Below are positions 1-64,000 of a stretch of DNA of 64,000 bases, in pieces. Position 1 is the stretch's first letter. The number at the start of each line of letters is the position of its first letter. Under the pieces are notes generated by a model, which was not told the DNA's origin, searched no databases, and worked only from the letters and a program-made list of their open reading frames with translations. A program made the translations under genes and the position numbers. The DNA is from Taiwanofungus camphoratus. Lineage: Eukaryota > Basidiomycota > Agaricomycetes > Polyporales > Taiwanofungaceae. The stretch is taken from assembly GCA_003999685.1 (NCBI GenBank), contig CP021220.1, forward strand, positions 3,844,001 through 3,908,000. The letters run 5' to 3'.

Positions 1-1459
1 ATGGGGTTTCATTCTTTTATCTGGCATTTTCTTCTTGCCCGAATCCCCGTAAGTTTGGACGTTTTCCGAATTCTCGATATGGCAAATTTGACTTGCCTGA
101 TATACAGTCGGCACTTGTTGGGCACTGGTAAAGAGCTGGAAGCACGCGCAGTGGTGGCTGAGCTGAATGGTGTCCCGGAAGACGATCCCCTTGCTAAAGA
201 GATCATCGAAGAACTCGAGTTTGCCATTAGGGCAGAAAATGAGGGCGGGAAAGCAACATGGTTGGAATGCTTTTCCACGCGGAATATGCTCTGGAAGAGA
301 ACCATCAACGGCATGATGCTCCAGTTCATCCAGCAGTTAAATGGACAAAACTTTTACTGTGAGTATATTCGACACCGGAGCCTCAGAAGATATTAACAGT
401 CCGCATATTCTGCCGCAAAATACAGTTTACTATGGCGACACATTCTTCCAGGTATGTCTGCCATATATTACATCCAAAATCGCTGAATCCACCTTATCAT
501 AACATACAAGAGCGCAGGCACACAGTTTGTTACCAGGATATTTCGTACTTCTGATTGTTGACCTTTTTCACAGGCTGTCACCTTACGTCATACAGACTAT
601 TCTGGGGGGTGTATCGGTGGCGGGCACTCTTCCTGCATTGTACCTAATTGATGCTTGGGGACGTCGACGGGTATGCGTCGTTGCCGCTTCGTTCTTCCAG
701 TGTAAGCTAACTGGCCCGAACCTACTTTACTAGTCGCTTCTTTTGGGGGCGCTACTGGAAGCGGCATGTGCCATTATCGCTGGCCTCGTCGGACACTTTC
801 TACTTGCTCCTTCTGGAACTCCTAGCGATCAGCTCACACCTCGTAACCGACAAGGAGGCGATGTACTCATTACTTTTGCAGTGATGCATGTCTTCACTTA
901 TGGACTCTTTTGGGGCCCGACGCCTTGGTACGCGCCGAATCTTTGACTGAGTCGCGAACAGAATCACTCACGCATCGAGATACAGGGTTTATCTCGGGGA
1001 GAGCTTCCCATTGAGAGTCAGACCCAAAAGCATCGCTTTGGGCTGCATGTCAAGTAAGTGCTGGGCTCAAAGCGTCATCGAGAATGGACACTGATTCTTT
1101 TGTATATAGACTGGATATGGAACTTCCTTCTTAGTTTCTTCTCTCCGCGAATAGCGGCGAGGATTGGCCCGCTTATCCTGCTGATCTTCTTCGGCATGTT
1201 ACTTTTCGGGTTCGTTTATGTATATCTGTTCATCCCTGAGACAGTTGGTCTCAGCTTGGAGGAGGTGTGTACGATTCGGGAGCCTGAATCAACATTGCGC
1301 CTGATCTAAATACTATAGGTCGACGAGATGTATCGTGCCAGGATCAAGCCATGGAATTCGTATGGCTGGAGACCCAGCAAGAAGTATGTCCATCAGCAAA
1401 TCGAGACCACCGGAAAGGTTGAAGTAAAGGAGAAGAACGATGATGAAAGTATGAGTTAG
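1..1459 (+). CDS. MFS sugar transporter, 3' part
   Basis: C-terminal two thirds of a sugar/H+ symporter of the major facilitator superfamily, a multi-pass plasma-membrane protein importing hexoses or related sugars. Coding exons: 1-48, 108-358, 426-451, 511-524, 574-670, 734-927, 986-1053, 1110-1264, 1319-1459. The reading frame enters at base 2. Family marks seen: PESPR before the central loop, QQLNGQNF followed by YYGDTFF, the GRRRS loop motif, PWVYLGESFPLRVR, and the closing PETVGLSLEEVDEMY. The tail is charged and cytosolic, ending KEKNDDESMS. One exon is only 14 nt. The start and first helices lie outside the window. The substrate cannot be told from sequence. The family assignment is secure. 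Confidence 0.93.
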
Positions 1460-3030
1460 ATAACGGCTTTGTTATATGTCAAATGACGATACAAATTTAA
1501 ATGTATACCTCTTCTGTCATCCAATTTCTAGGCACCTTAAATACGAGGAAGAATCCTTACTGTACCGCTCTATTACCTTTTGTGCCATAAATACTTACTT
1601 CAAGTGTCACAGATAGTATGGGATCCTCGAATCGTTCCTTCGGAACGTCGGACGATTCGGTGAGGGCCGTTGAACAGTTGGAACCAAGCTGTTCGTGGTG
1701 GCTTTTCGACACCTGATGAAATGCCTGACTCTGGCTGCCCGATATTAGATGGCGGTATATGAGACCAGGGCAGTGTTTTTTATGTGCTCACAGGTCACAA
1801 AGAGCAACGAAGCCTGCAGCTGAGGGCGACAGCTCAAGTTCAGGAACGACAGCTGCCAAAGATTTTTGGTGACAAAGGGAAACTGCCAGAAAGATTACAA
1901 CTGGACCTGATTCGACAGGCATTGCCGGCAGGATACAACTCGATCCTGAAAAGGTCTGCTCAGTATGTAAAGGAATCACTTCTCTGTATGTCAGTCAGCC
2001 CATGACCAAATGACATGTGTTCAGAATACAGGTTTCAACAAACGATTTCAAAGTCACCTGCCATCGTACACGTATCATAGTTCGGTGGGCCCTGGCAGCT
2101 TTCGCACATAAAAAATTGTGACTTGTACTTCGCAGACACATGACATGCATGACAGAACGCATCCTGTGATAGTGGATAACGGAGTTGCAATCAACCAGCA
2201 CTGTTCATAGGAACACGATGGCATGTGTTGCGATGCTGTGATACGTATCGCACGAAATGATAAAGGAATGAATGGAAAGACTTGGTCTAGGAAAGTCCTG
2301 AATATCATCATGCCTTTGAATTAATTATCGCAGTCTGACTCGACTTCGATATCGAAACCCCGGGAGTATATACTATCCCCAATCACAATTCTATCGCTCT
2401 CATGAATGTTCGAGGTACAATTCTTATTCCTTACATCTTATTCAGTATGTATCGTTCAACAAAGCTATTTCTGCATTATTAACAATCAGGCTTCCATATC
2501 CATATAAGACAAAGAGCAATGGTGGAAACATACTAGTGGGATGAGCGATCGGTGATATATGACTCATCAATCCCAAAAACTCTGACTGATATCTGTCTCA
2601 ACTGTCAAAGTTCACGGGACATCGAATCGCTGAATGCAGGTATACGGATTGCCGCTAGTCGACATCGACGGCAATGCGTATACCAATATGGGAGGAGTAT
2701 CTCGTGACCGTGTCGCGTTTGCATCAAAATCGGGCCGCTCGCTGGCTTCGCGCTTCCGACGAGTCTAGTATCGCCCTGGTCCCTTTCGGCGTCATCTCTT
2801 CTGACTCAACCACGTATCTGGATTCTCTATGTCGGAGGATTGAATGTTTCGATGCCTATTTGGCTACATCGTGAACGGGACCAAGTCACACGAAGTACGG
2901 TGAGTCTGATGGCATGCGAACGAGACCGTTTGGCGAGAGGTAATACTGGGCGAACCGAAAAGCTCTAAAAGGCTCTTGTCAATGCTGGTGTAGTGCAACT
3001 ACGCACACTAGGTACATTCTTGCCACATTA
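1460..3030. other. Intergenic, nothing recognised
   Basis: Between the sugar transporter and the short-chain dehydrogenase. Open frames here are short and match no family I know. No tRNA, repeat array or transposon end is visible. Confidence 0.5.
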
Positions 3031-4015
3031 ATGTTGACTGTTGTTGAAGTTCTCGTTGTTGCTGGCGCATCAGGCATCATCCCTCTTGTCTACCGTCTGG
3101 TCAATTTCGTGTGGCTCTACTTCTTTCGCCCTAGCTCTGTACACAACTACATTCATGGATCGTCAGCGTACGCTCTTGTTACTGGCGCATCGGATGGCAT
3201 TGGGAAGGCGGTCGCACAGGAGCTCTACCAAAAGGGCTTTAACTTAATTCTCCATGGTCACAACGAGGATAAGATGCGCAAGGCGGTCGAAGAGATTCGT
3301 GCTGGAGGGTTGCGCGATGTGCGCTTCTTCCTTGCGGATGCCACCATCTCCGATCATGATTTCGCCGATATGATGGAGCCGTACAAAGGCTTAAACATCA
3401 CCGTTGTCATTCATAACGTCGGCGGCACATTCGTGAGACTCGACAAGTACGTTCCTCCCCCTTGCTCGTGGTCTCCGATCTTAGACGTGTCTGGTCAGGA
3501 TAGATAAAATGAATGATTCTGATATCCTCAGAGTTGTTTGCTGGAATGTCACCTTCCCGCTGCTTCTTACCCGTACACTCCTTCCCACGCTTCGTTCGTC
3601 AGCAAAAACTGGCCCTGTTATGGTACAGTTCGTCGGATCGAGAGCGGGAGATGTCTCTCCGCCGCGTCTAGCTGTTTATTCGGGATCAAAGGCCTTCTTA
3701 CATGCGCTTTCCCGCGGCCTGGATACGGACGAGCGTGTATGGGGTACACCCTCGGGAGTTCGCTTCGCATATCTCGTGCTGGGATTGGTCAGCACGAACA
3801 GCATGCGTACGAAGGCGACGCTCATGTGCCCCAGTTCGAAAAGCTTCGCCAAGGTGTTGGTGGAAAAGATTGGGTACGGGAGAAGAAGATATACACCGTG
3901 GATGCCGCATGCTGTTATGGAATGGGTTATGGGCATGGTGGGCGAAAGAGCAGTAAACGCCCTTCTTGCGAGAATCATGGAGCCAATACTTAGTACTCAG
4001 GGAAAAGACAAGTAA
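3031..4015 (+). CDS. Membrane-anchored short-chain dehydrogenase (3-ketoacyl-CoA reductase-like)
   Basis: A 299-residue NAD(P)H oxidoreductase in two exons, 3031-3446 and 3532-4015. It opens with a hydrophobic anchor (about residues 5-32), then the Rossmann fold: TGASDGIG for cofactor binding near residue 48, HNVGG in place of the usual NNAG, GSRAG with the catalytic serine, and YSGSK giving the YxxxK catalytic pair. The N-terminal anchor and overall order resemble the microsomal very-long-chain 3-oxoacyl-CoA reductase / 17-beta-hydroxysteroid dehydrogenase group, which would place it in the ER membrane. The substrate is an inference; other membrane SDRs look similar. The single intron is phase 2. 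The ATG at 3031 is the first in frame and leads straight into the anchor. Confidence 0.9.
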
Positions 4016-5438
4016 CACATCGTAGAGCGTATCTGCAGAGAGCTAGCTCAAGTGGAGCCAAAAGTCGACCTCAACGACTGGCCCAGTATCTGCAGATATA
4101 TTTTATATTATGCTGCTTCCAGTGGAGGCGCGTTACGGCTGAATACTACGACTACTAGTACCCTCCCACTTACCTACCTACCTGCCTGTCAGTGGTCTCA
4201 AGTTTTTGTCCTGGTCCCATAAAATACACAGTACATAAAAATGGCTTCCGTCTAGTTTCCTGGATATTGGAATCTTGGTTCAGCGTCTTCAACCCAGTGG
4301 GGGGCTCGAGTAAAGCGGCTAACTATAAACCATTGGGACAAGGAAATATAACGGTCACCTGATGTTCGACCACATCAGCCATCGGTTTGTTCTGTCCGTG
4401 AGTCCAGCCAATCACTTCTCGAAGCTGTCAGGGAACCGCAGATTGTCCACATCTTACTGATAGTATGTACTAGGGTACTATACCTTGGCACTAGGGCATA
4501 ACTCGGGCCTAGACAGTTTGTCCTTCGTTTAGTATTTGTCCTGCGAATTCATCCGAGTCTAGTTGACACGCCATCCGCGCCCAGGGGTAAATGTCACCTT
4601 GTCTATGTAGAAGAGGAAATCACGCTGCGAGATGCGGTTTTTGCTACTCATTGCGGCAGAAGGAGCTCCAAATTCTGGAGACCGGATCAATGACCAATTC
4701 ATATAGTGCTTGTCCTATGTCGAAACTGAGGATATGTGTCCCATGCTCTGCAGACACGTGTACCTTACTGAACGTCTTGAAGCATCGAGGTCTGACGCCT
4801 TTCAGTTCTCCGCATCAACCTGTACCATCAGTCAAGAGGCTATTCCCAAGAAGTCCTGGCAAGCTAACTGGTTTCAGCGTCGACATGATAATTTTATCAA
4901 TTGAGATGGCTGGATGTGTCGCTGGGTGCCAGTGCCAGGCGCGGAAGATTTCCTTGTATTGCTGGCAGAACCTCAGCGTCTTATGTGATTTCCAACTTCC
5001 CATCGCATCACGTCGAGCTTTCAGGAACGGCCAGCACTAGGTGAGCTGTACAACCACGACCTAGGTCGGAACGCTCAGAAAGTTACGGACACATGCTGTG
5101 TCTGATGACTCCGGGTGCATTGTGTACGCAGTGTCAGCAACATCTTGTTCTCTCGTCTTCGCCGAGGTTTCTGGATGAAGATCTCGGGTCCGATTAATTG
5201 TCTGGTGTGTTCGGATCTCGCTGCCATGTGGAATATGCGAACTGCTGAGTCTCATGCCTAGCCCAGCATTTCCAGACATGCGGCATTTCAAAAGTGCAAA
5301 CAATGGTGATTTACTGTGTGACAGCAGAATAACGTTTGTTATAGAGCGGAGGTAAACTAGTAGCTTAAAGGCACCGTCTTCCGCTGTCGTCCCTCCTTGA
5401 CACCGTTGAAGGTCACTGGGCTCGATAGTACTAGCGCT
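4016..5438. other. Intergenic, nothing recognised
   Basis: About 1.4 kb between the dehydrogenase and the first P450. I see only short unmatched frames and a small CTAC/CTGC-type simple repeat near 4167-4190. Confidence 0.5.
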
Positions 5439-7515
5439 ATGGATACCTTCTCTCAGTATCTGTATGCTTTTCTTTGCGGCACAATCGTTCTATCATACAT
5501 CCGCAGGAGATATGACCCCGTACGTCTCCTTGCTGCGTAGATCCTTTTCTTCCTAACATTGACTTTCATAAATTCGCAGTTAAACTCGATCCCAACAATT
5601 GGACCCTCTGCGCCACTTTTATCTTATTTGGGGGTGTACAGATATTTTCGACATGCACAAGACATGCTTCATGAAGGGTATGAGAAGGTATATGATCCTG
5701 CTTTATCTCGTACACAATTCATATTCACACTGATGATACAGTACAAAGGATCCGTCTTCAAAGTTCCGCGCCTGGATCAATGGATCGTGGTGGTTTGTGG
5801 AGCCAAGATGAATGAAGAGCTTCGCAGAGTACCAGAGGATGAGTTGTCCTTCCTGGCCGCATCAGAAGAAGTACATTTTTGCATTTTAGTATCCTTGGTC
5901 GTGTTCATTGAAATGAGCTTGTAGTTAATGCAGGCAAAGTATACTGTTGCGCCACTATTGGCGGATCATCCAATCAATGTCACTGTCATGCGAGGGCAAC
6001 TGACACGAAATTTGGCTACCCTAATTCCTGGTATTGTGGACGAGATACAGACAACTTTGCAAGATTTGATCCGAGTCGAGGGCGACGGTGAGATGCAAAC
6101 GCTCGATTTCTCTCTTTTCGGCGTTCTGACGATAGATTTTCAGAGTGGGTTCACATCGATGCACTGCAAACTATGGTGAAAGTCGTAGGCCGTGCGAGTA
6201 ATCGCATATTTGTCGGTCTTCCTCTGAGTACGTATCTTTGCCAGAATGCTAGTATTTCGAAAACACATAGCTTTGGCAGGCCGAAACCCCAGCTATCTGG
6301 AGATTGTGATGAACTTCTACCTGGACGTCGTGAAAGGAATGACAATACTTAGCATTGTGCCTAAGCCTTTGAAGCCGTGAGTCTTGACTGCCACCTCATA
6401 ATCAGAAATAGACGGCTGATATGAAGTCACCACTAGTCTCGTCGGGCCATTGTTCCCTTGGTCACGAAGAGCGACGCGACGTCTCTCTGTGCTCCTCAAG
6501 CCTGTCATAGAGGAACGCCAAATGATGCTGCGGGAACGTGAAGGTGATTGGGCTGACAAGCCTGTGGGCAGCAAGATTCTTATGTTCCTTGATCTAAGCT
6601 CATTCTTACCAAATTGCTACAGAATGATATGCTCATGTGGCTTATAGAAGAAGCTGGAGCCATCGATGGGTCAGTCGAGTTGATCGTGCAAGGCATCCTC
6701 CACTCGAACTTTGCGTCTACTCATACCTCTGCCATCGTAAGTACACGATCATTCATTCTACGCGTGGGCGGCTATACGAGATTGACATTCAATAGAGCAT
6801 CACGCATGCTTTGTACCATCTGGCAGCAGAGCCTAAATACTTGCAACCTCTACGTGAAGAAATCGAAAGTGTCATCGCCGAGTACGGGTGGTCAAAGCTC
6901 GGGATAGGCAAAATGTGGCAGTTGGACAGTTTCATGCGGGAGTCGCAGAGAATGAATGGTGCCAGTGCTAGTACGTCGGAAACTTTCATCCCGTCACTTA
7001 TGAGGTCTTCGATGCTCACTTCAATCCATCTCTTCGACAGTTTCCGTCATACGCAAAGCACTGAAAGATGTCACATTCTCCGATGGTACCCATATCCCTC
7101 CGGGAACTCTGGTCTGCGCAGCCTCCACAGCCACACATTATGATGAGGAGAACTACGTCAATGCAAATGTATTTGACCCATTCCGCTTCTCAAAGATGCG
7201 CGGAGAAGAAAGCGAGAGAGTCAAACATCAATATGTCAGTACTTCGGCGGACTACATTGCCTTCGGACATGGGAAGCATGCCTGGTTTGTACAGTCTTCT
7301 TGAGTCATATCATATGAGGTTCATCCCATTAATCTGACGTGTCCAGCCCTGGACGGTTCTTCGCAGCGTATGAACTCAAGGCCGTGCTTGCGCATATTAT
7401 TCTCAACTACGACGTCAAATTCGAGGGTGAGGCGACACGGCCAGACAACGTTTGGCTGGGCATCACAATTATTCCTGCACCTGGGGCGAAGGTCATGTTC
7501 AGGAAGCGCCAATGA
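5439..7515 (+). CDS. Cytochrome P450 (ent-kaurene oxidase-like basidiomycete family)
   Basis: A 493-residue microsomal haem-thiolate monooxygenase. Eleven exons: 5439-5519, 5580-5687, 5742-5870, 5934-6087, 6144-6227, 6280-6376, 6437-6563, 6623-6736, 6796-6970, 7041-7284, 7347-7515; all phases agree. The N-terminus is a short membrane anchor followed by IPTIGPSAPLLSY. KVPRLDQWIVVVCG marks the beta-1 region. HSNFASTHTSA is the I-helix oxygen-binding stretch, FDPFRF follows the ExxR region, and FGHGKHACPGRFFA is the haem loop with the axial cysteine. Sequence style matches the large fungal family often annotated as ent-kaurene oxidase-like, but the substrate is unknown. It sits next to a short-chain dehydrogenase, a common pairing, though this alone does not show a pathway. 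Confidence 0.94.
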
Positions 7516-8066
7516 CAACGAATGTGCACCAGGACTCTTTGATGTAGTAAACAGACCAATTTGAATAAGTAATGCTACTGAGGCACCGGCTCGCTGTGAA
7601 TCTGTCAATTCTATACATTTCTGTTTGTGCATCACTGATCGTACGTGTTGTAAGAACAGAAAGAAGGTACTCCGAGTGATGCTATCGTTACGCATTGAGA
7701 GATGTAACCTCCGGCCATGGCACCTAATAATAGATCCATAAGATAATTCTGTTTGTTCCCGTCCGATGACACTGACTGCATTCTTGTCCGGCTGCATAGA
7801 GAGGATTGTCTATAATCTATGAAGGTTTCACACTGCTAAAATCTGTGCCAAGGACTCAAACATCGGCGTGGAACATCTCGTCAGCTACTTTGTATAGTCG
7901 CAACTGAGTCGACGAACGTTGGTGGCAGATTCTGAGAATGATATCATCAGCAATCTTCATGAGGATATGATCATCTCAGTCTGAGCGTTAGGCTGAACTC
8001 AAGTCGAAAGAAAGCCAGTCGGTCGATCAGCACCTGTTGAAACGTTGACAAGTCACGGTGAACATC
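7516..8066. other. Intergenic, nothing recognised
   Basis: Spacer between the P450 and the inositol monophosphatase. No coding, RNA or repeat feature seen. Confidence 0.5.
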
Positions 8067-9536
8067 ATGTCGCTGACGGTCGAGTTATCTGCGTCCGACT
8101 TGGAGTCCATCCTCGCATTTACCACCGCACTCGCTCGCTCTGCTGGCGATCTCATCCTTCAAGGCTCACAAGCCATCCTTTCGTCAGGCAATGTCGATGA
8201 GAAGAAAAACTCAGTGGATCTAGTAACTGAATACGATGTCAAAGTCGAGGAACTAGTGAAAAAGGAACTTGGAGGGAAGTATCCTGCTTTTAAGTTGTAA
8301 GTTATGTTCTCAGGATCTCCTGTCTCTGCGGGCTTGCCACCAGTGGATCGATCAATCGTGGGTATAGTTGTAAGACTTCAGAAAGAACCTACTTTTGCGT
8401 GGTGGGCGGTCTGAAACGGGACTTGTCTGATTATGTCCCACAGTATAGGTGAAGAATCATATGCAGCAGGCTCGCGACAGCCTTTGACAGACGAGCCTAC
8501 CTTTTGCGTTGATCCCATTGGTGAGCTCATCTCTCTCGCTCTCCGTGTGCCAGACTTGTGAATATATATACCTCGATAGACGGCACGACAAACTTCGTCC
8601 ATGGGTTCCCTTTCGTCGCCATCTCCCTCGGTCTGATATACAAGAAATCCCCTGTTCTCGGCGTTATCTACAACCCTTTCCTCGACCAGCTGTACACAGG
8701 GGTGAAGGGTGCCGGCGCATATCTCACTCGTGCCGGTCGTGCACCTGTGAAGCTCCCGCTTGCACCACCCCGACCACTCGCATCGCTCTCGCAGGCGCTC
8801 ATAGGTGAGCCGCGCCGTGTTTGTGATTATGCGTCTCTGATTCGTAGCTTCTTCTTAGGCGTCGAGTGGGGGTCGGACCGCTCCTCGAATGCAGTCCGCG
8901 CCAAGGGTGATTCCTACAAACGCCTGGCCGGCAACCCCAAGGAGGGAGTTGAAGGGGGCAGGATGGCCCACTCTCTACGTTCCCTTGGTAGTGCCGCTCT
9001 CAACTACGCAATGGTTGCCCAAGGTGGCTTGGACATCTATTGGTGCGGTTACAATCCATGCTGTCACTGATCAGTCCTGACTCCCATTCCTGTCACTCAG
9101 GGAGATTGGCTGCTGGTACGATATGATTCGCTGAGTCTCTGTTTCCCACACAGAAACACGCTGATTTCTCACAGGCCTTGGGATATATGCGCCGGAGCCA
9201 TTATTGCACAGGAGGCCGGCTGCTTCGTTGCCGGGCCGCTGTCAGCGCCTTTGAATAACGAAGTCACCGAAGATATCCTTACCGGCAGGAAGTACATTGT
9301 TATCAGGGCAATCGGTGACACTGAGGTAGGTGTCCATGACATCTAAATCCTGTGCAGCACTTGTGCCACTCTATCCATCCATACGGCGGGCTTTCCGCTG
9401 GCTATTCGTCTACCATAGTTCGTTGCTGGTTGCTGAACACTCCTCCTATGCTATACAGAATGAAAAAGGTGTCGATGCCCAGAAGCGCTTGATAAGAGAA
9501 TTCTATCAAACGGTAGAGGACGTAGACCCTAATTGA
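8067..9536 (+). CDS. Inositol-1-monophosphatase
   Basis: A 319-residue Mg2+-dependent, lithium-sensitive-type phosphatase that releases myo-inositol from inositol monophosphate for phosphoinositide recycling and synthesis. Exons: 8067-8296, 8444-8520, 8580-8804, 8859-9042, 9101-9115, 9175-9325, 9459-9536. Metal-binding motifs are in order: the GEES stretch ([10 protein letters not shown]), [12 protein letters not shown] and, near the C-terminus, [24 protein letters not shown] lies upstream, as in the family. The start is the ATG at 8067; an in-frame GTG nine bases earlier is not a likely eukaryotic start. The fifth exon is only 15 nt and encodes the EIGCW turn. Length and motif order are normal, so the enzyme looks functional. 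Confidence 0.96.
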
Positions 9537-10141
9537 AAGCTTGCCGAGTCAATGTGATGATTAGAAAACACCATTGGGCCCGTCAGTCCACACTCCGGGA
9601 AACTCCCGGTGCACAGTTGTCAAGTCGAGAAGAAATACAAAGCGTCACGAGTTGAACCGCCTTCTCAGCTCTTCCCGCGTGTATTCCTGAAGCGCATGTT
9701 CTATGTTTTGTCATGAGGTCCCCCTAGGCCTAGATTGTGTGGAAAGCTTGTAAGCCCTCAGCTCGGTTTCTCCCATTTGCGGGACCGAGTATCACTCAGG
9801 AACGAAACCATCGTATGTCGAGATCCGTGTCGCTGGTGAAGACGTATATAGTCCTATACCGAAACTTCGAGGTCACCGTATGTTAATGACAAATACAACA
9901 GGTGGCTGAACAGCAGGTCCACCACGCTGTAAGCATATTCAGTCTTCTGTAAACCTTCACCCTCATATGCTTCTGACCGCACCTTCTGCCCGACCCGGAC
10001 TCCGAGCCGTCGCGCCAGTGCCATGTAGCTTACCTTTGGGTTAGCACATAAATAATGCCACAAACGCTGTGAAGGTCTTGACATTGGGACCTCCATTCCA
10101 ATCCCTCTTTATTTGATCGTGAGATCAAGTCTTGCTTGAGG
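9537..10141. other. Intergenic, nothing recognised
   Basis: Spacer before the methyltransferase gene. Open frames on both strands are shadows or unmatched. Confidence 0.5.
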
Positions 10142-10926
10142 ATGTCTGTGGCGAAAGCTCCCCTCATTCTGATCATAGCACTGAGTGGCCATGTCGCGTA
10201 TACCCCTCCGACCCCACCTGCCACACCGAATGAACGGCTAAAGGAACTTCCCTTGGGCGAACGAGTTTTTGGGACGGTGGTGAGACATATGACGACTTTT
10301 TCAAAGGTATGTGGGGTTGCAGTATAGTCAACTTCCAGGCTTGCCGCAAGACGCTGAATCGTCCCTAGGTGGTAGTCTGGCTCGGCGCCATAGGTGAAGT
10401 AGCGGTGATACTCGCCCGAGCGAGCCCCTCTTCCCCTGCAGCGAAGTTCGTCCTCGAAAAGTTGATGTGGGTACCAGTACAATATGCGAACCGCATCGCG
10501 GTCACCCCCGCCTTCCTCGCCGGCTGCGGTCTTGCCATCCTTGGGAGCTTCCTCCGTCTCCAATGCTACCGTACCCTGGGGCGTCACTTTACATATGAGC
10601 TGGCTTTGCAGAACGGCCACCAGCTCGTGACTAGTGGACCATACTCAGTCGTCCGGCATCCAAGCTACACTTGTCTCATGTTGTGTCAGATTGGGCTGTT
10701 GTTGTGTCAAGCCACTCCAGGATCATGGATCATGGAATCCGGCATTCTGAACACTCTAGCAGGAAAGATACCAGCATATACTTGGTTGGCACTCCAGATG
10801 TACGCTTGGGTGAACCTTGTGCAGAGGACTGCTCGGGAGGATGGTTTCTTGAAGAAAGAGTTTGGGGAGCAGTGGGTGTTGTGGGCGAAGAATGTTCCCT
10901 ACAGATTGATTCCCGGCATCTATTGA
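10142..10926 (+). CDS. Isoprenylcysteine carboxyl methyltransferase-like membrane protein
   Basis: A 240-residue multi-pass protein in two exons, 10142-10306 and 10369-10926. The C-terminal half carries the ICMT/PEMT-type core: a hydrophobic segment, then TSGPYSVVRHPSYT, a second hydrophobic segment, and an amphipathic tail with AREDGFLKKEFGEQW. In Ste14-type enzymes this region binds S-adenosylmethionine and methylates the C-terminal prenylated cysteine of proteins such as Ras and mating factors, at the ER. Basidiomycete genomes carry several divergent relatives, so the true substrate is uncertain and this may not be the main Ste14. The start is the ATG at 10142; it yields a hydrophobic N-terminus. 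Confidence 0.86.
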
Positions 10927-12621
10927 CGAGTACGATGAACTGATGGCATGTATACATTCCTCTTTGCCGAAGTAACGTTCCTTCAGTCCCTTTGTATCTG
11001 AGAACGCCGCCAATGCCCATGGATCGGAAGCCATATACGCGGCCCACCCATAGATTTCCATATCGATGGCAACGCAAGCACGAGCGACGAGTGCCCACTT
11101 CCCATACGTCTCCAGCTGCGATGTACAGTTGTAATTTTGTTCATTGGGGTCAAAGGTTCTTGCTGCATGTCATCGCCGAGGCTTCTCACCGAGGGCATCT
11201 AGTATGTCGGATTGTCGTCTCCCACGGGCCACCTCTAGTCTTCAATCGGCTGGACATATATGTGCAACTTGGACCACACTGGACTTGTTGCAGACATCAG
11301 ATTGTGAAGACGTCCCATTACATGATCTCCCTTTGACAGAGCTTTTCATCATCTTGAATTCGACACTTCGAGACGCGCGCAAAACTGTCCGCGTTCATTC
11401 CTTTGTCTCGTAAGTGCACACTTAGTAGCCATGTTCTGTAAAACGTCTCGCGTAGCCATCGGTGACCGGGAATTACCAAAGTGCAGAGGGATCTCCAAAT
11501 CATCTGATTGTCGCAAAACGCCTGAGCATATGGTATGGCTGTATGTGGTGTTTTTTTCTCAAAAGTCACCGTCTCGGATCGACCCCACGACCCCGGCACG
11601 GTCACAGGACGATAAGTAAGGTGTCAGACTCGGGCACCTGAGATAGAATGGGGACCCTCCTTCGGGCGCCAAAAAATTCAACCTTTGGGACTTGGAAGGT
11701 TAGTACTAGGCTCTAGAAGGTGTTGCTATCAAGCTGGACACTTCGCTAGATTTTTGGTGTAATTTACGACATCGAGCCCGTCTTCTATGCCCACTCGCGC
11801 TATCCTATCCGTCGAAGCTGGTCGTGAGAGGAGCAATTGTTAGTGACTTACGACGAGAATGCGCATTCAAGTTTGATTCGGACGACTAAGGATAGGCTTT
11901 TCGTCGGTCGGTCATCATGGAGAGCGACGCGCAATAGCGGACACGCAGGCGGGGGCAAGATCAGCGTCAAAGAGGAAGTCAGTACACCAGCCACAAGATG
12001 ACAAGGGTTCAGAAGATGACAGGTCAAGTAGGCAGGCTGAAATCCTCCAACCTGAAGAATCGATTAGAGGTTCACGCGTCCGCGTCAACACTCAGGCTCC
12101 GTAAGCATTGCGATGTCTTCTTGCAAACTGGGACTTGAAGACAGAGGGGCCTGCTTGAGGCTATAATCGCAGTGGATGCGAGTTCTTTCACTTGAAGAAT
12201 GCGGTGAAACATGGCCTACGACGAGCTCATTATGGCGCGAGGAGAGAAACCGGTGGGGGAGTATTCTTCAACGTCGACGTTTGATCAACGATGAAGCAGA
12301 GTTGCTTTTATAGTACACCGGACAGACTGGAATGTATCTAAACGTACGTCGTCATTCGAGCAGCTCGACGAGCAGATACAAAGTGTGGGAATGATGTCAT
12401 TGTCAGCAAGGATGAGGATTTAGAAGACACATACCAAAAAGGGAAAGACAGGGTCAATCGTCAAGCCCAGGAATGTCCTGGAAAATATTAAAGTACCAAG
12501 CTGTCGCCTCGGCGAGTCGGAATCGATCAGGGAATTAGAATTGCAAGGCCGGACATTATATGTATACAATTCAAGAACACAGGAGCCTCAAGAGGAACAC
12601 GAATGGATAGCAAGACCGCAC
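10927..12621. other. Intergenic with weak coding-like traces
   Basis: About 1.7 kb between convergent genes. Around 11921-12273 a plus-strand frame (SASKRKSVHQPQDDKGSE...) is followed by a good GT..AG intron at about 12101-12171 and a further in-frame stretch ending at a stop. No in-frame ATG and no family match were found. A TGGCGCC-like string near 11668 on the minus strand resembles a tRNA-primer site, but no terminal repeats or polymerase domains accompany it. I make no firm call. Confidence 0.3.
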
Positions 12622-13588
12622 TCAGGCCCTTCTCCAAGCTGAGAGCCCTTTGAAGCTAACTATGCCACCCATAGCGAGCGCAGTCCACCCCAGACACGTC
12701 CCCCATTCGCCTGCGCCCGGTACAGAGCGCTGACCAACGAAGACCGCAAGGACGTCGTAGAGGAGGATGGAACCAAAGAATGGCGAAGAGGATGCCGCGG
12801 CGATGGGAAACAGCGCATAAGTAAGCGCCTGGATGAGCGTCGAAGGCGGGGCTCGGTAGCGCTGCAGATCTCCGTGAGTACGCGCGCTCACTGGAACGAA
12901 TCGGGAGAAAAGGCACCGACCATCATGACGCCGCCGTTGTCCACGAGGTCTAGAACGCCGATGCCTGCGAACGTCTTCGCGACGAGGTGGGTCAGCCGCA
13001 TGAGCCCGGAGCTTTGTGCTGTAAGCGGAGGGAGGCGCGCGACTGCCAGCAGTTGAGCGACGGTGTTGATGGTGACCAAGACCTGGGACTCCGTGAAGTC
13101 TTGGCGTAGCCAGAAGAACAGCCAGCCCGCTGCGCACGATTAGTCCAACTCCGCTGAGCACCAGCGATGGCCATTACTCACCGACGCAGAGATTCCCCAG
13201 CGCGTAGATGAGCACATAGCTGAGAGCCGTCTTCTCGTCATCGTTGGGGATGCCCTCCGCGTTGCCATTGAGCGCCTGGGTCGGTGCTGAGCTATCAATA
13301 CTGCTATACCCGTCTGGACCGATGCGGAACAGCTTGCGAATCCAGACCAGCTGGAGCACCACCTGCCCCGAGAAGAACGCAGCTATGAACCACGGATTGG
13401 GCGAGAACGCAAAATGGTTCTGGGTGAGAGTCAGATTAGGAATGCTCATGAACGCGAACAAGTGGACTGACCGCGTCTGCGATATCCTTCATAGTAGGAG
13501 TCGAAAACATGCCATAATTCTGCACGCCAAAATTGATCAGGAAAGAGCCCAGGGCCATGTACTGTGCGCGTGAAACCTGGTTGCCCAT
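12622..13588 (-). CDS. Conserved fungal multi-pass membrane protein, unknown function
   Basis: About 267 residues, exons (5' to 3') 13472-13588, 13182-13419, 12921-13129, 12622-12861. It begins MGNQVSRAQYMALGSF and soon gives PNPWFIAAFFSGQVVLQLVW, then several hydrophobic helices (LSYVLIYALGNLCVGAGW; LIQALTYALFPIAA; FGSILLYDVLAVFVG). I count five to six likely membrane spans. I recognise the general look of a conserved fungal protein but cannot name a family with confidence. The third intron is the least sure: the frame is kept only with a GTCGGT donor at 12920, while the stronger GTGAGC donor just downstream breaks the frame. The first intron also uses a non-consensus donor (GTCAGT). Confidence 0.7.
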
Positions 13589-14437
13589 AATGATGATGAT
13601 ATTTCACAAGCCTGAACTGATGGCGAGTGAAGAGAGCAGAGCTGAGATACTTGAGACTAGCAGATAACATCTCGCCACCTCTTATACAGGAACCAACCGG
13701 AGGCCAGCGGGCTGAAGTAGAACGATAGCAGACAGATGATGTCACGTCCGCCTGCGATCGACAAACTTTCTGAAAGACACCATGACATGATCGGCGCTCA
13801 CTCGATATTCCAGCTTTTAGTGATTTGGTTCGGGCCATATCGAACGTATGCGCAGATACCAGTGGCTCCAATAGTGCACGTTCAATGGGAACGCACCCAG
13901 ACCAGAATTGTTTTGTGTTCGTTTACTGTCAACACTCGCTGGATGGCGGTGTATGGACACCGCTGAGCGGTCCGGCTATCCAAATTTGTGCCAGGGAAGA
14001 ATGCGAGAATGGGCAGCTTTTAGAGTCAGCCAACAGTTGTTGAGTTGATTTGCTCGTAATGGATGGAGTGATAGGCTTAACGACGAGAATCCGAGAACTC
14101 AGACGGCATATGTTGTTCGAGTGCTAGAGCAAGCAGAATGAGCTGAGGTAGTTCATCAGAATCATATGTTTGGATATGGTACCTGAGGCCTGAGGGACTT
14201 AGACAGGGACAGGCATTTCAGTGCTTCGGCATTTCCCGTCTACAATCCCAGCGAAGTCTTCCTCACCGCCTTCCGTTTGCAATATAACTCAATAAAATAC
14301 AACATACTAGTAACGGCACAGTTGCAGAGCAAAACAAATAGCAGAATCTAGTATAAGATATGCGAGATTCTACGGCGGCACTCCAGCCCCACCATTTGTG
14401 TATATGATACTACTCACCCGGTGTATCCTCTATCTTC
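13589..14437. other. Intergenic, nothing recognised
   Basis: Spacer upstream of the membrane-protein gene and downstream of the malic enzyme. No supported feature. Confidence 0.5.
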
Positions 14438-16825
14438 TCAATGCACGCCATTTTGATCATGTACAAAGTCCGCATACTCCGGCCTCCACATATCCTTGTG
14501 TATGATCTCCGCCACGTCGTCCTTCTTCCACGAGACGTCCGCGCTGCCCTCCTCGATGGCCTGCTGCGCGACCGCGACCGCGATCTCGAAGTTCACCTCG
14601 CGCGCGTCGGAGAAGTCGGGCAGGAGCGCGTTGTCCGGGTCTTTGAGCGCAGGCGAGAGCGCGGCGAGACGGCGCGCGCCGGCGATGATCATCGTGTCGG
14701 TGAGCGTGCGCGCCTGCGTGATCATGGCGCCGTAGCCGAGGCCGGGGTATATCAAGGCATCTGGGACAGTTTACCTTTCAGTGACTGGTCCAGATCCAGG
14801 AGGCCAGCAAACTATAACACTCACTGTTACACTCCGCGACGCTGTGTGACAAACGTAAGGCGGGTCAGACGGCTCTGACGGCGATGCGCGCATCCACTCA
14901 CATGTAGTCCTTCCCGCCCTTCGGGTTCTTGCAGGGCGGGAACGGGCTGCCCGAGGCCATGAGCGCCTTGCCCTCGGTCCAGTCGTTCGCGTCCTTCGGG
15001 TCGACCTCCGCGAGCCTGCTCGGGTTCGACAGCGGGAAGATGATCGGGCGATCCGTGCCCTTCGCCATCTCCCTTACGACCTCCTCCGTGAACGCGCCGC
15101 CGCGCGTCGAGCACCCGATGAGCACCGTCGGCCTCACCTTCTTCACGACCTCGAGCAGGCCGACCTCGCCCTTGTCGTTCGCGGGCACGCCCGCCCACTC
15201 TGCATCCGGGCGCACGAACTCGCGCAGCTCGTCGCGGATCTTGTTCGGCCCGAGCGAGTCTTTGACGAGCCCGAAGCGATCGAGCAGGAAGAAGCGCTTG
15301 TTCGCCTCGGCCTCGGGCAGGCCGTCGATCTGGATGATGCCGTCGCGCAGCTGGCGCGTGATGCCGAGCCCCGCGGTGCCCGCGCCGTAGACGACGACGC
15401 GCTGGTCGGCGAGCTTGGACTTGGTCACGCCGACGGCGGACATCATGGCTGCGAGGGTGACCGCACCTGTGCCTTGTCTGTTCCAGGCTGATCAGATGGG
15501 AGGCTCAAGGAACAGTATGAGTGGCACATACACGTCATCGTTGAACACAGCATGCTTATCGTGATACAGATCGAGCAGGCGTTTGGCATTACCCACGCCA
15601 AAGTCTTCGAAATGTAGCAGACTATGAGGGTGGTACTTGCGAACGAGTTGTACAAACCTGGAACAAGTCCGGTATATTATTGTCAGGCAGGTCATGAGTA
15701 ACAGAACCTGATCCACGCAACTTGTCGACAAATTTGTCGTACGCTTTACCGCGCACGCGAGCGTTTTGCCAACCCTGAAGATCTATATAGAGTACAGTCA
15801 TGAAAACGAGGGGTTAGACTCACAACATAAAGGTCATCGTTCAACAAGTCATCGTTGTCTGTACCGACGTCGAGAGTGACACTAATGGCTTTAGAAGGAT
15901 CAATACCAGCAAGAAGGCTATTCGCGCAATCAGAATAGCATCACTTTTCACGGGAATCTGGACTTACGTGTAGATAGCTGATTTTGCTGTCGTGATCTGG
16001 AGACGACGATAAGTCAATATTGAACTCATAAACCCGTCACACTCACTCCAATGCCCTGTCGATCATGAATACGTCACTTCATTGTCTCATAAAGTAATTG
16101 AGAATGCTCCTTACCCCAACACCTTGGTCTCCGATGCCAAGAATGGCCTCTGCATCGGACACTACGAACAATTGGATATCACGACCCTTGGTCTGTTCTA
16201 GGAAGTCTTCTTCCATGGAGTCTTGGTTAGGAAAAGTCAAGAACATGCCCTCGCTACGCCGAAAGAGGTGGGAATAGTTGGCGATCGCATCAGCCTTGTT
16301 ACCGCAGCGTTAGTATCGCAAAAAGTAAAGAAAGATGCACGAAAGGCGCGGTACGAAATGTGCCACGGCCTCTGGTGTAGACGGCAGATACTGAAGGTTG
16401 CAACGCATTCGTTGCGAACGCTTTGCGACCTGCACTACACACCGTCCTCCAACGGAAACGGCGACGCAGAATCGCGCGCCGCTTATCCTCTGCGGCAAGC
16501 AGCTCACCTGAGTGGGGGTATATATGATCGGGATGAGCTCCTTCAGGTGTCGACTGAGGAGCCCGTAGTAGAGGGTCCAGTTCTGGTCTTTCAGGCTCTG
16601 CAGAAAGGTGTTCTTGCGGATCGCAGTGTCGCGCGTGGAGAGCTGGTCGTACGCGCGGCGGCACTGCTCCTCGAGCGTGTTGACGCGGAAGGGGAGGCGC
16701 CCGGTGAGACCGAAGGCCTTGCGCTCTGCGACGGGGAATGCGGTGCCCTTGTTGAAGCGCGGGTGGGTGAGGATGGCGTCGCCGCGCAGTGCGACACGCA
16801 GGACTCTCGCTGCGGGCGTCGACAT
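14438..16825 (-). CDS. NAD-type malic enzyme
   Basis: A 574-residue enzyme that oxidatively decarboxylates malate to pyruvate. Ten exons: 16508-16825, 16115-16294, 16047-16055, 15968-15996, 15824-15917, 15722-15774, 15532-15657, 14902-15477, 14825-14841, 14438-14760; every junction keeps phase. Seen in order: LTGRLPFRVNTLEEQ, the catalytic-tyrosine loop IIYTPT, FVVSDAEAILGIGDQG, HFEDFGV, the malic enzyme signature FNDDVQGTGA, and the dinucleotide fold GAGTAGLG. ALIYPGLGYG follows near the C-terminus. Length fits the NAD-dependent mitochondrial class, but no clear targeting peptide is evident in the first 20 residues, so location is open. One exon is 9 nt and another 17 nt. A decayed paralogue lies at 26.4-28.8 kb in the same orientation. 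Confidence 0.95.
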
Positions 16826-16900
16826 TGCGGGGACGGCGGTGGTGAAGCGGGAGGTGGAAAGGTGAATTGGGCGGAGGAGGGCATTGCAGCTGCATATTTA

Positions 16901-16908
16901 TATTTATA
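16901..16908 (-). promoter_or_regulatory. TATA-like element upstream of malic enzyme
   Basis: TATAAATA reads on the minus strand about 75 nt before the malic enzyme ATG, inside an A/T-rich island in otherwise G/C-rich sequence. It is placed correctly for a core promoter. This is based on motif and distance only. Confidence 0.45.
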
Positions 16909-17136
16909 GAGATGCAGGGGAGGGCCGGTAGCTGGATTGGAACCTTGGTGGACATGCACTGATTGCAATGACGGCGAGATCAAGATTGCGGGCTAGACAC
17001 GCCCCACGCCTGTCGAGGTCACGCCGACCAGGATGGGCCTGACGACCACCGCACAGCCCACCGCACACTTGCACTTCCACCTTTTCTGCTAATTCTCCTT
17101 CTCCTTCTCCCATCCTCTCAATTCATCGGACGCACC

Positions 17137-17966
17137 ATGGGCCGCTGGTCACAGTACGACGAGGTATATACGCTCTTGGCCTCTCTTGGCTTCCCCCTTC
17201 AGCGGTCGCTCAGAGGTGATTTGGCTATAGGATGACTATCGCTTACCAGAGGGCATGAAGCGGGTAGGATACGACGCTGACACTGGCAAATTCTACTTCC
17301 ACGACAGGGACGGCACGCTCTGGGAAGGCGCAGAGGGCGCGCGGTACGGAGAAATGAGACGCGGTAAGTCTGCTGTGTGATTTATGCCATTCACCCGAGG
17401 ATCTCCGCAACACAACGAATGAGAGGCAGATTACGCTGAACTTTGTTTGCATTCAATAAGTTTCAGGAGCACCAGCAGTAGTGACTGGTATGGATGAAAG
17501 TGGAGACGGTGTCAATGATCTCGAGGCTGCATCAGGTCGTGCAGACGGCTATCAGCCACTGGCAGTCGATCCTGTACGTCCGTGTACTTCCCCGCTTCCC
17601 TGGCATGGCTTACAAGGTTCTCTTCACTCGCAGGACCAGCCGTTGCGTCCCGACCATGGTGGGAGCAATAGCAGTGCATACCGGATGCTCTTCCCGTTCT
17701 TTCTTCTTATTGTGGTCGCGCTGCTCCTAGTCTTCCGACTGATATTCGCTCCCTCACGGGCGGCGCCTGGGCCCCCAGATGCCCGCTTGTGCCCGGGCAC
17801 CAGCGAGGCGTACCGAGTCAAGGCGGGCGACACTTGCTGGGGCCTGTCGCAGAGCCGTAATTGCTCGCTCGACGGGCTGCTGCTTGCGAACCCGGGGCTG
17901 GAATGCGATAATCTGATACCAGGCCAGAGCATTTGCCTGCCGAGGCCTACGTCGCGCACGGACTAG
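17137..17966 (+). CDS. One-pass membrane protein with extracellular LysM domain
   Basis: A 199-residue protein in four exons: 17137-17163, 17231-17363, 17467-17573, 17634-17966. The N-terminal part has a small aromatic-rich unit (GYDADTGKFYFHDRDG, ending ARYGEM). An acidic linker follows, then one strongly hydrophobic span at about residues 107-128. The C-terminal LysM motif reads YRVKAGDTCWGLSQSRNC, continues LLLANPGLECDNLIPGQSICLP, and has four cysteines. LysM domains bind chitin or related N-acetylglucosamine polymers, so the C-terminus probably faces the wall. The intron at 17574-17633 is a multiple of three with no stop and could be retained, adding 20 residues. The gene is head-to-head with malic enzyme, 311 bp apart. 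Confidence 0.85.
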
Positions 17967-18467
17967 GTTCACGAGTGATTCGTGAGGGATTAATGCACCT
18001 TCATGCAGGCGAAGGCCGACGACCGCGCCTAGATTATCTTCTTGCATATGCTCACGACTGCTTCATGATGTACTTAGACGACCATGTTATTCCGTTCTCT
18101 GCCGGGCATCGTGGAAATCGCCTGGGCTGCCAGGCAACCTATGTGTCTTTCCGAGACGTGACATTTGTGATATTCGTCGGTTTCACCCAGTGGGAGTAAG
18201 ACACGGACATGCATAATACGCGTAAGGCCTGGGCGTGACGCGTCACTGGAGGCGGATGACGTCACGCGCCCGTTGTCAGCCCACAATTGTGGCCACTCGG
18301 GAACTTTGCTGCTTCGAAATGTAAACAAATTGACCAGCCTCTACACCGCCACTCTGTCTTTCTCCCCTTCTGCTGCCGTCAATCGTTGTATATTCATCCA
18401 CACGCACGCCACCTCCTGTTTCACGTAACGCCTGCTCACCACCCTCAGCAGTGCTGAATACTGAAAA
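17967..18467. other. Intergenic
   Basis: Spacer between two plus-strand genes; presumably holds the terminator of the LysM gene and the promoter of the MARVEL gene. No motif is strong enough to name. Confidence 0.4.
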
Positions 18468-19272
18468 ATGGTTGACTTTGATCTCCATGTGAGGAGGGGC
18501 CATCCTAGTGAGTCGCAGTGGCACACACGGAGATGAAGGGCACTCATTCCTTTGACCTGTCCGCACACAGTCGTGTTCTCGATCATCATCGTATTTGGCA
18601 TCATCGAGGTGTGTTCTCCCCGTGCACATTTCTCCTGACCTCCAGCCCCTACTGGCTCACGCTCACGCACCAATGTAGATCGCCATTTCTGGGTGGCTGG
18701 TTGGCCAGTATAACAGCCATCACAACTTCCCCTCCAACTCTGTGCGCGACCGCTCACGCTTCCTCCTCTTCACCTCGTCCTGGACCGTGTTTTTCTCGTT
18801 GTTCTACGTCGCGCTTTTTCAGCACTTTTTGTCCGATGGCTCCATCCTCACCAGCTTACTGAGCCACGCAGTCTTGTGCGTGCTGTGCTGTTTATGCGGC
18901 ATCGAGGTCGGGGTGGGCTGACCTATTCTGCAGCTTGTTCATCACCTGGGTGTTCTGGCTCGCAGGTGCTGCGAGTATCACGTCGTCCTTGGGCGGGCGG
19001 CTGAACTGCAGGTGCGTTCTGCGACTTGCTCATATTCATCATGTCGTTCACCACCGGCATGACTAGCCATGATCACGTCCCGTATTGCGGCCAGCTCAAC
19101 GCTCTCGAAGCCTTTGCCTGGATCGAATGGTGCGTGTTCTCGGCGGAGCTGCTCTGGGGCGGTCTGACGGTGTCTCAGGGCCTTTATTACGCTTACCCTC
19201 GTTGTCGTCTTCCTGCGTGCGGTTTCTGCAACGCGCCGCGGAGACGGTCTACGCGGACAGCTTATTCCATGA
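18468..19272 (+). CDS. MARVEL-domain-like four-helix membrane protein
   Basis: A 169-residue protein in six exons: 18468-18507, 18571-18608, 18679-18875, 18934-19011, 19067-19129, 19179-19272. Four hydrophobic spans are clear: VFSIIIVFGIIEIAISGWLV; FLLFTSSWTVFFSLFYVALF; LFITWVFWLAGAASI; and WAFITLTLVVVFLRAVSA. A short loop with paired cysteines (RLNCSHDH...PYCGQL) precedes the last span. The WLVGQYN and SVRDRSRF text after helix one and the overall layout match fungal MARVEL-domain proteins, which act in membrane apposition and sorting. Function in this organism is inferred only from topology. The protein is short, as usual for this class. Confidence 0.85.
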
Positions 19273-19836
19273 TGCGTCGCACAAGGGGATGCCTTTATGC
19301 TTCTAATGCCCGGACGAGAGCAGGATATCCACGACATCTATACGCTTGCCTTCTTTATACGCTTCAGGTTATTCTTCGTCTCCATCTTGCGTAATATTCA
19401 CCGAGTTCAGCGCTATACTAGCCTTCGTACTCTACTTTGTTTGGGATATGACGATTGGACATGAGAGTAATGAGTTGCTTAATGACTGATGACATTATTG
19501 GACAATATCATCTGTTTGTGAAGTCTGGACAACCTCTTCAGAGTCGGCTTGCTTTCTCATAAGTAATGAGATCACTTTTGCTCTGGCATTGTTTGAGGGT
19601 ACGGGAGTCACAGCTGAATTTTCCCTCCATGTGGTACTTGCCCTTTGCCCTACATTTACTTTGTCGGAGGTCAGATTGCCAATATGGGGGGTCTTCGAAT
19701 TCGCCGTGCAGACCGCTTTCATTTCCCCCGCCTCGCGCTCTAGCGCGATCGTGACAATCCTGTGACCTCGACGCGTTGCAGTCGCGTGCACCGTGACCGT
19801 CACCCCGATCCTGACTTCATCCGCAACGTCGACAAT
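19273..19836. other. Intergenic
   Basis: Spacer upstream of the karyopherin gene. Nothing recognised beyond likely promoter sequence. Confidence 0.4.
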
Positions 19837-22800
19837 ATGGCGTCCTCACGATTCGCAGAACAAACGCCCGAACAATTCGCAGAAACCGCAAAACAAATCA
19901 CGGAATGCCTCGCCTCTACGCTCTCGCCAAACACAAACACCCGTATCGCTGCGGAACTGAAGCTCCATGACATTCTGCTCTTTCCAGGCGCGTCTCTCTG
20001 CCACTCCCGCTGATCGGGCGCTGACCGGCGTGCCCCTCCCTTTATATTGTGTCGTCCCGCGCGACGCGCCGATAGAGTCCGGCCTGGTGCTCGCGCAGCT
20101 CGTGCTCGCCCAAGACGCGGACCTCGCACTGCGCCAGATAAGTGGTCGCGTCGATCTCTATGCGGCGAGGCCTGACGCGTGTTTGCCCAGCACTCGGCCG
20201 CGATCGCCCTCCGCAAGTACGTGCGCGGGACGTGGTCGATCCTCTTCTTCTCCTCCAAGAAGGGCGCGCCGCCCCCTCCGCCTGAGGTATGTCTGCTGCT
20301 TTGAACGGAGAGAGGGTGCTTTGTTCTGGGCGCGAGTGGCATCGATGGCAGCGGACTGCTGGTCCGATTGAGACGCGATATGCGAAATCGGCCAGTTGGA
20401 CCCGCTGGTGTATGCTATGGATATCGCCCATGGATCACAGTGATGCTGCGCGGGCCTCATGGTGCTCTTGTGTCGGGGTAGCTATAATGCGGCATGCTTG
20501 CATTTGGGTTCAGAAGCGCGACTTGTCGATTCGATCTAGGTCCGTCTTCGAGTCCCTGGCTCATTGGATCGATGTCTGTTCCAGGTGAAAGCCGTCATAC
20601 GGCAGACGATCTTTCAGGGCCTCTCCGACTCTCATAGCAAAATCAGGTCTTTATGCGTGAGTACTTCGCTTCTCCATACAAATTATAGTAATTATCTTCC
20701 CCCGCTGTATGGTACATGTATAGGCCCAAATACTTTCCGTCGTTGCAAGTAGTGACTGGCCTGATGAATGGCCAGACCTCCTCCACAGCCTGGTCGGACT
20801 TCTGTCATCGAACTCGCCAGAGTCTGTGCACGGTGCTATGCAGGTCATGTCGGAGCTGATCAAGGCGGACTTCGTTGGAGACCAGACACTTCCCGTCCTC
20901 CAAGAGTTGTTACCCGCTCTGCTCGCCATCTTGGTCGACGAGGTACGTGCCTTCTGTTCCTCACCGGATTCATCTCGACTGGCATTGGATTGCAGAAACA
21001 TTCGCTTCTGACCCGCGCTCGCACGATAGAGGTGTTCAAGCAATGCTTGGAGACGCTGTTCATGGTGAAGGGACAGCACCCGGAAGCTTCCAAGGTGGCC
21101 ACCAAAGGCATCCTGCCTGCATGGCTGGAGGCATTCAGAGCCTTGCTCAACACTGACCCCCGACGAGATGTTGAGGGCGAAAACTGGGACGGCCTCGCGA
21201 TCAGAATCGAAGCCTTCAAGGTAAGTGCCCTGCACGTAGGGCGTGAACTGCATCCCGCAAAACTGACGCGTTCTCGCCATTGCAGGCTCTCGAGTTCATT
21301 CACATGGGCTTCTCGCATCCACTGATACCATACCTCTCAGACTTCCTCACGGCATCCGTGCACCATTTGGATGCCCTCTATCCTACCTTTGCAACGTACT
21401 ACCTCTCGGGCGGTCCCACTCCTCCAACATCGTCTGAGGGCCAGCCTGTCTCCCTTCCGCAGCTCGCCTGCCCCATTCTCGCGTTTGTCGGCGCTGTGTT
21501 GAGGATCGGCCGTGTACCCGAGTGGTTTGATCAGAGCAAGATGGGCTCGCTGCTCACCTCTGTGTTCAGTTGGATGCAGATGACGGTTGAGGACGTGAGT
21601 GATTTGATTTTCCCGGTCCATCGCGAAATGCGTTTACGTTCACTATTTTTTTACTGCAGGAGGAGGAATGGGCGAATGATGCTAATGCCTTCGTTGCGCA
21701 AGAATCGGATGAAAGTTTGCAATATAGCACGCGTCAGGCTGGCTTCGAGATGCTTTCGGTACGTACTTACAGGTTATTCATTGCGCTGTATGGCGAACTG
21801 TTAGCTTTACCACTCAGTCTCTTCTTGAGCGATCGCCTGCCGCCATAACAAAGACGTTCCAGACAGTCATTCAACATATAGCTACCGAAGCCGACGGGGA
21901 GCGCAATAATGGCAAACAAGGCTGGTATGTTTTGTTATCTGAAATACGTCCTTTTCTATGTGTTACATATTCAACGTCGATGTCTGCAGGTGGAGACCGC
22001 TTGAGGCTGCGTTGGCCGCAGTTGGTTCCCAGGCAAGGACTGTGTTGGAGTGTATTGACGATGAAGGAGCTGCTGGGCGCCCTAAGCCGATCGATATTGA
22101 GTCCTTACTGGCTAATGTGATCCCGTCTCTCCTTGGCTTGTCAGGTATTTATACTGTTAATTGGCTTAGTGTATCTTATTTGAGCTTATGCGAACCCAGA
22201 ATGCCCGTTCTTGCAGGGTCGGGCGTTCGTCTTTGCAAGTCAGTATGCGAAACTACTTCCCGCGCAGCTGGCAGGGCAATACCTCAATGCTGCCATCCAG
22301 GTGATCGAAGCGCCCACGGCGGGCATTCCTATCAAGATTTCTGCTGTAAAAGCATTATATAAGTGCGCCCGACGTCCTGGTGCCGTTGTAATAACCCTAA
22401 CTGCTTATCTAGTTTCTGTAAAAACGTGGATGACGTAGTTCTGATACCCATGGCACCGCGAATGGTGAAAGATATCGGGCCATTCTTGTCGGAGACTTCT
22501 GAAGATACGCTGACATTGGTGCTGGAGACATTGTCTGTCGTCATGGAGTTGGATAATGGTGCATGGATTACGGTTGAACTAGCACACTCACTGGTCCAAG
22601 CTGTGTTGAATGTATGGATGAAGTACAATAAAGGTCAGACATGACTTACCTCTTGTGCAAGAGAGCTACCTTAACGCCTGTCTGCAGATCCTATCTTCAT
22701 CTCTATCTTGACAGACATCCTGGAAACTCTAGCTGGATCTTCGTCGCATGGTGTATACGAGACGGTTGTCAAAGAGGCTCTCCCTGCGCTGTGCAATGTT

Positions 22801-24337
22801 ATCATGGCCTCTACTGCCCAAGAGATATGGATTACAGGAGCGGCTATTGACCTTGTGAGCAGTCTGGTGCGAGGAGCACCAGTCGGGGGTCTGGGTGACG
22901 GGTTCTTCAGCGCCTTGGCTCCCAGTCTTTTCATTTGCATGAAGACCGTGGAAGACCGTGAAGTTATCCAGGTAGAATCCTCGCCATAACTGCCCAAAGA
23001 GTATTTGATTCTAATCTTATTTGCAGAATGGCATCGTATGTCTCACTCTGATTATCAGAAAGGATTGTGGCCAACTGTTATCGTGGACGGACCCAATCTC
23101 AGGCCAATCTGGGCTTGAGAGTCTACTTGCTGTTATTGCAAAGCAGCTGCAGAACGAGGCCGAAGCTGGTGGTTTGGTTATTGGTGACCTCATTATCCAC
23201 TTGCTGCGCAGGGTTGGGGATTCCATTCTTCCCGTCCTACCTGATCTTTTGCAAGCCATGATCCGCCGTATGGTGGTTGCTCAGACGGCCACGTTCATAC
23301 AGGTCAGCTTATTTAAATCTTGTGCTTGACTACTTGACAATGTGCTTAGTCTTGCCTTCTAGAGTCTCGTGATACCTTTCGCATTCTTGATTCATAACCA
23401 ACGCGATGTAGTCCTGTCGCTCCTGGAATCAACCTTAGTGGACAACCGTTCAGCGCTAGACATTCTCATTCAAACATGGTGTGAGAACGCGGAAACCTTT
23501 CAAGGTTTCTGGGCAATTCGCGTCAGTCACCTTGCTTTGTGCTCACTGTACGCCTCTGAGCGTCCAAGTCTGCAAAATCTTATGGTGAAGGGTGACCTCA
23601 TTGTCAAGGAGGAGACCAAGAACGGTATGTGTACGTGATCTCATTACAGCTGACGGGGCTGACTTTCATGACAGTGATCATGACGAGGTCAAGAACAAAG
23701 CAAAGTACGCATAAACATGGTATTAGTGAAGTATATGATCAAGTTCATTGTTCCTGATCCCCTTGGACATACAGTACCCACCGAGTTTACGTCTGTCCCG
23801 TTCCCAGTCAAAGCCTTGAAACTCCTATTGCATGACTTGCAGTTCAATGAGGAAGCAGCACCTTTCACCTTAGATAAGGTTCTTAACCGCATGGCCGATC
23901 TTCAGGACGATGATGATGTGAGTCTTCCATTCCCTATAACGGGGTCCAATATTGACGAAACTACTATATATTCAGGATGAAGAATGGACCGACGATGAGA
24001 AATTGTACGAAGCGGTCACAGTAGACGATTCCGCATTGTTGTCAGATATCTTGGACTCGAATCCACGTGGAATGCCTTTTGACAACGACAACATATTCGA
24101 GGCTGGTGATGATGAAGATCTTCAACGCGACCCTATCTCCCAGATCAACATGCACGTAAGTCGATGACCCTCTTAGAGAGCGCGAACATTGAAGAATGTG
24201 ACTCCATGTTTTAGGACCATCTACTTTCCTTTTTGCACGAGTGTGCCGCTCGTAACACGAATCACTTTTCCAGTAATGTGGATCAGTTGACTCGTGACGA
24301 GATCCTGGTTGTTCGAAAAGTGGTCTCCGAGCAATGA
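19837..24337 (+). CDS. Importin-beta family karyopherin (Kap114/importin-9 type)
   Basis: A 1058-residue nuclear import receptor built of HEAT repeats. Nineteen exons: 19837-19987, 20076-20137, 20191-20286, 20585-20656, 20724-20942, 20996-21220, 21286-21594, 21660-21758, 21818-21924, 21990-22144, 22200-22362, 22413-22633, 22688-22971, 23027-23302, 23363-23624, 23675-23704, 23775-23917, 23976-24155, 24215-24337. Diagnostic parts: the N-terminal importin repeat with HSAAIALRKYVRGTW; WPDEWPDLLHSL with VHGAMQVMSELIKAD; the late VTRSRAKQ-like stretch (VIMTRSRTKQ); and the acidic DEEWTDDEKLYEAV with DSALLSDILDSNP. This order matches Kap114/IPO9, which imports TBP and histones. The first two introns lack GT donors: intron 1 starts GC and intron 2 starts AT, though phase is kept through both. 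Intron 3 is long at 298 nt. Confidence 0.93.
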
Positions 24338-24513
24338 AAAGCTACACCAATTACTGTTCCCTTACTGTAAGACTGAGTTCTCCACGCACCCCGTATTATT
24401 TTCTACACTGTATGATAGTTTGTTCAAGGATTAGGCGCTGAATCAGTAATATATGATGTGTACACAGTGATAATTCAATGTATCTACTGGTATCCAGATC
24501 ATGGATAGTCGTG

Positions 24514-26210
24514 CTAAACGTTTTCCTTGCCCAAGTCCCATTCCCTCACGGAACCTCTCTTCTTGTACTGAATGTTCATGAGATCAGTGCCTCCCTCCGC
24601 CCAGCTCCCGGTCAGTTCCACATCACCCTTCTTCCTCTTTTTATCCTTACTCTTATCTTTACTAATGCCCCATCGCTCGAGCACTTTCTTGTCTTCTTTG
24701 TCTTGCTGCCGTAATCGTATGATCTCTAACATGGCGTCCCATCCTTCGAATTCAGCATCACTAATGAGGCCTGTCGCAGGAACTTTAGGCACATTAAGGG
24801 GCGCTACATCGAGGCGTGGGTCGTAGGATGAGTCAAAATACTTGTCCATCTTGGATGGGAGTGGTGCCGACGTGGGAGGTGGTGAGGACGATGGTGAACG
24901 GGACAGGCTGGAAGATGAGCGGAGTGTGCGGGATGAAGACGAGCCCATCCTCAAGTTATCTTCGCCTGACATTACTGAAGACTGGCTCGTTGGCTTCGCT
25001 TTCGGAGAAGGGCTACGAGTCTTTGTATCGCGACGAATAGGATACAGTTCCACATCCGGTATGGCCTTCGCCTTTCCCTTGCCCTTCAACCGCATACGCA
25101 GTTCATTCTCGCGGGATAAGCTGTCGTCATCTGGCTGCTCTTGGTCTTCGGAAAGGGTAGGAGACATAGCGGCTAGATTTCCATCCTTGTCATCATCCTT
25201 TTCTACCGCCGAAGGGGAGCGGCTGCGTGGGTGCTTATAAGTGTGAGAGAGCCGTGACGACTGTGAAGGCTCCCCATCCGACACTGATCTTGAGCGTCGC
25301 AATTCGACAAAATCACCGCGACTATGTCTGTGCCGTCGTTGTTTGTAACTGTCGGAGGAAACATCCCTCTCTCCTGAGCGATTTCTTGACCTTGTCTGTA
25401 ACTGCGACCGGCTTCGTTCGCGGTCTCGCCTACGCCGTCTGCCTTCTCGTCCACCATTATCGTCACGTACCTCGCGACTCCTAGATCGTCCGGGACGCCC
25501 TTTGTCATCTTCACGACTCCGAGGTTCTCCAGATCTTGACCTATAGCGATGCCGGTGTCTTCGCCCCTCAGACCTTCGTCTCCTTTCTGCTTCTCGGTCA
25601 CCACCATAATCATCAAATCTTTCCCAGCTTCTCTCCCTTCGCTTGCGATCTCTCCGACGGACTTCATCGTCAAGGTCGTCGCGCCTGTCCCAGCTTCTCT
25701 CCCTTCGTTTATGATCCCTCCTCTGGTTACGATCCCAGTTATGGGCCCACTGTGTCCCGCCACCGCCCATTGAACGTCTCATCCGCTCTGCGGCCACTGC
25801 CTCCTCCGCACGCACACGTCGTTCACGCCTCTCCTGTTCCTCTCTCTCAAGCCTAACTTCCTGAGCAGCTAGAGCTTGAGCTCGCAGGATTGTCTTGTTG
25901 TGGTCATCGGTATTACGAATTATAGAGGACAAGAAGCGTTTATTGGCCCTTGGGACGTTGCTTTCAGAGCTGCGAGAGAGCGTTCATATGTGTCATACTG
26001 AGCGGACAAGGATATTGCTTACAAGCCATTGCGAAGATATGCTCGAATGCCATCCTGTCCATACCTTTCCGCTTTCTGCTTGGCTTCCTTGAGAATGAGT
26101 TCTGCTACATGGCGGTCGAGGTCCTCGTCGGTCACAGTATTAGAAACGGATGTGCCCATCTGCGCTCGGACTAGATCAGATACAACGGAGGAGAGGGAGG
26201 ATTTAGACAT
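24514..26210 (-). CDS. Arg/Ser-rich nuclear protein, unknown function
   Basis: A 547-residue protein in two exons, 26023-26210 and 24514-25969. The N-terminus is well ordered (SSVVSDLVRAQMG, VAELILKEAKQKAERYG, then NKRFLSSIIRNTDDHNKTIL) and leads into a long charged region. That region holds coiled-coil-like REEQERRERRVRAEE, then RD/RE and RS dipeptides (RHRYRSRSGEPRSRED; RSRSRE), then a serine-rich and phospho-like stretch. The C-terminus is again conserved in style (EGWDAMLEIIRLRQQDKED, WGISKDKSKDKKRKKG). RS/RE content and basic runs suggest a nuclear RNA-processing role, possibly spliceosome-associated. I cannot assign a family. The only intron is phase 2 and close to the 5' end. It is convergent with the karyopherin gene. 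Confidence 0.8.
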
Positions 26211-26435
26211 AGTGATGGCTTCGTGCCGCGATCAAGAACTTGCACGGTAACTGTTCAGAGGGGGTGCTGTGGCACACATGATTACCAAATATTTGCCCTG
26301 TGACCCGAAATGGAAGGTCTCTTGCAGAGTATTGTGAAACTAGAGAACGTAAACTACATTTGCTCTCCACGCAATACAAAATCACGGACTGTAAATGCTG
26401 GCACACGTCCTCACGCTGTCTCTTCGTCTCTATAG

Positions 26436-28772
26436 TCATCGTTGACCACTTGTGTCATAGAGATCCTCCTTATACATAGGCTTCCACTGCTTTGCCCTCG
26501 CCTTCTCTCTCACCTCATCTTTGTTCCAGTCCACACCTGCGCTGCCCTCTTCGATAGCCTGCTCAACCACAGCCACTGCGACTTCAAAATTCACCAAAGG
26601 TGCGTTGCCAAAATCAGGCAGGAGCGCGTCGTCGGGTTCTTCAACGCAGGCGCAAGCGCTGCAAGGCGCCGGGCACCCGCAATGATCATTGTGTCTATCA
26701 AAGTACGGGATTGGGACACTATCGTGCCGAATCCTAATCCGGGGTATATAAGAGCATCTGCAAGAAATGTAGCTCGCCTCAACAAGAATCAGAGAAATAA
26801 ACATACTGTTGCATTCTGCGACACTATGTAAGACATGAGACACGGTCAGTAGTGGGTATAGAGATCTACGGGGAGCTTCACTAACATATAATCTTTCCCA
26901 TTGGACATTTTGCAAGGTGGGGACGGACTACCTGTAGCTAACAGTGCCTTCCCGTCCGTCAAATCGTTAGCCTGTTGCGGCGTGTACCCATGCAACTTGC
27001 TCGGATTCGACAGCGGCAGGATGATGAACCGCTCTGCGCCCTTCGCCATCTCCTTCACAACGTCCTCATCGAAGGCCCCCGCTTTTGCCGAGCATCCGAT
27101 GAGCACTGTTGGCTTCACTTTCTTCACGGCTTCCAGCAGCCTTTGTCATTCGCCGGCACGCCCTCCCATTCTGAGTCCGGCCTAACGAAGTCGTGCAGGG
27201 CGTCACGGACCCTGTCGGGCACGAAGGACTCTTTGACGAGCCCAAAGCGATCAACAAGGTAGAAATGCTTATTTGCCTCGTTTTCCGAGAGATCGTCAAG
27301 CGTGACTATGCCGTCGCGCAGCTGGCGAACGATGCCGAGGCCTGCAGTGCCTGCACCAAACACCATGATGCGCTGGTCTAGCGAGGGTGGGTTTGATGAC
27401 CCCGACCGCCTACATGACAGTAGCAAGCGTCATCGCGTCTGTGCCTTGTCTGATCTGCAGTGAGCGTAGTCCCCGAAGCGAGGAAGGGAATGGACGCACA
27501 CGTCGTCATTGAACATTGCGTGTTTATCATGATAGAGATCGAGTAACCGCTTGGCGTTGTTAACACCGAAGTCCTCGAAATGCAGCAGGCTGTGGGGGTG
27601 GTATTTACGCACGAACTGCACGAACCTGCTAACAAGTCCATTCAAATGAAAGCGTGTAGAACATTTGTGGTTCACACCTGCCGATGAATCTGTCGTAATC
27701 TTCGCCGCGGACGCGTTTATGCGGCCAACCCTGCCAGAAAGATGAGTTGGGCAAAAATAATTGTATCAATATCCAGAAACTAACAACATAGAGTCGATCA
27801 TTAAGAAGTGTCTCATTGTTCCTACGTCCAGCGTCACAGTTAGCGTTTTTGAAGGGTCTGTGCCGGCGAGCAAACTTGAAAGCCATTTTGCTGTATATGC
27901 CAGAAGAAGGTCTTACGTATATATTGGCGCTTTTGCCGTAGAAATCTATGAAAACAGGCTCACTTGATGGTTGGGTTGAACGTACATAGCAACTCGCCCC
28001 GATACCATAAAAACATTAGCCGGCTAACATAAACTAACTGGCATGTATGCGGGATACACCGATTCCTAAGATCTGCGCATCAGAGCAGACAACGAGGTCG
28101 ATGTCACGCCCGTTTGTTTGTTCCAGGAAGTCTTGTTCCATGGAGCCTTCACAAGAAAAAGTGAGGTAAAGTCCCTCATCGCGCCGAAACAGATGCGAAT
28201 AATTAGAGATGGCTTCAACCTGATGATGAATGTAAAGTGTCTGTCAGCACGAAGGGGTGTCGAGACAGTCATGCTGAGGGCTCGTGCCGAGAAGAGACTA
28301 CCATGCACCTCAGTGACTGCTTCCAAACGGAGATGTCGCTAACCGAGACATGCGCTCCAAATGTTCATGATCTTCATAATTTCATCCTATGATGAGGTTG
28401 CTCGCGTGAAGCGCCTCATGCATGCTCGTTGCCGACGAACCTCAGGTGACTCACGGGAGGACATACTCACCTCGGTCAGGGTATACATAACAGGTATCAA
28501 CTCTTTGAGGTGTCTCGCAATGAGAGAATAATAGAGGACCCAGTTCTGGTCTCTGAGAACGTGTTCTTCCTCATTGGAGAGTCACGGGCCTGCAACTGGT
28601 CGTACGCTCTGTCGCATTGCTCATCAAGAGTGTTGACACGATAGGGCAAGCGGCCTGTGAGTCCAAAAGCTTTGCGCTCGGTACTGGTGAAGGCGGCGCC
28701 CTTATTCCATCGGGGATGAGCAAGGATGGTATTGCCGCGCAACGCAACACGGGAAACTTGGTCGGAGGGCAT
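26436..28772 (-). pseudogene. Decayed second malic enzyme gene
   Basis: Same exon order and intron positions as the intact copy at 14.4-16.8 kb, so it arose by DNA duplication and not from mRNA. It starts MPSDQVSRVALRGNTILAHP and ends KEDLYDTSGQR. Five lesions are visible against the intact copy: a small deletion with frameshift near 28557 (after RKNTF); an in-frame TAG at 27410-27412; a one-base insertion near 27377 just before DQR; a deletion of about ten bases near 27140 (NDKG/LLE region); and a one-base deletion near 26637. Conserved islands remain: FNDDV, GAGTAGLG, IYPGLGFG. Sequencing error cannot explain five separate hits. Some transcription may persist, but no full enzyme can be made. 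Confidence 0.9.
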
Positions 28773-29144
28773 GGTGGTCTCTAGCTACATTCTGGGTAAA
28801 ACCTGCGGAGGTCGGTCACTACCTTTGGGAGTTCGAACTGCAACACCATGACGTCGGACTCCTTATTGCCGGTTGCAGGGTTGAACTGGACCATTTCTTT
28901 CGAGCAGCGGGAATAGTCATCGAAGGACAATGAGGGTGTATTCCTTCCAGGTTTTTTGGATAAATCCAACACCAGAGACAAGTTCAAAAGCATCCAGGTC
29001 CCAGCCTGCATGAAGTTTCGCGAAAGTCACAGTTTGACCGTGGACCCTTTCTCGGCAATTGCCGATTATCTCCTTGCAAGTAGCGGGCATCGACCTGACA
29101 CTCGAACCCGACCGAGGTATCATCAACTGCTGTAACGTTGTACA
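28773..29144. other. Divergent promoter region
   Basis: 372 bp between the start of the malic enzyme relic (minus) and the snRNP gene (plus). It should hold the snRNP promoter. No specific motif is named. Confidence 0.4.
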
Positions 29145-30292
29145 ATGGCCGAACTCGCTGCCCCTCCTTTGGCTCCCGACGCGATGCAGGGCGTCATTGC
29201 TGCCCCAGCCCCAGTGTCAGGGGCCATCGTCGCTGCAGCCCCCCCCGCACCACCCCCGCAGCCGGAACACATCTCAGAGACCTTGTACATCCAGAACCTG
29301 AACGAGAAAATCAAGATTCCGGGTTTGTTCTCCTGTTTTATACTTTTCGTTCTAATGATCATTGACATTGTCATAGTCCTCAAGGCGTCCTTGCGTGGTC
29401 TTTTCAAGTCATATGGCCAAGTCCTGGACGTGGTCGCCCATAGCAATTTGAGAATGAGAGGACAAGCATTCGTATCCTTTGAGTCTGCAGAGGCCGCGCA
29501 GAAGGCGTTAAAGGAAGTCCGGGGCTTTCCCCTGTACTCCAAGCCTATGGTGCGTCAGTTTTATCCGATATCTCACTTGGCGCGACGTTCATTGTGAATC
29601 TAGCAAATTTCTTTTGCGAGGACGCGCTCCGACGCTGTGGTGAGAAAACTCGACGCGGAACACTATGACGATCACAAGAGACGGAGACTGGAGCACAAAA
29701 GTGCGTCGCACGCGTTCTTTCCACTTATCTTCTTTAGCGTTTTCATGACCCAATCATTTAGAGGCGACACGGTACACAAACCCGATCAAACGAAAATACA
29801 GAGCAAGAAAACTTGCTGCAGAAAGTCAGTTTGATGCCGAGCTCGTTTTACTCAGATCGAAGTCGCTGACTTACCGCTTTCGTAGTGGATGGCGCCGGTG
29901 CAGTTCCAGTATCCAAACGTCCGAACGTCCAGATGCCGGACGAGTACTTGCCCCCAAACAAGATTCTTTTCTTGCAGAACCTGCCCGAGAGCGTCAGCAA
30001 GGATCAGCTTATGGCTCTCTTCTCTCAGTGCGTTACTCTCATCCTCATGAAAATGTGCATTATTGACATCCCTTACGCAGGTATCCCAACTTGTACGAGG
30101 TTCGTCTTATTCCTACAAAGAAAGATATTGCATTCGTGGAATACATGGACGAGGGCAGCGCGACTGTTGCCAAGGATGCTTTGCACAACTACAAGTTGGA
30201 CGGCGAGAACAAGATCAAGGCACGTGACAGAGCTCACGTACTACGTTTCTTGACCTGACACTTTTCGCCAGATCACTTTTGCCAGAAAGTAA
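29145..30292 (+). CDS. U1A/U2B''-type snRNP protein with two RRMs
   Basis: A 270-residue spliceosomal RNA-binding protein. Exons: 29145-29322, 29377-29549, 29604-29700, 29762-29824, 29886-30027, 30081-30219, 30272-30292. An Ala/Pro-rich N-terminus leads to RRM1: RNP2 ETLYIQNLNEKI; then LKASLRGLFKSYGQVLDVV; RNP1 MRGQAFVSFE; and KPMQISFARTRSD. A basic Lys/Arg linker follows. RRM2 has NKILFLQNLPESV, LFSQYPNLYEVRLIP and IAFVEYMDE, and ends KIKITFARK. This two-RRM layout with the QISFA ending is that of U1A and U2B'' (SNRPA/SNRPB2; yeast Mud1/Msl1), which bind U1 or U2 snRNA stem-loops. Which snRNA it binds cannot be decided by eye; many fungi have a single protein doing both. The last intron starts GC (donor AAG|GCACGT). 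Confidence 0.93.
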
Positions 30293-30785
30293 ATTTACAC
30301 GATAACGACACTGTCCATTGGACGTTCACGCCAAACATCGCTCTACTGCGCTTAGATTCAGCTAAGACGTGGGCATGATGGAGGTAGTATGCCGTTGGGT
30401 ATATGCTTGTCTGTATTATTAGCTTATGTCACCATGTTCGTGGCCTGTACTGTTTTTACGTTATTTGATAACAACTCTTGTGCCCCTCGTAGTACAGGTA
30501 GTACTCCATGTTGGGCTGTCTCCCTTCAAATCATGTATCTGCTCTGAACTACGTACGCATCGCTTCGTCGTCGGGTCCATCAGGATATGATGGCAATTTC
30601 ATGTGTCAATGCGATTTGCTGTCTTTTAAGTTGAACACCTTCCTGCGAATGTTGAGCCCGCGAAGATGACCGACATGAAGCGTTACGGAATAATATACAC
30701 TGAGGTGAGAATAAGTATTTCGTACAGCATTACAGCAGCTAAACTAAACCGGGCTTGGAACTGCGAGGGTTTGATGTCGGACTCC
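30293..30785. other. Convergent intergenic region
   Basis: Between the ends of the snRNP gene (plus) and the DUF6533-like gene (minus). Only terminator sequence is expected; none is clearly readable. Confidence 0.4.
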
Positions 30786-32590
30786 TCAGAGGCCAGTCTG
30801 AATGGTACGAAAAGGCACGCCAGTCTTAAGCGTAAGGTGAGGAGACTTGACGGTCAAACCGGCGGGCGAGTGCGCATTTGAGCCCGATCTCGAAAGAGCA
30901 TTCGAAAGTCCTCTTGGATACATTTTTTGCTCCGCGCCAGGAAGGACCTCGTCGTCATACACGTCCACCCGTGTCGAGTGGAGGTAGGGCGTGTCTGGGC
31001 GCTCGCCATGCATCACGTCATCCAGCTCGACGTGTTCCTCCTCGATGGCGTAAATTTCTACCAAGAGCTCGCCCTCGCGTGCCCACTTCTTCCAGCGCAC
31101 ACGGCTCAGCTCTGCATTGTTCAATAGCCAGTCAGGCTCCATAGAAAGTGTTGCTGCAAGCGAGTGTATGCTCAACATCAGACGAGACACGGAGAGTGAG
31201 GACGTAGCTAGCATAAAGCTGATGCGGAACATCCACTAAATGCTAATCAATATAACCATCTGATCGAAGACATACTTCGAGTAAATAGCGGGGATCATGA
31301 CCTGCAAAACGTGAGCGGATTGATCAATCGGAAGAAGTAAGGGCGCACGTTAGAATTGCTTCGCTCTAGGGAACCAATCGTAGAAAAAGCTGCGGTCGCT
31401 ATCCAATATGTACTGAGATACACCGCTGCCGAATGATAGATGGAAGAGACATATATAGTACAACAAAATAGAAGATGCCACCGCTGTATTGAGCCGATGA
31501 GCAGGTCTGAACGACGAATTTAGACACAATGGACTCACTCTCTGACGAGGCGGCTCATCAGAGGGGACGATTTCCCCAGCTGACGACCCCGCAATTCGGG
31601 CCAAGCAGTAGCAATGTACAACACAGTGTGGAGGACCAGATTCGGGAAGAACATCCTCCATGTATGGCTGGAAGGTGTGGCTGAGCAGCCTGATAGGTGG
31701 AGGCTAGGTATAGGGGGAGTGACAGCACTAAGCACGGACCAGGTAGTCCCGAGCATCACTCCCGTCACCACAGTGCATGCAATGAAAGTGGCGGCTACAA
31801 GGAGCCGCGCTGTGGATCTATTCGAATATATATACCAAATCCTTACGATTATGATGTCTATATCAAAATCCAGGACATGAGTGCACCACATTCGTCTTTT
31901 TTTGCGGCATACACATCTTGAACAACAGCTATAGCAATGTAATCCATAGTGAAAACGGCTGGTATTGACCGGGAGCAACTTGGTTTCGAGATCAGGTAAA
32001 TGTCATCGGACGTGATATCATTTGACCTACAACTGTTTAGATGCAATACACGTTAGAGGATATTTGTAATCTTGCATAGTCATCGTACCTTCGGAGACAA
32101 ATTTATATCCAAGGAGGCCTACGAAATTAAGAGTAATAGCTGAAGTAGACCTTTTGCGGATTGTGGATATGACAAATTCTTATCGACTAAGCCGAACCTA
32201 GAATCGCATCATGATATAGAACTATTCAAGGTGACTCAAATAGAGCACTTACAACATTACTACGGGTGAGAAATACCGATTCTAGATGTACAAGTATGAG
32301 CTCGTGCAAAACGCAATTGTGAGTATTACCACAAACAAGAGAAAAGGTAGCCGAGATATCAACCAAGAACCAGACCAGAAGTATTTGATCTGGGCATAAT
32401 GTATGAGACGCGCCACCCCGACCCTAGAGCATTGCTCACCTCCTGGTTAAACGTTAGACAGTAATCGTACACGTAAACAGTGAAGGCCGCCAGTTCAGGA
32501 TATCTTGCTTTCTCGACCCCCTCAAGAGACAGAAGTAACGCATGAAGCTCATCTTGTAATGTCGTTGCAATACATGTATATCCAGACAAC
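30786..32590 (-). CDS. DUF6533-like multi-pass membrane protein, exon map incomplete
   Basis: Pieces typical of the basidiomycete DUF6533 family occur in the right order on the minus strand. The N-terminal motif YVYDYCLTFNQE ends at 32440 at a GTGAGC donor. It joins IKYFWSGSWLISRLPFLLF (from 32389), then NRYFSPVVML near 32255, GLLGYKFVSE near 32090, VRIWYIYSNRSTARLL near 31825 with following helices, and FRISFMLATSSLSVSRLMLS near 31205. The C-terminal tail is hydrophilic, ending FRTIQTGL at 30786. This matches a seven-helix protein with a cytosolic tail. Function is unknown; the family is expanded in mushrooms. I could not find an in-frame ATG for the first exon, and at least one junction in the middle does not keep phase, so it may be decayed. 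Confidence 0.55.
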
Positions 32591-33554
32591 GAAGAGCCTG
32601 GTATGAGGGAGAGATGGGAGAGGAGGATACTCTTGTACACAGGGTTCACGCATATCACGGCTTGTGATCGGCGGCCTGAGGCAGTAATTGAAACAGTCCT
32701 ATGTGCATCAGGATAGTGTGTGTGAGTGCACCCTACCAACCCGAGCGTCTGCCAGGGAAGGGCAAGTGCCTTGTCAGATTGTTTTGATGTGGAAGCCCAT
32801 AAGATGAGAGGGAATCTTGACACAGTTTGTTGGGATTAGCTAAAGAATGCAACCAGAGAAAATCGGAAATCACGAAGGGTGGCCAATTGATCCTTGCAGT
32901 GGATTAACCTTAGCATTTGCTGCTCGAGTGCAGACAAATCTCCGATACTCATGGGTCTGTGATTCTTAAACCTGAAACAGAGGTGGATTGGGCGGCAAAG
33001 GTAGTAAGGGTTAAGGCACCGAAAGCCCAAGGCAAGACGATGAACGAAGTGCCTTATGATTACACTGGCAGTAATAGATTATTATGAGCCAGACTACAGA
33101 ACTTGACCGGTAACACAGCTACCTTTCGTTGTGTAGAGCTTCAGTACGTACATAATCTCATTGATCCGGAAAGTGTCATTTGCAACACTGTCATCTCCGA
33201 GTTTAGAGGTGCATAAGCATCCGCCGCGCGTGCCAGCTTTATTGCAAACGGCAATAAGCAGCATTTTCCACGACGTGCCTTGCGTAGCCTTTCCCAACAT
33301 TAACATTCGCGATTATATAGGCGCGAATAGCGCTCCTGATAGAACTGAAACTCGTACGTAGCCTTCCTTGTACACGGAATTCCGAACACGATATTCAGTG
33401 TGTGAATGAGCTATACTTGTCTTACTGGTCCATAGACAGCTTGAATAGCGAGGCCAATAGGACCCCTATTCTATGATCCCTGCGGCATTCACAGGCTTTC
33501 AAACGCGACATCCCAGGTGAAGAAGTGCCGCACATCGACTTCACCGAGAGAGCA
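32591..33554. other. Intergenic, nothing recognised
   Basis: Open frames are short. A minus-strand frame starting at 32960 (MSIGDLSALEQQMLRLIH) could be a first exon of the DUF6533-like gene, but I could not connect it. Confidence 0.35.
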
Positions 33555-33790
33555 CTACAGAAAGGCAGAAAATGCAGAATTCGACCCAAACATCCGGATT
33601 TCTGGACCAACCTGTGATAGAAAATCGACAAGGGGGGTCCTTGTAAAGTTCATCGAGTTGAAGCTTGTCAGTAGTACCAAGGCAGAGGAAACCCACATAG
33701 GAGTCGGCAGTAGTCACTGTCGCGAACAGTCACGAGCTTGTCACGTCTTGCGCGATCTGATCAGCACGCTTCAAGTTGTTATGGGCGCTA
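33555..33790 (+). mobile_element. Fossil of a Ty1/Copia retrotransposon, RNase H region
   Basis: A short plus-strand stretch reads like the end of a Copia polyprotein: a CDRKSTRGV element, then VSSTKAEETHIGVGSSHC and a final VLRDLIST, in the spacing of the Copia RNase H DxRRST...SSTEAEY...LRxLL pattern. No terminal repeats, integrase or reverse transcriptase are visible nearby. It is a broken, old remnant only. The call rests on a few motifs and is uncertain. Confidence 0.4.
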
Positions 33791-33958
33791 CTGACGCGCG
33801 AGTCCATACTTGCGGCAAATACGAACCATGAGCTGGTGATTGCGATTGTCCTGTGTGCTTCTTCGAAGCCACGATGTTGAAATGAGATTTATTTGGACTC
33901 AACGTCCTGTCTCCTGTACCTTATCTGCTTCCATCTCTTGAAACTAAATTCTTGCAAT

Positions 33959-36900
33959 ATGGTACTCCTTCCTGACCTCCAACGTTGTCAAATACACATA
34001 TTAATCCTTTTGATCTAGAGCTCCGATTCTGAGGAGGCTCTCTGGAGTCATTTGTCTAACTCGCAGGAGCATGCGTGGCAGGCGGCAATCGAGCAAGATG
34101 GTATGTCGGAATGCTGACACCGTTCTCAGGTTGTATTGATATTGCAACGTTATTAGTTCCTGAAACCATTGCCACAGATGTGCCCTCTCAAGCTGACTTC
34201 TTTTCAGCGCCATCATATCGCAAGAAAGCAAATACACCAAAGAAGGTCGTCAAGAAATCCATCGTAGCCGGATCTCGAAGTGGGCGTGACCACTCTACTG
34301 TTTCTGTCCTGATACTGAGCTGCTAGACTACACAGCATCTACAAGTCATCCCGATAAATGGTCTGGTAAGTCCTCGCGGGTCGGGCACTCTATTGGCCAG
34401 CAACTTGCTTCAATGTCCAGCGTCTCTGTCCAATCAAATGTGACTGTAGTAAGTGGACAATACGGCATACGTCAGAGGCGCTAATCAAAGATACATTTTA
34501 CATGTTAGGATAGTGACGGATACGCCACTGCCTTCGGTAGTGATTTTGAGGTCCTCGAAGGTGCGTTGACGCCCGCGAATTGATGACAGGAGCTGACTAC
34601 CTTGTAGTGAACAGCAGTATGTCCTTGCTCTTCTTGAAAACATTGTTGAAATAAAGTCTGGCACTTTGTCTCAGTGAATGGGACAGACAACAAGTCATTT
34701 TCTGCTGCCACACGACGTTCAACGCTCTCACGAAGTTCTTCGGAGAACACCTCAACGGCATCTCTGTCCTCGACTTCGTCGTCCGCTGAAAGTCCCCATT
34801 TCGGACAGAAGCGTACCCTTGAATACACTGAATCATTTGTGTGGACATCATCGCCTTCCTCACCATCACACAAGGTCCGGAAAGTTACAAAGCAGGTGCA
34901 CAATTCATCAGCGAACCCCTCTACTGTGGATGCACAGCCTCCGCAGACACTCCGGAAGCCGAAATTTCGTCCTGCTGTCAATTTCGCAGATGCATGTGGT
35001 TCCATAAACCCAATGGTGTCAGCATCGAAACATACCGCGCCTCCGTCAACTACTTCGTTACAGCCTAGTCCCTCAATTGGAGATCCATTACCTTCATCCT
35101 TGGCCTCATCAGCCACTGCTTATAGTCACACCACAACACAGGATTCTGCTACAAAGCATGAACCATCCGGATCGCGGCAATTTCTAAAGAATTCGCTTTT
35201 CTCTGCGGCGCGTGGTCTAGCTACCTCTGTTCTTGGTACGTCAAGTCAAGACATTTCCACTCCCATCATTCCCCACAAGGACAGTGAAACGTTTGAATCG
35301 GTGCAAACAGCTGCAGAACAAGTTTCGATCATTGCGCATTCCAGTGACGTTCAACGCTTGATGGACTTGAAGCGCATTGCATGGGGTGTACAGTATGAGT
35401 TGGCCCGTGGTGTCTGTCACGGACGATGGACATGGGAAAACGTCACGTCGGCGAAGCTTGACCTACTGGTGGGCTCGAACAAAGCTGCAGCCCATCTGGT
35501 GGCCCAAGTCATGCTATCATCCAATAACGCAAATAAGGTGGCAATAACGGAGCTACCACTATGGTAAGTGAGACGAGACATGGACTGTTTCATGTAGCCA
35601 GAATTGTTTCTGAGAGATGTTCTCACAGGACAGAACTTGATCGCGAGGAGGAGGCGATTATTGAAAATCGTTCCCGGGGACTCGGACTACAGGGCGAATG
35701 GTTCGAAGATTCGAACTGGTATGGTGGAAAAATAACACAAATAGCACGACTCACGAAGAACGAGAAGGGATCTGCTGCACCTTTCAGGGTCTTGCTCGAA
35801 AGAATGGAAAAGCGCAAGTCGAATCGATTTGCCCGTTTCCTCGGATCACGCCGGCTGCTGCAGGTCAGCATATCGAAAGATCTTATGTATGCGGAGCAAA
35901 CTCAACTTGTACGAGACTTCATCTGCCGGAAGTTCATCCTCTGTGGGAGAGTGTACGTTCCTTTCTGTGCCAAGGACAAGAAGGTATTCATGATGGAGAT
36001 AAATGAGGATTATGAGCGCGCAGCAAATCTGAACGGTGATCAATATCGGATGTCGTTACAGAGTTTTGTGAATTGGCACAACCCCTTGATGCTTAATGGT
36101 AATCAGGTAAATATGCTTCGACTTCTCAGAAGATAATTATTTTTCCTGACGTGAATTCAGCCCACGACGAAGTGGTCCACTCGATTTCAGCTTGGGCTTT
36201 CGAATTCCGTACCAGTGCTCGAGTTTCAAGGTGTAGGATTGGATATGTTCTATATCGAGGATGAGGGTACGTTCTAGTCGTGGTATATGCACTTTCGTGT
36301 GGTGGTGACGAACGTCATCAATAGTTGCTCCGTATGCACCATCTCTGAAGAAAGCACCAACCGAGAACATCTTCACGGATGGTTGTGGCTTCATGAATGG
36401 TGCGGCGTTGACGCTGATAGGCAGGCGACTCGGTTATTCAGAACGACCGACTGCCGTTCAAGGTCGGATTGGAGGAGCCAAAGGTCTCTGGGCTCTACAC
36501 CCAGAGGATCGAGATCCTAACACGACTCCGAAAGTATGGACTCGAAGTTCTCAACGAAAGATTAAATACAACGATGCAACACTTGGACTTGCTCAACGGA
36601 TATTTGACCTCGTCGCTCCTCCTCGAATAACAAAACCGTCAAGATTGTCGAAGCACACGATTATGAATCTGTCCCACAATGGTGTTCCCAGTCATATTTT
36701 TATTTCGTTGATGCGTGAATGTTTGCAGAAAGAAATCGAGGCCCTGACTCGATGGAATACTCAACATGATATGCTCCTGCTCTGGAATGCCATTAATCAA
36801 GGATTCCACGTCTCGACAAAAAAGATATACCGGCGGGTGACAGCTTCACTTCGGGCGCTTGGTGTCGGTGGTAGAGAGATTGATCGTGATGATGACGAGG

Positions 36901-38785
36901 ACAACGATGGTGACGATGGCGGCGAAGATACGTTATCGGGCTTCACAGGTCGTGATGAACATAGCGGACAACCGGATAAGGCTGCTGATACCGTGCTGGA
37001 AATGTTGCAAGCCGGTTTTCATCCACTGAAACTACCAATCCTTTACGACAAGCTTCATACGATCATCAAGATGAAGATTGACGACATTATAAAGGATTAC
37101 AAGATTGTAGTGCCCTACTCTGCTGAGGTGTTCATTATACCGGGTATGTTTGGCTGAAACGGTACTTCCGTGTATTCAAGCTGTAACTATCTGACTACGC
37201 AGATCCATTTGGAGTGTTGGAGGAAGGACAGATCCACTTCAAGTCGTCGCAAGACTTGAAAGATCCTCTGGAGGATGCGTCACCACGCACTATTACTGGG
37301 GAGGTCTTAGTTCGTCGGATTTCATTTCCGGACAAGTACATTAACCTGACATATTACTCCCAGATCTACAGAAATCCTGCTCGACTTCCTTCAGACGTTC
37401 AGAAGGTTGGTAATTTCACCGTTCCTCCCTTACGGTCTATATACGTTATGCATGTAGGTCACTGCTATAAGCCATCCCGATTTGTCCGAATACATCAATG
37501 TCATTGTGCTTCCTGTGAAAGGTTCACGTTCATTAGCAAATCTGCTGGCAGGTGGAGGTTAGTCATCAACAACATTCTTCTCTACCTTGTATGAGCACCT
37601 ATTGACATCGTTGCTCGGCACAGATGTCGATGGAGGTAAGAATGCTTGGCAGGATCGAGTGCTCGTATTGACTTCTAGTATCAGACGTCTGCTGCATCAT
37701 TTTTGATCAGACAATAGTGTCTCATTTTACAAATTCGGCTTATAGCACCGAGCCGGAAAACTTCAAAGAGAATTTCGAACCTGAAGGCGACATTCCATTA
37801 GTGGCAACTCTTGACAACACAATGCAATTGCTATCGGCCACTGAGGCGAGAGTACAGCTGCAGACTGCTCTCGTGACTGGGCTTTCCGATGCAGCAGTGG
37901 GGTTGTACTCCACATTTCACGAAAATGCTGCTTATGCATACGGATATGGTGACAAGAGGACAATCCGCAACGCGTACATGTAGGTGATGCTTGGGCACGC
38001 AATATGGTTTGAGTGTGTGTTTTGAAGCTGTGCATATCTACAGGTTCACCACCGTCTTAGATTCCGGCAAGACAGGGCTTAAAGTCAGAGCAGACATATT
38101 CAGATCCGATAAGAAGCAGTTCGGTCATGACCCCCCACCTTGCATGAATCCAAAAGAAGTACAGCCCTCCAGCAAGAGCTTCCTCAGACGCAGGATTTCT
38201 GCTCCATTCATCCTGGATCAGCTTTTAAAGGCCGGAAAAGCCATGGAGGAAGAGCATCTCAAGAAATATGATGACTTGCGTACTAAATTGGTCTACCTTC
38301 CAGACACCGATCTTCTCAAGCCATCTATTGACGCTGATGCATTTGCTGCATTAGCTAAAGAACATGGTTTTGATCGTTTCATCGAAGAACTATTGCTTAT
38401 ACAGGAGCATGTTGAAAAGCATGTTCAATCCTGGCGGGACATCGGTACTCAGTTGCTATCGAAACAATATCCTGCCAGCCAGTCACTTAAAGGAAAGGGG
38501 AAAAGCAGGACCGCTCAAGCTTACCAGGATCTTTCGAAATCATATGCACAAGGACCAAAGGGTGTTGTTCTGCTCACGACACTTTCTGGGACTGGAGTGG
38601 AAGAAATTAAGGCATCTTATGCTTATCGCAAAAGCTCTAGATTCGCTTTCTCAGTAGCTTTTGGCAGCCTTTGCAGTATCAAGGCCAGGGCCATTGGCTC
38701 AATCGCCATCACTCAACCATTTGTGGACATCATGTCTATACCCGCTTCTGCCGCAAGAATACTTGCACACAGTAGGATCGAGTAG
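33959..38785 (+). CDS. RNA-dependent RNA polymerase (QDE-1/Rdp1 type)
   Basis: A 1303-residue cellular RdRP that makes double-stranded RNA for gene silencing. Exons: 33959-33961, 34019-34100, 34327-34448, 34509-34560, 34608-34616, 34675-35563, 35629-36106, 36161-36266, 36325-37143, 37203-37405, 37458-37557, 37624-37635, 37685-37979, 38044-38785; the total is divisible by three and all phases agree. The first 300 or so residues are Ser/Thr/Pro-rich and look disordered. The catalytic double-barrel follows: FTDGCGFMNGAAL, RNPARLPSDVQKV, then GGDVDGDVCC with the metal-binding DxDGD at residues 955-959. The C-terminus has FSVAFGSLCSIKARA, as in the family. Exon 1 is the ATG alone. Exon 12 is 12 nt and carries most of the catalytic motif. 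An alternative start downstream cannot be excluded. Confidence 0.94.
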
Positions 38786-41405
38786 TGAAGGGCTCGCTCA
38801 ATTTCAGGTCGCTACGTTAAACTTTACTGGCTCCTTTGGTTTCTATATCTCGCTATTGATCTTTGCCGTCATGTCTTGTTTAGCAGTGTACCATATCTTT
38901 CCTAGGTTTCAGTCTTGAATACTTCATGTGTGATGTCAAGCATCCCGCAGAAGCGCGCCGTGCCTCGAAGCGGTATATAACATCGTCAACTTGCATTCGG
39001 GTGCGAAGCCGCCGGCGACAACGAGTAAGACGTCCTCAGCCAAATACAACTCATACAGACGTACACCCGTCATGATCTGTGTAACATGTACAATTCGATA
39101 TAACGGCAACACCGCTAGTTCAAGACCATCACTAAATGGGCAGACTGACGTTAATCGCAAGCAAGATCCCTCAAGTACATCGAGGACGGTACGTTGTATA
39201 TGTGAGACAGCACGAACCCTGCACTCGATTTCTAGCCCCATACAGATCTTCATATTCGTCAATTGTGAATGACAATGTGGTGCAATACAGAACAGTCATA
39301 GCTTGGATGACAATACTTATGACAATTTATACGCTCACTACAAGCACTCGCACTGCTGGTATGTCGTCCTGACGCATAGTACGTTTACTGTGATGTATAG
39401 AAAGTATACGAACGAGCCGCAAACCAAGGCTGATGGTGTTCAAGCGATGAGGGAAAAAGGAGCGACGTCAAGTACAAGTAACTGAGCGTCGCAGACACCC
39501 TCAAGATAATGTTCAGGGTATAGCAGAGCGTCACTAGACGTGGGAGCCTTTGCCGTAGCATTGTCGGAAGGGGTTTGCCGGATAACAATCCTTCGACGAC
39601 GGGGTTCAACCGAACATTTAGCCACTGTGAGAGAAAAGATCTCCATTTTTTATCACTCGGACCAAAGGAATGAAACACAGCGTGCTTCACGGGAGAATTT
39701 ATCCAATGGTGCTTCGCGTCTTGTAAGAGGTTCGTGATCTGTCGGCGTAAATTGAGGCATGCAGAAGCTGAACAACCATGAACTGGAAGGTGAGTAGCTC
39801 ATGAAAACACCTTTCATGCATGCAAATAATCGAAGACCTGGGTGTCTCTTAACATGGGAAGTAATAGGCTAGTGGCACTGACAACGCACTAGCGCAAGAC
39901 GGTCAGTAATCATACTTGTACCAATCAGAGAAGACCTTACGGCCCTGCTTTTGATCCCGCCGTATTTCAGCGTGCTCAATGAGGCCCAATCCAATGATTC
40001 TGTGGGATAGCGGCACTGCAATGACAAATCGAAAGTCTGCGAAAATCTGCGGATGGTCACTGTGGACCACTGTTATGATCCGTCTGGCCCTTGATAGCAG
40101 CTGCGCGATAAGTACCATAAGGTCGAAGAGAAGCTATGTCTTTATATGTCCGACATCCGCTATGAATATCTTAGCATCCGAGAAAGGAAGCCACTGGCAC
40201 AGTAGGACAGATAGATAGAACAGGCCAAGGCGTTGGACAAAGATCGATATCAGATACAGGAAGAAGCGCTGTACCCAGAGAAAAGAACGGTCCGCAGAAC
40301 ACAATTCCTGCGAGGTATCCGTGAGGTGTAACAATGTCAACAAGCACAAGTAAACCCTACAGGGTAAGCTAACTCCGATGAGTGACAGCTCTTTCCATTC
40401 ACTCGAGGCAGACTTCGGACTACTATGATGAAATAGACACTTGCAACCCGTCATTACGGCGTCGGCTGTACACGTTTCTTCGTAACCATGTATCACGAGG
40501 AATAATATGTGACGTTGATGTTCAAAAAAGAGTGTCCATGCTTGACTTGCATTGTAAATGACTGCATTTTGTGGAAGGCACAAAATCAGGGGTTTGGCGA
40601 ACCATCGGGCTTACCTATCACTCTCTAGTGTGAATATATCCTGAGTATGTTGCCGTTAGACCCTCATCACCAGGAAGGAAACCATGATGACGACTTACCA
40701 ACGTATTGAAGGAAGTCGAGGCTGGTGTAGAACTGAGGAAAGATGGATATCCCATTGTAAGCGAACCTTTCCCTTCCTTTCTCGTGACTAGGTATGTGGA
40801 CGCGTCGCGACGCGTGTCTGATTACGTGTAGCGGATACTCCTTGAAGCTTGTTCCTTGGCACCCACACGATACATGACTTTGATAAGTTGCAGTGAGTCC
40901 AGCAAAGAAATCTGATTTGGCCATAGTCTAGTACTGAAATGCATTCTAGATGCCAAGCACATGACTGCTCATATACTATGCGAATGACTATATCCATAAA
41001 TTCGGTGCTATCTCACTGAAGAGCGGGTTTTAGGATATGCAGAACAATTGGTTTCTTTTCTCTGAGTGTATCTACGAATCCTCCATTGTCCCGAATCACG
41101 GTAGGGCATTTGAGTCATGCACAACCTCTCTCAGAAGATTGTGTCACTCTCGATGGTTCCGAATTTTGCCAATCTAAGGTTCGGCCGCATAATAGCCTAG
41201 TCTCCTCTTATTTCTGAATCTCGCAAAGACCAAGTTGCTTCTGACACATCACATCTAGTGTTTCCGAAGGACTTCGATTCTATCACATGCCTAGCGGCCC
41301 GTCCTACACAGCAGCATGCAAAGCCAATACATATAGCGCTTTGGAGGGGCACTGGGAGTAACCAAATACACATCCAAAATCTATCCTTCTACCTACCGAG
41401 ACCCA
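38786..41405. other. Gene-poor spacer with worn membrane-protein fragments
   Basis: Minus-strand fragments look like membrane-protein debris: RIVHVTQIMTGVRLYELYLAEDV near 39120 resembles the RVYALY helix of DUF6533 proteins, and LWVQRFFLYLISIFVQRLG near 40290 is hydrophobic. No full gene can be assembled, so I list it as spacer with likely relics. Confidence 0.4.
38936..39262 (-). pseudogene. DUF6533-like gene fragment
   Basis: A 108-codon minus-strand frame contains TQIMTGVRLYELYLAEDVLL followed by VVAGGF, which fits the conserved helix-plus-RVYALY motif of DUF6533 membrane proteins. The N-terminal motif and the tail of the family are missing, and a stop follows soon after. It lies just downstream of the RdRP gene, while a better-preserved relative lies upstream at 30.8-32.6 kb. 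Low confidence, since only one motif supports it. Confidence 0.35.
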
Positions 41406-43619
41406 ATGGACCGCTTTTATCTGCTCGCTGGACCCATCATCATCGTGTTCCTTGGGCTACTTCATAAGCGTCCGAAAGTGCGTTCCGTAAACGGTGATGT
41501 CGGTTTGAGACCCGCCATTAACCTTCCGCCTGCCTATCTATTTGTAGATCGCTAAAGAACGACTACCTCCTGTGGTGGAAATTCCGGTACTGTCCTCCAT
41601 CTGTCGTGGTTGGTGACTTTTTCGCGAATAACTTGAAGTCCGAAGACATATTCTCAAGGCCACGGGAAGTGTATGGAGCAGCTTTGCAGACATATGGTCC
41701 AGTCATTGCTGTGCGCCGCAAGGGAAATGTACGTTGCTCTTATTTGAGCTAACGAAATGCGCTGCAAGTGTTCTGTCGCATTAGTTAGAGTATATTGTTG
41801 GGCCCCAATACGCCAGACATGTTCTCACATGTGACCGCCTTTTCAGCTTCGAGGAGGGCTCGGCTGCTGTGGGTGATGTTCTTGGTCGGGTTCACACATC
41901 AGCTCACTATCGGAAGATATCTTCGCATTGCTCTAGATTATGAATCTGCAGCCTATCATGGCATTGACCGACGGAACACTATTCCGAGACCTCCAGGATT
42001 TTGTCCGGGATGGGATCATCGCACGAATAGACGAAATTGTCTATCGTAGTAAGTGCCACAGAGTGGAGCTACATGTAATCGCTGACCTCTACTTACGTGC
42101 CAGTTTTCCCGATATATGACCGCGATGGAAGAGCTTTCGCTGATATGGCTGCTCAATCCATCAAAACAGGTCCACATGCCAGCTCGTTTGAGCACTCTCG
42201 CAATACTATTTCCGAAACAACCTTGATCCTTCTTCTTGGGCAGGTAAGCGATTTCATTCTCAAGGATGTTCTATGGTCAACACGAGTTGACTGCGTCGCG
42301 TATTCTAGGATTATGTGAGCGAGCGGAATATGCGAATCATCGAAGATGTGTCAAACGGTATGGCTGAGCTGACTGGTCAATATCAAAACTTCTCGTTCTT
42401 GGGCAAGTACCTTCCGTGGTTCTGGATCTTTCTGACTTGGTATATTCGATGTGATTACTCATTCAAAAGGTAGCCATTGAAGTCTCGTTACAGGGTAGAT
42501 GTTATTCTGATCAAGATCCCGTTCGGCTTCCTGGCTCGACTGGGCCCACAGCTTTGGGTAGATGTCAATCGTTATGAAACCATCGCTCGCTCAGGCATCT
42601 CAGAGAAGGACGAGGTGAGCTAACTGGATCGAAATATGACCGTTCAAAGCTCAGAAGCTCTCGTATCAAAGCCTAGGAACGTGCTATACCTTATTACAAA
42701 GACTTATAATCCTCCTGATGGGCGCAGAATTGGTATCTTCCGTCGCGTATATATCGCGATTTTACTATTATGGTGAGTATGATATGATAGCACTCATCTG
42801 TAAATCTTCACTTGACGAAGGGCTTTGCAGTCTGATATTTGCGTCTGTGCATACAACGTATGGTCCATTGTACATCTAGGCTATACCTTCAGCTGCTGAG
42901 CGGACCTCGATTGTAGGACTGTGGTCTCCCAATGGGTGCTCTTCCAACTTGCTGCTCATCCAGAGTGCCTAGAGCCACTGCGTGAAGAACTCTTTCGCAT
43001 TCGTGAACAAGACGAATCAGGAGCTATGCGCTTGACCGCAGCGTCTTTGCGTGAAGCACGCCTACTCGATTCTTTTATCCGCGAGGTGATGCGGCTCAAG
43101 GGCGATACAATCTCCACTATGAGGTACACAACGTGCGACGCACCACTCGGTGAATACATTATTCCCAAGGGTTCGTACACTGATCTGTTCACTAGTCTAT
43201 GAGACTGAGTTCATCCGATCGTCATCAGGGTCATTTGTCACGCCTATGTCATGCACAGTACACGAGAACCCCAAAGTCTTTGGCGAACATCCCACAGGAT
43301 TCAACGGCTTCCAATGGGCAGATCAGAACAAGGAGGCGGCAATGACGGGTTCGGCTCACCTCGTTTTCGGACTTGGGAGATTCGCTTGCCCAGGCAGAGT
43401 CCTCGCAGTGAATGGTAAGTCTAGAACACTATCTGCTCTGCCATTAGGCCTGACCCAGCATGCTGAACAGAAATCAAGCTGATCGTTCTTTGCCTTATTG
43501 GACGAGTGACGCCTAGTTTATTAGAAGACCATTTTGAAGTCTCAGACCCACTCAACACGGTCACTCAGCCTCCGAAAGGAACTTTGATTTTCACGCCATT
43601 GGAGAAACCTCTACTGTAA
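41406..43619 (+). CDS. Cytochrome P450, second copy of a different family
   Basis: A 510-residue haem-thiolate monooxygenase. Exons: 41406-41477, 41558-41728, 41785-41868, 41952-42048, 42104-42243, 42309-42439, 42494-42614, 42672-42772, 42831-42857, 42917-43170, 43229-43414, 43471-43619; all phases agree. Seen: an N-terminal anchor (LAGPIIIVFLGLLH), REVYGAALQTYGPVIAVRR, LFSFEEGSAA, the I-helix oxygen-binding FASVHTT, LAAHPECLEPLREEL, the K-helix FIREVMRLKG with ExxR, and the haem loop FGLGRFACPGRVLA. The join of exons 3 and 4 is the least certain; it uses a GTGGGT donor. Sequence is clearly distant from the P450 at 5.4 kb. It lies 4.5 kb from a sesquiterpene synthase and might modify its product; this is inference from position. 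Confidence 0.9.
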
Positions 43620-44130
43620 GTTAAACCGGGATATCGCATCCAAGTGCATGGCGTGGTCATTGGCATTAGTTGAAAGATTGTACAGTCACAATCTACTCAT
43701 TCGTCTTGTCTTGTACACATAATTTCGGGTGTTGTATGTAAGAACTTGTGTTATAAAGCAATCCCAGCTGTAGATCAAGCGAGAGTGTATCATACGATAC
43801 CTTTGCCGTCAAAGATTCTTCATATACAATCTATCAAATGGTCCGTTGGTATAAATTACAGATAGCTTGGTGTATGTAGATCGTCAGTAGAAATGAACAA
43901 AGATCGTGCATATATGCATCGTGACAAAGATAAGGATTGGAGATAGTAATAAATCCCAAACAAATAGCCCAGACACAAACAAGTACACGAGGACAACAAC
44001 CAGTGCACAGCCGAGTTCACTAGGAGCCGGCAGAGGAAAGTCAGTGGATAAACAGGAACACGAAAGTAGCCACATATCATCTACAATCATACACGTTTGT
44101 ACGTCTGCCAAGGACAAGGGAAGTTAGACC
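43620..44130. other. Convergent intergenic region
   Basis: Between the ends of the P450 (plus) and the CorA-type transporter (minus). Nothing recognised apart from A/T-rich sequence. Confidence 0.4.
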
Positions 44131-46786
44131 TTATTTTGCGGACACGAGTAGTTCACCAGAAGCACCCACTTTCTTCAATTTCCGCTTAATGAGCCGCTTT
44201 TGGAGGTAGTGCGCCGAATTTTGGAGATCCGACCACATGAAGATGGGCACAACTATCGCCATCACCGGAAGGGCGATGATCCAGAACCTGTCAATTCGAG
44301 ACCAAGAAATCAGCCGACGCTCGATCCCTCGGAAGAAAGGGCACGCACACAACATCACTGTGGCCATGCATGATCGACCACATATTTTCGAAATTCATAC
44401 CCTGCACATGGGACGGCGGTTGATTGAGTATCGAACACTCATAGTGCACGGGGGAATACGTACAAAGTACCCGGTGAGAAGGGTTAGTGGGAGGAAGATG
44501 ATGGTCGCGAGCGTCAGCCGGCGCCTAACGCACAGATTGGACGGTCAGTCTGCTTCGACTTCGCGGGACTTGCAACGAAATCCTAAGGAGTACGTACATG
44601 ACTTCGTTCATCTGGTACGATGCCATCTGATGGAAGTGCATCGACAGGAGAACATAATGCGTGAGGATAACGTTACGTACATTGAACGTGTAGTTGATAA
44701 GGTTTTCGCTCACTCCTGCGAACATATCCATACTTGTCAATATGTATTCCATATGATCATGGACGTCCGCCTATCCCGCATGCAGTCAACAGTCAACATG
44801 TTAGAAGTCTCATCAGAAGGTAGGAGGAGCTACGCACGAGATATATCTTTGCCTTGTGGCTCATATACCCCTCGATCTTCATACTCGGATCTACCCGCTC
44901 TGAGAGCGCAGCGACACGGTCATCATCATACCGCCGGAGGCCATATATGACGGTTTTGATTGGATCGAGCGTACGCTTATGTTGGACGATGTCGCCCTGA
45001 ATTATATGCACTGTGAGGATGTCAGGAACATCATGTGTTTGCGCCCAAGAAACACAGAAAGGGAGAAGGAATCGAAGATGCGGTATGGGGCCAAACAAGC
45101 AAAACGGTACGCACGCCGCCGAACGGTCTGTACATTTGGCTTCAGAAGCACTGCCTGCTCGATCTTCAGAATCTTGCCTTGGTATTCCTCCACCACTTCC
45201 AGGGCCGAATCGACAACTGTTACATGAATCAGTCGATGAGTGGAGGTGCGACGGACAAGGCACTAACTGAGATCGAGCAGGCTCTGCACCAGGAGTGATG
45301 GGTCGGCTGTTGCCCGCAGGCCCGTATCACGCCGCCGCAAACGTTCCATGATGGGTGACGTGAACCCAATGTTTGGATCTTACTGAAAATGATTTCCAGG
45401 CCTTAGAAGATGTCGAAGTCGACACTCACCTCGATTGATCGAGACCACAGTGCCTGTGCACATATATGCAAGTATCAATGACCATTGTCGTCGCACGTGA
45501 GATCTGGCGAACGTACCATCACGGAAGAGGAAGATGCACATGGGGTGTACTTTGACATTCACTCTGTCCCCCCGCTTCAGCTCTCGTATCAGCTTCATAT
45601 TTCTCATCGCTGTCTTCTGCTCGGACTCTCACTGATCAGCCTGGAAACCAATCAATACAAGACATATACAACCCACCTTGCGCTCGTCGAAGCTGAATCC
45701 AAAACGCGCCGCTTTGGGTCGCTCCATAGGACTGCTTTCCACATCTCGACCGTGCACCGCTGCATTGAACCGCCGCTTGATCGTCCCAGCGCGTTTCGTC
45801 GAGAAGCGTGATCCACTCGCGCTCCCGTACACTGTGCGCTCGTCGTCGTCTGCGCCGCCGCTCTCCTTGCCTGCGGCCGCAACGCCGTCTCCTGTTGCGT
45901 TTTCATCATCACTCTCGTCATCCACAGGCTCGGGCGAGTCTGAGCGCGGAAGCTCCGTGAAGGAGGTGTCGAAGGGGTCGGCCTCGTCTGAGGAGAGTGA
46001 GTGGCAGAGAATGCGCAGGAAGAGGTGCTGTGGGTAATAGTCCGCCTTTGAGCGTGAGTTGCGGCTCTGGTGCAGGACGTCCTCCAGCGCAAGCGGATGC
46101 ATATCTGCGGCCAATCTTTAGCACCTGCTCATGTACGACATTGTCTAATACATACCATACTTGAGTGCAAGTGCACTGATCACATCCCAGCTGAGCCCCC
46201 CGACGTTTATCCAGCGCACCCTGACCCACGGATCCCGCCTGCTCGCACTGGGGTCCGCGAGCATCCTGGTGAACTCGTGGTTCGTCATGCGCCCAAAGCT
46301 GACGCGCATCGTCGAGTAGTCGACGACCTCTATGACACAACGCTGCTTGATGTGCGCATAGACCATGTTCGCAGACGCGCGGCGGGGGTCAATGCCGGGC
46401 TCTGCGCCCACGCCGCCGCGGGACATCATCGACGACGTGCGGTGCATCGCCATTACCTTGCGCACTGTCGCACGGAAGCGTTCAGTTGGGGTCATGAAGG
46501 CAGGCCGCAGCACATTCTCGACGGCGGGCGTTGCTGGTGTCCTCCCGCCCGCCGATCTTGGTGACATTGGCGACCCTGGCGACTCGGCAGGGCGGTTGAG
46601 GGCCGCAGGAGCTGAAGCTGCGACGTTGATCTTCCCTAAGTATGGGGGGCCGTTGTCAGTAGGGTAGTCATATGTTTCCTGTAGCGGCTCTGGTAAGCCC
46701 CGCTGGGTTTCGCGTGAAATTACGTCCTCGAGGTCTGGTGTGAGCGAGCGGCCCTCTGAGTCGGTGAAGCTGTTCTCCCGAGGCAT
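44131..46786 (-). CDS. CorA-type Mg2+ transporter (Alr1/Mnr2 group)
   Basis: A 653-residue divalent-cation channel. Exons: 46156-46786, 45677-46104, 45517-45619, 45430-45453, 45268-45378, 45115-45216, 44838-45010, 44681-44770, 44598-44626, 44464-44524, 44349-44401, 44131-44287; all phases agree. The cytosolic N-terminus is Pro/Ser-rich, then the CorA funnel: VRWINVGGLSWDVI, DMHPLALEDVLH, KADYYPQHLFLRILCH, an acidic insert, DPNIGFTSPIMERL, HKRTLDPIKTVIYGL, and NYTFNMASYQMNEVMRRLT. Two helices close it: TIIFLPLTLLTGYF followed by the pore signature GMN, then WIIALPVMAIVVPIFMW. GMN is the selectivity motif of the superfamily. The length and insert fit fungal Alr/Mnr2-like proteins of plasma membrane or vacuole. 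Two exons are 24 and 29 nt. Confidence 0.94.
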
Positions 46787-48099
46787 GCTCAAGAATGAAA
46801 GTAAAACAAAACCAATGGACAAGGAGCGACTCTAGGGTATCAGACCGTCGTGGAACAGGTGTAAAGAATGTTACGTGTCGGTGAGACCACACGAGGCATC
46901 GTAAGGGGGACGCCATGTTGGTTGCCGGCGCTCAATATCTCATCAGGAAATGATTGTATCCTGCAGACTTGGAAACGTTGCTCTTCGCCAATTCAACCCA
47001 ACTGTAGACTCAACAGCGTGACAGACTAAACTACGATATATGTCGGCGTTGGCTATGTATATGATAGGCGAATTCGGGACTCCATAGATACGTGCTCAAG
47101 GCACGATCATAATAAGTATACGGTCACACTTGACTATGTATCTAAACAAGGATCCGCTTCAACGGTACATGCGTCGTTCTCCACATTTCCTCCACAACCG
47201 TAGCTAACGCTCGTCACGGTAGCCTATGGCGCTGAGCTACACACTGCAGTCTTCAAAACCGACCGTCAAAATGCAGGAGTAGACAAATGGCGGCCAACGG
47301 TGCCTTGTAATTTGACATCAAGCCTTAAAGCTTGAGCAATAAGCGCTCTCATCTAAGGCGCGGAGGCAATTCCAATATAAGTAATTTACCGTAGTTTACC
47401 CGGTGTAAGTCACCGTTGGCTTACACGGCCTCTACTGACTTGGTATTCGTTACCACCCTCAGACTGGATATTTGGGTTCAGAACACTTGATGATCATGTA
47501 TGACGGTTGTAGTCGCGACGATGCTGAACTTGAATACATTTGAATGGGGACACGGCGGTTAGCACTCAAGATTGGGGGGATGCCACAATCGGCCAGTGAT
47601 TTGTTTGTTTCAAGGGAGTGGCGAGACACTTGCGCTCATAGCCAAGGCCGATAACAATCCGTGATATCATTAGTTATGTACCTGGCTCCGCGATACTAGT
47701 GGGGTCGAAGGCAGGTACGTTCGAACGCGCCCTGAAATGCCGGTGCAAGAATGAATTCATGAGTAGCATATAGAAGAGGCCAGAGCCGAGACGCTTAGGT
47801 CCGTAAATTTTGATGATGGGTTTGAAAGACAACGTTCACTAGGTCATCAGTGATCCCTAACAATTTTTCGAAGCGGCCTATGGATGAGAATACAATGTTC
47901 GTTCATGTGTGGACTATGCACCACTTTCAAGTGTATATCGCATACGTACTTGATTCAATTCCGGTTGGGCATGACATGACAATAGACGAGGCTGATCAGA
48001 TATCCGTCAAATTTACAGACATAGAACGAAAAGCAAAAAAGGAAGCAGCCATCAGTGAACAAATTTCATAAATGAACTCTAAATGGAAGCCCTCTCGGC
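46787..48099. other. Intergenic, nothing recognised
   Basis: Upstream of the transporter and downstream of the terpene synthase. The 74-codon plus frame at 47850-48071 has no match and no ATG at its first codon. Confidence 0.4.
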
Positions 48100-49252
48100 T
48101 CAGTAGCTGGCTACGTCCATAATATACTTTCCCCCAATGATCTCCTGTAGACGATATCGCGGATTGCCAGTGTGCACACTGATATATCCTGTTGCGAAAT
48201 TCTCCCAAGCATCCCTTGCCTCGCCTTCGCCCAGGATGGTGCGGATGCGTCCGACGGCGGCCACCGTCTCGTCAGTGACATCGAGGAGCGTCTCCGGGAC
48301 GGTCTTTTCAGTCACAAGCGCGCGGTCATGAATATAATTGACCTTTTCTCCCGCAAGTTCTTCCTTGTAAAATGACAAGATGTCGCTGTGAACAGACGTC
48401 AATAGGGCAGCGTGACAAAAGTACACTACATAGGAGACTCACTTGACATAACCAACGTACAACATCACGTCCCTGATGGGTAATATAACGGTCAGTTTAG
48501 AAACCAAGCTCAGCAATATCGACTCACGGTATGGCCTGCATGTATAGCTGGACATCCGGAAACTTCTCCTTATCCCAAATAAAGCAAGCATATGCCTCAG
48601 CAGTTGCACTCATACTCCGGCGATATTCGATAAACGGAAGGGCCTCGGAATGCAGTTTCATGTCTCCCGACTCGTTCTCCAAGATCGACACATTCACAAA
48701 GCGTAGAGCGGACGCAAAGATCGAGTTGGCGGCGAACGGCGCATAGTGCTCCCACATCCCCGACAAGACGCGCATGAACTTGCCGAGCATGTCCTCACCG
48801 CGCTGCGCCGCACCCGTGCACACACGCTGGTGGAACTCACTCGACGCGAGAGCGTTGAGGATCGCGGGGTCGTCGAACGCGATAATGAGTGTCGTGAACA
48901 GCGTAATTTGCACCTTCGTGTCCATGCTTGCGATGTGGCTGTACGCCGTGGTGGTGAGGATGAGTGCGGTCACGACGTGCGGGCGAATATCCTCCCCGTA
49001 GCCCCACGAGTGCACGATCTCCTTGACCCGGGCTTCCAGCTCAAGGTCGCGCTTGTAGTCTGAAAAAGTGAGGCTGATCTTGTCAAGAAAATCCCGGATT
49101 GTTTGCTGGGAGACAGAAGCGATGGTCTCCTGATGGATCGAAACGGCGCGGTGAGAATTTATTTGGATTGGAGATGCAACATGACTCGCCTTGTCCATAG
49201 GTGCAGCAATATCAGCGGCGGACAAAACGCTAGGTCTGACGGTGAGTAACAT
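48100..49252 (-). CDS. Sesquiterpene synthase, trichodiene synthase (Tri5)-like
   Basis: A 346-residue class I terpene cyclase that should ionise farnesyl diphosphate and cyclise it. Exons: 48528-49252, 48443-48472, 48100-48385; phases agree. The Asp-rich site appears as TLIIAFDDPAI after the ITLFT helix, so it reads DDxxI and not the textbook DDxxD. The second metal site is the complete NSE triad NDILSFYKE, with its Asn codon split over the junction of exons 2 and 3. MQAIPDVMLYVGYVNDI and HTGNPRYRL are also typical of Tri5-like enzymes of mushrooms. The product is unknown. A 30-nt middle exon carries the helix before the NSE triad. A TATA box stands 130 nt upstream. A decayed copy lies at 51.5-52.4 kb. 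Confidence 0.93.
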
Positions 49253-49381
49253 GGTAGAACTGTGCAAACGGTAGCACGTACTGAGAGAGCTCGCTATGGA
49301 TAGACATCTGTGCGGTTTGTGCTTTCTCACAAGAGAAGAGTGAGAGAGCTGCTGATGAGGAGAGCCAAAGGAGAGTTTGGG

Positions 49382-49389
49382 CTTATATA
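49382..49389 (-). promoter_or_regulatory. TATA box of the terpene synthase gene
   Basis: TATATAAG on the minus strand, about 130 nt before the ATG at 49252. The position fits a core promoter with a 5' leader of about 100 nt. Motif and spacing only. Confidence 0.5.
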
Positions 49390-50519
49390 GCAGGGATGGC
49401 ACCTGAGGAACAATGAAGCTGTAGACTCTAGAGAGCTTGCATTCGGTTGTATCTAGTCGTATCGCATGACTTCCTGACAGACACAATGGAATTCACCCTT
49501 ATGGAAGTTACCTTTGCGAGAAAGAAGTGGGAAGTTATTTTCCTTCGACCATGTATGTAGATAAGAATCTGAGAGAATTAGGCGGTAAAATGTCCATTAA
49601 GGTTCCCCCTGAGATGCTATCCATAGAGCAAAAGAGACTGTTTCTAATTACCGAGAGCCGGGGAAACGAGTTGGGAGTCATTCATCGCAGTGACATCCTG
49701 GACATGTCCAAGTATTTGCAATGTCAAGTGGAGACCAAGACTGGTCCTCGAGATATTTGGGTCGCTGAGGCACTGGTAGGTGTGGTCCCATTGCAACAGA
49801 ATCCTTAGATCTTTGCCAGAACGAGATTGACGGATGATGGATGCAATGATAGTGAGCATCTACAGATCGGTCCAAAGCCGATTGTAGGATTCTGGTAGCT
49901 TTTGGGAGACTTCCTGTGAAGTGCCGGAGACCCTGTTTCAATTGGGGCGGCATGATACTCATCAATTCGTGCCGGCTGACTTGGCGGAGAAAACGGAATT
50001 ATCTTGGCCCGTTTAGCACCCTCCTTGCCTATACTGAACTTGATAGGCTCCTCTTGAGTATATCATGTTGTAAGACAGGTTGAAGTAGTATCATAGTTCG
50101 GCTGAGAATGAGACCGGTATCAAGCGCCTGCGCATGCATGCACTTCAGCAGAGTGTCAAGGGAGACTTGATTGTTCACTGGCGCGCAATATCACAGTTGG
50201 ATATGGCAGATGCTGTGAGGTGAAATAGGCGTCTTGTTGATAGTGATTGGAAATATTTCAGGCTGTCGAATTCCCATACCTGTCACGGTTAGACCAATAC
50301 TTGTAAGAATACGAGCACGGTGATATATACAGAGTCTTCGATCTCACATGCGAGTGGCAAGCATTGCCTAGAGACCCTAGGGCTGCACAGATTGAGGATT
50401 TGGAAAGGCGCACTGCCAGTTCTACGCGCTCCGGAAGGACTTCGGATGGCACATGCATAAGCGTCCGGACTTGTTTCATCGAGCGCTGCTATTTCGTAGT
50501 ACATTTCATTCTATTCCTA
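49390..50519. other. Intergenic, nothing recognised
   Basis: The plus frame at 49527-49808 (93 codons, first codon GTG) has no match and no second exon that I can see. Otherwise unassigned. Confidence 0.35.
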
Positions 50520-50645
50520 CATCAGGAAAAATGCAGGTGACTATGTAGCTGGATTTGCTACATCCCCAATCTATAGCACTATATGATGCTACAGATTTGA
50601 TCGTAATTGCCGTAGCATCAGGAGCTACCCTGATTTTTCCTGATG
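50520..50645 (+). repeat. 126-bp MITE-like inverted-terminal repeat, copy 1
   Basis: The unit has matching ends: CATCAGGAAAAAT at the left and its reverse complement ATTTTTCCTGATG at the right, a 13-bp terminal inverted repeat. The interior is rich in nested GCTAC/GTAGC palindromes and has no coding capacity. TA stands on both sides, which would fit a Tc1/mariner-type target. A second copy in the opposite orientation is at 52920-53045 and differs at one base. Confidence 0.85.
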
Positions 50646-51504
50646 TATGTACTCCGTGGGGATGTCATGTGTTTGAGATCTTTGCCTTGTGCGAGACAAG
50701 GTCGCTCAAGGTGTGTGATGACTTTATCCGGTGATGGGCGCTGTGAGACATCACAGATGACCTCGTAAAGGGCACCTGTAGGAAGAACGCAAGCCGTGAA
50801 CGGACTTCAGCATTCCGACGCGAGTTCAAGATCAATGATTATTTTGCTTAGGTAATAAATATTACTTTAGATGGCGATGGTTGTGACTTGGCCAACGTTG
50901 GGTACCTTGGAATGGCATGTACAATGCAAAAGATAGGGCGGCTTGGGTCGAGGATCCTGGTGCGTAGTCTTCACAGTTCCATCATGGGTAGACAGACTTC
51001 ACGTTGTCCATGCCAGCGTCTGCCCCACTTTGGCGCCCATATTCATGTGGACACAACTTCACTTCGGAAGCATCTCAGAAGGGTTCTGTTAGCGATCCAA
51101 TTGTTCCATCCCTCTTCCATTACGAGTGACATGGTAGAACTGGATGGCAGGTCCTCCGGCCGAACGGTGTGCGCTCGCGTTAAACATGACTTCCACAACA
51201 GTCGGAGTGATTCCTGCACTTGCAATCTGAGTCTGAGACTGCAAATTCGGCCGTACCCAGTTTGACGTTTGGCTCTCTAAGATATCTCATTTGTTGAAAG
51301 TTATAGCTGGAGGCATGGTCACAGATCACTTCGCTGTAGTCGCAGTCCAAGCACTTCGCACTCCCGTCAATGGCTGATTTCAAAAACCATTGGAGATCAA
51401 AAGTAGGGTAAATCACAGACAATGATCGTGCGATATAACTGTTATTAACCTCACAATAAAGAGACTCGAAAACAAAATACTGGCTGCTGGGTGGCTATCA
51501 GGCC
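50646..51504. other. Intergenic between repeat copy 1 and the terpene synthase relic
   Basis: No family match in either strand. It lies inside the interval bounded by the two inverted 126-bp repeats. Confidence 0.35.
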
Positions 51505-52440
51505 TCAAAATACATACTATACATGCGGATGCGCTCGACTGCGGCGACCGCTTCGTCGACAACCTCTCAGATCTCCAGCGGCGTGGTCCTGGTGGCGACA
51601 ACAGTACGGTCATGGATGGAGTTCCCCGTTTTGCCAGCAAGTTCTTCGTAAAATGACAAAATGTCGCTCAGAACAAGCATAATGACAAGGTGGAAAGAAC
51701 CGGAGAACAAATCTATTTGACATACAACATCACGTAATTCAACAGTCAGTAAAGCAACCAAATCCAGCAATGTCGACTCACGGTATAGCCTGTATGTATA
51801 GCTGGACACCCGGGAACGTCCCAGACGAAGCAAGCCGATGCTTTAGTAGTCGCACATGTACTCTGGCGATATCCGACAAACGGAAGGATTTCGAGATGCA
51901 GTTTCATGTCGCCCGACTCGTTTTCGAGAATCGACACATTCACAGTGCAGATGCAAAGATCGAGTTGGGGGCGCGTACAGTGATATCACACACAGGACGT
52001 GCATGAGCTTGCTGAGCATGTCCTCATACCGCTGCGCGGCGTCCATGCACACGGTGTTGGAACTCGGGAGACGCGCTCGCGTCGATGATTGCGGTGTCAT
52101 TGAATGGGATGATGCGTCTTGAACAACATAATCTGCACCTTCCGTGTCCATGCCCGCGATGTGGCTGTGATGGTGAGGATGAGTGTGGTCGCAACGTGTG
52201 GGTAAATGGTTTCTTCATAGCTCACGAGTGTCCTATTTGTTTGGCATGGAGCTTCTAGCTTAGGTCATGTTTGTAGTCTGAGAAACCGAGATTGACTTTG
52301 TCCTACCACTTGCTGGGAGACAGCCTCCTAGTTAATTGAATTGCATGAGATCAATCAATTTTTGACACGGGCTAATCCATGACTCTGTTGTCCAAGGATG
52401 CAGCTACTTTGGAAGAAGGCAACGCGCTGTAAGTGACGGC
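51505..52440 (-). pseudogene. Decayed second sesquiterpene synthase gene
   Basis: Minus-strand fragments align in order with the intact gene at 48.1-49.3 kb: the AAQRYEDMLSKLMHVL block, NVSILENESGDMKLHLEILP with FVGYRQS, then SDILSFYEELAGKTGN with HDRTVV, and EVVDEAVAAVERIR. Lesions seen: a stop after TTPLEI; loss of the segment between MLSKLM and NVSILE apart from scraps; loss of part of the exon before the NSE region; a missing Lys codon in SFYEE; and frame changes around 52030-52200. The tail with HTGNPRYRL is gone. Similarity continues into the 5' flank to about 52545 (ATCTGTGTGGTATGCC), so a genomic segment was duplicated. No active enzyme can come from it. Confidence 0.88.
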
Positions 52441-52919
52441 GAGAGAAAATCACATATCAAAGGATTGCAGTGGTAATAGCACATACTATGAGTGTTGGTT
52501 GTTATTTGATATCTGTGTGGTATGCCTCGCCGTGCAGAAGTAGTGAAGAGCATTGGGAGCTAAATGGCCAAGATGCATATCTGCGTGACCTTATATATGC
52601 CGATATTAGCTCACGACTTACGCGAGAGTGCTGACAATGCGGTGTTACAACAGAGATAATGAAAGCTTCGTGGAACGGAAGTGACGGAAATGCCATGTTT
52701 TTTGGGCCCTGCATGCAGTGAAGAATCGCGATAGAGTCAGAAATTTGTTCCTGGTGACTATCCGCAGCGCTCCTGGATAATATGGGCAAGCGGACAGTCT
52801 TGCAGACCAGGTGGAACGATGTACGGAACATGAGCTAGAACCGGTTCCTGAATTGTTGAAACGCCCTAAGTGTCTCCATTTCTGCTTCGTGATTTTCGAG
52901 AGCTGATAGGACAACAATG

Positions 52920-53045
52920 CATCAGGAAAAATCAGGGTAGCTCCTGATGCTACGGCAACTACGATCAAATCTGTAGCATCATATAGTGCTATAGATTGGG
53001 GATGTAGCAAATCCAGCTACATAGTCACCTGCATTTTTCCTGATG
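52920..53045 (-). repeat. 126-bp MITE-like inverted-terminal repeat, copy 2
   Basis: Reverse complement of copy 1 (50520-50645) with a single base difference (GTAGTTG against GTAATTG), so one of the pair is very young or the two are kept alike. Flanks are TG on the left and AA on the right, with no evident target duplication. The two copies face each other across 2.27 kb that contains the terpene synthase relic. Confidence 0.85.
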
Positions 53046-56017
53046 AAGAGATCAAGCCATCCTTCATTTGTAGAATATTCTGATGATTCAGGTGATTATG
53101 GATTCCTGGAAGGCTTCCCCTAAGGCCCTACGTGCTATACTTATGAAAGGAGATAGAAGGTATCAGGTCTTCCTACAGGTTGACTCCGACTGTCCTGTGA
53201 CTGACTGCTTCATATGCAGCCACCGAAAGGCAAGAAATTCAACTGGTTAGTCAAGTTATGCAATTCTGGTACCAGAAAGGCGACTAAAGCCGACTTTTGT
53301 TTTTTTACAGAGCGTGACAGGCATCATGCGTTGCACTCCACCGCACGGGCGATGTGTGCAAATGCCATGCTTGTCAGGGAGCAATTACAGTGTTTTGCTA
53401 TATTGAGACCTCGCGAGCCACGACAGCGGGCCCCAGTGTGCCAGCCTGACAGAACACCACAACACCACGGCCAGCTCGGGAGGCGGCCGATAGCATATGC
53501 AGAACATATATTTCTGTCCTCATACGCTGTCAAGTGTACTTCATTAACAAAACAGACGACACAATTACTTGATGAGTTCTCTGAAAATGCCAGAGCTGTA
53601 TATCCGCCCTCATCACGGTCAGCCGCAAGGGGAGGTGGCGGTGCTACGGAAGGGTCAGCCAAAGACCCCAGTGCGCCGCAAGAGATGCGACCAACATGGG
53701 GGAAATTTGTAATAGGGTGGGAATTGCAGCTGATACTGACAATGGTAACTGCAAAAGTGGGAGCTCAAAGAGTGCTTGCACGGTGGGTACGTACATAGGG
53801 GCCGGTGATCAGTCCGGGACAAGCGCGCGAGGCAGCGCAGTGAGCTTCGTCCATTGTGGCACGTTAACCAAACATAGAGGGATACGGAACACTGCAGTAT
53901 CGAACCTCGACGACCTGATCTCTCAGATCCAAGGGACCGAACGCTGGAAAGTACTGCTGGACTAGCGACGCTCGTCCCGGTTGGGTCGCAAAATACGTAC
54001 CAACATACGGCGACGTGAGATGGACTTTACTTTCAAGGGGGGTCGTGCTGATCACTGCGCCCTCATAGTGGATCAATGGTTCGTTGCTAATCTAGGTCAG
54101 GTACGGACAATGGCGTAATGTAGCGTCCGTGACAGGACATCGCCCCGTTCAGCGAGAGGAGCTTCTGAATGCAGAACGTGGATCAAGTAAGACGCACCCA
54201 TCAGGGTAGATTTGTCGATTGAAGTGACGCTCCCAATGCATCCACAGCATGAGATGTGTGGTGATTTTCTCGCCCTTTCAAGAAGATATTTTCAGCGTGC
54301 ATTGTTAAGATGATGATCAGCGACATGATACCACCGTCATTGTTACACCTGGGAGTCACAGATATTGTGGCGCCGACGTCATGCACGAGTGGACATAGCC
54401 CAAGATGACACGCAGCATCTATCGCAGGAACATCATAGGGCCCCTGGAGCTTATGTGTCAGAATAATGTCAGGTGCCTCCATTGTGAATGCCCAGTGACA
54501 ATGGCTGCCGGTCAATTCCGATACTTAATGACGCCCAGAGTATACACGAGGAAGCGCTGGTTTCCATTAAGAAGTGAATTAGACTCAGGCAGTCAAAGCC
54601 TAGGCGACGCGCTGCATAGAGCTCTGCATCCAGAACGCTATGATGCTAGTGGCAGGGGCGTAAATTATAAGGACTACACCTTGATCCACCAGCAACAAAC
54701 GTTTGCATAACAAGTTGAGAATCCGCCATAGATATGGTTCGCCGCACAAACTCCCGTTGGCTTGACTAGGAGCGCACAACTGCCTCGAGGCTTGGAAGAT
54801 AGTCAATCGCCTCGTATTTTGCGGCGACATACGATAAATACTTTCAAGAAAGAGATCGAGATGATGCTATCTTGACGAGAGTTTATAGGAATATAAGACT
54901 TTCAGAGATCCTGCTCTCGGCGGCGGTGATGTTATTACGCCCAAGTATACGGGGGGCACGCGTTGGAGTGTCAAATCAGTGTCATCGGGAGAAGTACGAC
55001 GAGTAATGCAGAGCAGTTCTGTTCGGCATCCCGTGTTGATGATTACCACGACCTGCACTGCAGCCCATACAGGTGAGAAGTAGTCCGACGAAGAGAGGTC
55101 GCTCATTCCTTGACTCGAGTTGTCTGCATATAGATAACTACAAGAAAATTCTGATCGAGAGCTTGATGCCCGGACTGTGTGGAAAGCGAAGCGATTACGA
55201 CAAGCGGCGCTGTTCCAGCGAGTTTCATGGTCATGAGCATCCGCAAGATCAGCTTAATTGAGATACCTTGACCTTGTTCGGCATGTATCCACCCACCTAT
55301 CTACCTTTCTTGTTCATCGGGCCGGGGGCAACCTTGACACATGTGGCCAACTACGCACAGTGGACAATAATGCGGTGACTCGCACACAACACGTTAAGCC
55401 TGCCAAGTTACTGCACAACATTCCAACTGTCAATGTAAGTCGTTGCAAGAAACGTAGGGATATGAAATCACCGAGATAGTCATACGGCAAACTCTATTCC
55501 ATTGGACGAGTATGAGAGCGTCTGGCTGTTTCGACCACGTTTCGACCGGCTATTTCTCACCAGGTGGCCTGAATACGTACAAGCCGTCCGCCGGAACCGG
55601 AGGCGTGGCCTACAGCCAATCAGGCGGATGACAGGAAGAGAGAGTTATTGCTGGCGCAGTGCATTGCAGACGGTAAATTCCTATGTTTACCGGGGAAGGG
55701 AACTCAAGTCAGACAGATTCATGGCAGGTAGGGAAGCAGAACACGACTTTCTCCTTTTCCAGCTGGCGGTGAGTGTCGAAACAAGAAAGCTGTTGGGCGG
55801 CCCCTGCCGACTGGCACAGCGAGCTACATCCGCAGCGTGCTATTGGCTCTGCGTGCAGTGTCCTTTTCATATTCCATAGCGCGGGACCATTACCCTGTAG
55901 CAGTATTTATACCACCCCCGCGCAAATGCATTTTACTTACTCCCCATCCCCGTAATCGTCCCCCATCGTCGGCGTGCACGCTACTCTCAAGTGGCAAGTG
56001 GTTCAGAATCGCCAGCG
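53046..56017. other. Gene-poor stretch, nothing recognised
   Basis: About 3 kb with several open frames, the longest at 53214-53798 (plus, 194 codons) and 55502-55879 (plus). None has a known domain, and their amino acid make-up looks like chance frames. No tRNA, array or transposon coding sequence seen. Confidence 0.4.
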
Positions 56018-57404
56018 ATGGGCTTCCTTAGCCATTTCTTCTCTTTCGCTCAGGTAAGCGTAATAATCATGGCCAGCAGGTATTGCTCATGTCTGGCCAT
56101 GTTGCTAACACGACCGCATAGGATGGCGAACATGATGCTACACCCAACCTGACGGCCACTTATCCTCCTCGTAATTATCTCTCGCGGCAGTCAAGTGCCA
56201 CCCCCAAGATGCCCATCGAGATTGTGATGAACATTCTTGAAACTGCCTACCACGATAATGACCTCCAATGTAATATCGAACTTTTCCTGAACTGTGCCCT
56301 AGTCTGCAAGGACTGGTCGTTTCTTGCGCAAAAACTTCTCTTCCGCCATGTCACTCTCCGCACGCAGACCGCGTACATCTCCTTCCAACAATCGGTTGAT
56401 CGTTCTACCCCGCGTGGTCGTATGCTGGGCGATGCTGTTCAGCTCATGCGCGTGACCCTAGATCATAATCAGCCATACCGTCTTTGCCAACGGTCTTTCG
56501 CCCGCGCCGTCATGCTATGTCCGAATTTGTTCGAGCTGTCTATAGCCTTGTATGGCCAGGGCGCCCCTGGACCAGGCATCGTCGGCTCCCCGGATGAGAG
56601 CCGCATGAAGCGTCCAGCTCCGTCGTTCGACAAGCGTACCCTTGCGCTTCTGCGCTCTGGTCCGAATATTACTGCGCTCCAGTTCAGTAATTGGTCGGAT
56701 AACAGTTCGTCCCTCTTCCAGCTACTCGACGTCTGGCCCTCGCTCAGGTTCCTGGACATCAGTGGTACACCACCCCAGCTTCCTCCCGCATCCGCTGAAG
56801 TTTTCACTTGTACCTTTGAAGGTCTCCGGATGAACTTCCAGATCGCGCCCTCGGTTGACTTCATGAAGTGGCTCCTGCAAAAATCGACGACTAGCCTGCG
56901 CACTCTCGAGGTCGTGCGCGAGCCAGCACCGGAGATGCTTGAGTATGTCGTCTCCGAACACGGTGCAGCGTTGCAGTCGCTTGCGCTCCCCGCATGCAGC
57001 TCCCGTGATGGCGTAGCAATACTATCCAGGTGTGATGCACTGCGCGAGCTGAGGATCGAGAGCGCCTGGGTACCGCCGGCAGTCTACAAGGCTCTGCCGG
57101 AGACTATGGAGCACCTCGCACTTGGTGTGGACATGGATACGTCACTGCAGCCTGTAGTGCAAGCCATCAAGCGTAGCGAGGTTCTCAAGACTGTTACAAT
57201 GCATCTCTGGCTGGGCGGCGAGCATCATCCGCTCTTGAACCGTGTCAAGATTGCTTGTGCAGTCCAGGGTGTTGACCTCAGGTTTACTCGGGATATAAGG
57301 GCATTCCGCACGGTTACGGTATGTCGAGCCCCTTCATACCACTGGCAAAGCAGCTGATGATGTTTTAGCAGGGGATCCATGGTGCTGTCCGACGCACCTA
57401 CTAG
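56018..57404 (+). CDS. F-box-like protein
   Basis: About 421 residues. Exons: 56018-56053, 56122-57318, 57372-57404. After a short leader, residues about 44-90 resemble an F-box (MPIEIVMNILETAYHDN, then CALVCKDWSFLAQKLLFRHV). The rest has weak leucine-rich-like spacing (FLDISGTPPQLP; LRTLEVV; LQSLALPAC; LRELRIESAW; MEHLALGVD). Such basidiomycete proteins are thought to bring substrates to SCF ubiquitin ligases through Skp1. If the last intron (GTATGT...TTTTAGCAG) is not removed, the frame ends at 57357 with a different short tail. The first exon of 12 codons is supported by a GTAAGC donor and preserved phase. Substrate unknown. Confidence 0.82.
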
Positions 57405-57941
57405 ATTTAGAAACCAAAAATTCACGTCTTTCACGAACACACATACATTCGTCTAATGATACGCCATGTATCATATCACACACAGCGACATCACCACTAT
57501 CTGTATCTGTCTCATCGTGTCCGACCTTTCTTGTATACATCGAATCGGGCTTTGCTTGACAACTCACTCACGACAACTTGGATATGTTGCACTGTCTTGT
57601 CTTCGATATACTCCCATCTTCATTGCACTATTCTACAAACAAGATCATCGACTACCTAGCATACATCGGTCTATTGTTACTTCTCATTAATGGATAACCG
57701 TGTACTTGACTGCATGGGTATTGTTGCAGGAGCTAGCCGCTCCTCGAAACACCTCGACCGGCTCGTGAGCCAAAAGGTAGAAATTAATTTACGAGAATCA
57801 TTGCGAGGCCAAAGCTATGTACGTGAATACAAGTAGAAAGTTGCTCAAAGCTACAAAATAATATGTAATGCTGTATGCTCGTGAATTCCGTTTCTCATGA
57901 ATGTCATCCCTCCGTGAGTGGCAAAATACGCGAGGCCCCGT
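57405..57941. other. Convergent intergenic region
   Basis: Between the ends of the F-box gene and the Ser-rich surface-protein gene. Nothing recognised. Confidence 0.4.
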
Positions 57942-58879
57942 TTAAAGTACAACGAGCGCACCAGCGAAGATGCTGCCAAGAACAGTTGCTGCGCTCATGA
58001 GCATTGGTTTTGAAACCGTCAGACCATGCATGCCAACAGCTGCGTTGGCAGAGCCAGAAGCACTCGCACTCGAGCTCGAGGATGAGCTAGACGCAGAGCT
58101 GGAACTTGAGCTCGAGCTGGATCCCGAGCTAGAGCTAGAGCTGGACGAACTGCAAGGAACACAACAGCCATGAGAATACAATCCCTCGGTGTCGAACTTC
58201 CATGTGCAACTCACCTCGGGCTCGGTGTAGCGACAGTTAAAATGTGGCCGGCGAAAGAGGTAGTCATTCCCGATGATGTCGCGAGGGTGATGGCTGATCC
58301 ACCAGAAGACGTCACTTCTACAACGGGCACCCCACTGATGGCTGGAAGTAGGTGTTCAGCGCCTGCCTGTGAACAGAATCAAGGGAGAGGTCTTACTAGT
58401 GACAGTGGCGAAAACCTGAGATGTCGCGGTACCGAGCACGGATGTGGCATCCGCAAAGAGCGTGGATGCTGTTATCAATCCGAGTCGTAAGTACAGGAGC
58501 AGAACATAATTTAGGCATTCCAAAATATTCACCAGAACCCGCAACCTCATCAGAGTGATCTGTACCCAAGGTCAGCCTTCGGATTTTGTACTAAGATAAT
58601 AGTTAGTAACTGTACTTACAAGCTGACGTAGCTACTCCCACAACAGATTTCACTAGTAGCGACAATAAACCACAAGACCATTGAAGAGACAATGAGTGTC
58701 CACTTACCATCGGATGTAGCCTCGTTGAAAATCGAAGAGAAATCGTCAAACACTGTGCACCGGTGTCGTCAAAAGTACCTGGGGTTTTGCGAACAGTGTG
58801 ACTTACGACCACGCTTCGCGGGGGCAGCATTTATGACAGCAATGGGCAGGAGAGCGTACACGAAAACTTTGGCCAACAT
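57942..58879 (-). CDS. Secreted serine-rich GPI-anchored surface protein
   Basis: A 185-residue protein in six exons: 58807-58879, 58708-58752, 58620-58652, 58397-58468, 58215-58341, 57942-58149. It begins with a signal peptide (MLAKVFVYALLPIAVINAAP followed by a basic AKRG). The mature part is small, with Ser/Thr-rich segments such as SVVGVATSA and LGTATSQVFATVTS. A run of about 45 mostly Ser residues follows, then a hydrophobic C-terminus (MLMSAATVLGSIFAGALVVL) that fits a GPI-attachment signal. This is the layout of fungal cell-wall or plasma-membrane mannoproteins. There is no catalytic domain. The first donor is ambiguous by six bases (GTCGTA or GTAAGT); both keep phase. Confidence 0.8.
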
Positions 58880-59012
58880 CTCGTAATTAAAAAAATGGAG
58901 TGACAGCACCGGGCTGTTGAAGGGAATAAAAAAAAGGTAAAATGAGAGAGCTGGACTAGACCCGGTGAAAGCGAAGGGGGGTAATCGACCTTCTCCGGTG
59001 CATCTCCTCGAC

Positions 59013-59020
59013 CTTATATA
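59013..59020 (-). promoter_or_regulatory. TATA box of the Ser-rich surface-protein gene
   Basis: TATATAAG on the minus strand, about 135 nt before the ATG at 58879; same spacing as for the terpene synthase. Motif and position only. Confidence 0.45.
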
Positions 59021-59029
59021 TGCTCGGTG

Positions 59030-60154
59030 CACAGCCATGCTAGCGTCATGGGCGTCTTCGGCACCGGTCGTTGTTGATGAACTGTATAGTCACTGATCCA
59101 GAGCAACTGGTGTCTGGAGCAATTCGACCTGTAGCGCCTCAACATCCTGATGTGAGCGATCAATGAGGATGAACTGTCTTGAACAGGGTACGGTCTGCGC
59201 CCTCAGAACGCTGTGATCCAAGCTTCTTCTGCCTGTCTCATAAAACTTGGGATTTACTACCTACCTGCCAATAAGTACCGGGAAAATCGACTCGGAACGT
59301 ATTACGAGTGACAGCTTTTGGCGTCGACACGGTCGAGGATATGTTTCAGATCTATCACTATGATCGCGTTCCCTGACAGCAACCGCTTATATCACGACGA
59401 GTGAGAGCTCCGACTCATAGCATCCTCTCCTGAAGTTTGGATCTCTTCAGGGCCAAGATTGCACAGTACATGCAAACCCTTACTGGCTCCGTGTCTCGCA
59501 AAAGTATTTTTCAATTGCACTTCGAGTTGAACGACACCTTCTGAATACTTGCCTTTGCTTATAATACTTCCGGAATTCACGGTAGAGCTGCTGTCATCGG
59601 CGTCTTTGATCAAGAACCCATGTGGAGATGTCAGGACAACTCGTCAAGAGACAAGATTCAATACGACAACGCTCGACATCAGATCAATTGTCATTCGAAC
59701 TCACGTGTCGATTTTGTAGACAGCTTTCAGCTTCTGACAGTCTCAGAGCGATACGGGCGGCCTTTGCAAGGTTCACACAGAACTGACTGAGTCATTGTAA
59801 CACTCGAACCACACCGGTACATATAGAAGCTGTGGAATTTATCTAGCAAATGAGCAGCAAATGAAAGAACCCGGATGGTCAACTAGATGCAGCCCGTGAG
59901 TATATCCCAGCGCACAGTAGTATTTAGTACAGCGAGTGGGACAAGACAAGAAAACAATCTGTGTCCCCTGCACTCAGCGAGCTGCCCCTGTTTTGCTTTC
60001 GCACCATTCCTAATGTTCTTCTTCGGACATGCACACATTAATGTGAATGATATAAGTGGTAAATATGACTGATGGCGTCCATCTAATACTCCAGGCAGCA
60101 GACACAAGTCTAGTGTAAAGAAGTTAGATGCTGCGATCCATGCACGATCGTCCG
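59030..60154. other. Intergenic, nothing recognised
   Basis: About 1.1 kb upstream of the surface-protein gene. Short unmatched frames only. Confidence 0.45.
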
Positions 60155-61825
60155 TCAAACCAGTAATATATTCTCCATAGAACCTCTAGGGGTGGGCGTT
60201 GGTGTAGGCAACTCTCCTGTGATTATTGCAGGTAATGGCATCCGGAGCTCGTTCGCAGGTGCTAGTGGTGCTCTCTGAACTGCTGGATCCGGAGGTCCGC
60301 ATGGGGGGGTCTTCAGTTCCTCTCGGTACTCTGGAGTCCTCGATGACGTCTCGTCGTTCTCCTTCCCGTCCTCGGCAGCACTAGCTGCTGATTGTTGCTG
60401 GGTAGTAACAATGCTCTCTCCTAAGACTTGCACCGGCGCTCGCCTTCCGCCTCGCTTCTCCATCGCGCTCACTATTTCTGACCATTCCTGCTCTCCTGTC
60501 CAGGGAGCAACATGCTTCTCCATGTCATCGTAACCCTTCGCCTTCACGATAGTCTCCCTTAGTTCTTTCATATCTGCCCTGGAGGCAACTACGTGTACTC
60601 CCTTGAACTGGGTGGCGCAGAACTTGGTTGAGGCCCAGTGATTGTTGAGGTATCTGCCCTGTAAAAATGAGTCAATATATTGGCATGGGATTGCTGGATG
60701 TTGCAAAGACAACGACAGCAGGATGCAATGAAATAACCAAGAGAGTGGCACGTACAAGTCGAATATATGATGGGATGAAAGTTGTCTCGAGGTCTGTCAG
60801 AGGCGTGGGAGAAAAACAAGTTGGGTTGGCCTCAGCGGCGGTCGCAATCATTACCGAATGTGCTCCTACAGTCATGATGAGTCAGCCAGCATGGTCCTGG
60901 CGGTGGCCATATCAAGTTACTGAGTCCAGGACGTACCTGTGATCTCTCTTATTCGCAACGCATCCTCATAACCCTGACAGTCACCGTTCTCGATAACGGC
61001 TATGCCGCGCCCCATGCCCTCTACAAATTCGACAATTTCGTGCAGTCGCCCAATAAGTGCTTTCTCGCGCTGACGCATGTTTCGTGTGCGACAATGCACT
61101 GTCAATGCACTGATACCTGTGTTCACGATGCGTTCTACGAGCTTCAGCGTGTCCTCCTGCGAAGGCAACAGTCTAATCTTGGCGGATACCGTATATTCAG
61201 GAGGCACAGCCTGACGGAGTGCAGTGAGGATGGAACACAATAGATCGGGGTTGGTGAGCAACGCTGCGCCCATTCCAGCGTGGGTAGAGAACGGCTTTGG
61301 GCATCCACAGTTGAGGTCGAAGCCTGCGACATCTTGCATGACAGTCTTTGCTGCTTGCACGGCGGTCTCAGGATCGGCAGAGCCAATCTGGTAGATCAGG
61401 TAGGGCTTCTCAATCGGATGGGTAGTAAAGATGGGCTTTGACTTGCCCATATAAGAGACGACACCCGTGGCCGCTGGAAGGATAAAGATTTGAGATTAAG
61501 GAATTGTCATTTGACAAAAAGACTTACCGTCTACGATACGCGTTGTGTGAAGTATAGCTTTGTCGACGGTCTCCGGGCCCCACACCAGAGATGCACCATG
61601 TTTCAAAGCAAAAAGACGAGTTGGTACTGAGTAACGCAAAACATAAAACCAGGGTATAAGAGGTTCAGAGGTTCAGATGCACGTACAAGCTCCTGATCTG
61701 ACCATAGGGGCGAGCATTACTCCATGTTTGTAATCTTCGGGCGTCAGGGGAACAAAATCAAGTCTTGGTCGCTTTGCAAGCCGGGAAGACGGCGGCGGAG
61801 AGAGCGAATGAGAATGTCGAGCCAT
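60155..61825 (-). CDS. DUS2: tRNA-dihydrouridine synthase 2 (Dus2/Smm1)
   Basis: A 462-residue flavoenzyme that reduces uridine 20 of tRNAs to dihydrouridine. Exons: 61687-61825, 61528-61626, 60937-61473, 60756-60865, 60155-60658; all phases agree. It begins with a basic leader, then the TIM barrel: GVMLAPMVRSGALPTRLFAL, GASLVWGPETVD, YLIYQIGSADPE, and AGFDLNCGCPKPFS with the catalytic cysteine in NCGCP. SAKIRLLPSQEDTLKLVERI, ALTVHCRTRNMRQREKA and IENGDCQGYEDALRI follow, then SVMIATAAEANP and LNNHWASTKFC. The C-terminal 120 residues are Pro/Glu-rich and look disordered; I see no dsRNA-binding domain such as in the animal enzyme. The order and the NCGCP form fit the Dus2 branch. Confidence 0.93.
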
Positions 61826-62170
61826 TTTATAGAAAACTTGATTCAGTGGCCTGCGTTGTCTGAAAGTGCGAAGAGAGAGGATCATAGGCAAGTGACTAGA
61901 AAGGAAGGAGGAAGCTCGAAGGACCGAAGTTTGCGCTCATGCCTCCTCAAATATCTCATCTCGAGTTTATCTCTCCAGTAAGTATGAGGTGACACCTAGA
62001 TGATTGAGGTCCAGTCGAAGATTCCAAAAATATCACAAGGTTTCGCAGTTAACTGTCTTATATACGGGTATCTAGTCGATACATGGGTAGTCGCTACAAT
62101 ATCAATAGCAAAACGATCCGATGATGTTCTCAAGAGTACAGTCTTAAAACCGTTGTGTATGCCCTGATCA
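61826..62170. other. Intergenic
   Basis: 345 bp between two minus-strand genes. It should hold the DUS2 promoter and the end of the Ask1-like gene. No motif named. Confidence 0.4.
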
Positions 62171-64000
62171 CTATCTCGGGGCCATGTACGGGGTGGGGCT
62201 CTCGTCTACCCTTCCAGCCCCCTTGCCAATCGTGTCTTGGAATAGCTCCTCACCTAGCATCCTGAGGTTCTGTTCTGAATTGCGAGCCTGCGCCTGCAGA
62301 CGTTGAGCTGGCGGCACACCGAAGACCGTCTCTTCTTCCGCCTCACCTCCGAGTGCCGAGTCGTCGAAAGAGTCATCATCGAATGCGTCCACATCTCCTG
62401 CAGCTAGTCCGCGCGCGAACGGATGGATGGGCTCCATGTCTCCCTCCACAATCTCATCTATACTGTTGTCCGACGCGAATGAGTCGTCGTCATCGTCGTA
62501 CGACCCCCGTTGCGATGCTAGAAGGAAGGCTGCCGAAGGATTCGCAGTATTATGGACCTCGTATTCGAGCGAATCAGACGAGTCGTCAGGGTCAATGTCC
62601 TGTAAGGGCGGCTGAAACTCATCGTCCTGGAAGCGGAAAATGTTAACTTGCTGTTGCAGCGGTATCTGCACTTCTACAGGAGGGAGGTTCTCTGTTGGTG
62701 GGGGCGCAACCTTAACTGGTGCTGTGCTGCTCGTAGTGGACACAGAAGAGGAAGGAATTTGAGGATAGCTGCCAGAATGAGTGCTTGTGCTGGCCAGAAC
62801 ACTACCTGAGGGGGCCCCACCCGCGCCAGTCGAAGCAAAACCGGGAATATTGAGTCCCACTCTCCGCATGATACTGCCCAAGCTGGCATCTACGCTCCCA
62901 CTCGTCTCGGAATTGGATGGTTGAGGGTTGTACTTGGACAGCGATGGTAGAGTGGGCATCGTGCTCGCGCTCGACTCCACATCATTGCCTTTACTTCCGC
63001 CTGCTGCACTTGGCGCCTCGCCAAACACACCACGTCGCTCCACATCTAGAATATTTTGCAGAATGCGCTCCGCGGCGTCTTTTTTCGGAGTCCTGCCAAG
63101 TTTCGGAAGCCGGGCAAAATCCATCGTGATCGGAGGGGACATGCCGAAGTCCACGTCCAAGGAATCATCATCTGTATATCTTGGCGTCGTTGGTTGAGCG
63201 GCACCTGCGGGCCTCGCAGTGACGTTCAGGGTGGCTGAAGATAAGTGCCCTTTCCGGGGTGTGGTGACTGATGGGTCAGCCAAGTCAACGACGCCCTTCC
63301 ATTCAGTAGGCTTGGTACCCGGAGGAAGATACGGATTCATGGCTTTGAGGATCGGCGTCTTGGGTTTTATCTTAAGGGGGGAGACCGCAGTTTTTCTAGC
63401 ACTGGCCAGTGAAGGATCCACAGTGCTGGCATTACGACGTAGAACATTATGTAGAAGAGGTTGCATGAGCTCTCGAGCCTTACCCTTTCCATTTGCAGTT
63501 TCGGATACGCGCTGGACAGACCGTTCTTCGATTGATGGAGGTTGGATTTGTCGTTGAGTAACTTCCTCCGTCTCATCGGATTGAGCGACCTGCTGTGCCG
63601 CGGAGGTATTTGATACTTCATCATCTTGAGACAGGCTTTGGATCTCCCTGTCCAATCGCACAAGAGGCGATTCAAGAGACGTTGTCCAAGAGGGTGTGGG
63701 GTCCGAATCATGACCCGCGAAGCTGTCATGCTGGTGCATTGCCCGCTGCATATAGGTCGTAGCGGGGGTGGAGGAGATGGCAGCTTGGCCAGGCATGAAC
63801 GAGACCTCTGATGTTGTGCCATCAGGATTGAACGTCTGATGGGAGCGTATGGGTGTCGACGGGGTGTCTAAATGGGTTGATGTCGTCCCTGAGGCCCCCA
63901 CACGCTCTGCGTCTGATTCAGAAGTCGATCGTGTCTCCTGTTGTTCGTGCAGAGAGTCGTATTCGTCGTACGTAGGCACCCGGATTTGGGCGGCTTGTTC
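62171..64000 (-). CDS. ASK1: DASH complex subunit Ask1-like, 3' part
   Basis: A single open exon of 609 codons that runs off the right edge, so the N-terminal helical part of the gene is outside. Visible text is mostly low-complexity and Ser/Thr/Pro-rich with many potential phosphorylation sites. A conserved core reads MNPYLPPGTKPTEWKGVVDL, then DDDSLDVDFGMSPPITMDFA with RLPKLGRTPKKDAAERI; a later block is LGSIMRRVGLNIPGF. That SPP..MDFA..PKLGRTP core is what I recall for basidiomycete Ask1 proteins, part of the ring that couples kinetochores to microtubules. The tail is acidic and ends ESPTPYMAPR. The call rests on this core only; the family's defining N-terminus cannot be checked here. Confidence 0.72.
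   Translation of the reverse strand, partial: EQAAQIRVPTYDEYDSLHEQQETRSTSESDAERVGASGTTSTHLDTPSTPIRSHQTFNPDGTTSEVSFMPGQAAISSTPATTYMQRAMHQHDSFAGHDSDPTPSWTTSLESPLVRLDREIQSLSQDDEVSNTSAAQQVAQSDETEEVTQRQIQPPSIEERSVQRVSETANGKGKARELMQPLLHNVLRRNASTVDPSLASARKTAVSPLKIKPKTPILKAMNPYLPPGTKPTEWKGVVDLADPSVTTPRKGHLSSATLNVTARPAGAAQPTTPRYTDDDSLDVDFGMSPPITMDFARLPKLGRTPKKDAAERILQNILDVERRGVFGEAPSAAGGSKGNDVESSASTMPTLPSLSKYNPQPSNSETSGSVDASLGSIMRRVGLNIPGFASTGAGGAPSGSVLASTSTHSGSYPQIPSSSVSTTSSTAPVKVAPPPTENLPPVEVQIPLQQQVNIFRFQDDEFQPPLQDIDPDDSSDSLEYEVHNTANPSAAFLLASQRGSYDDDDDSFASDNSIDEIVEGDMEPIHPFARGLAAGDVDAFDDDSFDDSALGGEAEEETVFGVPPAQRLQAQARNSEQNLRMLGEELFQDTIGKGAGRVDESPTPYMAPR

Follow-up and report, generated by a model that had tools for sequence, protein, structure and literature searches.

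Each of the two inverted 126-bp repeats that enclose a decayed terpene-synthase copy in Taiwanofungus camphoratus is very probably a separate non-autonomous PlavakaB element (MITE), mobilized by a Plavaka transposase encoded elsewhere in the genome. The whole explanation that we prefer, in which these are separate PlavakaB MITEs and the second copy is in addition of local origin, is held with less assurance, as a reading that is more probable than not. The DNA analysed was a stretch of 64,000 nucleotides (the window), and the copies in it were compared to the rest of the genome, 33.2 Mb in 15 contigs.

The two inverted copies in the window

Copy 1 was found at 50520..50645 on the plus strand and copy 2 at 52920..53045 on the minus strand, each 126 bp long. 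The two copies were reverse complements with 125 of 126 bases identical, the sole mismatch being at window position 50606 in copy 1 and 52959 in copy 2. The coordinates of the copies are exactly those at which the original prediction had placed two inverted repeats with a single difference. Both copies had the exact termini CATCA..TGATG. The arms of the terminal inverted repeat of copy 1 (CATCAGGAAAAAT) lay at 50520..50532 (plus strand) and 50633..50645 (minus strand), and those of copy 2 lay at 52920..52932 (plus strand) and 53033..53045 (minus strand), respectively. Copy 1 was flanked by a TA target duplication at 50518..50519 on the left and 50646..50647 on the right. Copy 2 was found without a target duplication; on the plus strand its flanks were TG on the left and AA on the right, that is, TT/CA in the orientation of the element. 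The TA on both sides of copy 1 and the mismatch between the outer flanks of the 2.5-kb interval (TA versus AA), both of which had been predicted, were therefore confirmed from the sequence. As single-stranded RNA, copy 1 folded better than 200 of 200 shuffled sequences (z −5.4), as is expected from its inverted ends. Window positions 36139-36151 also resemble the end motif, with one base different, probably by chance.

A dispersed family with PlavakaB-like ends

The repeat unit was found to be a member of a dispersed family, which was invisible from the window alone. The genome search with the 126-bp unit, in which 40 of 79 candidates were scored, gave at least 42 matches, of which at least 40 were full or nearly full length and 2 were short. 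The 13-bp end had 99 exact matches in the genome compared to 2 for the reversed control, and the 22-mer of the 3' end had 69 matches with three or fewer mismatches compared to 0 for the control; copies with neither an exact 13-bp end nor the 22-mer within three mismatches can have escaped this count. In the stretches fetched, 82 matches to the consensus were obtained. One of these was discarded, its extension having run past the stretch, and 18 of the remaining 81 did not reach both consensus ends (position 3 or lower through 124 or higher) and were excluded, leaving 63 copies. These ranged from 95 to 128 bp in length, with 41 of exactly 126 bp. The exact CATCA start was present in 47 and the exact TGATG end in 52 of the 63 copies, and both together in 38, the rest being altered at one or both ends. 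Two copies without differences between them and with the same flanks (C5:2477111-2477236 and 2503705-2503830) were inverted and 26.6 kb apart. They are probably a duplicated segment carrying a MITE, and the number of independent insertions is thus 62 rather than 63. When 6-kb stretches around 26 partnerless matches to the terminal inverted repeat were inspected, 21 contained a MITE match, often truncated, and five (L066, L071, L073, L075 and L078) did not; by end pairing, none of the 26 stretches yielded a recognisable element of transposase size with these ends.

The duplication left by the family was 2 bp long. The 2-bp flanks matched in 51 of the 63 copies, compared to a mean of 5.5 and a maximum of 14 when left flanks were re-paired with the right flanks of other copies in 2000 trials, and a 3-bp flank duplication was found in none of the 63. 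The 51 duplications represented 14 different dinucleotides (TT nine times, TA, CA and TC six times each, AA five times, and others), and G was rare as their first base (2 of 51). There was no duplication in 12 copies, copy 2 among them.

MITEs of the Tc1/mariner type duplicate a TA target. The unit resembles them in its shortness, its inverted ends and the TA at copy 1, but 45 of the 51 duplications in the family were not TA. A Tc1/mariner MITE was therefore rejected, and with 14 dinucleotides among the duplications, the TA at copy 1 cannot be taken as a mariner mark. The expectation that solo copies would in general be marked by TA duplications failed for the same reason.

According to the parts of a 2025 study of fungal transposons that bear on the group (PMC12730594), PlavakaB families have CATCA..TGATG ends and duplications of 2 or 3 bp, Plavaka is grouped with CACTA/EnSpm, Transib and relatives, and the CMCT clade (CACTA/EnSpm-Mirage-Chapaev-Transib) includes the PlavakaB DNA transposons. 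In the genome of T. camphoratus, the Plavaka transposase (PF18759) gave 10 matches at six places, four of which were bounded by inverted CATCAGGAAAAAC ends whose first 12 bases are those of the MITE. Three of these elements were 6888 bp long, at C13:413678-420565 (flanks GA/GA), C4:980120-987007 and C4:990833-997720, and the fourth was 8657 bp long, at C11:71963-80619 (flanks TT/TT). The C13 element and one of the C4 elements were traced to their ends; they were 6888 bp each, were 99.77% identical and had a 25-bp terminal repeat starting CATCAGGAAAAAC. The ends of the second C4, the C11 and the C10 places were located by pattern search, which found such an end on one side only at C10, and none was seen by pattern search at the C3 place. 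The duplications of the C4 elements were GG/GG at the one traced to its ends and AA/AA at the second. These two elements (G000:C4:980120-997720) were in opposite orientation and 3.8 kb apart, were identical over the 3687 bp compared, and each had its own 2-bp duplication.

The MITE and the C13 element had the outer 12 bases in common and nothing longer, indicating that the MITE is not a simple deletion product of the C13 element and that the latter is a candidate partner only. The likeness to PlavakaB thus consists of the CATCA..TGATG termini, the 2-bp duplications and the presence in the genome of transposase elements with the same 12-bp ends; the difference is that the unit is 126 bp without a transposase and has only its ends in common with a 6888-bp element. 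On the basis of its ends and duplications, we regard the 126-bp unit as PlavakaB-like, a putative non-autonomous member of that group. In Marasmius oreades, non-autonomous families are likewise classed by terminal motif and duplication length in the relevant part of PMC8290104; short relatives of DNA elements are recognised there in the same way, in a genome that is also rich in Plavaka elements. KDZ elements were rejected as partners on the published description alone: PF18758 had 15 matches in the genome, and the Zisupton duplications given in the part of PMC12730594 on that group are 8 bp. The portions considered of PMC12730594, PMC11075540, PMC9674265 and PMC8290104 describe no PlavakaB MITE with these ends, although their supplements may hold one, and a literature search with the end sequence returned nothing related by title. 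The MITE family was not found described in the literature searched; the transposon group itself is known.

Taken together, such a MITE would have inverted ends flanking a core that is too short to encode a transposase, and would be cut and pasted by a Plavaka transposase, its presumed partner, encoded elsewhere in the genome. Insertion would leave a 2-bp duplication of variable sequence, and copy 1 would represent a normal insertion at TA.

Kinship and origin of the second copy

When the 63 copies were compared, copies 1 and 2 were mutual nearest relatives, with a local support of 0.894 and one common state absent from all other family copies. The nearest other full-size copy, C4:2024493, showed 4 and 3 differences from the window copies, respectively, and a third copy of the same subtype was not found among the copies compared. 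Only 14 of 1953 copy pairs differed by one base or less. These findings point to a common local parent: either one copy would have jumped over a short distance, or one would have been copied onto the other during repair between the inverted repeats. The missing duplication at copy 2 would either never have formed, as in an abnormal insertion, or have disappeared later, possibly through slippage that removed a TG next to the terminal GATG. Since it is missing, copy 2 cannot be demonstrated to be a normal insertion; the order of events at the locus is our reconstruction.

Thirteen other pairs were as alike as the window pair, however, and this lowered our estimate of a local origin to a modest preference. 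One of them was the C5 segmental duplicate, seven involved the 95-bp copy C2:1720702, for which fewer bases were compared, and the members of the five further pairs lay on separate contigs or at a large distance from each other. Unlinked copies can therefore be as close as one difference, which counts against a local origin and is in line with two fully independent PlavakaB insertions from one young source in the same burst. This alternative leaves the core reading as it is, with copy 2 having inserted abnormally or having lost its duplication later, and we consider it less probable, though a serious contender. It agrees with the dispersed copies carrying duplications of their own and with most of the 13 other pairs lying across contigs. 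Moreover, a missing duplication is not confined to copy 2: among the 30 copies with 95% or more identity to the consensus, the duplication was present in 27 and absent from three, one of which was copy 2. The family also clusters in any case, as six pairs within 3 kb were found among the 63 copies compared to 0.35 expected under uniform placement. On the other side, so few pairs are this alike, the nearest full-size copy is 3-4 differences away, and none of the other five close pairs (C7:2019026-2019424, C7:987759-988927, C8:1591258-1592266, C13:339588-342651 and C14:1340072-1341704) is of this kind. The window pair was the only one of the six to be mutual nearest relatives, and all 10 copies of the other five had their own duplication. 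At C8:1591258 the mate was the nearest copy, at 9 differences. Local hopping as a general habit of the family was rejected, as the other five close pairs were not mutual nearest relatives. For the window pair itself, the origin of one copy from the other at this locus is favoured but unproven.

A sub-case of the local-origin explanation takes the two copies to be of greater age, with gene conversion between the inverted repeats maintaining their likeness and the duplication at copy 2 decaying over time. Within the 126 bases there is a single difference, whereas both positions of the 2-bp flanks of copy 2 are mismatched, which is the contrast expected if conversion is limited to the repeat. There is no direct trace of gene conversion, however, and a single 2-bp slippage loss of the kind described above may explain the junction equally well, and we regard this sub-case as unlikely, if plausible.

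The terpene-synthase relic between the MITEs

The interval between the MITEs (50646..52919, 2274 bp) contained a decayed terpene-synthase copy at 51524..52302 on the minus strand. The sole other match of the interval in the genome was the tandem paralogue of this relic, a neighbouring piece of a terpene-synthase gene at 48240..49492 in the same orientation (minus strand), the matching gene lying 3.2 kb away from the relic. The DNA of the relic (51524-52302) was 69.9% identical to 48240-49084 over 847 columns, with 19 indel runs. In six-frame protein comparison, identity reached 64% at 51797-51946; over 51781-52437 it was 28%, and 8 stops were present. The paralogous frame at 48524-49492 (minus strand) matched the solved terpene cyclases SydA (E 1e-8) and CLM1 (E 5e-7), and Pfam TRI5 scored 21.1 bits against the paralogue, below the cut-off of 25.2. 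The relic pieces alone matched no terpene-synthase family in Pfam or NCBIfam, and a weak Pfam match between a relic piece and PF24528 (E 0.048, below cut-off) was dismissed as noise. The predicted presence of a decayed terpene-synthase copy in the interior was thus upheld by DNA and protein alignment to the paralogue. Further along the window, an open frame of 411 aa at 56122-57357 (plus strand) had a weak F-box-like match (20 bits, cut-off 24.3), and an exon of dihydrouridine synthase was present at 60917-61495 (minus strand; PF01207, E 2.3e-39).

The relic is probably an old tandem copy of the gene next to it and was probably in place before the MITEs arrived. It is 30% diverged from its paralogue compared to one difference between the MITEs and, with rates that are uncalibrated, this suggests that the relic probably predates the MITE pair. 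The intact duplication of copy 1 and the orientation of the relic, which is that of its paralogue, indicate no net inversion of the interval; an inversion by recombination between the MITEs was rejected since it would give TA/CA and TA/AA flanks, and not TA/TA at copy 1.

The genome search with both the unit and the interval, which had been proposed as the test, returned many solo units, and for the interval only itself and the 70% partial match to the paralogue (48240-49084). One of the two earlier readings, young MITEs beside an old relic, was thereby supported, with corrections of detail: solo units that carry duplications of their own are numerous, and the interval recurs nowhere apart from that partial match. 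The dinucleotide duplicated varies instead of being TA throughout, the family is PlavakaB-like, and a local relationship between the two copies may apply in place of independent arrival. The other, a 2.5-kb element with 126-bp terminal inverted repeats, found no support, as the interior is single-copy, the outer flanks are unmatched and copy 1 has its own duplication.

Paired insertion sequences act as the ends of composite transposons in bacteria. A mobile 2.5-kb composite at this locus, in which the transposase would act on the outermost ends of the MITE pair and move the relic with them, is very improbable. In its favour, a pair of complete inverted MITEs has outer ends available, and no duplication flanks copy 2; against it, the interior is found once in the genome, TA and AA at the outer flanks differ whereas TA stands on both sides of copy 1, and the relic and its paralogue are neighbours with a common orientation. 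It is just as improbable that inverted PlavakaB MITEs form here the ends of a composite transposon able to carry host gene segments. The findings lend no support to movement of the 2.5 kb as a unit or to the suspected gene-carrying element at the locus, and the MITEs probably did not carry the relic gene along.

A TA-flanked MITE can thus be misread when one copy alone is considered. Apart from the tie to Plavaka, the arrangement is largely ordinary and a matter of routine genome annotation. That tie connects a dispersed MITE family to a recently described group of fungal transposons through its ends, the length of its duplications and the candidate transposase elements in the same genome.
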